The position numbers and the translations under genes were made by a program. 42,292 nt of DNA from Nitrospirales bacterium (lineage in GTDB: Bacteria; Nitrospirota; Nitrospiria; Nitrospirales; UBA8639): the NCBI GenBank assembly GCA_021604105.1, contig BQIW01000035.1:1-42292 (forward strand), written 5' to 3'. The notes under the pieces are model-generated. The model saw only the letters and a program-made list of their open reading frames with translations. It was not told where the DNA came from and did not search any database. Shown in pieces: positions 1-42,292 of this stretch (the stretch's first letter is position 1; each line of letters starts with the position of its first letter).

Positions 1-154
1 TTTTGCTTTTTCTAAATTAGGCACTGATGGACAGTCGCCATCAATGATGTTCGGCGCGGCAAATTTCCTTAAATTTTTGCAGGCGGTTTGTCGGCTTGGT
101 AATGTGTAATGGCGCTCTTTAGAGAGTAACTTCAATCAGCAGGAACCTGAAATA
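1..154. other. Upstream non-coding segment
   Basis: No gene is visible. A short inverted repeat (TGATGG at 25-30, CCATCA at 38-43, 7-nt loop) could form a weak hairpin. An AGGAA-type ribosome binding site at 141-145 precedes the TTG start at 155. No convincing promoter hexamers were picked out. Confidence 0.4.
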
Positions 155-886
155 TTGCAAGAATTTAACGCCCAAGTCAGTCGAGTCAAGAACCTGACTC
201 GTGATGTCCGTGAGTTGGAACTCACCCTCCTCACCCCGGATACCATCGAATTCAAGGCCGGGCAGTGGATTTCTCTGGATGTCTGGCATCCGGGATTGAA
301 ACAGCCTGTTCCGAGGCAGTATTCAATTGCCTCTCCGCCAAGTCAATCCCACCAGGTTACCCTTCTCTTTAACCGGGTCCCCGATGGTCCAGGCTCAAAT
401 TATTTGTTCAGTCTTCATGAAGGAGATCCGGTAACCTTCCAGGGACCCAATGGATCGTTTCTCCTCCAGAAGAATCCCGGACAAGATCTCGTCTTTGTGG
501 CCACGGGAACCGGGATTGCACCGTTCCGTTCAATGCTCTCTACCTTCTTGGAGGAACCTAGCGCTGGAACTTTGACGTTATATTGGGGCTTGCGGAGCCA
601 GCGAGACCTTTACTACCAACATGAATTGGAAGCTCTTGCACGCCGGCATCCGAATTTCAGTTTTATCACCATCCTGTCCAGGCCGGAAAACGGTTGGCAA
701 GGTCCCATCGGACGGGTGACAACATTAGTGGAGAACCAGGTGGTATCAGTGAGGAATGTGACTTTTTATCTGTGCGGAAATGGTGGCATGATACGAGACA
801 CGATGGCCATTGTGAGAAAAAAAGGCCTCTGTCCCATTCGCACTGAGCAATATTATGATAAAGCCGGTGCCGGGACAGACGATTGA
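155..886 (+). CDS. Ferredoxin-NADP reductase-like FAD/NAD(P) oxidoreductase
   Basis: A 243-residue flavoprotein of the ferredoxin-NADP reductase superfamily, expected to move electrons between NAD(P)H and a redox partner through FAD. The N-terminal beta-barrel carries the FAD motif RQYSIAS (about residues 54-60). The C-terminal nucleotide-binding half has GTGIAPFRSML (about 117-127) and CGNGGMIRDT (about 207-216). There is no 2Fe-2S ferredoxin domain, so the partner must be separate. The start is TTG at 155, chosen because AGGAA sits about ten bases upstream and the barrel begins at once. It stands alone on the plus strand. A decayed relative of its 3' third lies at 3050-3235. The physiological electron partner cannot be told from sequence. 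Confidence 0.85.
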   Translation: MQEFNAQVSRVKNLTRDVRELELTLLTPDTIEFKAGQWISLDVWHPGLKQPVPRQYSIASPPSQSHQVTLLFNRVPDGPGSNYLFSLHEGDPVTFQGPNGSFLLQKNPGQDLVFVATGTGIAPFRSMLSTFLEEPSAGTLTLYWGLRSQRDLYYQHELEALARRHPNFSFITILSRPENGWQGPIGRVTTLVENQVVSVRNVTFYLCGNGGMIRDTMAIVRKKGLCPIRTEQYYDKAGAGTDD

Positions 887-1326
887 ATCTATCCCGACTC
901 TACGGATAAAACAGATAATTCCAATGAATGTCGAGTCAAACAATAAGTGTAACTTTTTCAATAAATTGCCCGGCCTTTTTTAGAGAACGGGTTTGTATTG
1001 CTGACGAATCCTCCCCAATATATCCGAGCCTCGTTGAGATTCGGACAGGCCACCTAACTCCAGGGGATAGCCCTCGTATTCCGGAAGTTTGTGCTGATGC
1101 AACTCTGGCGGTGTGGTTTGTTAAGTCACATGGGGTACACAACTTGGGCTTGATCTTTTCTCTCATGAGGTCTGTCAAAAAACGACTCGCGACTCCTTCA
1201 GTTTTGTCCACATTAGCGGATGTATATCGGAATCAAGTTTGGGAACTAGGGATCGTTTTCTGAGTGCCGGAGGATTCAGTCGTCGTTCGCAGTAGTTGGG
1301 AGGAAAGGCGGGAGACTAACCGTCAA
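887..1326. other. Intergenic region without a supported gene
   Basis: About 440 bases between the reductase and the convergent DUF481 gene. Open frames exist on both strands (for example 928-1263 plus), but they overlap each other, have no recognisable family and show no clear ribosome binding site. I see no terminator with a run of T. Decayed coding sequence is possible but cannot be shown. Confidence 0.4.
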
Positions 1327-2739
1327 TCAACTCGAAAACTCATAGCCCAAGGCCCATATGAACGCTTCATCCGATTTTTTCTTCCCTGGCTCAGGGTCGC
1401 TGTTATACCGGTATTCGAATGCCACCTTCAGATACAATTTTCCATACACTTCAATGCGAGCTCCCTGCTCTGATGTCCACCGTAGGGCAGTACTGTCCCC
1501 TACTCCCAGATCGCGAAACCCTTTTTGACGGTGAAAAACTCGTATCCGATCTGCAATCAGATCATATTCCCAATCCACGCCCCACGAAGCGGTAACGGTT
1601 TTGGTCGTCCCGGTCTCTTTAAACTTTTGATACACAAAAGCAGGCCCGGTGGATACACTTAAACTGTGGCTTGGAGAATCAAAAATCTGATATCCAAGTC
1701 CCAGGCCGGTCGTACTCCGGATTTTCAATCCCTGAAACTTATCATATTCAAGATATTCTTTAGCGGTGGAAAACAACCTTTTGGTGAAAAAATAATCATA
1801 GCCGAGTGTGCCTCTGGCATTTTTGGCTGTGTTGTCTCCATCGGCCGAGGCAAAGGCATACTTACCGTTCATGAGGCCACGGTGTCGTTCTGTCCAAACC
1901 GTATTGTCGGTTGAGGCGTTCACAGCCGTGGTGTCCGTATTCCCCTTTGTACGATTTCCTCCCAGGTCGAAGTTTCCTTTATACCGGAGTTCTGGAATAT
2001 TGATAGTCTTCACACGCGCTGGCGATATCCCTTCACTTCCGCCTAATGCGGTCACAGTCGTACGGGAGGTTTGGAGAAAATCATCTCCATTGAAATCTTG
2101 ATCCTCCTCAAAAACTTGAATGGAAAGCGGTGTTCGCGACTGGACTTGTTCCACTTCATCCCACTGAACCGATATATCTCCCGCATAAGCCGTTTTGATT
2201 GTAAGGGTCTTTTCTTCCATTGAGACAATGGTTCCGATCAGATGCATGTCATTTTTGAGAGTGATCTCATCTAACTCTTCCTCTTCACTCTCTTCACCTG
2301 CCGCGGTTGCTTCTTTTTGGCTTTTGATGGCCTTTACGGAATTGAGGGTGATCATCACGGGGGCCGGGTCCTGGTCTCTCAACACCTGGATTCTACCGGA
2401 CTCAGCCAATTGGATTCGGCCCTCATAGATCTCGCCGGTATTCAGAACAACAGTGACCGGCTCTTCAGTCGCCAACCCCGTGACCTCTTTCCAACGAAGC
2501 GGAATTGGATTGTGCATACTCGCTGCTGCTCTTACACGGAGGACACCATTCGTCATGCCAAATATCTTGCCCTTGAGAATGGTGCCATCTTTAAGCGAAA
2601 TCTGTCCGGAGACTGCCGCATAAAGAGGACCACCTCCACTGATCAGGGAAATACTAAGAAAGACGATGAAGAGCTTCAATCTCAATGTAATGATTCTCCT
2701 TGGTAAATCCTTGTGTGTGATAAACGGATGCGTTATCAC
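1327..2739 (-). CDS. DUF481 outer-membrane beta-barrel protein with N-terminal SH3/Sm-like repeats
   Basis: A 470-residue exported protein of the DUF481 (YdiY-like) family. A basic stretch followed by a hydrophobic segment (about residues 23-40, ending near AYAA-like small residues) is a signal peptide. Residues about 45-210 hold two to three repeats of a small beta domain, each beginning with a 'DG/N-x-h-x-G-x-I' element (for example DGTILKGKI and NDMHLIGTI). The C-terminal half (about 245-470) has alternating beta strands and ends in an aromatic strand, GYEFSS, as expected of an outer-membrane barrel. The family is common but its substrate is unknown. It is a single gene, convergent with its upstream neighbour. 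Its start is the only ATG ahead of the signal peptide. Confidence 0.75.
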   Translation of the reverse strand: MITHPFITHKDLPRRIITLRLKLFIVFLSISLISGGGPLYAAVSGQISLKDGTILKGKIFGMTNGVLRVRAAASMHNPIPLRWKEVTGLATEEPVTVVLNTGEIYEGRIQLAESGRIQVLRDQDPAPVMITLNSVKAIKSQKEATAAGEESEEEELDEITLKNDMHLIGTIVSMEEKTLTIKTAYAGDISVQWDEVEQVQSRTPLSIQVFEEDQDFNGDDFLQTSRTTVTALGGSEGISPARVKTINIPELRYKGNFDLGGNRTKGNTDTTAVNASTDNTVWTERHRGLMNGKYAFASADGDNTAKNARGTLGYDYFFTKRLFSTAKEYLEYDKFQGLKIRSTTGLGLGYQIFDSPSHSLSVSTGPAFVYQKFKETGTTKTVTASWGVDWEYDLIADRIRVFHRQKGFRDLGVGDSTALRWTSEQGARIEVYGKLYLKVAFEYRYNSDPEPGKKKSDEAFIWALGYEFSS

Positions 2740-3049
2740 ACATCACGGACGATCAACAATTACCCCTACTAAAAGGGATTTCGGACAACCTTACGAAAGA
2801 CTGTGTAAAAAGTGGGTCTGCACCTGAAAGATTTGGCGTGAGCGGATGTTGAAATGGAGCCTACTTACAGTGCACGGTACCCGAAAAGTTTGGGATTATA
2901 GCCACAGATTCACTATAAAGCTACCCTAAAATGGTGCCAGACCGGGTATATGGTGTCCCGTGAGAGAAAGAGACATTTCACTTCAATTCGAATGTAAAAA
3001 AAAGAACAATTTCTGTTGACGACGGACAAGGATAACCGAAGGGGCTCAC

Positions 3050-3235
3050 AACTCTCTCCCGTCCCCCAAATGGCTGGAAAGGTTCGACCGAAAGAGTGAC
3101 AACATTAGTGGAGAACAACGTTGCATCAGTAAGCCATGTTACTGTTTTTCCGTGTGGAGACGGCGGTATGATTTGGGCCCCGACGGCCATTGCGAAGAAA
3201 AAGGCCTCTGTCTCATTCGCACTGAACAATACATT
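3050..3235 (+). pseudogene. Decayed 3' fragment of a paralogue of the FAD reductase
   Basis: This stretch aligns base by base with 676-860, the 3' third of the reductase gene. Shared landmarks are GTGACAACATTAGTGGAGAA (3097 and 717), a GTGTGGAGACGGCGG/GTGCGGAAATGGTGG block, AAAAAGGCCTCTGTC and ATTCGCACTGA. The encoded GLCLIRTEQY matches GLCPIRTEQY in the intact protein. There is no upstream half and no start, and the frame runs straight into foreign sequence. It is therefore a broken, diverged duplicate, with identity high enough to be certain but not recent. Confidence 0.85.
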
Positions 3236-3244
3236 TTTGTTTGG

Positions 3245-3390
3245 CACCCTCCACCTTTGATCTCTCGTTCCAATATTGCACCCTCACAGGTTAGGGGTTG
3301 TAAGTGCATCAATCTTGAATCCCGACAAGGATTTTGCATCGGATTGAATGGGGACTGGTGGGTTTTGGAACAACGTAATCCAAAAAAGAT
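3245..3390 (+). pseudogene. Decayed fragment of an SRAP (YedK/HMCES) gene
   Basis: This stretch matches the segment of the intact SRAP gene around 4645-4785. It encodes SNIAPSQ against YNIAPSQ, LESRQ against PESRQ, and a shared TGGGGACTGGTG. The fragment holds neither the catalytic Cys2 start nor the C-terminal histidine motif, and it follows within about ten bases of the reductase fragment, in the same orientation. It cannot encode a working protein. The two fragments together look like the scar of one ancestral segment that carried both genes. Confidence 0.8.
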
Positions 3391-3427
3391 CCGTTCCTGC
3401 CATTTTCTATCAACCGACGGTGTCGGC

Positions 3428-4219
3428 TTAAGCTGGCAACTTACCGCTGCCGAAGACATGCCCTTTGGCACGGATTTGAAGGAAATCTTGATGAACGGGA
3501 ATGCGATAGCCTCCACCGGGGAGGGCAAAGTGGGACTGAATATAGGCTTCGACGTCTTTTCGTCTGGGAGCCTGCTCGATACCGAGCAGATTGAGCATGA
3601 ATTCGGCAACGGCGTAGGTGGAGGGTAGGTCGGGAGTGTCGACATGTGCCGGATCGAGGGTGGTCATGACCTCGTACTGGTTGCCGTGCTTGACGCGGAA
3701 CTGGTCAACCATTCGACGAAGTTCAAACCGGTGGGAGAAAAAATGATGAAACATGTTCATGCAGCCACTCTCGCGATTCTGTAGGACGATAATGGTGACG
3801 CCGGTCGGAGACATCCAGGAAGCGAGACGTTCGAGGTGGGCGAGCCATTCATCGGTGGGTATGTAATAGAATGTATGCGAGGAGAGCACCAAATCCCCCG
3901 GAGCGGATGGCTGAGCGGACAGGATTGGGAGGCCTATGGCTTCTGCAGTTGGAACGGTCTGTTGTAATTGATTCAGCAGAAACGTGTTTGGTTCGATGGC
4001 GATGGTGCGGTCGAAAGCGGCGGTGAAGGCACGGGTGAGTTCGCCGTTGCCGGCCCCGGCGTCGACGAACACCTGCCGAACCGGCAGATCGTCAACTACT
4101 TGTTGCAGCCATCGTTTTGCGTTCCGTTTCTGGTCGGTATGATTCAGGAAAATTTGAAAGGCCTGCTTGTAGTCTTCCCCCTGGGAATCGAAGATGCGAA
4201 TGTGTTCCTGGTCGGTCAT
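3428..4219 (-). CDS. Class I SAM-dependent methyltransferase
   Basis: A 263-residue protein with a class I methyltransferase fold. Motif I is VDAGAGNGELT (about residues 52-62), the acidic end of strand 2 is IAIEPN (about 73-78), and a motif IV-like LVLSSHTFYYI lies near 114-124. The C-terminal third (about 150-263) is helical and probably supplies substrate specificity; no known subfamily signature was recognised there. It stands alone on the minus strand, divergent from the SRAP gene. The substrate is unknown. The start ATG at 4219 gives a normal methyltransferase length with about 50 residues before motif I. Confidence 0.75.
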   Translation of the reverse strand: MTDQEHIRIFDSQGEDYKQAFQIFLNHTDQKRNAKRWLQQVVDDLPVRQVFVDAGAGNGELTRAFTAAFDRTIAIEPNTFLLNQLQQTVPTAEAIGLPILSAQPSAPGDLVLSSHTFYYIPTDEWLAHLERLASWMSPTGVTIIVLQNRESGCMNMFHHFFSHRFELRRMVDQFRVKHGNQYEVMTTLDPAHVDTPDLPSTYAVAEFMLNLLGIEQAPRRKDVEAYIQSHFALPGGGYRIPVHQDFLQIRAKGHVFGSGKLPA

Positions 4220-4574
4220 CGTCAGTGCCTCCGGTGATTTCCTGTATAGAACGAATTTTTAAAAAATTCTTGGAACATACACGGATTGTTCCATGTTTCT
4301 GGATTTCAGATCATAAAATAAAAAGGGGGGTGGGAACCAGGGAAATTGACTTCCGGGAATATCAAACCCTGCAATTGGAAAAATGGTATCTGGGCAGGAG
4401 TAATTTCACATTGTGATATGAGAGAAAATATAAGGTTTAGGCCATCCTGCCTATTTCCTGATTGTGGTGGATCGCGCTGGGAGTCCTCCATTCGTTTTCC
4501 TAAATTATCCCCTTTCCTTTTTTTACAGAAATTTGTAGGGTTAGAGTAGATTTGAAGCTTGATAACACCCAATT
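4220..4574. other. Divergent intergenic region between methyltransferase and SRAP genes
   Basis: About 355 bases that should hold the promoters of both divergent genes. The only clear structure is the inverted repeat at 4271-4293, listed separately. An open frame on the plus strand (4346-4549) has no recognisable product. No SOS-like box resembling the palindrome at 11328-11344 was seen upstream of the SRAP gene. Confidence 0.4.
4271..4293. promoter_or_regulatory. Inverted repeat upstream of the methyltransferase
   Basis: Perfect 7-base arms TGGAACA (4271-4277) and TGTTCCA (4287-4293) flank a 9-base centre, 52 bases upstream of the methyltransferase start. It could be a repressor operator or a leader hairpin. 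No T-run follows, so it is not an obvious terminator. Confidence 0.3.
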
Positions 4575-5243
4575 ATGTGCGGTCGCTTCACACGCAAAGA
4601 GAACTTCCAGCATTTGGCTGAACAGTTGGGCCTGAAAGTTCTCCCGCCTTTGAGTCCCCGTTACAACATTGCCCCATCGCAGTTAGTGGCCTGCGTGCGC
4701 ACCAACCCTGAATCACGACAACGCGAATGCATGGAATTACAGTGGGGACTGGTGCCCTCCTGGGCCAAGGATTCCAACATCGGCAATAAGTTGATTAATG
4801 CCCGCGGAGAAACTGTGGCGGAGAAGCCGGCTTTCCGGAAAGCATTTAAACACCAACGCTGTCTGGTCTTAGCCGATGGCTTTTATGAATGGAAACAAGA
4901 AGGGAAAGCAAAACAACCCTATTACGTTCGATTCAAAGATCAACGACCATTTGCCTTCGCGGGCTTGTGGGAACGGTGGGAGAAAGACGAGGCCGCCCCT
5001 TTGGAAACCTGTACCCTCATTACGACTGGTCCCAATAGTGTGATGGAACCGATCCACCATCGCATGCCGGTTATTTTGGCCTCTAAGGACTTTGCCAACT
5101 GGATTGATTCCTCTTTGCAAGCGGTTGAGCGAATTAACGTCCTGCTCAGACCGTTTCCCTCGGAGGAGATGGAAGCCTATCCCGTCAGTCAGCTCGTGAA
5201 TAATCCCAGAAATGATCGGCCTGAATGTGTGGTTCCTATTTAA
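4575..5243 (+). CDS. SRAP-domain protein (YedK/HMCES type)
   Basis: A 222-residue SOS-response-associated peptidase family protein. Members shield abasic sites in single-stranded DNA by forming a covalent thiazolidine link through Cys2. The sequence starts MCGRFT, giving the catalytic Cys2 after methionine removal. It also has NIAPSQ (the conserved Asn), WGLVPSWAKD, NARGET, the Glu of DGFYEWK and the C-terminal HHRMPVIL with its conserved His. All active residues and the full length are present. The start is fixed by the Cys2 requirement. It lies 0.9 kb from the LexA-like/ImuB/DnaE2 cassette, so a shared role in DNA damage tolerance is plausible. A decayed relative lies at 3245-3390. Confidence 0.92.
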   Translation: MCGRFTRKENFQHLAEQLGLKVLPPLSPRYNIAPSQLVACVRTNPESRQRECMELQWGLVPSWAKDSNIGNKLINARGETVAEKPAFRKAFKHQRCLVLADGFYEWKQEGKAKQPYYVRFKDQRPFAFAGLWERWEKDEAAPLETCTLITTGPNSVMEPIHHRMPVILASKDFANWIDSSLQAVERINVLLRPFPSEEMEAYPVSQLVNNPRNDRPECVVPI

Positions 5244-5394
5244 TGAGAGGACAAGAGGATGAGGTATTGCCCGTAAGGTCGTATTCTACTATTATACCGG
5301 CCCATTGCTCTCTAGGATTTTCTAGGGATGCCCCTGATCCAAAAACCGTTCTCAAGCTCTGTGATCCATTAGTTGAAAATGGTAGGGTAAATGT

Positions 5395-5973
5395 ATGCGT
5401 CATTGGACCTTCATCGGAGTACTGATCGCCGGTGGTTTTTTCTCAGGCCCTGAGGCTTGGGGACTGGAATTCACGGCAGATCAAATCCTTAAGTTCGGGC
5501 GTCAGACTCAAAAGGCCAACCTATATTATCGGGATGACCGGTGGCGGTTGGAGCATCAGTCGATGGGGCCGGTCAATGTCACCATTGTGCGTAAAGACAA
5601 GCAGCTCATGTGGCTGCTGCTCTCCCGCGTGAGACATTTTAAGACGCTCCCCTATGATCCTGCTCAGGAGCCAAAATTGAGTGAGCATCTGGAAGGAGAG
5701 ATCTCGCGCGAAGAGATCGGCAGGGAGACGCGCGAGGGCCATCCGACGATCTTATACGAGGTGACGGTGAAGGAAGGCGATCAAATTAATGTTTACTACC
5801 AATGGTTCGCCACCGACATTCAGTTCCCGATGCAATTGACCAGGAAGGACGGAAGCTGGAGTGTCGAGTATCGACATGTGAAACTGCGGCCCGTAACCGA
5901 TTATTTATTTCAACTGCCAGTCAATTTCCAGCCCCTGGAAGAGTTTACTCCTCCGAAGAAAAAAGAATCCTAA
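5395..5973 (+). CDS. Periplasmic LolA/DUF4412-like protein
   Basis: A 192-residue exported protein. Residues 1-22 form a signal peptide with a hydrophobic core (FIGVLIAGGFF), probably cut after EAWG. The mature part is an antiparallel-beta protein with the rhythm of LolA-fold proteins: an N-terminal helix (FTADQILKFG), strands such as NLYYRDDRWRLEH and LMWLLLS, and a final VEYRHVKLRPV followed by LFQLP, a signature often seen at the end of DUF4412/LolA-like domains. A role in lipid or lipoprotein handling is a family-level guess. The start at 5395 follows an AGGG element. The gene is convergent with dnaE2. Confidence 0.55.
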   Translation: MRHWTFIGVLIAGGFFSGPEAWGLEFTADQILKFGRQTQKANLYYRDDRWRLEHQSMGPVNVTIVRKDKQLMWLLLSRVRHFKTLPYDPAQEPKLSEHLEGEISREEIGRETREGHPTILYEVTVKEGDQINVYYQWFATDIQFPMQLTRKDGSWSVEYRHVKLRPVTDYLFQLPVNFQPLEEFTPPKKKES

Positions 5974-6133
5974 GAGCCGGCGATGCCGTCATCTCTCCGT
6001 TCAAATGCGGTGTGGCCTCTGCCGGCTGCATCATTCTTCTGACCATGTGTTTCTCTGCTTTGCACAGAGTTGTTGCCGTTCGCTCAGTGTGACACTGGGG
6101 ATTGGCGACATCCATACTGGTACAGATAAGGTG

Positions 6134-9100
6134 TTAACCGATCACCTGCAGATGCTGCACCGTCAGTGTGGTGGCGGTGAAGTCTTCCTCCACCACGCCC
6201 TCCAGAAGAAGCGGCCGTTCGTTTGTGAGTAACGGTCCGTATCGTTGAAATATTTCGGGGAACAGCGTGGCATCGTAAAGTGCCGTGGTATCTTCCATCG
6301 TGATAAATTCCATGGGTTTGCCCTGTTTCGTCGAGGCGGCTTTTTCCGTGATCAGCCAGCCAACCATCATGATCCGACGGCCGATATGCCTAGCCATCTC
6401 TGTCGCCGGAGTGATCTGCAGGCTTTGCAAGTGTCTCGCATAGAGCGTCAACGGATGGCAACGGAGAGGGAAGCCGAAGAGCTCAATCTCATGCTGGATC
6501 AGCCGTTCTGTGTCATATTCATTCGGAATCGGGAGCAGACGAACGGATGGCAACAGCGGGGTGGCGTGTTGTGCAACTGATCTGGGTGAGGAGATGCCAC
6601 AGGTTGGATGCTCGGCGTAGACCCGCCAGAGCAGGCCGGGGCGGGTGACCTCACCGGCAATAGCATCGAAGCAACCTGCCAGAACTAATAACCGCGTCTG
6701 CGCCGGTTCGGGGTTGAGCCTGCTCAGAAAATCATGAAACGACTGAAACGGGCCGTGGCGGGATCGTTCTTCGAGAAGCCGATCAATGAATCCCCGTACG
6801 ATGCCTTTGATTTGCATCAAGCCCATGCGGATGGTCGTTCCTTCTCCCTCATATGCCCATGCGCTGACATTGATGTCCGGCGAGAGCACGGTCAATCCCA
6901 TCCGGCGGGCTTCTGACAGATAGGCGAAGGTTGAATAAAATCCACCCTGGTTGCTGATGACGGCGGCCATGAATTCCCCAGGATAATGGGAACGGAGATA
7001 GGCCGACTTAAATGACACCTGCGCATAACTGGCCGAATGCGGTTTACAAAAACTATAGCCGGTAAAACTCATCGTCATTGCCCATACCCGCTCGATCGTT
7101 CGCGTATCCACACCGCGCGCGCGCGCGCCGTCGATAAATTGGCGTTGATAATCGCGAAGCCGGCGTTGCTTATGTTTTTTGCTGAGGATTTTCCTGAGTT
7201 GATCGCCATCTTCCACGGAAAACCCCGCCAGACCCATGGCTACTTTGGTGACGTCTTCCTGATACACCATGATGCCGTGGGTTTCCCCGAGCACGTCTTC
7301 TACTAACGGATGCAGGGGACGATAGGCGCCGCCATGCGCCCGCCGGACAAATTCTTGAATGAACCGGTTTGCGGCGGGACGAATCAACGATGAGACGATG
7401 ACGAGATACTCAAAGACGTCCGCATGCATGCGCCGATCCGCCGGCATGCCCGTCCAGAGTTTTTTGAGAAGCAGTCGGGTGGCAGGCGATTCGATGTAAA
7501 AACATCCAATTGTCTCCCCCCGTTGAATGAGCTGTTGCGTTTTGGGGTCGGTTAATGGGTCCCAGGTGGCATAGTCGATCTTGTGGCCGGTGTGTTTTGC
7601 AATTGCCGCAAGGGCATCCCGAATGACGGCTAAGGATCGATTGCCCAGAAGATCGATTTTGACCAGGCCGGCATCTTCCGTTTGATCCTTTTCCCATTGA
7701 ATGACCGGAACACCCTTTGCGGCCACTTCAACCGGGACATAGCGGCGGAGATCGTCAGGAACAATCACGATGCCCCCGCAATGCAGTGACAGATGACGAA
7801 ACCGTCCCTGAAGTTGAAGGGCGAGTCTGACGATTTCAGGCCATGGCTCGCGCAAATCGGTGAACGCCGAGGCCTCATCAAGATGTGAGTGTGGTTTTTT
7901 GCCATTATGGGGTCTCGAAGACGGCGAAGATGGAAGAGAGTGAGACTTTCCATTTTCTCGAATATTGGAAAGGCGGGGAGTCTGCCGGAACGCGGATTGG
8001 CTGCATGGGGAGACAGAGGACTCTTGAGCCGGAAGATCGGTGAGCGGGAGGCGAGTCAGCAGTCGACTCACCTGCTGAATTTCCGCCGGAGGCATGCCAT
8101 AGACTTTGGCGACTTCCCGCACGGCTGCCCGAAGCGCCAGCGTATTCTGATTGGCCACCATGCCGGCCTGCCGGCTGCCATAACGCGCAAAGACAAAATC
8201 CACAATGCGGTCCCGCTCATCCCAGGGAAAATCCACGTCAATATCAGGCGGATCGTGGCGTCCGGGATTTAAAAAGCGTTCAAAAAACAGATTGTGCCGG
8301 ATAGGATCCACATGGGTAATGCCCAGGCAATAGGACACGATGGATGCCGTCGCCGATCCCCGTCCACAGGTGCGAGGCGCCTGGCGGACAATCTCGTCAA
8401 CCACCAGAAAATAATGAGCGTAGCCTTTATCCCGGATGACATCCAGTTCGCGTTCGATACGATCGGTTACGACTGCTGTCAGTGAGCCGTACCGCCATCG
8501 GGCTCCGTCGTAGGTCTTCTCGCGTAGCAGAGTGAAGGCATGAGGATCGGAGAGCTGACGAAAACCGGGGAAAATTGTCTTTTTGAACGACCACTCGGTC
8601 TGGCAGTGCTGCGCGATCTTCCAGGTGTTGGCTATCGCGTGAGGCACATGGGGAAACTGGGAAGCCAGTATCGCAGGCGGCATCAACCAATGATGGGGTG
8701 CACAGTATGCCTCCGGCGGCAATTGAGAGAGGGTGGTCTTTAAGGCGATCGCGCGGAGAATTTGATGGAAGGGGAATTCCTGAGGGGTCACGAAATGCAC
8801 CCGGTTGGTCGCGACGGGAGGAAGGTGTGTGCGCCGACTAAAGGCCAGGGCCTGGTGCATGAGCGCGCCAGGCGTTAGCTCTACGTACAGATCGCTAAGT
8901 GAGTGCCGTTTCCAGGCCGTCAGTGCAGAAAGATCATCAGAGAGAATGATCAGTCCTTGGCGATGCTCTTGAACTGAGGCGATGCAGTCAAAGTCGGCAT
9001 CGCAATGGCGTTGGGAGAGCAGACGGCAGAGATTGGTGTAGCCAAAAGAATCTTTGACCAGGAGCACGGCGCGGTGCCGGTTGTGGGTCAGTTCGGCTCC

Positions 9101-9292
9101 AAGGATCGGGCGTAAGCCATGGGCCTGTGCGACCTCGATAAAGCGAATGGCACCGTACAGGCCGTTTGTATCGGTCAGGGCAAGTGTCTCGGCTCCCTGT
9201 CTCTTTGCCGTCTGGCACAAGGTTTCCAGTGAGGACACTCCTTGCATCGGGGAGTACTCCGAATGAACGTGTAAATGGACAAAGACTGACAT
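6134..9292 (-). CDS. dnaE2: Error-prone DNA polymerase III alpha subunit DnaE2
   Basis: A C-family replicative-type polymerase of the DnaE2 branch, which carries out mutagenic lesion bypass with ImuB. From the ATG at 9292 it is 1052 residues. It opens with a PHP domain (HLHVHSEYSPM, about residues 6-16), and the polymerase core has CGRGSATASIVSY (about 309) and the catalytic PDIDVDF (about 349-355). The C-terminus (about 980-1052) is an OB fold, and the long C-terminal clamp region of DnaE1 is absent. A low-complexity Ser/Pro/His insert lies at about 430-480. A TTG 15 bases upstream (9307) is an alternative start; neither has a strong ribosome binding site. It lies downstream of imuB, with a 280-base AT-rich gap that may hold its own promoter. 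Confidence 0.92.
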   Translation of the reverse strand: MSVFVHLHVHSEYSPMQGVSSLETLCQTAKRQGAETLALTDTNGLYGAIRFIEVAQAHGLRPILGAELTHNRHRAVLLVKDSFGYTNLCRLLSQRHCDADFDCIASVQEHRQGLIILSDDLSALTAWKRHSLSDLYVELTPGALMHQALAFSRRTHLPPVATNRVHFVTPQEFPFHQILRAIALKTTLSQLPPEAYCAPHHWLMPPAILASQFPHVPHAIANTWKIAQHCQTEWSFKKTIFPGFRQLSDPHAFTLLREKTYDGARWRYGSLTAVVTDRIERELDVIRDKGYAHYFLVVDEIVRQAPRTCGRGSATASIVSYCLGITHVDPIRHNLFFERFLNPGRHDPPDIDVDFPWDERDRIVDFVFARYGSRQAGMVANQNTLALRAAVREVAKVYGMPPAEIQQVSRLLTRLPLTDLPAQESSVSPCSQSAFRQTPRLSNIRENGKSHSLPSSPSSRPHNGKKPHSHLDEASAFTDLREPWPEIVRLALQLQGRFRHLSLHCGGIVIVPDDLRRYVPVEVAAKGVPVIQWEKDQTEDAGLVKIDLLGNRSLAVIRDALAAIAKHTGHKIDYATWDPLTDPKTQQLIQRGETIGCFYIESPATRLLLKKLWTGMPADRRMHADVFEYLVIVSSLIRPAANRFIQEFVRRAHGGAYRPLHPLVEDVLGETHGIMVYQEDVTKVAMGLAGFSVEDGDQLRKILSKKHKQRRLRDYQRQFIDGARARGVDTRTIERVWAMTMSFTGYSFCKPHSASYAQVSFKSAYLRSHYPGEFMAAVISNQGGFYSTFAYLSEARRMGLTVLSPDINVSAWAYEGEGTTIRMGLMQIKGIVRGFIDRLLEERSRHGPFQSFHDFLSRLNPEPAQTRLLVLAGCFDAIAGEVTRPGLLWRVYAEHPTCGISSPRSVAQHATPLLPSVRLLPIPNEYDTERLIQHEIELFGFPLRCHPLTLYARHLQSLQITPATEMARHIGRRIMMVGWLITEKAASTKQGKPMEFITMEDTTALYDATLFPEIFQRYGPLLTNERPLLLEGVVEEDFTATTLTVQHLQVIG

Positions 9293-9572
9293 GAAATAAT
9301 GCGGCAATAATGGTAAATTGCGTACTTATTTTTAATTAAAGTATCGCTTTACTTTATGCTCATGTTGATAACCTATTGATTGAAGTAATGCCTTATTTTT
9401 TTAGTCTGTGGATAACTCGTTAATTAAAGTTTTTGATTAATTTTTATCATTTTAAAATGCAAAACACCTATTATTCATTGGTTATTTTGCATGTTAAGTA
9501 ATGGCATGAAAATGATGGTGGTCATGCCACAGAGGCGTGAGCATCGCTTGAGAATTTTTCAGATTCACCTGT
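9293..9572. other. AT-rich gap between imuB and dnaE2 with inverted repeats
   Basis: No gene is visible. Two structures stand out: AAAGTA/TACTTT (9338-9355, 6-base loop) near the dnaE2 start, and ATGCAAAA (9457-9464) paired with TTTTGCAT (9485-9492). TTAATTAAAG occurs twice. The region is much richer in A and T than the flanking genes, consistent with a separate dnaE2 promoter. No copy of the palindrome from the upstream repressor gene was found here. Confidence 0.35.
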
Positions 9573-10778
9573 TCAATCTAAACGAGAGGCCAGGTGTGAG
9601 CGTCCCCATTGAATGACTTTCATGCCGAACCGGGTATGCAAACGATCAAGGGCTAATGCCAATCGATGGGGACGGGGGAGTGTCTGAGGTTCTTCCGGGG
9701 TATGTGATGGGAAGAGCGATAGTTGTTCGGGTGGGGGACGAAAGCTATTACTTCGAATGGTCAGTGAGCGCACGCTGACGCGTCGTTGAAAGCACCGACG
9801 GAATAAGGTCTGAGCTGATGGAAACATATCAACCTCCCAATGTGTGGGTGTGGATAAAACAGATGAATGGTGAACCGTGAGCTGATCACTGGAGAGCAGC
9901 GTCAGTCTGAGGCGATGACACAGGCGCTGTCGCCGACGTAGATCATGGCAGAGAGAATCCAGAAGGCATGACAGACCTCCAAGGAGCCGGTCATAGTCAA
10001 TCGTATCCGGTTCAAAGAGATAGGAATGGGTCAGCGATAGCGAGGCCTCAGGAGCCACGACCGGCAAAAAATCAATCCCCCGTGCCCACTGGTAGAGCCG
10101 GTGGCCCCATCGACCGCAGACGGTTTCCAAGGCTTCCAAACTCACGTCGCTCACGTCGCCGATGGTCTGTAGATTCAAATCGGTCAAGCGTGTGTGGAGT
10201 GCGGACCCTCCAGGACCTTGTAGTCCGGGAAGTATTGAGACGGGTAACGGTGATAAAAAGTCCTGTTCGGAGCCTGCCCGGACATCACAGAGTTGGGGCG
10301 GCGTGAGGATGGAGCTGGCCATTTGCGCGACAAGCTTATTGGTCCCGATACCGGCGACGGCTTGTAACCCAAGTCGCGATGTGACATCGCGCTCTAAACG
10401 CATCGTGGTGTCACAGGTTGCGCCAAAGAGTCGAGTGGTGCCGGTCAAATCTAAATAAAAATGCCCAGGCCTGAACGACTCCCAAATGGGTGCGATCGGT
10501 ATCATGCACGACACGAGGGCATGATGAGCTTGGGCGATACGAGTAGGGTTGGGAGGCACGAGTCGAAGCGAGGGACAGCGTCGTCTGGCCCGATCGGCCG
10601 GCAGTCCGGGTATGACTCCGGCGTCTTCAGCTTCGTGAGAAACTTCACGGATGATGGCACGGGACGCATGGGCAGAAGCCACGGCGACAGGTCTGGTGCG
10701 TAAGGAGGGGGCGTCGAGGCGTGCCAGGGCCACTTCGAATCGAGGAATACATAAACAGACAATCTGGCGGTCCATCAT
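9573..10778 (-). CDS. imuB: ImuB-like Y-family polymerase homologue (catalytically inactive type)
   Basis: A 401-residue DinB/UmuC-superfamily protein. True Y-family polymerases start with a D-x-D metal site; here the same strand reads CLCIPRFEVAL, without the acid. The second acidic pair (SIDE-x-YLD) is replaced by FRPGHFYLDL. Loss of these residues is typical of ImuB, which recruits DnaE2 rather than synthesising DNA. A canonical beta-clamp motif QLSLF lies at residues 352-356. The gene starts 7 bases after the stop of the LexA-like repressor (10786), so the two are probably co-transcribed and translationally coupled. The start has two consecutive ATGs. No ImuA gene is visible nearby. Confidence 0.88.
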   Translation of the reverse strand: MMDRQIVCLCIPRFEVALARLDAPSLRTRPVAVASAHASRAIIREVSHEAEDAGVIPGLPADRARRRCPSLRLVPPNPTRIAQAHHALVSCMIPIAPIWESFRPGHFYLDLTGTTRLFGATCDTTMRLERDVTSRLGLQAVAGIGTNKLVAQMASSILTPPQLCDVRAGSEQDFLSPLPVSILPGLQGPGGSALHTRLTDLNLQTIGDVSDVSLEALETVCGRWGHRLYQWARGIDFLPVVAPEASLSLTHSYLFEPDTIDYDRLLGGLSCLLDSLCHDLRRRQRLCHRLRLTLLSSDQLTVHHSSVLSTPTHWEVDMFPSAQTLFRRCFQRRVSVRSLTIRSNSFRPPPEQLSLFPSHTPEEPQTLPRPHRLALALDRLHTRFGMKVIQWGRSHLASRLD

Positions 10779-10785
10779 TTCTCAT

Positions 10786-11328
10786 CTAGCCACAATGCCG
10801 AATGACCCCGATCACCACGCCTTCAATCACAAATTCATCCTGCGGAGTCACCAAAAGAGGAGTCATGGTTGCGTTCGCGGGATGCAGTTCTATTTGCCCT
10901 TCTTTGTTGTAATATTTCTTAATCGTCGCCTCCTGATTCACCAGTGCGACCACGGTTTGTCCATTTCGCGCCATTCGTTGCTTGTGTACAATCACCAGAT
11001 CACCCGGCAGGATGCCTTCATCCCGCATCGATTCACCTTTCACTCGTAACGCGAAATTATCTCCCGTTCGCAGCATGGAAGGTGGAACTTCCACCAGCTC
11101 AGTTTGAGGAATAGGCTCAATCGGGTTGCCGGCCGCGACGATGCCGGCCATGGGAATCTGTGTCGGAGAATCCAGTTGGGAGAGGATGGCTTCGACCACT
11201 CCGGGAATCCGACGCATTCCGCATTCATAGCGGGTAATGGTCATACGAGTGGTGCGGAGGCGTTCAGCTAGTTGGGTTTGGGTTAATCCCAGGCGTTGCC
11301 GGATCTGTTTGAAGGCTTCAGGTGTCAT
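10786..11328 (-). CDS. LexA-like self-cleaving repressor with XRE helix-turn-helix (S24 family)
   Basis: A 180-residue repressor combining an XRE-type helix-turn-helix (residues 5-45; LTQTQLAERLRTTRMTITRYE) with a LexA/UmuD-type S24 peptidase domain. The cleavage site is Ala66-Gly67 in VAAGNP, the nucleophile is Ser100 in VKGESM and the general base is Lys137 in ATIKKY. RecA-stimulated autocleavage is thus expected, as in LexA, but the DNA-binding domain is of the phage-repressor type, not the LexA winged helix. It is the first gene of the imuB-dnaE2 cassette and probably represses it. The palindrome over its start codon suggests autoregulation. It takes the place that LexA2/ImuA hold in other cassettes. 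Confidence 0.85.
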   Translation of the reverse strand: MTPEAFKQIRQRLGLTQTQLAERLRTTRMTITRYECGMRRIPGVVEAILSQLDSPTQIPMAGIVAAGNPIEPIPQTELVEVPPSMLRTGDNFALRVKGESMRDEGILPGDLVIVHKQRMARNGQTVVALVNQEATIKKYYNKEGQIELHPANATMTPLLVTPQDEFVIEGVVIGVIRHCG

Positions 11329-11365
11329 GTAGCCAATGGTTACATTGTGGCATGGGAGGTGTCAA
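11328..11365 (-). promoter_or_regulatory. Promoter and palindromic operator over the repressor start codon
   Basis: A 17-base palindrome occupies 11328-11344 (on the plus strand TGTAGCCAATGGTTACA; one imperfect pair and a central A/T). Its edge overlaps the A of the repressor's ATG. Reading the minus strand, a consensus -35 TTGACA lies at 11365-11360. A 17-base spacer puts the -10 region (weak, TAACCA, 11342-11337) inside the palindrome. Transcription would then begin only one or two bases before the ATG, implying a nearly leaderless mRNA; indeed no ribosome binding site is visible. The palindrome is the best candidate for the binding site of the XRE-S24 repressor. Confidence 0.5.
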
Positions 11366-11608
11366 GAGAGGTGGTTGCCACCGACCCACTCATGATTATA
11401 TCAAGGATAAATTCTATAACTAGTTGATTTTTTGTGATTTTTGTAAATCACTCATGCTGAAATAGGCGGATCGCTCATGCCATCTAAGGACAGTTTCCGG
11501 GAATGGCACTCTTAGGACAACTCATCGTGGGAAGACAGGTCAGGACTGTTTCCTGTTTACGAACCAAGAAGTGATCAGGATCCACTCTAGAAAAAGGCGC
11601 ATATGTTT

Positions 11609-11664
11609 ATGCCGGCACATCTGCATGGTGGTACATCGCTAGGGAGGTATGTTGCTGCCGGCAT
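11609..11664 (+). promoter_or_regulatory. Possible structured leader upstream of terC
   Basis: ATGCCGGCA (11609-11617) pairs with TGCCGGCAT (11656-11664), a 9-base-pair, GC-rich stem that closes a 38-base loop and ends 45 bases before the terC start. A second hairpin, GTGATTT-TTGT-AAATCAC, is at 11434-11451. Some TerC genes are controlled by the yybP-ykoY manganese riboswitch, but its conserved core was not recognised here. Confidence 0.3.
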
Positions 11665-11708
11665 GACTCAACGCATTCGACGATCAAAAGAAAGAAGAGG
11701 AGAATCTG

Positions 11709-12452
11709 ATGTTTGAATGGCTGACAAGTCCTGAAGCATGGATCGCATTAGGCACGTTAACCGCGTTAGAAATTGTCCTGGGGATCGACAACATTATCTT
11801 CATCTCCATCCTTGTCGGACGTCTTCCCGAGAGTCAGCGGGCGTTTGCCAGAAGAGCAGGGCTTGGCCTTGCCATGGTGGCGCGCCTGGGATTGCTGTTT
11901 TCAATTTCCTGGGTTATGGGACTCACCGAACCGTTAGTGACGATCTTTACCCAGGCGATTTCAGGGCGCGATATTATTCTGGTCGGCGGTGGATTGTTTC
12001 TCATGGCGAAAGCCACGCATGAAATCCATAACAGTCTGGAAGGGCTGGAAGAAGAGAGCACTCACACGATTGTGGCGGATAATTTAGGAATGGTTCTCGT
12101 TCAGATTGCGGTTTTGGATATTGTGTTTTCACTGGATTCGGTCATTACGGCGGTCGGTCTGGTTGATCAGGTTTCTCTTATGGCGATTGCCATCATCCTG
12201 GCCGTGCTCGTGATGCTGATGGCCGCCAAAGCGATTGGAGATTTTGTCGATGAGCATCCGACCATCAAAGTTCTTGCCCTCTCATTTCTCATTCTGGTGG
12301 GTGTGACTCTGATGGTGGAGGGGTTCGAGGTGCATGTCCCGAAGGGCTATATTTATTTTGCGATGGCGTTTTCCGTCACGGTGGAAATGCTCAATATTCG
12401 CATGCGAAAAAAACGAGCACCGGTCAAACTTCACAAGACGCTTTCCGAATAG
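11709..12452 (+). CDS. TerC family integral membrane protein
   Basis: A 247-residue polytopic membrane protein of the TerC family, whose studied members export manganese (MeeF/MeeY, Alx) or confer tellurite resistance. The family signature EIVLGIDNIIFI lies at residues 21-32, with its acidic pair in the membrane, and is echoed by the second half's LDIVFSLDSVITAV (about 136-149), giving the internal duplication typical of the family. About seven membrane segments are apparent. AAGAGGAG just upstream is a strong ribosome binding site for the ATG at 11709. There is no CBS or CorC extension, so this is the short form. The gene is monocistronic, with a possible structured leader. Confidence 0.88.
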   Translation: MFEWLTSPEAWIALGTLTALEIVLGIDNIIFISILVGRLPESQRAFARRAGLGLAMVARLGLLFSISWVMGLTEPLVTIFTQAISGRDIILVGGGLFLMAKATHEIHNSLEGLEEESTHTIVADNLGMVLVQIAVLDIVFSLDSVITAVGLVDQVSLMAIAIILAVLVMLMAAKAIGDFVDEHPTIKVLALSFLILVGVTLMVEGFEVHVPKGYIYFAMAFSVTVEMLNIRMRKKRAPVKLHKTLSE

Positions 12453-12570
12453 CCGGATACCAGCGGACGCCACAGGAAGCGGTTAAGGTCATTCGCGGAA
12501 GAGGGGAGAGGAGATGATGCGGCCACTCGTCTGTGTGGGGGAAGTGCCAGATGATGTGGCATAAGCGGTG

Positions 12571-13137
12571 TTAATGCGGATATTGGTGCTCGCGGCAGAT
12601 TAATTGAATGTCCTGCACACTTAACGGTTCTCGTGTCAAACCGCAGACATACCCGTTTTTCTCATGATTTTCATTGAAACGACAGGTGTGGCAGGCACCA
12701 AAAGCTTTTCGTCCATGGACCTGCTGCATTCCTCGCAGGATTGAGCGCAAAGCAGAAGTCAGTTCGGCAATTTTTATTGAATCCGTTTTTGCCAGTGCCG
12801 GTTCCAGGCTTCTGGTGAAAAGGGCTTTTTTTGCGAGATTGCTCCCTTTGGTGGTCGGCGCAAGGCGTACGATTCGTTTGTCCTCATTATCCGCCTGCTT
12901 TCGCAGGAATCCCTTCTGCTCTAAGACCTTGAGCGATTGTGAGACGGTTCCCTTCGTGAGTCCCAGATACTCCGCCACGGCTTGCGGCGTATTCGAATAG
13001 CGATTGCATTGCGTCAAATACGTCAGCGCTTCCATCTGCACGGGTTGTAATCCGTAACGCAGGCCAAACGCCCGTGCCTCCATCCGTTGCAGGTTGCACA
13101 ACCGCTCTAAGACATCATTGGCTTCTTGGGCACTCAT
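12571..13137 (-). CDS. MarR-family regulator with a four-cysteine C-terminal tail
   Basis: A 188-residue winged-helix regulator. Residues 30-100 form the MarR DNA-binding domain (YLGLTKGTVSQSLKVLEQKGF is the recognition region; ADNEDKRIVRL the wing). Unusually, residues 145-188 carry four cysteines, Cys149, Cys152, Cys165 and Cys181 (C-x2-C-x12-C-x15-C), set in a His-rich tail. This spacing suits an Fe-S cluster or zinc site and points to redox or nitric-oxide sensing. It is divergent from the thioredoxin-like/globin unit across a 110-base region with two inverted repeats, so it probably controls that unit and itself. The ligand is inferred, not known. Confidence 0.8.
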   Translation of the reverse strand: MSAQEANDVLERLCNLQRMEARAFGLRYGLQPVQMEALTYLTQCNRYSNTPQAVAEYLGLTKGTVSQSLKVLEQKGFLRKQADNEDKRIVRLAPTTKGSNLAKKALFTRSLEPALAKTDSIKIAELTSALRSILRGMQQVHGRKAFGACHTCRFNENHEKNGYVCGLTREPLSVQDIQLICREHQYPH

Positions 13138-13145
13138 AGGTCAAT

Positions 13146-13162
13146 TGTATCGTCTCGATACA
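13146..13162. promoter_or_regulatory. Putative MarR operator 1
   Basis: Perfect inverted repeat TGTATCG-TCT-CGATACA between the divergent MarR and thioredoxin-like genes, next to the start of the MarR gene and immediately upstream of the -35 box of the opposite promoter. Size and symmetry fit a dimeric MarR site. Confidence 0.55.
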
Positions 13163-13165
13163 GAT

Positions 13166-13194
13166 TTGACAAATGCGAATATCGCTGCTACATT
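13166..13194 (+). promoter_or_regulatory. Sigma70-type promoter for the thioredoxin-like/globin unit
   Basis: Consensus -35 TTGACA (13166-13171), a 17-base spacer, and -10 TACATT (13189-13194). Start of transcription is expected near 13201, inside the second inverted repeat and about 47 bases before the ATG at 13248. Repressor binding at either flanking repeat would block it. Confidence 0.6.
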
Positions 13195-13196
13195 CC

Positions 13197-13221
13197 AATT
13201 AGTTTCGACTCAATACTAATT
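13197..13221. promoter_or_regulatory. Putative MarR operator 2
   Basis: Inverted repeat AATTAGT (13197-13203) and ACTAATT (13215-13221) with an 11-base centre, overlapping the predicted transcription start. Its arms differ in sequence from operator 1, so only one of the two may be the true MarR site. Confidence 0.4.
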
Positions 13222-13247
13222 TTTATCTTTACAGAAGGAGACAGGTT

Positions 13248-13490
13248 ATGAAGAAAGCCGTGTTTTATCATGCAGGGTGCCCGGTCTGTGTATCTGCGGA
13301 AACCATGGTGACTCAGGCCATCGATCGTCAGCAATACGATCTGGAAATCGTCCATTTTGCACAATCCCCCGATCGTGTGGGTGAGGCCGAAACGGCAGGT
13401 GTGAAGTCTGTTCCTGCCCTGGTGTTAGAAGGGCAGGTGTTTCACGTGAATTTTGGTGCATCCATGGACGATGTGAAAGCCAGTATTTAA
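13248..13490 (+). CDS. Small thioredoxin/glutaredoxin-like protein
   Basis: An 80-residue thioredoxin-fold protein, close to the minimum size for the fold. It has strand 1 (KKAVFYHA), the active-site C-x-x-C as Cys11-Pro-Val-Cys14 and the cis-proline loop SVPALVL (about residues 54-60). There is no signal peptide, so it is cytoplasmic. AGAAGGAG upstream of the ATG is a strong ribosome binding site. It is the first gene of a unit with the globin lipoprotein 88 bases downstream, opposite the cysteine-rich MarR regulator, which suggests a thiol redox role under that regulator's control. Confidence 0.8.
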   Translation: MKKAVFYHAGCPVCVSAETMVTQAIDRQQYDLEIVHFAQSPDRVGEAETAGVKSVPALVLEGQVFHVNFGASMDDVKASI

Positions 13491-13577
13491 GGCGAAAGAC
13501 TTTATTCACGGGAGTGAGACGGATTGCAGGATAGCCTGGACGTCGACTCCCGGTTATCAAAGAAAGGAGAAAATCGT

Positions 13578-14036
13578 ATGCGTCCATGGGTGAGGAATCT
13601 GTCTCTCGGGCTCGCTCTAGGGTTGTCCATGAGTGGGGCGGCCTGTTCAACGGTTGAGCCACCGGGAGAAAAGGACACTGCATCGTTGTACGACCGGTTA
13701 GGAGGAAAACCGGCAATCACGGCGGTCATCGATGAATTTGTGGGCAATGTTGCTAACGATGCCCGTATTAATGGTCGCTTTGCCACTACCGATATTCCGA
13801 AACTGAAGGGACATCTGGTGGATCAAGTCTGTGGAGCGACTGGAGGACCCTGCACGTACACGGGCAGGGACATGAAGACGACCCATGCGGGAATGCGCAT
13901 TACCAATGCCGACTTTACGGCGATGGTTGAGGATCTGGTCTCTGCACTCAATACGTTCCAGGTTCCGCAAAGGGAACAGAAGGAGTTACTTGGGCTGCTC
14001 GGGTCCATGAAATCTGATATTGTCGAAATTCCCTAA
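13578..14036 (+). CDS. Truncated (group 1) haemoglobin, exported lipoprotein
   Basis: A 152-residue truncated-globin domain behind a lipoprotein-type signal (residues 1-23, cysteine at 23 after SMSGAA; the lipobox is weak). The globin begins LYDRLGGKPAITAV, and the proximal haem ligand is His103 in MKTTHAGMRI, matching the group 1 pattern. The B10 position, usually Tyr, reads Val in DEFVGNV, so the distal pocket differs from NO-detoxifying TrHbN. The start at 13578 was preferred to an upstream in-frame codon because AAAGGAG stands just before it and the signal peptide follows at once. It shares a unit with the thioredoxin-like protein. A periplasmic haem sensor or gas-binding role is likely. 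Confidence 0.82.
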   Translation: MRPWVRNLSLGLALGLSMSGAACSTVEPPGEKDTASLYDRLGGKPAITAVIDEFVGNVANDARINGRFATTDIPKLKGHLVDQVCGATGGPCTYTGRDMKTTHAGMRITNADFTAMVEDLVSALNTFQVPQREQKELLGLLGSMKSDIVEIP

Positions 14037-14067
14037 TCCTACTCGGGATAATGAATTCTGTGATCTT

Positions 14068-14113
14068 CTTGGGAGGATGGGCCTCATCCTCCCAAGTACC
14101 TTGGTTCTTTTTT
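14068..14113 (+). terminator. Rho-independent terminator after the globin gene
   Basis: A 12-base-pair perfect stem, CTTGGGAGGATG (14068-14079) with CATCCTCCCAAG (14085-14096), has a 5-base loop and is followed after 11 bases by six T residues (14108-14113). It ends the thioredoxin-like/globin unit. Confidence 0.75.
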
Positions 14114-14213
14114 ATTGAGCACACCGGCGGGGTCTTGCGTCAGAGTCAGCTATTCCTGAGAATGGCGGGGTGACCGTTCCCTGAAAACCTTATTCAAAAA
14201 AGGAGAGTGAGAA

Positions 14214-15083
14214 GTGACACAAGTTTTGGAATCCGAAATGGCCGTTGTTGAGTCGTTATGGCGTTATCCGGTCAAGTCGATGAGAGGTGAGGCCTTGTCT
14301 CTTGCTCAGATTGGTCGTCACGGACTTGTCGGAGATCGCGCCTATGCCATCCTGGATCGTGCTGATGGCAAAGTAGCCACTGCCAAAAATCCCAAAAAAT
14401 GGCCCACTATGTTTGCCTTTCAGGCCACCTTCCTGGAGCCGTCCGGAGATAAAGAATCTGGGTCTCGCATCCGCATCATGTTGCCTGACGGCACAATGGT
14501 TACCAGCGAGCAAACGGATCTATCCCAGGTTCTTTCCAAAGCTCTGAACCGTGAGGTCACACTGGCCCACATCGAGGATGGGAGGGTGACCGGTGTCCAA
14601 TCCGCCATGCCTGAAACCTGGATTGCGCAGTCTGAGGAATACTGGCCCGATATGGATGGTCGAGAGAAACGGGACACCGTTACGGATTTCTCCCTTCCGA
14701 CCGGCACGTTTTTTGACGCCGCGATGGTGCACCTTCTGACCACGGGCACGCTTAATCGGCTTCGTGAGGCATATCCGGAAGGGCGTTTTGAGGTGCCGCG
14801 GTTTCGGCCGAACGTTGTTATGGATACTGGTGGTGATGAGCAAGGATTTATCGAACAGGGGTGGATTGGTCAGACGCTAGGCATTGGGGAAAACGTGCGG
14901 TTGAAGATTTCCGGCTCATGCGGGCGTTGTGTCATGACGACGTTAGCGCAAGGAGAGCTTCCCAAGGACACCGGGATTTTACGCACGGCGGTCCAACATA
15001 ATCTTGGCAATGTCGGGGTCTATGCTTCAGTCATACAGGGCGGGACAATTCGTATCGGGGATGGTGTACGATTGGAGAAATGA
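14214..15083 (+). CDS. MOSC domain protein (YcbX/mARC-like)
   Basis: A 289-residue protein with an N-terminal MOSC_N beta-barrel (ESLWRYPVKSMRGE, residues 12-25, the usual opening of the family) and a C-terminal MOSC domain (about 120-285). The domain's cysteine site is SGSCGRCVMTT near residue 240; in mARC/YcbX relatives a Cys here binds the molybdenum cofactor and the enzymes reduce N-hydroxylated compounds. No ferredoxin domain is fused. The start is GTG at 14214, placed by GGAGAGTGAGAA upstream. It lies after the globin terminator and so is separately expressed. A truncated second copy of its 5' end lies at 16022-16138. Confidence 0.85.
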   Translation: MTQVLESEMAVVESLWRYPVKSMRGEALSLAQIGRHGLVGDRAYAILDRADGKVATAKNPKKWPTMFAFQATFLEPSGDKESGSRIRIMLPDGTMVTSEQTDLSQVLSKALNREVTLAHIEDGRVTGVQSAMPETWIAQSEEYWPDMDGREKRDTVTDFSLPTGTFFDAAMVHLLTTGTLNRLREAYPEGRFEVPRFRPNVVMDTGGDEQGFIEQGWIGQTLGIGENVRLKISGSCGRCVMTTLAQGELPKDTGILRTAVQHNLGNVGVYASVIQGGTIRIGDGVRLEK

Positions 15084-15338
15084 ATGATTGGTGAAGGTAT
15101 GTCTGCCTATGTCGGTGTGAAAGAGCATCAACACCGCTGGATGAGTGTTGGGTGCATCAGGAGCTGGAAATTTCCCGTTTGACTCTGCTCCGGTTGACGA
15201 AGTCAGAGGCTTTTGAGGGGTAACCGCGAAGGTTTCTGAGCTGGTCATGTCAACCGATGGTCTTGGCCCTTTTCCCCTCTCATTTAACCAGCTTGATAGA
15301 GCTCGTTGTTTTTGAGTTTTTCAACACGCATCCGTAAG

Positions 15339-15929
15339 ATGCGCGCAGTAATGACTTTTTCTCTTATCACCGATCCTAAGAAAAAGCTTCTTTTCATCAT
15401 TGCGTTCTTTCTCCTGCTCTATGCGATGGTTGCACTGACCGGCCTGCGGTCCCATCTGTCGCCTGATGTCATTCAGTCATTATTTTTTGCGTATCCGTTT
15501 TGGGGTCTTGTGCTGTTTTGTTTGGCCTTTAGCCTCGGCAATCTGTTGTATGTGCCAGGATGGGTTTTTTTAGTCGGGGCTGTCTTTGCGTTGGGGAAAG
15601 AATGGGGTGGGGTTGCGACCTTGATGGCCGCGATGTGTTCTTCGACGATCAGTTTTTTTCTGATTCGTGCGGTTGGTGGGACGGCGCTTCGCAGCTTCAA
15701 TCATCGGTGGGCCGACGAGATTTTCTCGCATCTGGATGACCGTCCCATTCTATCGGTGGCGTTCCTGCGGCTGCTGTTTCAGACCTTGCCCGCTCTAAAT
15801 TATGCCCTGGCCCTTGCCGACATTCGCTTTCGCGATTATCTGGTTGGAACGGCTTTAGGGTTGCCCCTTCCTATTTTTCTGTATTGTTATTTTTTTGAAC
15901 TGATTTTCCAGCATCTTCTGAATGGGTAA
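15339..15929 (+). CDS. TVP38/TMEM64 (DedA-related) membrane protein
   Basis: About 197 residues with five to six membrane segments and the VTT/SNARE-associated domain of the TVP38/TMEM64 family, relatives of DedA that act in membrane lipid homeostasis. Landmarks are GNLLYVPGWVFLVGAVFALG (the conserved re-entrant loop), GGTALRSF and FLRLLFQTLPALNYALAL near the C-terminus. The start is uncertain: TTG at 15306, ATG at 15339 and ATG at 15351 are in frame and none has a good ribosome binding site; 15339 gives the usual length. The transported or flipped lipid is not known for this subgroup. Confidence 0.75.
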   Translation: MRAVMTFSLITDPKKKLLFIIAFFLLLYAMVALTGLRSHLSPDVIQSLFFAYPFWGLVLFCLAFSLGNLLYVPGWVFLVGAVFALGKEWGGVATLMAAMCSSTISFFLIRAVGGTALRSFNHRWADEIFSHLDDRPILSVAFLRLLFQTLPALNYALALADIRFRDYLVGTALGLPLPIFLYCYFFELIFQHLLNG

Positions 15930-16021
15930 GCGGGCATGGATATGGGTGGATCGTGGTAAGGTTGCCAGGAAATTATTGGTTATTTGTATGGCGAAGGGTA
16001 TATTTATAAGGAAAGTGAAGC

Positions 16022-16138
16022 GTGTCGAAATTCCCCAAACCTGGAATTGCCAGAATTCAGTCGTTGTGGCGCTCTACCGTTAAGTCGATGAAAGGCGAGG
16101 GCTTGTCTCTTGCCCAGGTCAATTCCCCTGGGCTATGA
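16022..16138 (+). pseudogene. Truncated duplicate of the MOSC gene 5' end
   Basis: A GTG-started open frame of 38 codons whose middle part, SLWRSTVKSMKGEGLSLAQ, matches SLWRYPVKSMRGEALSLAQ of the intact MOSC protein at 14214. The match continues upstream of the start, where AAGGAAAGTGAAGC parallels the AAAGGAGAGTGAGAA ribosome-binding region of the parent. It ends at TGA (16136-16138), after which similarity is lost. It is the 5' stub of a paralogue whose remaining 85% is gone. Confidence 0.85.
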
Positions 16139-16386
16139 CAGCTTTCTTTCAAAGGCCCATTAGTCAACTGACAGTGCATTTTCAAAAATTCTCTAAAGAA
16201 TTCTGAGCGAGCAACACATAAAGCAGGCTTTGATAAATGACCTCATTCTCCATGACATGCCCCGAGAGGACGTTCCTAGCCACAGCGTGCTTCTTGGGTG
16301 TCGTAATTATTATGGTGGTCATTAAGGAAGCTATCAACGAAGCGTTGTCTGACCCTGCATTTTTCTCCCACATCTGATCCACAAAG

Positions 16387-17325
16387 ATGATTACTGAATT
16401 TATCGTGACGGAGGGTGAAACCCGCAAGCGCCTTGATCAATTTTTGGTCAACCGTGAACGGGATATATCCCGTTCACGGTTACAACGCTTGATTGAGTTG
16501 GGACGGATCCGTGTCAATGACAGGATGGTCAAGCCGAGTCACACCATTAAACCAGGCGATCACATTACGATGGATGTTCCCCAGCCGGGACCCCTCCTGG
16601 TCGACGGGAAGGCTATGACATTGGATATCTTACACGAGGATGAAGTCATCCTGGTGTTGAACAAGCCTGCGGGTGTGGTGGTGCATCCCGCGGCAGGGAA
16701 TTGGGAGGGCACCGTGATCAATGCGCTGTTGGCCCATATTCCCAATCAGGCCGATGCAGAAAAAATCAATGGGAAAAGGGCGTTACCACGGCTGGTTCAT
16801 CGACTGGATAAGGACACCTCCGGAGTGATGGTGGTCGCCAAAACCGTTCATGCCCATCGTACTCTTGCGACACAGTTTGAACAACACTCGATCAATCGGA
16901 TCTATGAGGCATTCGTCTGGGGCATGCCTCCGCATAAACAGGGAGTGATCGAGTTGCCCATTGGTCGGGATCGGGGAGAACGGAAAAAGGTTTCATCAAA
17001 CACGATACAACCACAACGAGCGGTCACCGAGTATCGGGTGGAACAGATATTTGGTGACATGGCCACACAGGTCATGTTGTTTCCACGCACAGGGCGGACA
17101 CATCAGCTTCGGGTTCATTTGGCGTCCTTAGGGTGCCCCATTTTGGGTGATGAGACGTATGGCGGTCAGAACGTATGCCGGATTATGGGGATCGAAATCC
17201 CGCGGGTGATGCTCCATGCACGCACACTGGGATTCCAACATCCCGTATCCGGGATGTTTCAGGAATATTCCGTAGGTTTGCCGTTGGACATGCAAGGGAT
17301 CTATCAGGGGATACTCCATAAATAA
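16387..17325 (+). CDS. rluD: 23S rRNA pseudouridine synthase, RluD/RluA family
   Basis: A 312-residue enzyme that isomerises uridines in 23S rRNA. Residues 11-60 are an S4 RNA-binding domain (KRLDQFLVNRE, SRLQRLIELGRIRVN). The catalytic motif HRLDKDTSG has its aspartate at 141, and the later family motifs VEQIFGDMATQV, PRTGRTHQLRVHLA and GCPILGDETYGG are all present. The length equals that of RluD, and the presence of the S4 domain favours RluD over RluA. The ATG at 16387 begins just before the S4 domain. Similar to most bacterial copies, with nothing odd. Confidence 0.9.
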   Translation: MITEFIVTEGETRKRLDQFLVNRERDISRSRLQRLIELGRIRVNDRMVKPSHTIKPGDHITMDVPQPGPLLVDGKAMTLDILHEDEVILVLNKPAGVVVHPAAGNWEGTVINALLAHIPNQADAEKINGKRALPRLVHRLDKDTSGVMVVAKTVHAHRTLATQFEQHSINRIYEAFVWGMPPHKQGVIELPIGRDRGERKKVSSNTIQPQRAVTEYRVEQIFGDMATQVMLFPRTGRTHQLRVHLASLGCPILGDETYGGQNVCRIMGIEIPRVMLHARTLGFQHPVSGMFQEYSVGLPLDMQGIYQGILHK

Positions 17326-17611
17326 AAGTGAGTGGTCATGTCTTTGTTCCTCTCCTGGATATTTCCTTAATCCCGATCAAGTTTTTCCCCTCTGACCGTT
17401 TCAATCGAAAGAGACCCCTAAAGAGAGTTTTACCTGATTTGAGCTGCCATGGGTTGGGACTGGTCAGGATTCTAGGGATTTCCCCAATCAATACAAATCA
17501 AGAAAGGATAAATCAGAATGTAGCGTAAGATCCTCGTGGTGTTGGTATCCATTTCCCATTCACTCGAGTTTAAAAAACAGGGGCTTTCGCTATTTCAATA
17601 AAAAATGGGGA

Positions 17612-18769
17612 TCATGCTTGGCGGACAGATTTGGCTTTCTGTTGAATTGTGAGATTAATGAATTCAGCAGGTTTGAGTGGAGCGAACCCGATCATGATGT
17701 TGACGTTCCCAGCAATCTGGTCAGAGGACGAAATGGTATCCGGTCCGCACTTGACAAAATAGGCCTCCTGGGCTTTGTGTCCTTGAAAGGCCCCCTTCCG
17801 GAAGAGTGATTGGAGAAATACCTCAATCGCTTGCCGAATGTGAGACCACAGTTGTTCATCGTTCGGTTCATCTACTACCCACCCTAATCCCTGTTGGATG
17901 CTTGATTCCAGAAACAATGCCAGACGCCGGACGGTAAGATACTGCCACTCTCTGTTGGATGACAGGGTTCGTGCACCCCACGCGACAACCTGTGACGGAG
18001 AGGTTTGCCGGATTGGATTGATTCCCAAACGGGTAAGTTGTCCCATTTCCGGTTGCGTCAGTGTCTGTTCGATACTTTGAACGCCATGAAGGATGGCTGT
18101 CGTTCCTGCCGGGGCTTTCCATACTCCTCGTTGTTGATCGGTCCTGGCCATGACCCCAGCTATGGCTCCGCTGGCGGGGATGGTGTGCAGAGAAGCCTTC
18201 TTACGGGACTGAGGAAGTTGGATGCGTGGAGCGTACATAACCACATTCGGATGGTGAATGCCTGATTGCTGATTTAACCAGGTGGTCAGAGCCCTGACCG
18301 TTTGTCGAGGGGCATCGCGTTGAGGGACATCCAGGACATACATCGCACGGTGTTTGGCAACAAGAGCAATGGCTGCGTGCATGACTGTGATCGCATGGGT
18401 ATCCGGGAGCTGTTCGGTTTGAGGAATGAACAAAATATTGAAATCCCCTATGCGGTCGAGAAGGGAAAGGCCTTGGAGAAATGGGGGCACGCCTTTGATC
18501 TGTTCCGATCCAATACGTACCACCCGAATGGCCTTTCCTCCGTTGTCAAAAAATGGTTTGGTGCACAAGGAGGAAAGTGCCTCCGTTCCCAGTCCCCCGT
18601 ATTTTTTCTCAAATGCCACCCACGTCCGGACCTGTTGTGGAGACATCATCGGCCCCTTGGAAAATGAACCGATGATGGCCGCGGTTGAGGTAGAGGCCGA
18701 TTCGATCACGGGAGGGACGAACGACGATTTGTGGACAGATGCGCCAGGAGTCGAGTGAATTTTTTTCAT
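17612..18769 (-). CDS. Orphan contractile-tail sheath protein
   Basis: A 385-residue protein of the phage tail sheath family. It opens with TPGASVHKSSFVPPVIESAST, the sheath N-terminal motif (P-G-V-Y...) followed by AAIIGSFSKGP. The C-terminal domain has QSLFRKGAFQG, AYFVKCGPDT and a final IGFAPLKPAEFINLTIQQ, which is the classic sheath C-terminus that forms the interlocking strand. Length is at the short end of the family. No tube, baseplate, spike, ATPase or terminase gene is visible next to it; the upstream neighbour is a membrane protein. It could be a remnant of a contractile injection system or part of a dispersed one. Confidence 0.82.
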   Translation of the reverse strand: MKKIHSTPGASVHKSSFVPPVIESASTSTAAIIGSFSKGPMMSPQQVRTWVAFEKKYGGLGTEALSSLCTKPFFDNGGKAIRVVRIGSEQIKGVPPFLQGLSLLDRIGDFNILFIPQTEQLPDTHAITVMHAAIALVAKHRAMYVLDVPQRDAPRQTVRALTTWLNQQSGIHHPNVVMYAPRIQLPQSRKKASLHTIPASGAIAGVMARTDQQRGVWKAPAGTTAILHGVQSIEQTLTQPEMGQLTRLGINPIRQTSPSQVVAWGARTLSSNREWQYLTVRRLALFLESSIQQGLGWVVDEPNDEQLWSHIRQAIEVFLQSLFRKGAFQGHKAQEAYFVKCGPDTISSSDQIAGNVNIMIGFAPLKPAEFINLTIQQKAKSVRQA

Positions 18770-18859
18770 AAGAAATTGTGTTATCTCCTTCTTTGAAACT
18801 TACACTCAGGAGGAATCGCCAAATACGGCTTTCATTGGCTTCTTAGGGTGTCCACAAGG

Positions 18860-19996
18860 TCATTGATAGTTCTGATTGTCAAGAAAAAAGGCTGTGACCG
18901 ACAGGCATTCCATACCGAACGGCAAATAGCCTGCATAACCCAGGATCGGCATTTCCCCCATCGGGAGTGCGTGGACGTAGGGAATTGAATATTCCCAATG
19001 GACCAGGCTGTAAGCATTCCACATCTCCCAAAATCCGCCACAGACCAGGGCTGCCAGAGCGGAAAGAACCAGGGGACTCCAGTTTCCTTTGACTAATGGG
19101 GACAGAAGGGTTGGCACCCTCCGTATTATTTGTATTCCTAATATGATCAGAAGGGGGCTCACCCAGAGGAGAGGGTACAGCACCGTGGGCCATATCCCAA
19201 TCGTCAGCAACCCGACACAACCAAGGACCAACATCAGCCATCCGGTGTTTGGGGCATTCACTGAGGAGATGGCCAGCCAATTTTTAAATGGTGCCCTTAT
19301 CCAGGAAATGGAAGACAGGTATTCATAGGTACCCAGAACGGCAGGTAGAACCGTCGAAAATGAAAGAGTAAACCAGGAATAGATTAGAGGCGAGAAGGTT
19401 GGTGCCAGACCCACATAGTGCCAGTTTTGTACATACTGATTTAGGTATTCAAATATCCACCAGAAGCCTGCGCTGAGGAGAAAGAGTTTGAAAAGATAAG
19501 CTGGCTGATTGGTGATCATGCACCTGCCGGTTTGAGAAAAGCTTAAGGCGTTGATGACCACGATGTAGCCGAGCCAGAGCAAGGGGAATGTGTAGGGTTG
19601 CCATTCCAGGAACCAGGAAAAACGCGTCCAGGCGAGGATTGAAGCGAAAATCGTCCATCCTACGGCCATCCAACCCCACCAGGGAAACCGTTTGCCGGAA
19701 TTAGGGGGAAATGTGTTGTGACGCACGCTTGTGCTTAACCGCAAAAGAAAAGGTGTCAGTGTTCCAACAATGATCATGGTCGACAGTCCAAATATGGGCC
19801 AGGAAAGAGAGGCGTATCCCGGCTGTAGGGGAATGGGTAATAGAGTCAAATCGTGGGGAAGAGCCTGGCCAGATAAGACCACACCCAGAGGAGGCAGCCC
19901 AAGAAGCAAAAAAATCAAGATGGTGCCGTTGATGACCTTTGTGGAAGACATGGGAGTGTAATAATACAGATATCTGCGTGTAGCGATTACAGGCAC
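18860..19996 (-). CDS. Polytopic membrane protein of unknown function
   Basis: About 378 residues, mostly hydrophobic, with roughly nine to ten membrane segments (for example ILIFLLLGLPPLGVVL, TMIIVGTLTPFLL, FPLLWLGYIVVINALSF, LGCVGLLTIGIWPTVLY, LVLSALAALVCGGFWEMWN). It is rich in Trp. I do not recognise the family. The predicted first codon is GTG at 19996; an in-frame ATG at residue 16 (19951) is just before the first membrane segment and equally possible, with no good ribosome binding site at either. It ends 90 bases upstream of the sheath gene on the same strand, so they may be co-transcribed. Confidence 0.6.
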   Translation of the reverse strand: MPVIATRRYLYYYTPMSSTKVINGTILIFLLLGLPPLGVVLSGQALPHDLTLLPIPLQPGYASLSWPIFGLSTMIIVGTLTPFLLRLSTSVRHNTFPPNSGKRFPWWGWMAVGWTIFASILAWTRFSWFLEWQPYTFPLLWLGYIVVINALSFSQTGRCMITNQPAYLFKLFLLSAGFWWIFEYLNQYVQNWHYVGLAPTFSPLIYSWFTLSFSTVLPAVLGTYEYLSSISWIRAPFKNWLAISSVNAPNTGWLMLVLGCVGLLTIGIWPTVLYPLLWVSPLLIILGIQIIRRVPTLLSPLVKGNWSPLVLSALAALVCGGFWEMWNAYSLVHWEYSIPYVHALPMGEMPILGYAGYLPFGMECLSVTAFFLDNQNYQ

Positions 19997-20099
19997 AGAT
20001 GAAGCCTTGGTTCAGCTTAAACCAGACCGGACTCCAGAGCCAACGGTAAAGAATCTGGGTCAGGATGGAACGGCATTGGTGAGACCCGGCTGAATTCTT

Positions 20100-20411
20100 T
20101 TACTGTCTTTCCAACCCGCACTTCCAGCATGTGGTGAATTCTTTCTGATGCCATTCCCCGCATCCGGAACAGGTCCATTGCGTTGTTTCCAGAGGTTTAG
20201 CCTGCTCCCAGTCTTTGAGTAAAGTCCGGGCGCGATCAAAATCCTCGTCTTTCAGCACCCACAGTTCCGGGAAGACTTCAACAAATGGGACTTCCCCTCC
20301 CAGCATCGCTGAGCGTTGATTCTTGATCGTGACCGGTATCTGGGCCTGATCCAACAGTTCTTTTCGGGTTTCCACGTCGACGAGGCTTTGCGAGACGTAC
20401 AGTTTTTTCAT
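20100..20411 (-). CDS. DUF2007 protein with C-terminal zinc ribbon
   Basis: A 103-residue protein. Residues 1-68 are a DUF2007 domain (KLYVSQSLVDVETRKELLDQ ... VFPELWVLKDEDFDRARTLL), a small ACT-like fold proposed to act in signalling. Residues 78-103 are a zinc ribbon with two pairs, CSGCGEWH and CWKCGLE (C-x2-C-x11-C-x2-C). Function is unknown. It lies alone between the membrane protein and the TIR gene on the same strand. Confidence 0.75.
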   Translation of the reverse strand: MKKLYVSQSLVDVETRKELLDQAQIPVTIKNQRSAMLGGEVPFVEVFPELWVLKDEDFDRARTLLKDWEQAKPLETTQWTCSGCGEWHQKEFTTCWKCGLERQ

Positions 20412-20480
20412 GGTTCCATTATTTGCCTGGGGTTATCAAGAATGGGTGAGTGGGATTTGCGAGCATTCATGTTGGGGGAA

Positions 20481-21500
20481 TTATGCAATCTTTGGGTTAG
20501 GGATCAGTTCAAAGACATAAACACCGTGTGTGCCCACGGCGACAAATCGAGGAACATGGGGAATCCAAGCCATTCCAAACACCAGTCCATCCACTCGGAG
20601 TAATGCAATTACTTTTCCATTTAAATATTCAGATATTTGAATCTCACCATGATGTGACAAAGAAGACACCCACTGACCTGTGGAATCAATCGCACAAACC
20701 CCGGTGTGGCCTTCCAATGTCTGCAATAATTCTCCAGACGTGAGATTCTCCCCATGGACACCAAATTTGGTAGTTTTCCCGGTGAGTCCCACAGCGGCGT
20801 TGAGCTCTTCCAACAAAGACGCTTTCAGGCGATCCAACTCTTCGGGCCGTTCCTGAAAATGTGGACGCTGGGAGGGTACGCCATACAAGTTGCCAAGCGA
20901 AGCAGTTTCCTCTTGAAGCAAAGTTGCCGGTTGGAGAGCCACCCGAGGAGCCATAGTGGAAGAGGTGCCAACAATAGGCTGAATCTCTATTGGTGGGGAA
21001 GATATAACACAAACTGGATCAGAAGTGGACGGCAACAGATTCCCCCTCTTTTGAAAAATCTCGAAAAGGGTTTTTGAAATCCTTACGAGGGTCGCATGTT
21101 GTTCGGGTTCAGGCAATAGATCCAACGGCTCGTGGGGTGGACGAGCCCACTGATACTTGTCTAGCCCTGTAGGCTCTACTGGGCCGGAACTTATCGGCCC
21201 ACAAAACATATGCATGTGCCCGTTTTCCGCAGCTACCTCAAGCGGAGGCACTTCATGATCCATGATGAAATCCGAAGCTAAAAAATAAGGGCTGATTAGT
21301 AAGAGGCCTACTTGGGCTCGGGGTAAGGCATGATCGATTTCCCGTTTCCAAACATCTCCGACTTCAATATAGGGGTCGGCCCACACCGTCAGTTGGCCTT
21401 CGCGCTGATAGGGTTTCAAGAAGATAAGGAGCTTTTCCAGCCAGGTCTTATCCCGATGGCTATAACTCACAAAGATGAGATCGCGCGTTCTCTGCATCAT
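20481..21500 (-). CDS. TIR-domain protein, internally deleted TIR-NB-ARC-WD40 (STAND) protein
   Basis: A 339-residue protein. Residues 6-120 are a TIR domain (LIFVSYSHRDKTWLEKL; the conserved Glu of WKREIDHAL; LLLISPYFLASDFI), a fold that in bacteria often cleaves NAD+ in antiviral defence. Residues about 215-250 match the start of a STAND NB-ARC module (RPEELDRLKASLL ... GLTGKTTKFGVHG), but the Walker A segment that should follow is missing. The frame instead enters WD40-like sequence (LLQTLEGHTGVCAIDSTGQW, then two more blades). This looks like an in-frame deletion of the ATPase core. What is left could be inert or a TIR-only enzyme. It has no effector partner nearby. Confidence 0.75.
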   Translation of the reverse strand: MMQRTRDLIFVSYSHRDKTWLEKLLIFLKPYQREGQLTVWADPYIEVGDVWKREIDHALPRAQVGLLLISPYFLASDFIMDHEVPPLEVAAENGHMHMFCGPISSGPVEPTGLDKYQWARPPHEPLDLLPEPEQHATLVRISKTLFEIFQKRGNLLPSTSDPVCVISSPPIEIQPIVGTSSTMAPRVALQPATLLQEETASLGNLYGVPSQRPHFQERPEELDRLKASLLEELNAAVGLTGKTTKFGVHGENLTSGELLQTLEGHTGVCAIDSTGQWVSSLSHHGEIQISEYLNGKVIALLRVDGLVFGMAWIPHVPRFVAVGTHGVYVFELIPNPKIA

Positions 21501-21667
21501 AAGAAAGTCAGAGAGAAATATTGTAGAGACTGAAAAGGTGAACAGGCTTTTGAATGCAGATTATCGCGAAGGATGTAAATTCACAACTTTTAGGAAGTCG
21601 ATCGTGATGGGAAAGGTAGGTCTTACATGAGCAGATGGAATCCAGGCTCTCTGCCAGGTTGCCTTTT

Positions 21668-22144
21668 TTACCGGATGCCCCAACGAATGTGATAAGACAG
21701 ATCATAGCCGTCGGAGTCTTGTTGCGCTCCTAACACGGATCCGCTGAACGACATACGATACAAGCCACTCTCCTGGATGGGGAACTTCACTGTGCCTTTC
21801 CCGCTTTGAGAAATTTTTCGGTGGTATGGCGTCTCACTGGATGGCATGGTCCCGATTTTGTACAAATGTACGACGAGGGAGCCCTTAAGTATCACCGTCT
21901 CATACTCTGCAAAAAAGTCCTGACCTTTTACAAAATAAAATGTGTTAAGGCCCCAGGAATAGCCTGATTGAGTATTTGTAAGTCCGTTTCCATTGATGTT
22001 ACGAGATTCATAGCCCAAGGTCTCCATTATGCCGGTGGCCAGCGCCAAAACCATCCCAACTACTAACATGAACAAAACTCCAAATCCGCCGACCACGACT
22101 TTTCCAGAAATTTGGTTTTGTTTTTCTAGAACAACATTTTCCAT
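21668..22144 (-). CDS. Single-pass membrane protein with exported beta-rich domain
   Basis: A 158-residue protein of unrecognised family. A short cytoplasmic N-terminus is followed by one membrane segment at about residues 17-38 (GGFGVLFMLVVGMVLALATG). The rest (about 45-158) is a predicted extracytoplasmic beta domain with regularly spaced strands (FFAEYETVILKGSLVVHLYKI, GLYRMSFSGSVLG, YDLSYHIRWGIR), resembling small jelly-roll domains. It lies next to the TIR gene on the same strand, 167 bases away. No function can be assigned. Confidence 0.5.
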   Translation of the reverse strand: MENVVLEKQNQISGKVVVGGFGVLFMLVVGMVLALATGIMETLGYESRNINGNGLTNTQSGYSWGLNTFYFVKGQDFFAEYETVILKGSLVVHLYKIGTMPSSETPYHRKISQSGKGTVKFPIQESGLYRMSFSGSVLGAQQDSDGYDLSYHIRWGIR

Positions 22145-22386
22145 ATTTATGCCATTTTGATGTTGGTCTGCCTTTTTCCCATGTCAGATACCCCCTGGTG
22201 TATCTTTTAGGAATTATCGGCCCCATCCGCTACATCCTTAATCTCCACACGCCAATGTCTATGCAGTTTCGGACCAAGGGGTAGGGCGAGGGGACTATCC
22301 CGTGATTGCTGGGTTCAGAGCCGAGAGAGGGTCGTGAAGACCAAGAATTTGATGGGTTGGGTTTGAACGGGGCAGGCGACAGCCTT

Positions 22387-22680
22387 ACCATTCTGAATAA
22401 AATACGAACTGCACGCCGATAGTCATGACAAAGAGAGCCCACAGGATTTTAAAAATGGGAAGGTTCGGGGATACGGTATGGGCGGAGACCTATGACCTGG
22501 ACAGGTTCCCTCCACCGAACCAGGCCAAGCCGCCAGCCAAGGAACTCATGATATTGTGCTGGTTCTGTATGTGATGGCCGCTCGGATGGAGGCCGTGCAT
22601 ATGGGTGAACAGCATTATGCCACCTTTTACCGCAAATCCGGGTAACAGTGCCCGCCGGAACAGGTGAATGGAGGTATAAC
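22387..22680 (-). pseudogene. Decayed 3' end of a paralogue of the His-rich membrane protein at 40 kb
   Basis: The minus strand encodes, in two shifted pieces, sequence matching the C-terminal third of the protein at 40050-40868: RALLPGFAVKGGIMLFTHMHGLHPSGHHIQ and then a frame break followed by an LFVMTIGVQFVF-type end against LLVITIGVQLLF. The plus-strand bases ACGCCGATAGTCATGACAAAGAGAGCCCACAGGATTTT parallel those at 40079-40117. The 5' two thirds are missing and the remaining frame is interrupted, so it is not functional. Key histidines (MHGLHPSGH) are still readable. Confidence 0.85.
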
Positions 22681-22927
22681 TGGGGCGGGAGTTGTTGCTA
22701 TGCGTATGCACTGTGAAGTTGGAAGAACTACAAAATATTTTGCCTAGATTCCTTCTCGAGCATCAATCATCCCCGTTCGTAACGTGGAACACCAGTAGGT
22801 CTCTATCGATGTCAAATCCACCCAGGAGGTGGTCCCGAGGCCCCCAGTGTCTATTTCTCTTTATAAGCAAATCGCAGAAAATCCGGCGCTTACCATTGAC
22901 TTGGATCTGTATTTGGAGTGAGAAGTT

Positions 22928-24286
22928 CTACACCTCAATCCCATATTCCTTGATTTTATATTGGAGTGATCTCACACTAATCCCAAGGAGTTTTGCAGCC
23001 TGTTCACGATGATGGGTAACTTCCACGAGGGTTCGGCGGATGACTTCCCGTTCAATGTCTTCGAGAGGGGTTCCAAGGGAGATCACCATCCTGCTTCCGG
23101 GATTGACACTCGTTCGAATTTCTTCTGGAAGATGATCGGGCTGAATAGCGTGCTCCTTCACCGTCACGACCAGACGCTCAATAACATTCCGGAGTTGACG
23201 GATGTTACCCGGCCATTGGTACTGAACCAGAAATCTCAGAGAGGCGGGAGAGAGGGTTTTAAGAGAAATCCGGTGCTTCCGGGCAAATTCCTTAAGAAAA
23301 TAGTCGAGCAGAACGGGGATATCCTCACGACGCTCTCTCAGGGGGGGAAGATGAATCGGCACCACATTGATGCGATAAAAAAGATCTTCGCGGAATTGTC
23401 CGGTTTCGACCAACTGCGGCAAATTGCGGTTGGTGGCGGCAATTATCCGGGTGTTGACGGTGATCAGGTTTTTCCCTCCCAGTCGCCGGAATTCACCGGT
23501 CTCTAAGACCCGGAGAAAATCCACCTGGGCTTTTAAGGGAAGTTCGCCTAACTCATCAAGAAAGAGGGTTCCCTCATCGGCCATTTCAAATCGACCGGGT
23601 TTGGTTCCAACCGCCCCGGAAAATGCCCCTTTTTCATATCCAAATAATTCGCTTTCGAATAGAGACTCTGGAAGGGCACCACAATTCATCGTGATAAATG
23701 GGCCATAGGACCGCTGACTTTGTTGATGAATGGCACGTGCCACCAATTCTTTTCCTGTTCCGCTCTCTCCACCGATTAAAACCGTGACATCATTTTTGGC
23801 AACCATTCCAATAACATGGTGTATTCGACGCATCGCTTCACTTTCGCCGATCATCTCCTCGAGACGATTTCGTGTCTCGAGTTGGTGACGCAAATCCTGA
23901 TTTTCGGCGGCAAGCCTGTGGCGCTCCAGGGCCTTTTCGACCACAATAGAGAATCGTTCGCGGTCGATAGGCTTGGTGAGAAAATCGTAAGCTCCCAGCC
24001 GCATGGCTTCCACGGCTGTCTCAATAGAACCATAGGCTGTGATGACGATGATTTCCGTGGCAGGCCAATGAGATTTTATTTGGGGAACGAGGGCTATGCC
24101 TCCGATACCGGGCATTTTTACATCCGTGATGAGAAGGTCACTGGGCGACTCTTTCATGAGGGCCAGCGCGGATTCCGCAGAGTCCGCAGCTCTGGCAAAG
24201 TACCCTGCCTTTTCCAATATCGTCACTAATGCATTACGAATATTGATTTCGTCATCGACAACCAGAATGCGAGTTTCTTGTTTCAC
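22928..24286 (-). CDS. NtrC-family sigma54-dependent response regulator
   Basis: A 452-residue activator: receiver domain (ILVVDDE, phosphoacceptor Asp in LLITDVKMPG), an AAA+ domain with Walker A GESGTGKE, Walker B GTLFLDELGE and the arginine-finger region, and a Fis-type helix-turn-helix at the end (REQAAKLLGISVRSLQYKI). The sigma54 contact loop reads GAFSGA in place of GAFTGA. The start is GTG at 24286: it overlaps the kinase stop in a GTGA junction and has GGAGG 7 bases upstream inside the kinase gene; an upstream in-frame ATG at 24322 is less likely. It forms a two-gene unit with the kinase. The hyf cluster upstream is a possible target. Confidence 0.9.
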   Translation of the reverse strand: MKQETRILVVDDEINIRNALVTILEKAGYFARAADSAESALALMKESPSDLLITDVKMPGIGGIALVPQIKSHWPATEIIVITAYGSIETAVEAMRLGAYDFLTKPIDRERFSIVVEKALERHRLAAENQDLRHQLETRNRLEEMIGESEAMRRIHHVIGMVAKNDVTVLIGGESGTGKELVARAIHQQSQRSYGPFITMNCGALPESLFESELFGYEKGAFSGAVGTKPGRFEMADEGTLFLDELGELPLKAQVDFLRVLETGEFRRLGGKNLITVNTRIIAATNRNLPQLVETGQFREDLFYRINVVPIHLPPLRERREDIPVLLDYFLKEFARKHRISLKTLSPASLRFLVQYQWPGNIRQLRNVIERLVVTVKEHAIQPDHLPEEIRTSVNPGSRMVISLGTPLEDIEREVIRRTLVEVTHHREQAAKLLGISVRSLQYKIKEYGIEV

Positions 24287-25680
24287 ACATCCTCCACGGG
24301 GATGGCCTGGGCATTCACACACACGGGTAAACTCAATGTGACCGAGGTGCCATTGCCGGGAAGAGCGGTCACGTCAATTCGGCCTCCATGATTTTGTAAT
24401 ATTCGATGTGCCACGGCGAGGCCAAGGCCGGTCCCGGTTTCTTTTGTTGTGTAAAAAGGGTCGAAGATATGGACAAGCGATTGGGGATCAATTCCTTGTC
24501 CGGTATCGTGAACCGCAATTTCTACCCAGCGCCGCTCCTGTCGTGCGCGTTCCTGGACGATAATACGGCAGACCCCACCTACCGACATGGCCTGAAACGC
24601 ATTTATCACGATATTGATCAGAGCCTGTGCGATCTGTGTTTCGTCACCCTGAACATCCGGAAGGTTCGTGGGTACGGAAACCTGAAGCTTCTGATTCCTA
24701 TCCTCGGCTTCAAGTTGTAATAACTGTGCGACATGCGACACGAGCGACTGAATGTTGACTTCCTGAAATTGTGAAGGCCGTGATTGTGCATATCGCATAA
24801 TATTATCCAAAATAGCCGATAGCCGGCTTAATTCGGTGTTCAGTACTTTGAAATAGTCATTGGCCCGACTGGACAAGTCGGTTGTTTCTCGGAGTTCTTC
24901 TTCAAGTAAATGAAGATTGAGATCCAGGGCGCTGAGAGGATTGCGAAGTTCATGGGCGACACCGGCTGACAACGTATGCAGTGCAGTTAGCCGTTGGGCT
25001 TCGTTCACCTGTTTTTCGAGAGCGAGCCACTCTGTGACATCGTGTAGTTGAAAAATCATTCCTGCCGGTTTGCCATTATCTCCCGTCAAATCAACACTGC
25101 TAATACGGATCGTCCGTACCTCTCCATTTTGGGAATCGAAGGTAATCTCCTTGGAATGCATGGATCCGCCATGATGCAGGATTTGGGCAAGGAGGACCTG
25201 TATGGGATGCCCTTCTCCGAATACCACATCGTAATGCTTGCCCAATAGAGAGGCCGCAGGGCGCTCAAGAATGGCTTCAGCGGTTGGATTGGCTGCGGTG
25301 ATAACCCCATCTTCACTGACCGTCAACACTCCAGTCGGGATACTTTCCAGTATGTGCCGGGCTAGCCCTTTGACCTCTTCAAGATTTTGTTTGGTGTTGG
25401 CGTAATGCAGGTAGGTGACGACTGCAGAAATACCTACCCCACCGACGATAAAGAGTAGAAGTGTAATGGCGATCAAATCCCGCCGGGATTGTCCGACTGC
25501 GGCATTTAATTCCGAGGATACAGTCTTGCCTTCTGTGAGGCCAACTACCACCATACTTTGATGCTCTAGACTGAAGATCAAAAGCACTCCAACCACTACC
25601 CCCACAATAATAAGAATGGGCACGATTTGACGAATGAGCAGATTGTGAAAAAGTGGAGTTTCAGGATGAGGGCGGAACAT
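24283..25680 (-). CDS. PAS-containing sensor histidine kinase (NtrB/ZraS type)
   Basis: A membrane histidine kinase, 465 residues from the ATG at 25680. Two membrane segments (about residues 16-35 and 68-90) flank only about 30 periplasmic residues, so the input is more likely membrane or cytoplasmic. A PAS domain follows (ILESIPTGVLTVSEDGVITAANPTAE). The phosphoacceptor is His in AGVAHELRNPLSALDLNL, and the ATPase lobe has N box INIVINAFQAM, G1 DTGQGID and G2 GTGLGLAVAH. An in-frame TTG at 25719 is a weaker start. Its gene overlaps the response regulator by 4 bases. It transcribes away from the hyf cluster. Confidence 0.9.
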   Translation of the reverse strand: MFRPHPETPLFHNLLIRQIVPILIIVGVVVGVLLIFSLEHQSMVVVGLTEGKTVSSELNAAVGQSRRDLIAITLLLFIVGGVGISAVVTYLHYANTKQNLEEVKGLARHILESIPTGVLTVSEDGVITAANPTAEAILERPAASLLGKHYDVVFGEGHPIQVLLAQILHHGGSMHSKEITFDSQNGEVRTIRISSVDLTGDNGKPAGMIFQLHDVTEWLALEKQVNEAQRLTALHTLSAGVAHELRNPLSALDLNLHLLEEELRETTDLSSRANDYFKVLNTELSRLSAILDNIMRYAQSRPSQFQEVNIQSLVSHVAQLLQLEAEDRNQKLQVSVPTNLPDVQGDETQIAQALINIVINAFQAMSVGGVCRIIVQERARQERRWVEIAVHDTGQGIDPQSLVHIFDPFYTTKETGTGLGLAVAHRILQNHGGRIDVTALPGNGTSVTLSLPVCVNAQAIPVEDV

Positions 25681-27364
25681 TGTTTGTTTCTGGGTTTTAC
25701 GAATTCCTCTCGAAAACAACTGGAAACACTGATTGTTTCTCTCCTATTACCATAGGCGAAGGAAGGGGAATGGTGCAATGTCCGGCATTCGGTTCAACAT
25801 GGTTCACTCGAAATAAGGCGTTCAAACTATTTTGGTGGACATGCCCTGTTATTTGAAAAATTTTCTGTATGGCCAGGGAATATTGTGGGCACATCTCACT
25901 TCTCAGAATGATTTTGGCCAGGTCATGACGCCTTCCAGGGGTACCCATCCATCTAATCTGTTTATTAAAACCCGTTTAAGATTTGCACAAATGTGCTCAT
26001 TTTCAATTTTACACACATGGTGGATCCCCTGAAGAAAAAATCCACGATGAGCTATGTTGCTCGCATAGGGTATCTTTCCGAAATTTTTAATACGAGAGGA
26101 CGTTCGGATCCTGAACGGTGTGGAGAGGATCGAGGCCATAGCTGCATCGTGAATATGGGAAATACACCAATGATGTTTCATCCCTAACCGATATAAGTTT
26201 TCTCTAAGGGTAGGGGGTGTGATTAGCATAGATCTATGCGTAGTCCGGACATGATATCTCCAAAATTTTTTGCCCTAAATTTGGAGGCACTAGGGAATTT
26301 CTAAAAACCCGTATAAAGCATTTTCAAAAGATATGGCAAGAGCAATGGACGAGCCAAAGGTCATAGGGGAGGCGTCGCTCGTCGCTTAATGAAGGAGAGC
26401 GGAGTTTTTCCCCATGTTTGACGAATTGAATGGTTTTTAGGCGCCTATTCCGCAGGGGATTTATGCAAAATTTGCATCAGGAAGTTCAGCTTGCGGGAAA
26501 TGTATGTTGAAAAGCCTTTTATCTTTAGAGAGTTCTGATAATTAGGCATAAACATGGATGTGCAAATTTTGCATCATTACCAAGGTGGGTTTTCAGAAAA
26601 ATTGAGTCTACATGGGTCAAGGGTTCAGAGTTTTTTGCGTCAATGGCGATGTGGACAACGTCTATCGTAGCCATTTTGCTCGAAATGCAAATGGGCAGGA
26701 GCAGGCCGATTCCTACTGACGAAAGTCTTGCTGAAGTCTTGTATCTATCTGACAGCCACATGCAACCCTGTTGGTGTGTTGACTTGGCCGGAAATGTGTC
26801 GCACGTCAGCGTGATGAATCATCTAGACCGAAGACCTGCAAGGTTTGCAGACGGGCTACTGACAATGCTGTGTTTCTTTGGAAGGCCCCAACCGACTTCG
26901 AGCTAATTCTAGGGCCTTGTGCCCGTGTTACAAGGAATGTTGGAGCAGGAACAGAAGAAATATTCAAGGTATAGCTTTTGCACAGACAGGAATGTGTGCA
27001 TGAAAGCCACAACACAATAAGAGAATTTGAAGGGACGGTTAAACAGATACTTGGGAGAATGGCAATCTCCCGCATAGTCAATCAGTTTTTTGCTTCTTTC
27101 TTAGCGTGGATATTTCCCCAATCCCTAATAATTTTACGTGCGGGACACGCATTCAAGGAAACCAGAATTCCTTTGCCCCCAACAAGACTGTTCCTTAAGA
27201 AATCCGGTGTTTTCTCCTCTAATCATGTTTCTCCTCATGCGATAGCCATGAAACGTTCTTATGACCAACATTTTATACTCCTCTTCTCTCAATCAGGTGA
27301 GGCCAATTGCCTTGACACCTCCTCCTGCCTGTTTGGCAAATGAAAGTGACACTGTAAGCAAGGC
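25681..27364. other. 1.7 kb non-coding region between kinase and hyf cluster
   Basis: No recognised gene. Several open frames of 60-121 codons occur on both strands (for example 25903-26229 minus, 26978-27343 plus), but they overlap and resemble no family I know. Visible structure is the palindrome pair at 26463-26573 and a hairpin GGGAGA/TCTCCC (27053-27071) followed 14 bases later by TTTTTT. No clear sigma54 -24/-12 (GG-N10-GC) element could be fixed by eye before hyfB. The region is long enough to hold decayed genes or a small RNA. Confidence 0.4.
26463..26573. promoter_or_regulatory. Pair of matching palindromes upstream of the hyf cluster
   Basis: ATGCAAA-A-TTTGCAT (26463-26477) and TGCAAA-T-TTTGCA (26561-26573) are perfect palindromes with the same arms, their centres 97 bases apart. 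Both are followed by TCA. Two equal sites in one intergenic region suggest a dimeric regulator's operators or enhancer sites, about 0.8-0.9 kb from either flanking gene. Confidence 0.4.
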
Positions 27365-29395
27365 ATGACGATACTCCTGTTTTTGGCTCTGCTGTTGGCC
27401 TATGCGTGTGGGATGGTTCTCCCGCTGTGTTTTCCAGGTCGACCGCATATTCAAAACGTGATTGCGCATGGATCAGCTGCCGTGGCCGGGGGCCTGGGAA
27501 TAGTCCTTGGTCTGGTTGGGCTCTTTGCCTCTGAACCGCTGGTTTGGTTCCTGCCGTCTTCTATTCCTCTTCTGACGTTTTCTCTCCGGCTCGATTCCCT
27601 GAGTGCGTTTTTTGTTTTGACGATTTCCCTTGTGGGGTTGGCGGTATCCGTATTTGCCAGTGGCTACGTCCGAGAATTTTACGGACGCATTCCTGTCAGT
27701 CTTCTCGGCTTCCTTTATAACGGGTTTATCCTGTCCATGTTGTTGGTTGTCACGGCCGATAATGCTTTTTTCTTTTTAATCGTCTGGGAATTGATGTCCC
27801 TCCTCTCATACTTTCTTGTGGTATCGGAGCATGAAAAACCGGACGTCCGTTTCGCCGGATTATTTTATTTAATTATGACCCATGTGGGCACGGCATTTAT
27901 TCTGATGACGTTTCTTATGTTTTACCAGGAGACGGGTTCGTTTGCCTTTGAGTCATTTCGAAACGCCGACCAATCCCTGCCGGAGGGGTTGCGGACACTG
28001 GTTTTTTGGACAGCGCTTATCGGTTTTGGGACCAAAGCGGGCATTGTGCCGCTTCATGTCTGGTTGCCCTATGCCCATCCGGCCGCACCGTCTCATGTCT
28101 CCGCCTTAATGTCCGGTGTCATGATTAAAACGGCGATTTACGGCCTCCTTCGCATGTATTTTGATTTTCTTGGAGGGCCGTTTCCCTGGTGGTGGGGATT
28201 TGTGGTCTTGTTGGTGGGCACGGTGTCGGCGGTTCTCGGGGTAATGTATGCGTTGATGGAACATGACCTGAAGAGTCTTCTCGCCTTCCACAGCGTTGAA
28301 AACATTGGCATTATTTTAATGGGAATAGGAACAGGCATGGTGTTCTATGCCTATGATCTGCCCCATCTGGCCGCGTTGGGAATCATCGCAGGGCTCTACC
28401 ACACTCTCAATCACGCGGTGTTTAAAGCCTTACTTTTTATGGGTGCGGGTTCACTCCTATATGCTACCCACACCCGGAACATGGAAGAGTATGGAGGACT
28501 CCTTCGGCGGATGCCCTGGACCGGCCTGTTTTTCTTAATTGGGGCCATTTCCATTTCCGCCCTCCCACCGACGAATGGATTTGTCAGTGAATGGCTGGTG
28601 TTTCAGGGGCTCTTTTTAAGTTTGGAACTCCCTTCTCTGTTTTTGAAATTGATGCTTCCCATCGCTGGGGCTCTGCTTGCGCTGACTGGCGCGTTGGCTC
28701 TGGCCTGTTTTGTCAAGGCGTTTGGTATTTCATTCCTGGCTCTTCCGCGAAGCTCCCACGCACGAAAAGCTCTAGAGGTTCCTGTCCCTATGCGCGTCGG
28801 GATGGGATTCCTCGCCGGTCTTTGTCTGGTTTTAGGGTTGGGCCCCGCAGTCGTGGTCCCCCTCCTTGATCGGGTGAGTGAACCTTTTGTGGGGATATCA
28901 ATTGCCGGGAGGGTGTTTGAAATGGGTGGCTGGACACTCGCACCGGTAAGCGGAGAGTTTTCAAGTCTCTCCACTCCGGTTCTGGCGATTGTATTGGCCG
29001 GCCTCACCGGATTGGGGTGGGGACTCGCCTATGTTCTGGGAGGGAAGGGGAAAACACGATTCTATAAAACATGGGGGTGTGGGTTGAATGTGACCGCACG
29101 AATGGAATACACCGCGACCGGTTTCGTCCAGCCCATTAAGCGGGTGTTTAGCACCATTTATCAACCGACGGTCAAGCTTGAAACAGAATTTCTTGAAGAA
29201 TCGCATTATTTCGCCAAGCGGAGACATTTCGAATTTTCCATCGAACCCATCTTCCTCAAGTATTTGTATCATCCGATCCTGGAATTTTTTTCAACCCTGG
29301 CGGATCGTTCTCGTGTGATCCAGGGCGGAAATTTGTCTTTGTACCTTGCCTATATTTTTGGAACCTTGGTGTTTTTATTGATGGTAATGGGATAG
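27365..29395 (+). CDS. hyfB: HyfB-like antiporter subunit of a hydrogenase-4-related complex
   Basis: A 676-residue Mrp/NuoL-type proton-conducting subunit, the length of HyfB/HycC. The antiporter core shows the glutamate of TM5 (WELMSLLSYFLVVSE), the TM7 lysine region GTKAGIVPLHVWLPYAHP, the broken helix with SALMSGVMIKTAIYG and LNHAVFKALLFMGAGSLLYAT. The HyfB-specific tail is present (LETEFLEESHYFAKRRHFEF, then a last membrane helix). It would move ions across the membrane as part of the Ehr complex. It is the first gene of the cluster, and its stop lies 9 bases before hyfC. Confidence 0.88.
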   Translation: MTILLFLALLLAYACGMVLPLCFPGRPHIQNVIAHGSAAVAGGLGIVLGLVGLFASEPLVWFLPSSIPLLTFSLRLDSLSAFFVLTISLVGLAVSVFASGYVREFYGRIPVSLLGFLYNGFILSMLLVVTADNAFFFLIVWELMSLLSYFLVVSEHEKPDVRFAGLFYLIMTHVGTAFILMTFLMFYQETGSFAFESFRNADQSLPEGLRTLVFWTALIGFGTKAGIVPLHVWLPYAHPAAPSHVSALMSGVMIKTAIYGLLRMYFDFLGGPFPWWWGFVVLLVGTVSAVLGVMYALMEHDLKSLLAFHSVENIGIILMGIGTGMVFYAYDLPHLAALGIIAGLYHTLNHAVFKALLFMGAGSLLYATHTRNMEEYGGLLRRMPWTGLFFLIGAISISALPPTNGFVSEWLVFQGLFLSLELPSLFLKLMLPIAGALLALTGALALACFVKAFGISFLALPRSSHARKALEVPVPMRVGMGFLAGLCLVLGLGPAVVVPLLDRVSEPFVGISIAGRVFEMGGWTLAPVSGEFSSLSTPVLAIVLAGLTGLGWGLAYVLGGKGKTRFYKTWGCGLNVTARMEYTATGFVQPIKRVFSTIYQPTVKLETEFLEESHYFAKRRHFEFSIEPIFLKYLYHPILEFFSTLADRSRVIQGGNLSLYLAYIFGTLVFLLMVMG

Positions 29396-29404
29396 AGCGT
29401 ACTC

Positions 29405-30358
29405 ATGAGCGCAATCGATTTCCTGCTGATTATTCTGCAAATGCTTCTGGTCGTAGGGCTTTCTCCCTTGATTGTGGGAGTCATCCGAAGAGTTAAAGCC
29501 CATCAGCAATGTCGATATGGGGCGAGCGTGTTCCAGCCCTACTCGGATCTTGCCAAACTTTTTCGCAAAGAACCGGTTATCTCTACGACCGCCTCGTGGA
29601 TCTTCCCGGCCACGCCGTACATTCTGTTTTCCTCAACCTTGGCTGCAAGTCTGCTTGTCCCCACCATTATCGCGCCCATGCCGCTCAATTTTGCGGGAAA
29701 CATTATTGCCCTGGTCTATCTTCTGGCCTTAGGGACCTTTTTCCTGATGTTGGCGGGCCTGGATGCCGGATCTGCCTTTGGTGGAATGGGCAGCAGCCGT
29801 GAAGCCATCGTTGCTTCGCTGACCGAACCGGCCTTGATTCTGTCCTTGTTTGCCCTGGCTCTCACGGCGGGCTCGGCCAATATCAGCGCCATCGTGTACA
29901 AGACTGCGATCTTGCAGGGTATTGTGTTGGACCCTCCGCCTCACTTAATGGCATTGGTGGCACTGTTTATCATTTCGCTGGCCGAAACCGGCCGTGTGCC
30001 TGTAGATAATCCGGCGACGCATTTGGAATTGACCATGATTCATGAAGCAATGATTTTGGAATACTCCGGGCGATATCTGGCCCTGGTTGAGTGGGCAGCC
30101 GGAATGAAACTCATGATTTTTTTGACCTTGCTGGCCAACATTTTTGCACCTTGGGGCATTGCCACAACTTTGTCCCCGTCAGCTCTGGGATTGGGGTTGG
30201 TGGTTTTTGTGGGGAAAGTTGTGGGGTTGGCCGTCGTGGTTGGTGTGTTTGAATGTATGTTTGCCAAATTGCGGTTGTTTCGCGTGACGGAATTACTTGG
30301 GGCGGCCTTTATTCTGTCATTATTAGCTCTGGTGTTTTTTTATATCCTGCGGGTGTGA
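29405..30358 (+). CDS. hyfC: HyfC/NuoH-like membrane subunit
   Basis: A 317-residue homologue of NuoH/HycD, the subunit that links the hydrophilic redox arm to the membrane ion path. About eight membrane helices are apparent. Family motifs are visible: GSSREAIVASLTEPA, and AETGRVPVDNPATHLELTMIHEAM, which carries the acidic residues of the E-channel. The ATG at 29405 follows the hyfB stop by 6 bases, with a GAGCG upstream. Nothing is missing, so the membrane part of the complex should be functional. Confidence 0.9.
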   Translation: MSAIDFLLIILQMLLVVGLSPLIVGVIRRVKAHQQCRYGASVFQPYSDLAKLFRKEPVISTTASWIFPATPYILFSSTLAASLLVPTIIAPMPLNFAGNIIALVYLLALGTFFLMLAGLDAGSAFGGMGSSREAIVASLTEPALILSLFALALTAGSANISAIVYKTAILQGIVLDPPPHLMALVALFIISLAETGRVPVDNPATHLELTMIHEAMILEYSGRYLALVEWAAGMKLMIFLTLLANIFAPWGIATTLSPSALGLGLVVFVGKVVGLAVVVGVFECMFAKLRLFRVTELLGAAFILSLLALVFFYILRV

Positions 30359-30359
30359 C

Positions 30360-31028
30360 ATGCCAAATCTTCCGATCAATATCGGTTCATATCTGGTCAA
30401 CTTATGTTCGGCCCTCCTGTTGCTGACGTGTTTTGCCATCGTCGCACAACGACGCCTGATGGCCTGCGTGGACTTGTTCGCGTTGCAGTCGGTGTTTTTA
30501 GCAGTGACGGCCACGTTAGTGGCGTATTTGACCGGCATTCACCATATTTACCTGGCGGCAGTACTCACCATCGCGATTAAAGCCATGATCCTGCCACGGA
30601 TTTTAAAGAAGATCGTGAGGCAGTTAAATGTTCAGCGCGAGGTCAGTATGTATGTGAACATCCCAACAGGTTTGTTGATCTGTGGAGCATTAGTGATTCT
30701 CGCATTTTTTATTACAGAACCGATTGTTCATCTCGGATTCCTTCTGACTCAGGATTCCCTGGCGATTGCCCTGGCCATCGTGCTAATCGGATTTTTTATC
30801 ATGGTGTCCAGGTTAAAAGCCGTTACGCAAGTGATCGGGTTTCTCGTGATTGAAAACGGGCTATTTCTCGCAGCCACTGCTGCCGCCTATGGGATGCCGT
30901 TGATCGTGGAATTGGGAATCTTTTTCGATGTGCTGGTCGCGGGCTTGATCGTCGGTATTTATACCCATCAAATTCAGGAGGCCTTCGGGAGTGTGGATAC
31001 CAGTCGAATGAAGGCTCTCAAAGAGTAA
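30360..31028 (+). CDS. hyfE: HyfE/NuoK-like membrane subunit
   Basis: A 222-residue membrane protein related to HyfE, whose helices correspond to NuoK. Six to seven helices are visible, including the conserved IKAMILPRILKKI after helix 3 and VIGFLVIENGLFLAATAAAYG and VELGIFFDVLVAGLIVGIY near the end, with the conserved membrane Glu residues in IENG and VELG. The start lies one base after the hyfC stop region, giving tight coupling. Its role in ion transfer is by family. Confidence 0.88.
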   Translation: MPNLPINIGSYLVNLCSALLLLTCFAIVAQRRLMACVDLFALQSVFLAVTATLVAYLTGIHHIYLAAVLTIAIKAMILPRILKKIVRQLNVQREVSMYVNIPTGLLICGALVILAFFITEPIVHLGFLLTQDSLAIALAIVLIGFFIMVSRLKAVTQVIGFLVIENGLFLAATAAAYGMPLIVELGIFFDVLVAGLIVGIYTHQIQEAFGSVDTSRMKALKE

Positions 31029-31033
31029 ACCTC

Positions 31034-32518
31034 ATGATTTGGCCGATTATCCTTCTCATTGCTACTCCGTTCTTGATTGGTGTTAGCGGGCTTGTCGTAC
31101 GTAATCGGCAGACGCTGGATGTCCTGCATTGCGTGCAAGCCGGCATCATGGTGGTTTCGTCAATATTATTGATCGATGAGGTGTCCGTGAGCGGACCCGT
31201 TTCTTTTTTCTATTTCCTTCATGCCGATGCCATCAGCGCATGGTTTGATTTGGTGATCGGGATCGTGGCAGGGACGGGAACCTTATATGCCGTAGGGTAT
31301 GTGGGGGAGCAGTATGACCGCGGGCATGTGTCCCTCAAACGGTTTCGTCAATTTTTTCTGTTATTCGATCTGTATTTGGGGGTCATGCTGCTGGCCGTCA
31401 ATGTTGAAAATCTTGGGATAATGTGGATTGCCATTGAAGGGGCGACCTTGTCGGCCGCCTTACTGATCGGATTTGAACGGAGCAAGGGAGCCCTTGAGGC
31501 GGGATGGAAATTTGTGATTCTCAGTTCAGTCGGTATTGCTTTGGCTCTGTTTGGGACGATCCTCGTGTATTACACCTCGGAGCAACTGCTTGGGATTACC
31601 GAAGAGGCGCTGCACTGGGCGACATTGTACGAGGTCGGGGACCAACTTGATCCTTCCGCGATGAAAATTGCCTTTATTTGTATTTTGGTTGGGTACGGGA
31701 CCAAAGCGGGTCTTGTCCCGATGCATACCTGGTTACCCGATGCCCATGGAGAAGCCCCCACTCCGGTTAGTGCGATGCTTTCCGCCAATATGTTGACCAT
31801 GGCGATCTATGCGATTCTCCGGTTTAAGATCCTGACCGACCAGTCGGTAGGGACAGAGTTTACGGGAACCTTGCTCCTGGGGTTTGGATTTTTCTCCGTC
31901 GGGCTCTCCGCGATTGTCCTGTTACTTCAAGAGGATTTTAAACGACTGTTAGCCTTTTCCAGTATCGAGCATATCGGTATTGCCTTAATTGGCTTTGGTC
32001 TCGGCGGCTTGGGAGTATTTGGAGGATTATGGCATCTACTCAATCATGCCTTGGCTAAATCCGCTGCGTTCTATGGCGCCGGCCTTGTCCTGATTACCCA
32101 TGAACATAAGTTTATCGCTCGTGTCCCCGGTCTGTTACGTAAGCATCCAGCTGCGGGAGTGGCCTTGTTCGTCGCCGGGCTTGTTCTTGCCGGCATGCCT
32201 CCCTTCGGATTGTTCGTGAGTGAAATCACGATCGCCGTGAACGCCATGGCCACGGCCCCTATGATTGCGTATGGGTTTCTCGGTGTATTGACAGTGGCCT
32301 TTGCGACCTTATTGTTTCAAATCTTGCGAATGGTCTTAGGCGTGCCTATGGAAACGCACGGCTCTACCGTGGGCGTACGCTGCCGGGCCTTTTCGACCGC
32401 CGCGATAGCGGTAAACCTTGGCGCCCTAATTTTCCTGGGTTTGCATGTCCCCGATGGTCTTCATAATCTCATTGGGGCGATTCTGCCATTTTTTCATGCG
32501 GAAGGAGAGTATTTCTAA
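31034..32518 (+). CDS. hyfF: HyfF-like second antiporter subunit
   Basis: A 494-residue Mrp/NuoL/NuoN-type subunit. It shows the TM5 glutamate region GIMWIAIEGATLSAALL, GTKAGLVPMHTWLPDAHGEAP (TM7), SAMLSANMLTMAIYAILR, FSSIEHIGIALIGFG and the LWHLLNHALAKSAAFYGAG segment. These are the usual ion-path residues. It begins 5 bases after hyfE. With HyfB it gives the complex two antiporter-like modules. A remnant of what looks like a third lies directly downstream. Confidence 0.88.
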   Translation: MIWPIILLIATPFLIGVSGLVVRNRQTLDVLHCVQAGIMVVSSILLIDEVSVSGPVSFFYFLHADAISAWFDLVIGIVAGTGTLYAVGYVGEQYDRGHVSLKRFRQFFLLFDLYLGVMLLAVNVENLGIMWIAIEGATLSAALLIGFERSKGALEAGWKFVILSSVGIALALFGTILVYYTSEQLLGITEEALHWATLYEVGDQLDPSAMKIAFICILVGYGTKAGLVPMHTWLPDAHGEAPTPVSAMLSANMLTMAIYAILRFKILTDQSVGTEFTGTLLLGFGFFSVGLSAIVLLLQEDFKRLLAFSSIEHIGIALIGFGLGGLGVFGGLWHLLNHALAKSAAFYGAGLVLITHEHKFIARVPGLLRKHPAAGVALFVAGLVLAGMPPFGLFVSEITIAVNAMATAPMIAYGFLGVLTVAFATLLFQILRMVLGVPMETHGSTVGVRCRAFSTAAIAVNLGALIFLGLHVPDGLHNLIGAILPFFHAEGEYF

Positions 32519-32567
32519 ATGCCGGACCAAAATCATGTTTCGTTGACGGATTCATGAGGTTCAGGGC

Positions 32568-32999
32568 ATGGCCAAAGTTCAACCCATTACCGCGATCACA
32601 TTTCACTCCGTGGGCTTGGCTCTTGTGGGAATGTCCCTGTTTTCACTCTTTAATAGTGAACTGTTGATGATCACTTCGCTGGCTCAAATGACCTTTCAAT
32701 TTGATTCGTTTCATCTGGGATAGTTTCTGACCATTACGGTATTACATGAAATTCGAAGACTTGGAATCATCATGGTGATCGTCCTGCTATCGGTGGCGTT
32801 ATTTGGAGGATTTATCTACCGGCTGACCGGCATAGTATGGAGCACGCCACCTGAAGGAATCGGGCAAGGTGAAGACTGGCACATTGGGCAACTCCCACTT
32901 GCCTTATCGGTCTTCGCGTTGGTGTGGATGGGGTTTTATCTTCCCGCCCAGGTTGAAACTCTCTTACAACGGGCCTCCGACGTGGTGATACAAAGGTAG
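32568..32999 (+). pseudogene. Remnant of a further HyfF-like subunit with an in-frame amber stop
   Basis: One reading frame of 144 codons interrupted by a single TAG at 32721-32723. The first part, HSVGLALVGMSLFSLFNSEL, matches LFVAGLVLAGMPPFGLFVSE of the intact HyfF. The second part (LFGGFIYRLTGIVW, PPEGIGQGEDW, LPAQVETLLQRA) is the usual C-terminus of HyfF-type proteins, which the neighbouring hyfF lacks in this form. The N-terminal two thirds are absent. It sits in phase with the operon, ending 6 bases before hyfG. Unless the TAG is read through, two peptides of 51 and about 76 residues would be made. Confidence 0.75.
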
Positions 33000-33005
33000 C
33001 CAAAC

Positions 33006-34604
33006 ATGGAACCGGTATTTAATCCAGTTGAACATTTGCAATGCCTATTTGGTCCGGCGATTAACCGTGTCTCCACTAACCACGGGATTCCAGTCGTCCA
33101 TGTGCCCACCAATCAGGTATTGCCGATTACCAGATATATTCATGCCAACGAGGAACTCAGAGGAACCCTTTCTTTACTATGGGCTGTGGATCGCCGTCCT
33201 CGTGAAGAACGCTACGAACTCTGGTACTTGTTTACGCTCGCTGAATCCAAGGACTGGCTTATGGTCTCTACGGATCTCCCGGGGGAAGAACGGCTCTTTG
33301 AGTCCATTACACCCAAAATTCATGCGGCCAACTGGTATGAACGGGAAATCCGGGATATGTTCGGTCTGATCGCCCAAGGGCATCCGGACCTTCGGCGCCT
33401 GGTCCGGCACAATCACTGGCCCAAGGGTGTTCACCCGTTACACACAAATTTTCCATGGAATTCGATCTTGCAGTGGCGCCAGCCTCCCGGATCGGTCGAT
33501 GGTCATTTTATTCATGGAGAAGGCGTGTTTGAAGTGCCGGTGGGTCCTATTCATGCCGGAATCATTGAACCCGGGCACTTCCGGTTTACTGTGGCCGGAG
33601 AACCTATCATGCATCTCGATCTCCAACATTTTTGGAAACATCGTGGTGTGGAAAAGTTGTTTGAACAACAGACGTTAGCTGGAGGAGTGGCATTGGCTGA
33701 GCGAATATCAGGGGACACCACCCTTGGCCATAGCCTCGCCTATTGCCAGGCCGTAGAAACGTTATGGGAGATTCACGTCCCTCGTCGGGCCAGGTATCTC
33801 AGAAGTGTGTTTCTGGAATTGGAACGCCTCCACAACCACATTGGTGATGTGGGAGGTATTTGCAATGACACGGCCTATGCGCTAGCCCATGCTCACTGCA
33901 GCCGCTTGAAAGAACGGGTACTGCAACTGAATGATCGACTGACGGGTTCGAGATTTCTTCGAGGAGTGAATTGCGTGGGTGGGGTAGGCATCGACCTTTC
34001 AACGGATCAGTTTTCCGAGCTGGTCACCGAACTGGAGCACATTGAAAATGATTTTACCGAACTGGAACAGATTATCGCCGTCAATGCCTCGTTGATCGAC
34101 CGGTTTGAGAGCACAGGGATTCTCAAGAAGCAGACGGCTTGGGACCATGGGGTCGTCGGACTGGTTGGTCGGGCTTCTGGCATTGATCGGGATCTCCGAA
34201 GAGATCGGCCCTTTGCAGCCTATGATGAGCTTCCGGTACGTGTGGCCGGGTCTTCACATGGGGATGTGCGAGCCAGAGTTCAGGTCCGGGTAAGTGAGAT
34301 TCATGAATCAATCCGGCTCATTCGCGAGATTCAACGCCTGCTTCCTGATGGTCCGCTGAAGAGTGATCGCCAGGTGGCTCCGGACGCCGGAGCGTGGGCG
34401 CTCTCTGCGGTTGAAGGTTGGCGTGGTGAAATTTTGTATTTCCTGATGATTGGGGAACATGAACAAATTCATCGCTGTAAGGTCCGTGATCCCTCGTTTG
34501 TCAATTGGCCGGCCATTCAAATGGCGGTGATCGGGAATATTATTCCCGATTTTCCTCTCATCAATAAAAGCTTCAGTCTTTCGTATGCCGGGAATGATTT
34601 GTAA
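33006..34604 (+). CDS. hyfG: HyfG-like large subunit (NuoC-NuoD fusion) without NiFe ligands
   Basis: A 532-residue fusion: a NuoC-like domain (residues 1-150, ANWYEREIRDMFGL, HPLHTNFPW) and a NuoD/hydrogenase large-subunit domain (about 165-532). In hydrogenases the NiFe site is held by R-x-C-G-x-C and D-P-C-x-x-C. Here the first reads RISGDTTLGH (Ser235 and Thr238 in place of Cys) and the last reads KSFSLSYAGNDL at the very end (Ser526 and Gly529 in place of Cys). The His of the first motif (His242) is kept. There is no C-terminal cleavage extension. It cannot bind NiFe and belongs to the Ehr type. It is the central hydrophilic subunit with HyfI. Confidence 0.92.
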   Translation: MEPVFNPVEHLQCLFGPAINRVSTNHGIPVVHVPTNQVLPITRYIHANEELRGTLSLLWAVDRRPREERYELWYLFTLAESKDWLMVSTDLPGEERLFESITPKIHAANWYEREIRDMFGLIAQGHPDLRRLVRHNHWPKGVHPLHTNFPWNSILQWRQPPGSVDGHFIHGEGVFEVPVGPIHAGIIEPGHFRFTVAGEPIMHLDLQHFWKHRGVEKLFEQQTLAGGVALAERISGDTTLGHSLAYCQAVETLWEIHVPRRARYLRSVFLELERLHNHIGDVGGICNDTAYALAHAHCSRLKERVLQLNDRLTGSRFLRGVNCVGGVGIDLSTDQFSELVTELEHIENDFTELEQIIAVNASLIDRFESTGILKKQTAWDHGVVGLVGRASGIDRDLRRDRPFAAYDELPVRVAGSSHGDVRARVQVRVSEIHESIRLIREIQRLLPDGPLKSDRQVAPDAGAWALSAVEGWRGEILYFLMIGEHEQIHRCKVRDPSFVNWPAIQMAVIGNIIPDFPLINKSFSLSYAGNDL

Positions 34605-34752
34605 GAAATTACAAGAGGTGCAACGTGAAGGGTCGGGGATGGGTGGTAAGCAGGAAACACAAGCAGCGTGATGACAGGAAGGAGGGACAGGGGAGCCCTA
34701 TTTTCCACCTGACGTTTCAGGGGGTTATGAGCCGCAACAATGAGGAGAGACC

Positions 34753-35304
34753 ATGTTTAAGATTCTCAAAAAAAGTTTCAAGACAGGAATAGTGACAGGA
34801 CAATATCCCCCTGCTCCTGCCGGGCAGAAATTTTCTGTTGCGCCGACAGCGCAAAAGAAGGCCGAACTGTTTCGAAAGTCGCTAACCATTCGTGAAGTGG
34901 ATACCGGTTCGTGTAATGCCTGTGAGATGGAAATGAATGCTTTAGCCAATCCGGTCTATGACATCGAACGCCTCGGAATTCATATTGCCGCGTCGCCTCG
35001 TCACGCGGATGCCTTGGTGGTGACTGGTCCGGTTACGGTGAGCATGGAAGGTCCGCTGAAGGATGTGTTTAAAACCACGCCCAATCCAAAATTAGTCATT
35101 GCCTTAGGTGACTGTGCCATCAATTGTGGAATCTTCAAAGGAAGCTATGGGGTGACTGGTCCGGTCGACCAACATATTCCGGTTGATGTTCGCATTCCCG
35201 GATGTCCTCCGCGCCCGTCCGAAATTATTGAGGCCTTAACGGAGCTTCGAAAAGGCGTCACGACCTTTACCAGGTGGTTTAGAAAATTCTCGGGGAATCC
35301 ATGA
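34753..35304 (+). CDS. hyfI: HyfI/NuoB-like small subunit with HycF-like N-terminal tail
   Basis: A 183-residue small subunit. The proximal 4Fe-4S ligands are intact: Cys54 and Cys57 (GSCNACEME), Cys121 (LGDCAINCG) and Cys151 (IPGCPPRP). The first 45 residues are extra: MFKILKKSFKTGIVTGQYP closely resembles the N-terminal anchor of HycF/HyfH ferredoxin subunits (K-T-G-x-x-T-x-x-Y-P), but the two ferredoxin motifs that should follow are absent. A strong GAGGAGAG site precedes the ATG. No separate HyfH gene is in the cluster. A decayed piece of a second copy lies at 38255-38400. Confidence 0.9.
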   Translation: MFKILKKSFKTGIVTGQYPPAPAGQKFSVAPTAQKKAELFRKSLTIREVDTGSCNACEMEMNALANPVYDIERLGIHIAASPRHADALVVTGPVTVSMEGPLKDVFKTTPNPKLVIALGDCAINCGIFKGSYGVTGPVDQHIPVDVRIPGCPPRPSEIIEALTELRKGVTTFTRWFRKFSGNP

Positions 35305-35425
35305 AGAAGTTGTGACCATCATAGTGAATCGGTTCACGAGGATTTTCCTGGGGACAGAATTTTTTATGGGGCGGTAGTGGTCGGCTGCCGGATTTTTACG
35401 GGTCTCTAACTTTTGGGGGATGATC

Positions 35426-36331
35426 ATGAGCCTATTTTTACCCTTACTTGTTATCTTTTTGATTCTCGATGTCGGTCCGTCCTGGGCCTATGAAGAAGTC
35501 CAGGTCCTCAATGGGGGCGCGATTTCCGGAAAGGTGATTCTTGAAGGGGGGAAGCCGAGACCAATGGCCTTTAATTTGGTCACGATTCCTGATCCGGTGT
35601 ATTGCGGGAGGATTTCCACGGGAACCGGTTGGCGTTTGGTGGAAGATTTCGTCATTGGGCCTGATGGGGCACTCAAGGATGTCGTCGTCGTGCTCAAAGA
35701 GGTTTCGAAAGGCAAACCTTTTAAGGGTATGTCAACCCGGATTGAGGCCATTGATTGTGATTTTTCCCCGTTTGTGAATGTGGTACGGGATCAGATGGAG
35801 ATTTCTGTGGTCAATATGGATCCCATCGAACATGATATCCAGGGGTATGAAACTGCTCGCACCCGCGGTGCGCGGGTCCTCTTTAACCGGCCGTTACCCA
35901 TGAACCCTTTTCATAAAGTCGCAGGGGTCTTGGGTCACCAACATCTGGCCGGGGAGCCCATGGTGGAATCAATTCATCTCAGAAAAGGTCGCAATGTCTT
36001 TGTCATGCAATGCGGGTTTCATCCTTATATGTTCTCCTGGGGTTTGACCGTAGATAACCCGTACTATGACATCACTGGAGTGGATGGAAGTTTTGAAATT
36101 GATGATATTCCGCCTGGAGAATACACCCTTTCCGCCTGGCACCCCGGTGTCAATACCTTCATTGATCAATCCGTTATGGTAAAGGCCAATCAGTCGGTCT
36201 CCATCCAGATAGCATTCCAGGCTCCCCAGGGGAGGAGGAGTGTCCATGAAATGGCTGAGAATCCACGCTTCGGGTTGGAACTTCTCGGAGAAGAAGAAAT
36301 TCATCCCTCCCTTCGTGTGCAAATACCATAA
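35426..36331 (+). CDS. Periplasmic cupredoxin-like protein with carboxypeptidase-regulatory-like fold
   Basis: A 301-residue exported protein. Residues 1-21 are a signal peptide (SLFLPLLVIFLILDV ... SWA). The ligand set of a type 1 copper site is present: His136 in EHDIQGYE, then Cys196, His199 and Met202 in MQCGFHPYMF (C-x2-H-x2-M). The C-terminal part (about 215-268, GVDGSFEIDDIPPGEYTLSAWHPG) is a carboxypeptidase regulatory-like beta domain. It would be an electron carrier or copper-binding protein in the periplasm. The ATG at 35426 is preferred to 35420 since GGGGG stands 6 bases before it. It lies 122 bases after hyfI on the same strand. Confidence 0.8.
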   Translation: MSLFLPLLVIFLILDVGPSWAYEEVQVLNGGAISGKVILEGGKPRPMAFNLVTIPDPVYCGRISTGTGWRLVEDFVIGPDGALKDVVVVLKEVSKGKPFKGMSTRIEAIDCDFSPFVNVVRDQMEISVVNMDPIEHDIQGYETARTRGARVLFNRPLPMNPFHKVAGVLGHQHLAGEPMVESIHLRKGRNVFVMQCGFHPYMFSWGLTVDNPYYDITGVDGSFEIDDIPPGEYTLSAWHPGVNTFIDQSVMVKANQSVSIQIAFQAPQGRRSVHEMAENPRFGLELLGEEEIHPSLRVQIP

Positions 36332-36460
36332 GCCGTTTTCTGATGATTTCCAAAAAAGATTTCCTCATGCCTCTTTCAATTTCTCCACCCGAAGGATCAT
36401 CTTCAAAGAACCATTTCAGACCGCAGCATGCGCTCTGTGGTTTTTTCAAGAGATAAATTT

Positions 36461-38191
36461 ATGTCCGTGAATTGGAATAAAATACGAACGGAATTGGCGG
36501 ATTTTAATCCTTTGCCGCGGATCCGCCTCATGCACACGAATATCGTCCCAGATATTTTATCGGGAATTACCGTAGCGTTTATTGCGCTGCCGTTGGCACT
36601 CGGTTTTGGAGTCGCCTCCGGGCTAGGGGCCATTGCCGGCATGTATGGAGCTATTGCCGGGGGGCTGTTGGGGGGACTCTTTGGGGGATCAAATATCGGA
36701 GTCAGCGGACCCACGGGTCCCAAAACCGTCCAATTGGCTCTTATTCTACAGGAGCATCAACTTCCCGATGGAACGCCCGATATCACCTTTGCTTTTGGTT
36801 GCGTTCTTTTGAGCGGACTTATCATGATTGCACTGGCCTTTATGAAGGTAGGACGATTTATTTATTACACACCCTATTCGGTGATTTCAGGATTTATGTG
36901 CGCCATCGGGGCCATTTTACTCATTCAACAGTTCCGCCCGTTCATTGGATTGCCCATTCTTCCTGATATCAGGGAGGCTTTCGTCAACATACCTTCGGAT
37001 GTGTTGAACTTCCAGGGAGAAGCCTTATTGGTTTCTTTGGTCACCTTAACCATCATTCTTTTATGGCCCAGATTTGTCAAAAACGTATGGCTCCCGTCTC
37101 CGCTCATTGCATTGTTGGCGGGGACGCTGCTCGCGCAGATGTTTCACTTTACCATTCCGTACATTCCAGAAGTTCCTACTGGTTTACCAAGCCTTCATAT
37201 TCCCACTCTAGACATGGTCGGAGCGATGTTCGTTCCGGCCGCAGCACTTGCCGGTCTGGCGGTGTACGACTCGCTGCTCACCTGTATTGTGCTTGATCAA
37301 AAAACCTCCGAGCGGCACAACAGCGATCAGGAAATCTTCGGCCAGGGGGTGGCCAACACGGCGGCAGGATTAATGGGGGGACTCACAACTGCGACGGCCA
37401 CTATTCGCAGTTTGACGGTGATTGCCTGTAATGGAAAAACCATTTTGTCGACCATGACGCATGGGATCATCCTCTTGTCATTGGTGTTAGGATTAGCACC
37501 CTTAGCCACCGCAATTCCCCTTGCTAGCCTTGCTGCCATTCTCTTCAAGGTCGGATGGGATATTTTGGATTGGAGATTTTTCCCGGTATTACGTCGGGTG
37601 TCCCGAACCGACAAAATTTGTTTTTGGTCAACATTCCTCGTCACGATGACCGTGGACTTATTGGTCGCTGTCGGAATCGGTCTGTCCATTGCCTTTTTCC
37701 GGTTTGTCAAAGAAATGAGTGAGTTAGGGGAACCCCAAATAGTCAGTCTTCAAGATCCAAAGGATCCATACCCTGGTAGTCATATGTTGGAGGCAGGGCT
37801 CCGCAGTCGCATCGGAGTCGTACAACCGGAAGGTCCTCTTTTTTTTGGTGTAGCCGATAAAGTATTTCGCATGAGTGAATTTTTTGGTCCGTATGAAGTC
37901 GTCATTCTGTCATTGAAACGTGTGCCGATCATGGATATATCGGGAGCCTTTGCCTTAGACGATTTAGTCGAATATGCCCTCAATCGTAAAACGAAAGTGC
38001 TCATCACGGAAATGATAGAACCTATTCAACAGCAGATGGAGAATTTGGGAATCCTCAAAAAAATCGGACAGCAGGCATGTTTTGACAACTTCAACGAGGC
38101 GCTTCAACAGGCCATCAATCTGCTTCACGAAAGGGACCATCCTTCTTATCCACCTGAAAATTCTGAGCCAAAATTCACCGGTCTCCAATAA
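36461..38191 (+). CDS. SulP-family anion permease with STAS domain
   Basis: About 576 residues. The N-terminal half (to about residue 400) is a SulP transporter (DILSGITVAFIALPLALGFG, the glycine-rich GGLLGGLFGGSNIGVSGPTG and the ATATIRSLTVI region). The last 130 residues are a STAS domain (VVILSLKRVPIMDISGAFAL). The family carries sulfate, bicarbonate, molybdate and others, and the substrate cannot be fixed from sequence; bicarbonate is favoured by the LCIB-like neighbour. The start at 36461 follows AAGAGA and suits the usual opening of the family; 36428 is an in-frame alternative. It is in the same orientation as the hyf cluster. Confidence 0.88.
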   Translation: MSVNWNKIRTELADFNPLPRIRLMHTNIVPDILSGITVAFIALPLALGFGVASGLGAIAGMYGAIAGGLLGGLFGGSNIGVSGPTGPKTVQLALILQEHQLPDGTPDITFAFGCVLLSGLIMIALAFMKVGRFIYYTPYSVISGFMCAIGAILLIQQFRPFIGLPILPDIREAFVNIPSDVLNFQGEALLVSLVTLTIILLWPRFVKNVWLPSPLIALLAGTLLAQMFHFTIPYIPEVPTGLPSLHIPTLDMVGAMFVPAAALAGLAVYDSLLTCIVLDQKTSERHNSDQEIFGQGVANTAAGLMGGLTTATATIRSLTVIACNGKTILSTMTHGIILLSLVLGLAPLATAIPLASLAAILFKVGWDILDWRFFPVLRRVSRTDKICFWSTFLVTMTVDLLVAVGIGLSIAFFRFVKEMSELGEPQIVSLQDPKDPYPGSHMLEAGLRSRIGVVQPEGPLFFGVADKVFRMSEFFGPYEVVILSLKRVPIMDISGAFALDDLVEYALNRKTKVLITEMIEPIQQQMENLGILKKIGQQACFDNFNEALQQAINLLHERDHPSYPPENSEPKFTGLQ

Positions 38192-38254
38192 TGTGAACAA
38201 GAAACCGTCTGTATTCTTATTTTCTTGGTGATCAGAATTACATGGGAGAGTCAG

Positions 38255-38400
38255 CATGTCCAATTTTTTGGTTGTGAGATTTTCAAAGGAACCTAGGCGG
38301 TGATCTGTCCGGTCGACCGGCACATTTTCTTTGGTTTTCAGGTGCCTGGCTGCCTGGCGTGTCCGGCGGAGATCCATAAGGTCTTGGTCGAAATGAAAAA
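38255..38400 (+). pseudogene. Decayed fragment of a second hyfI
   Basis: Bases 38279-38400 align without gaps with hyfI 35117-35240. Shared landmarks are TTCAAAGGAA, GTCCGGTCGACC and the cluster loop. The conceptual peptide reads IFKGT-stop-AVICPVDRHIFF, VPGCLACPAEI against IFKGSYGVTGPVDQHIPV and IPGCPPRPSEI. An in-frame TAG is at 38294-38296. The N-terminal cysteines are not present, although weak similarity may extend to about 38255. It is a remnant lying just before the LCIB-like gene, which suggests that a second complex once lay in this region. Confidence 0.75.
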
Positions 38401-38447
38401 TCGTCAACAAGGTGAAATAGTCAAAAACCAGATAATGAAGGAGAGCG

Positions 38448-39599
38448 ATGTTTTCCTCGAATGTCGATATTAAGGCCATTCTCGGAGATTTTGTCATCGA
38501 AGGGATGATGTTCCGCTACAGCAGCTTTATGGGACGTCTGTACAATTTTTGTAGATCGTTGGGACTGGAGAAAGGGAAGATGCTTCCATCCCGTGCTTTC
38601 TGTTCGGACGAAAACCAAGGCTACCCGATTATTTTAATGGCAAAACATTTTGGAACCTTTCCCTTTAATCACGGTCGCGTGGGAGGTATTGTTTCGACCG
38701 ATCGACATGGCCCCTATGCCGAGCATGGGAAGGATCTCGTGCTCATTCATGCAAGCCATGTCGGGTATGATCCTGGTACTCACGCCTTTGGACCATACCG
38801 ACGCTTGCAGACGGAATTTTCTGAAACGCGACCTACCTGTGGGAAGATCGAGAATGTCCTGCAATGGTATGGGAATGAGTATACCTTTGCGAAGGAAAAT
38901 ATTTTTCTGGAACGTCATGACGAATATTTTATGGTCACTATCGATAATCAGTTGCTTCGGGAAAACAGGCGTGAGGGAATTTTTCTCAATATGGAGAAAA
39001 TCGTTCTGCCGGACAATAGGGGAGAATGTCATCCTCTTAAATCCTACAGCACGTCAAAATGTTATCCGGCTTCCAAGGAATTTCGTGGACTGCTCGGAGA
39101 ATCCAGGTGGCCCGTCAGTGGCCGTCGAACCATTGGTGATTGGCTATTGCCGGAACTCTTCCGATTTAAACGGGACATTCCTGATGATCCGGAAACGCAT
39201 GGCTATCTTGAGCAAAATCTGCTCAATCCCATGTCTCAAATCGTGACTTCTCAATCCCCTTTGTTGACCGCGGCCCAAGTCAATACACAAGTCGAGTTTG
39301 ATCGGACATATCGGACTCTTGTCAAAGCTGACGGCTATTCGGGTAAACAGGTGATTCTTATCTCGGGATTAAACATTGATATTTCGCCGAGAGAAGGGCA
39401 GGTTTTTCCCCTCACAAAATTCATCCCTTGGGCTGCCTTCGTCAAAGAGAAAAATGGGAAGGGGCATCTATTCGAGCAAAAGGAACTCTTTAATGAATTG
39501 CTCAATCAAAGGGAAGACAACCCGGATGAAGTTGACCTCGAGGGCGCTATCCAAAAAATGGAAGACGAAGATGAAATCAGAATAAAAATTTCTGGCTGA
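38448..39599 (+). CDS. LCIB/LCIC-like (beta-type) carbonic anhydrase candidate
   Basis: A 383-residue soluble protein. Its N-terminal half resembles the limiting-CO2-inducible B/C family: FCSDENQGYPIILMAKHFGT compares with the C-R-D-E and LLLKHWG of algal LCIB, KDLVLIHASHVGYDPG with its RYVFIAMPHIAI, and the downstream PTCGKIE with its ACGAL. This gives candidate zinc ligands Cys52, His104 and Cys131, with Asp54 near by. The C-terminal 180 residues are family-poor. No signal peptide is present, so it is cytoplasmic. AAGGAG lies 4 bases before the ATG. It is the last gene of the cluster. Assignment is by visual motif match and could be wrong; activity is unproven. Confidence 0.6.
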   Translation: MFSSNVDIKAILGDFVIEGMMFRYSSFMGRLYNFCRSLGLEKGKMLPSRAFCSDENQGYPIILMAKHFGTFPFNHGRVGGIVSTDRHGPYAEHGKDLVLIHASHVGYDPGTHAFGPYRRLQTEFSETRPTCGKIENVLQWYGNEYTFAKENIFLERHDEYFMVTIDNQLLRENRREGIFLNMEKIVLPDNRGECHPLKSYSTSKCYPASKEFRGLLGESRWPVSGRRTIGDWLLPELFRFKRDIPDDPETHGYLEQNLLNPMSQIVTSQSPLLTAAQVNTQVEFDRTYRTLVKADGYSGKQVILISGLNIDISPREGQVFPLTKFIPWAAFVKEKNGKGHLFEQKELFNELLNQREDNPDEVDLEGAIQKMEDEDEIRIKISG

Positions 39600-40049
39600 T
39601 ACGACCGAATTTTAGATTGCCATTGGGGTCCGTTTCCAAGAGGGATCCATTTGATTGTTTGTTTTGATGCCATCTTTCATTCCTCGGGAAAACGAAGAAT
39701 CCATGAACTCTAAAAAATGCCCCGAATGATTTCCCCGGAGTATTACCCCAAGTTAAAATTTTGGATTGGTGGAGAATCCCGGAAATTCATGGTGTTCGGA
39801 TTGTGTCCTGATCCTCATGGTGAGTGGGGGGGTTGCATCTTTATGGTGTGGAGGATGCAGGGTGAAGGGGGTCCTGGTTGAGAATATGAGACGGTATTGG
39901 TCGGTCATCAGACTGCCTTTGAATGTAGCGTTGGTCCCTATCGTCAGTTCATGCGCCGAATGATGTCACGCATTAGCGGTGTTGGTATGCGGTATGAGGT
40001 TTATCAAGGAGTGGGTTCCTCTTTATTTCTATGTGGCGAGGGAATTTCA
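39600..40049. other. Intergenic region, no supported gene
   Basis: About 450 bases between the converging LCIB-like gene and the His-rich membrane protein. One plus-strand frame (39766-39963) has no match. No hairpin with a T-run was found. I see nothing that supports a gene. Confidence 0.4.
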
Positions 40050-40868
40050 TTAGGACTCTGAGTAGAAAAGTAATTGTACGCCGATGGTAATGACCAGGAG
40101 AGCCCAGAGGATTTTCAATGCAAATTGGATGTGGGAGGTATTCTGCAACGCCGCATGAGATCGTGGTATGAACTCGCCGGCAAACCAGACTACGCCACCT
40201 GCCAAGGCCAATGTGCCCATGATGTTATGGTGCGTCTGAATGTCGTGGCCGGATGGATGGAGACCATGCATGTGGCGAAACAGCATAAGGCCTCCGACCA
40301 GTGCAAAGCCCGGTAGAAGTGATCGCCAGAACACGTGAGATAATTTTCCAGCCCGAAGGAAACCCTCCACCAGGCCGACAGCCAAGGCCAGGATCCCGAA
40401 TATTTTGTGTTGCAGCACTTCAGGATCTTTGCCGGATAAGGTTTCGGCTAATGTCCACGAGCCAATGGGCCATGCCAAATGATCGCTCCAGATCAACAGA
40501 AAGATTCCTGATCCAATCAGTGACCCTGGTAACAGCCAACGAAACCACATGAATGCTTGCCAGCCCATCGCTGTTTGCCATTCACTGAGACCCACCAGTA
40601 TGACACCGGCTCCAACGAGCGCATGGTTGAATTCGCTATACGCAATTCCTTCCGGGGAGCCTTCCCATTGTCCGACCTGCGGAGCAGCGACCTGATGGTG
40701 GGCGGGGTGATTGTGGTGGGTTTCTTTCTCCGAAATGCTGTGTGGTTCGGCCCAGGCGGAAGGTAATCCAAGATGCAGCTCGTGGTGTATTGGTTCCCAT
40801 AGGCCTTGAATAAGCAGTATCCCGACAAAAACGCGATAGAGCCAGGTAAACAGGACGGTAGAAGGCAT
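40050..40868 (-). CDS. His-rich polytopic membrane protein
   Basis: About 272 residues. A first hydrophobic segment (VLFTWLYRVFVGILLIQGL) is followed by a His-rich loop (about residues 44-65, HHNHPAHHQ) and about six further membrane segments. The motif HMHGLHPSGHDIQTHHN lies between two helices and clusters six histidines. This suggests metal or haem binding at the membrane, as in CopD-like proteins, but I do not recognise the family with certainty. The start is ATG 40868 or GTG 40877, each within reach of GAGGA. A decayed relative of its 3' third lies at 22387-22680. Confidence 0.55.
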   Translation of the reverse strand: MPSTVLFTWLYRVFVGILLIQGLWEPIHHELHLGLPSAWAEPHSISEKETHHNHPAHHQVAAPQVGQWEGSPEGIAYSEFNHALVGAGVILVGLSEWQTAMGWQAFMWFRWLLPGSLIGSGIFLLIWSDHLAWPIGSWTLAETLSGKDPEVLQHKIFGILALAVGLVEGFLRAGKLSHVFWRSLLPGFALVGGLMLFRHMHGLHPSGHDIQTHHNIMGTLALAGGVVWFAGEFIPRSHAALQNTSHIQFALKILWALLVITIGVQLLFYSES

Positions 40869-41076
40869 GATGCTCACGTGTTCCTCACTGAAGATTTTCC
40901 TTGGGTTATGGTTTTTCCAATGTAGGAGGGTTGGAGAATGATCTCTTGCTGAAACTAGAAAGTAGGATTCGAGCATTTCGCTAAATATGATTGTTCATAT
41001 CGTTTATCCAGAGTATTGACAGTTACCGTCTGATGGTGGGCGGTGGTTTAATGTGTAAAGAAGCATTCTATTATGG

Positions 41077-42276
41077 TTATGGTGCCCTTCGTTCCATCCG
41101 TTCTGCATGAGAGAAAGTGACCAATTCTTTTCCTTGTAGGCTTTGCTGAACCAGCTTGGGAATGTCGATGGCTTGCTCGACTTTGAGGATATGGGGTAGC
41201 TGGCATCGTGTTTGTGGATGTTTTGGGACGAAGAGCGTGCAGCAGTCTTGGTCCGGTTCGATAGAGGTCTCGAACGACCCCAGCGATTGAGCTTGTTGCG
41301 TGATTTCCAACTTATCCATTCCGATGAGCGGACGAAGGATGGGAAGTGACGTGGCTTCGTTAATGACAGAAATATTTTCCGGCGTTTGGGACGCCACTTG
41401 ACCCAGGCTGTCTCCGGTCGTGAGGGCCCATGCCTCCTCCTGCTCGGCAATTTGTGCAGCGATGCGGAGCATCAAGCGACGGTAAAGCACCACGCGCACG
41501 GGAGGCGGCGTGTTGATGACGATTTGGCTTTGAATATCACCAAAGGGAATGAGATGAAGACGGGAAGTCAGTTGGTACTTCGTGAGCAACGCGACCTGAT
41601 CGCGGACTTTTTCCTCAGAAACCCGTGAGAGATATGGCCGACCGTGAAAATGTACAAAGACGGCTTTACAGCCACGTTTCATCATGCGATAGGCTGCCAC
41701 TGGAGAATCGATACCACCGGAAATGAGGCAAATGACTTTTCCTCCCGTCCCCGTCGGTAGTCCCCCGGGTCCCGCGTCCCGTTGACAGGAGTAGTAGGCG
41801 TAGGGCGGGACTAATTCTACTAAAATCGTTATGTCGGGGTGTGATAGGTTGACTCGCTTGCCGGTATGGTCGGCGACGGCGGCCCCGATTTCCCGTTCCA
41901 CGTCCATTGACGTTTTGACGAATCGCTTGTCTGCCCGTTTGGTGGTGACCCGAAAGGTAGCATAAGGATGAGTGGGCAGGTGCGCAACGATCGCATCTTT
42001 GAGAACCGCGAGATCGGATTGGTCGTAAGCCAATGGCACGGCTCTGGTCAAAGAAAAATTGACGATACCGAATACGCGCTTGATCTGCTCCTGCAAGCGC
42101 GGCCACGCCGCCTCATCCTCGAAGCTCACCCGTATGCGTCCCTGGAGTGCTTCGACATGCACATGTGCCAGGGGTTTCAGGGCTCCTCGCAGATGGTGGA
42201 CTAACCGGTATTCGAAATGTTTCCGGTTGCCTCCCTTGAGGGCGAGTTCATGATAATGCACTAAGACATGAAGCAT
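41077..42276 (-). CDS. thiI: tRNA 4-thiouridine synthetase ThiI
   Basis: A 399-residue enzyme that adenylates and thiolates U8 of tRNA and can also serve thiamine thiazole synthesis. Residues 55-165 form a THUMP RNA-binding domain (preceded by the N-terminal ferredoxin-like part, HYHELALKGGNRKHFE). The PP-loop signature is ICLISGGIDSPVAAYRMM (about 183-200). Further AANH motifs are VFVHFHGRPY, TGDSLGQVASQT and ISVINEATSLPILRPLIGMDK. There is no rhodanese domain, so sulfur must come from another protein. The end at residue 399 is close to normal for the short (Bacillus-like) form. It reads off the right edge with its start inside the window. Confidence 0.92.
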   Translation of the reverse strand: MLHVLVHYHELALKGGNRKHFEYRLVHHLRGALKPLAHVHVEALQGRIRVSFEDEAAWPRLQEQIKRVFGIVNFSLTRAVPLAYDQSDLAVLKDAIVAHLPTHPYATFRVTTKRADKRFVKTSMDVEREIGAAVADHTGKRVNLSHPDITILVELVPPYAYYSCQRDAGPGGLPTGTGGKVICLISGGIDSPVAAYRMMKRGCKAVFVHFHGRPYLSRVSEEKVRDQVALLTKYQLTSRLHLIPFGDIQSQIVINTPPPVRVVLYRRLMLRIAAQIAEQEEAWALTTGDSLGQVASQTPENISVINEATSLPILRPLIGMDKLEITQQAQSLGSFETSIEPDQDCCTLFVPKHPQTRCQLPHILKVEQAIDIPKLVQQSLQGKELVTFSHAERMERRAP

Positions 42277-42292
42277 TAGTGGAGTGATTCTA

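Follow-up and report, generated by a model that had tools for sequence, protein, structure and literature searches.

The locus discussed here raises the question of why the small subunit of an Ehr complex begins with what looks like the membrane anchor of a different subunit, the ferredoxin subunit HycF/HyfH. The window, by which we mean the whole stretch of 42,292 nucleotides that was analysed, encodes HyfI, a NuoB-family protein, at the end of an operon. An original prediction, made from the sequence of the window, held that HyfI had kept a docking segment while the electron-entry domain was removed, which would leave the complex with a single iron-sulfur cluster and cut off from a ferredoxin donor. 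We consider it very likely, with a probability of roughly 0.85, that the window's HyfI, part of an Ehr complex, arose from a hyfH-hyfI fusion, that the ferredoxin part was lost stepwise and that the anchor was kept for membrane docking at HyfC.

The Ehr operon and its small subunit

The features on which the argument depends are the following, all on the forward strand.

27365..29395 (+): HyfB, antiporter-like subunit
29405..30358 (+): HyfC, NuoH-like subunit (PF00146), presumed docking partner of the anchor, as suggested by FHL/NDH-1L structures
30360..31028 (+): HyfE, membrane subunit (NF008556, E 1.4e-26, below the curated cut-off)
31034..32518 (+): HyfF, antiporter-like subunit
32547..32996 (+): remnant of a second, decayed HyfF (its C-terminal part), interrupted by one stop and lying between hyfF and hyfG
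33006..34604 (+): HyfG/EhrL, large subunit resembling NuoC-NuoD but lacking all four NiFe cysteines (ERISGD; SLSYAGNDL at the C-terminus)
34753..35304 (+): HyfI/EhrS, 183 aa, small subunit of the NuoB family that begins with a HyfH-type anchor
34753..34818 (+): anchor, residues 1-22, made up of a helix (2-11) and a loop (K-T-G-I-V-T-x-x-Y-P), and homologous by sequence to the HycF/HyfH N-terminus
34819..34863 (+): variable linker (identity 0.35, 32 rows), at the position of the ferredoxin domain in fused relatives
34864..35238 (+): NuoB-like domain, residues 38-162, with Cys 54, 57, 121 and 151 as ligands of an N2-type cluster

The gene set of Ehr complexes is thus present in one operon, in the order HyfB-C-E-F-G-I, with HyfI last. 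A group 4 NiFe hydrogenase would have four NiFe-binding cysteines in its large subunit; HyfG has none of the four, ERISGD and SLSYAGNDL standing at the ligand columns, and the complex is therefore an Ehr. The remnant of the second HyfF shows 38–39% identity (E about 1e-28 to 1e-31, whole window), and loci L074-L076 have a full second HyfF at the same site.

HyfI itself (34753-35304, forward strand) starts with an ATG preceded by an AGGAGAG-like site and matches PF01058 over residues 54-165 (E 5.1e-32), which places it in the NuoB family; together with its four cluster cysteines, this is what characterizes a NuoB/HycG small subunit. In complex I NuoB, the motif has an adjacent Cys pair rather than CxxC. 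The spacing in HyfI, C54-x-x-C57, is that of the hydrogenase type and sets it apart from complex I NuoB. C54, C57, C121 and C151 are invariant in a 24-row alignment and no cysteine lies upstream of C54, so both ferredoxin motifs (CxxCxxCxxxC) are missing, as had been predicted.

Several features lie around the operon. Downstream of it, a BicA-like SulP gene (36428-38191, forward strand) and an LCIB-type carbonic anhydrase homologue (38448-39599, forward strand; PF18599, E 6.7e-6) flank the remnant of a second HyfI-like gene (38273-38398, forward strand), decayed to a C-terminal piece, which has a stop and 45% identity over 42 aa (E 9e-8, whole window). SulP genes are also found near Ehr in Methylococcales and Acidobacteria loci. 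A SulP gene adjoins the operon in 8/73 anchor-only loci (the window included), 2/18 one-cluster, 1/13 two-cluster and 0/7 separate-HyfH loci, and with such low counts we do not claim a link between SulP and Ehr. On the reverse strand, an NtrC-type histidine kinase and response regulator (22928-25719) lie near the operon; a pair similar in appearance, as judged by eye, directly follows HyfI in L070. A sigma-54 pattern scan gave matches at chance level only.

The N-terminal tail of HyfI is homologous to the HycF/HyfH anchor

The first 22 residues of HyfI, MFKILKKSFKTGIVTGQYPPAP, contain the anchor segment that marks the N-terminus of HycF/HyfH (NuoI) and are identical, without gaps, to E. coli HycF at 11/22 positions and to E. 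coli HyfH at 10/22. We ranked this tail against 33,584 ATG-started 22-mers, taken from all ORFs of the fetched loci minus the HyfI-like ones. The top five scores (65, 64, 57, 56 and 49) all belong to N-termini of free-standing HyfH/HycF proteins, both E. coli ones included, and the sixth-ranked 22-mer scores 31. Shuffling the tail 200,000 times never gave a score as high as that of E. coli HycF or HyfH, so that the likeness goes beyond that of random segments. The E. coli small subunits HycG and HyfI, on the other hand, score 0 and 2 at their N-termini, and the tail thus differs from the usual small-subunit N-terminus. At the level of sequence, these comparisons establish the tail as a homologue of the HycF/HyfH N-terminus. 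The match proposed in the original prediction therefore stands for residues 1-22 (34753-34818); the remainder of the range that it had singled out (34753-34890) is mostly variable linker.

A tail HMM leads to the same proteins. It was built from 62 of 90 distinct tails of ferredoxin-less HyfI, namely those that kept the T-G-type motif (28 without the motif were left out, and tails L140, L143 and L153 were dropped for mis-picked starts), and was run on 15,387 ORFs. Two anchor-only HyfI rows missed by the filter came top; below them, down to the first unrelated ORF at 7.0 bits, stood solely ferredoxin-NuoB fusions and free HyfH, which matched at or near the protein start. This search did not recover E. 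coli HycF and HyfH among the 15,387 ORFs, and the direct 22-mer ranking was thus applied to them. Similarly, tail profile A5 had no match in G079, though G079 encodes a separate HyfH, whose anchor is longer. The tails of CEWEC-type Nitrospirota and of Rhizobiales match the anchor much more weakly, one Rhizobiales tail having a low hydrophobic moment (0.22), and it is by position and phylogeny that they would be traced back to the anchor.

The tail is conserved to the same degree as the core of the protein. Among 32 Nitrospira-type proteins, pairwise identity is 0.86 in the tail, 0.35 in the adjoining linker and 0.84–0.86 in the core; in the 26 rows of the main anchor-only group, the values are 71%, 32% and 78–79%. 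The AlphaFold2 model of the window's HyfI (mean pLDDT 82) predicts a helix at residues 2-11, a loop and then the NuoB fold, with a pLDDT of 74 for residues 1-10 and blocks of 60–74 within residues 1-40. The closest folds among the Foldseek matches listed are 7z0s_G (HycG) and 6cfw_J; for the two models searched, with 50 matches listed for each, only the NuoB/HycG domain was aligned, and these matches are thus silent on the anchor. For HycF, a passage of PMC9474812 describes an N-terminal loop and short amphipathic helix near the membrane surface, present in all structures of the complex I superfamily. In NDH-1L, a lipid is placed between NdhA and the N-terminal helix of NdhI in the relevant part of PMC7021789, and entries in PMC9783039 list mutations at or near an amphipathic helix of human NDUFS8 as disturbing assembly. 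Given the conservation of the tail, its predicted helix and the NDUFS8 assembly mutations, the simplest function for the tail would be a mechanical one, that of fastening the soluble arm at HyfC.

No separate HyfH found in the genome

Searches of the window's contig with TIGR01971 and E. coli HycF found no HyfH, in agreement with the expectation that none would lie nearby. In the whole genome (96.4% complete), they found only the NuoI proteins of two nuo operons (contigs C54 and C80) and weaker ferredoxin-like matches; both NuoI contigs also encode their own NuoB. A tail profile search of the same genome has HyfI as its sole match (E 8.7e-14, the next being 2.6), neither NuoI having a tail-type anchor. 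The single cluster that had been predicted for the complex agrees with a HyfI that has ligands for one and with the lack of an encoded HyfH, while isolation from ferredoxin would depend on whether a soluble ferredoxin can dock directly on HyfI. Across relatives, a separate HyfH is found in 0/73 anchor-only, 0/18 one-cluster and 0/13 two-cluster loci with full coverage, and in 7/7 of the loci of the class that is defined by that gene. Full coverage here means at least 3 kb upstream; 10 loci were too short, and L001 and L014-L042 were left out.

Probable intermediates in living lineages

Relatives were collected in several searches. HyfI matched 153 of 245 genomes of the phylum at E 1e-30, from which 30 loci and 40 further regions were taken for reading. 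In the class, a fusion protein (L070) used as query matched 114 of 269 genomes at E 1e-40, and only L070 itself matched over the full length. A wider contig scan kept 80 loci of 583 relatives.

These proteins fall into four states. A separate anchored HyfH with an anchorless HyfI is found in E. coli, in L072 and L073 and in the archaeal loci L117, L119, L129 and L146. In 39 homologues, HyfH and HyfI are fused in one ORF, 17 of which have two ferredoxin clusters (16 with 8/8 Cys and one with 7/8) and 22 one cluster. The anchor-only state comprises 105 rows, the window included, with some duplicates (at least the gene pairs window/L001 and L024/L074, and L051/L142, apparently the same record). 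A survey of Ehr homologues for the same tail had been proposed; the anchor-only state is common, in Nitrospirota, Methylococcales, Rhizobiales and Rokubacteria, and is not special to the window. L070, a one-cluster fusion from the window's own class, has the anchor MLKFIKQSIKTGMVTQSLPE and about 100 extra residues at the position of the window's linker. In the L112 fusion, residues 1-103 match the HycF chain 7z0s_F (E 1.5e-18) and residues 127-260 the HycG chain 7z0s_G (E 1.2e-39). Furthermore, hyfH and hyfI overlap by 4 nt in E. coli, and in the archaeal L117, L119 and L146 the hyfI ATG overlaps the hyfH stop, which would make fusion an easy step.

The one-cluster fusions also speak to the order of loss. 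In 2[4Fe-4S] ferredoxins, Cys IV-VII bind one cluster; for NuoI, we take Cys I-III and VIII to hold N6a and Cys IV-VII to hold N6b, next to N2. Cys IV-VII are kept in 22/22 one-cluster fusions, which have lost some or all ligands of the other cluster (L145 is in this class, yet retains Cys VIII), and the reverse pattern, with Cys IV-VII lost and the other set kept, occurs in 0 of the 39 fusions. The wire of complex I runs N6a-N6b-N2 according to the account in PMC7021789, and a table in PMC9783039 includes a mutation adjacent to a Cys of N6a. With Cys IV-VII always kept, it would thus be the entry end of the wire that is lost first.

A complete NiFe site is present in 0/101 anchor-only rows with HyfG, 3/20 one-cluster and 5/16 two-cluster fusions, and 2/5 rows with separate HyfH, plus both E. 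coli enzymes. L114, L115 and L125 are one-cluster fusions with all four NiFe cysteines, apparently group 4 hydrogenases with a shortened wire. L059 and L063 form a tandem pair of Ehr gene sets on one contig, with differing tail types.

Phylogeny of the four states

Trees were built from HyfG and the HyfI core, excluding tail and ferredoxin columns. In a 118-row tree, from which most of the near-copies L014-L042 were dropped, there are at least 3 changes for the anchor-only state and 5 each for the one-cluster and two-cluster fusions (starred branches). A careful tree of 43 rows (75/118 dropped) has 3 changes for the anchor-only state (5–95% range 3–3, 200 bootstrap trees), and an AU test rejects a single anchor-only clade (p 0.0025). 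The anchor-only state arose more than once. One-cluster and two-cluster fusions are placed around the anchor-only clades, and a fused clade (Desulfobacterota, Holophagaceae and others) sits on a long branch within the anchor-only rows, so that repeated loss or regain is needed and the losses can be counted only approximately. All of the window's nearest relatives are anchor-only, and L070 branches apart from them; it thus models an intermediate and not the ancestor.

Proposed history and its alternatives

We infer the order of events, the docking to HyfC and the electron route as follows. Two neighbouring genes, hyfH for the ferredoxin subunit and hyfI for the NuoB-like subunit, would have fused, after which the cluster of Cys I-III and VIII (N6a type, electron entry) would have been lost, and then the remaining N6b-type domain; the most likely course is that fusion came first and that the ferredoxin part was then lost step by step, on more than one occasion. 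What these losses would leave is an amphipathic helix and a T-x-x-Y-P loop from the N-terminus of HyfH, attached to the original start of HyfI. By analogy with HycF/NuoI, the anchor most likely rests against the membrane surface next to HyfC, the NuoH homologue, and there most likely holds the soluble arm (HyfG-HyfI) to the membrane arm. Any electrons that enter would have to reach the single N2-type cluster of HyfI directly. The idea that the docking segment was kept on a NuoB homologue and the ferredoxin domain removed thus gains from the tail statistics, from 39 fusions with one-cluster intermediates, from L112 and from the lack of a free HyfH.

The alternatives differ in where they part from this history. 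That the tail owes its likeness to HycF to convergence, as a basic amphipathic segment of separate origin, is hardly credible: with 22 residues the motif is short, and it is barely visible in some Rhizobiales and CEWEC-type Nitrospirota tails, yet HycF/HyfH N-termini take ranks 1–5 of 33,584 and 0/200,000 shuffles reach them, and intact ferredoxin-NuoB fusions begin with the same tail. For the window's tail type, the fusions, the tail HMM and the 22-mer ranking lead us to reject a chance or convergent helix. Homology would also be preserved if hyfH had first shrunk to an anchor gene, or if its 5′ end had recombined onto hyfI, with no prior fusion in the window's lineage. Such a route fits the all-anchor-only neighbourhood of the window, with L070 elsewhere in the tree; we regard it as distinctly unlikely since the anchor-only clades have one-cluster and two-cluster fusions around them in the tree, and a free anchor-only gene was not noticed in passing.

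Two further alternatives concern the source of electrons rather than the origin of the tail. The ferredoxin function might be supplied in trans, by NuoI of complex I or a small ferredoxin, so that the complex would still be ferredoxin-driven through a full wire. The genome does encode two NuoI proteins and several ferredoxin-like ORFs, but both nuoI genes share a contig with their own nuoB, and neither NuoI nor the ferredoxin-like ORFs have a tail-type anchor, the anchor site being presumably occupied by HyfI; we thus judge this very improbable. A soluble ferredoxin or flavodoxin might, on the other hand, dock directly at the vacated site and donate to the HyfI cluster, leaving the donor unchanged and the wire shorter. 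This is a serious possibility, to which we give somewhat less than even odds: the four N2-type cysteines never vary, and such constancy would be surprising if no electrons were transferred. It is compatible with fusion followed by stepwise loss, and opposes only the claim that the complex is cut off from ferredoxin. Conversely, the Ehr wire may have been trimmed repeatedly from the outside in (N6a, N6b) towards an end state off ferredoxin, a single-cluster or non-redox ion-translocating machine with another job. In the window, this might be bicarbonate/CO2 uptake, a candidate suggested by the BicA-like SulP and the LCIB-type carbonic anhydrase homologue that follow the operon. We consider this extension unlikely.

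Comparison with known systems

Complex I-type enzymes are usually viewed as fixed electron wires; here, stages of wire loss survive in living lineages. The part kept longest is the mechanical anchor, and the anchoring role of NuoI/HycF would thus be separable from its electron-carrying role. The anchor finding gives a testable prediction for an Ehr structure and suggests that an enzyme of Nitrospira, methanotrophs and rhizobia takes electrons unlike its hydrogenase relatives. In the portions of the literature searched, we found no description of an anchor on the small subunit, of a ferredoxin-small-subunit fusion or of graded decay.

The window has in common with Ehr complexes the HyfBCEFGI-like gene set and the absence of NiFe cysteines. 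Ehr was reportedly described in a founding paper by Marreiros in 2013, and an excerpt of PMC10284858 already reports it in comammox Nitrospira, with function unknown. E. coli formate hydrogenlyase and hydrogenase 4 (HycF and HycG, HyfH and HyfI) have the same two families in adjacent genes and the same anchor on HycF/HyfH but, unlike the window, keep two separate subunits, two ferredoxin clusters and an intact NiFe site. The fused NuoCD and NuoBCD of complex I are likewise subunit fusions within the Q module, and among the complex I fusions covered in the relevant part of PMC12361115 we found no NuoI-NuoB fusion. In the Q module of complex I/NDH-1, as presented in sections of PMC7021789, the N-terminal helix of NuoI lies at the NuoH-membrane junction and the wire runs through N6a, N6b and N2. 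In the window, on the other hand, both N6a and N6b have disappeared, and what is left of NuoI is its anchor alone, fused to NuoB.
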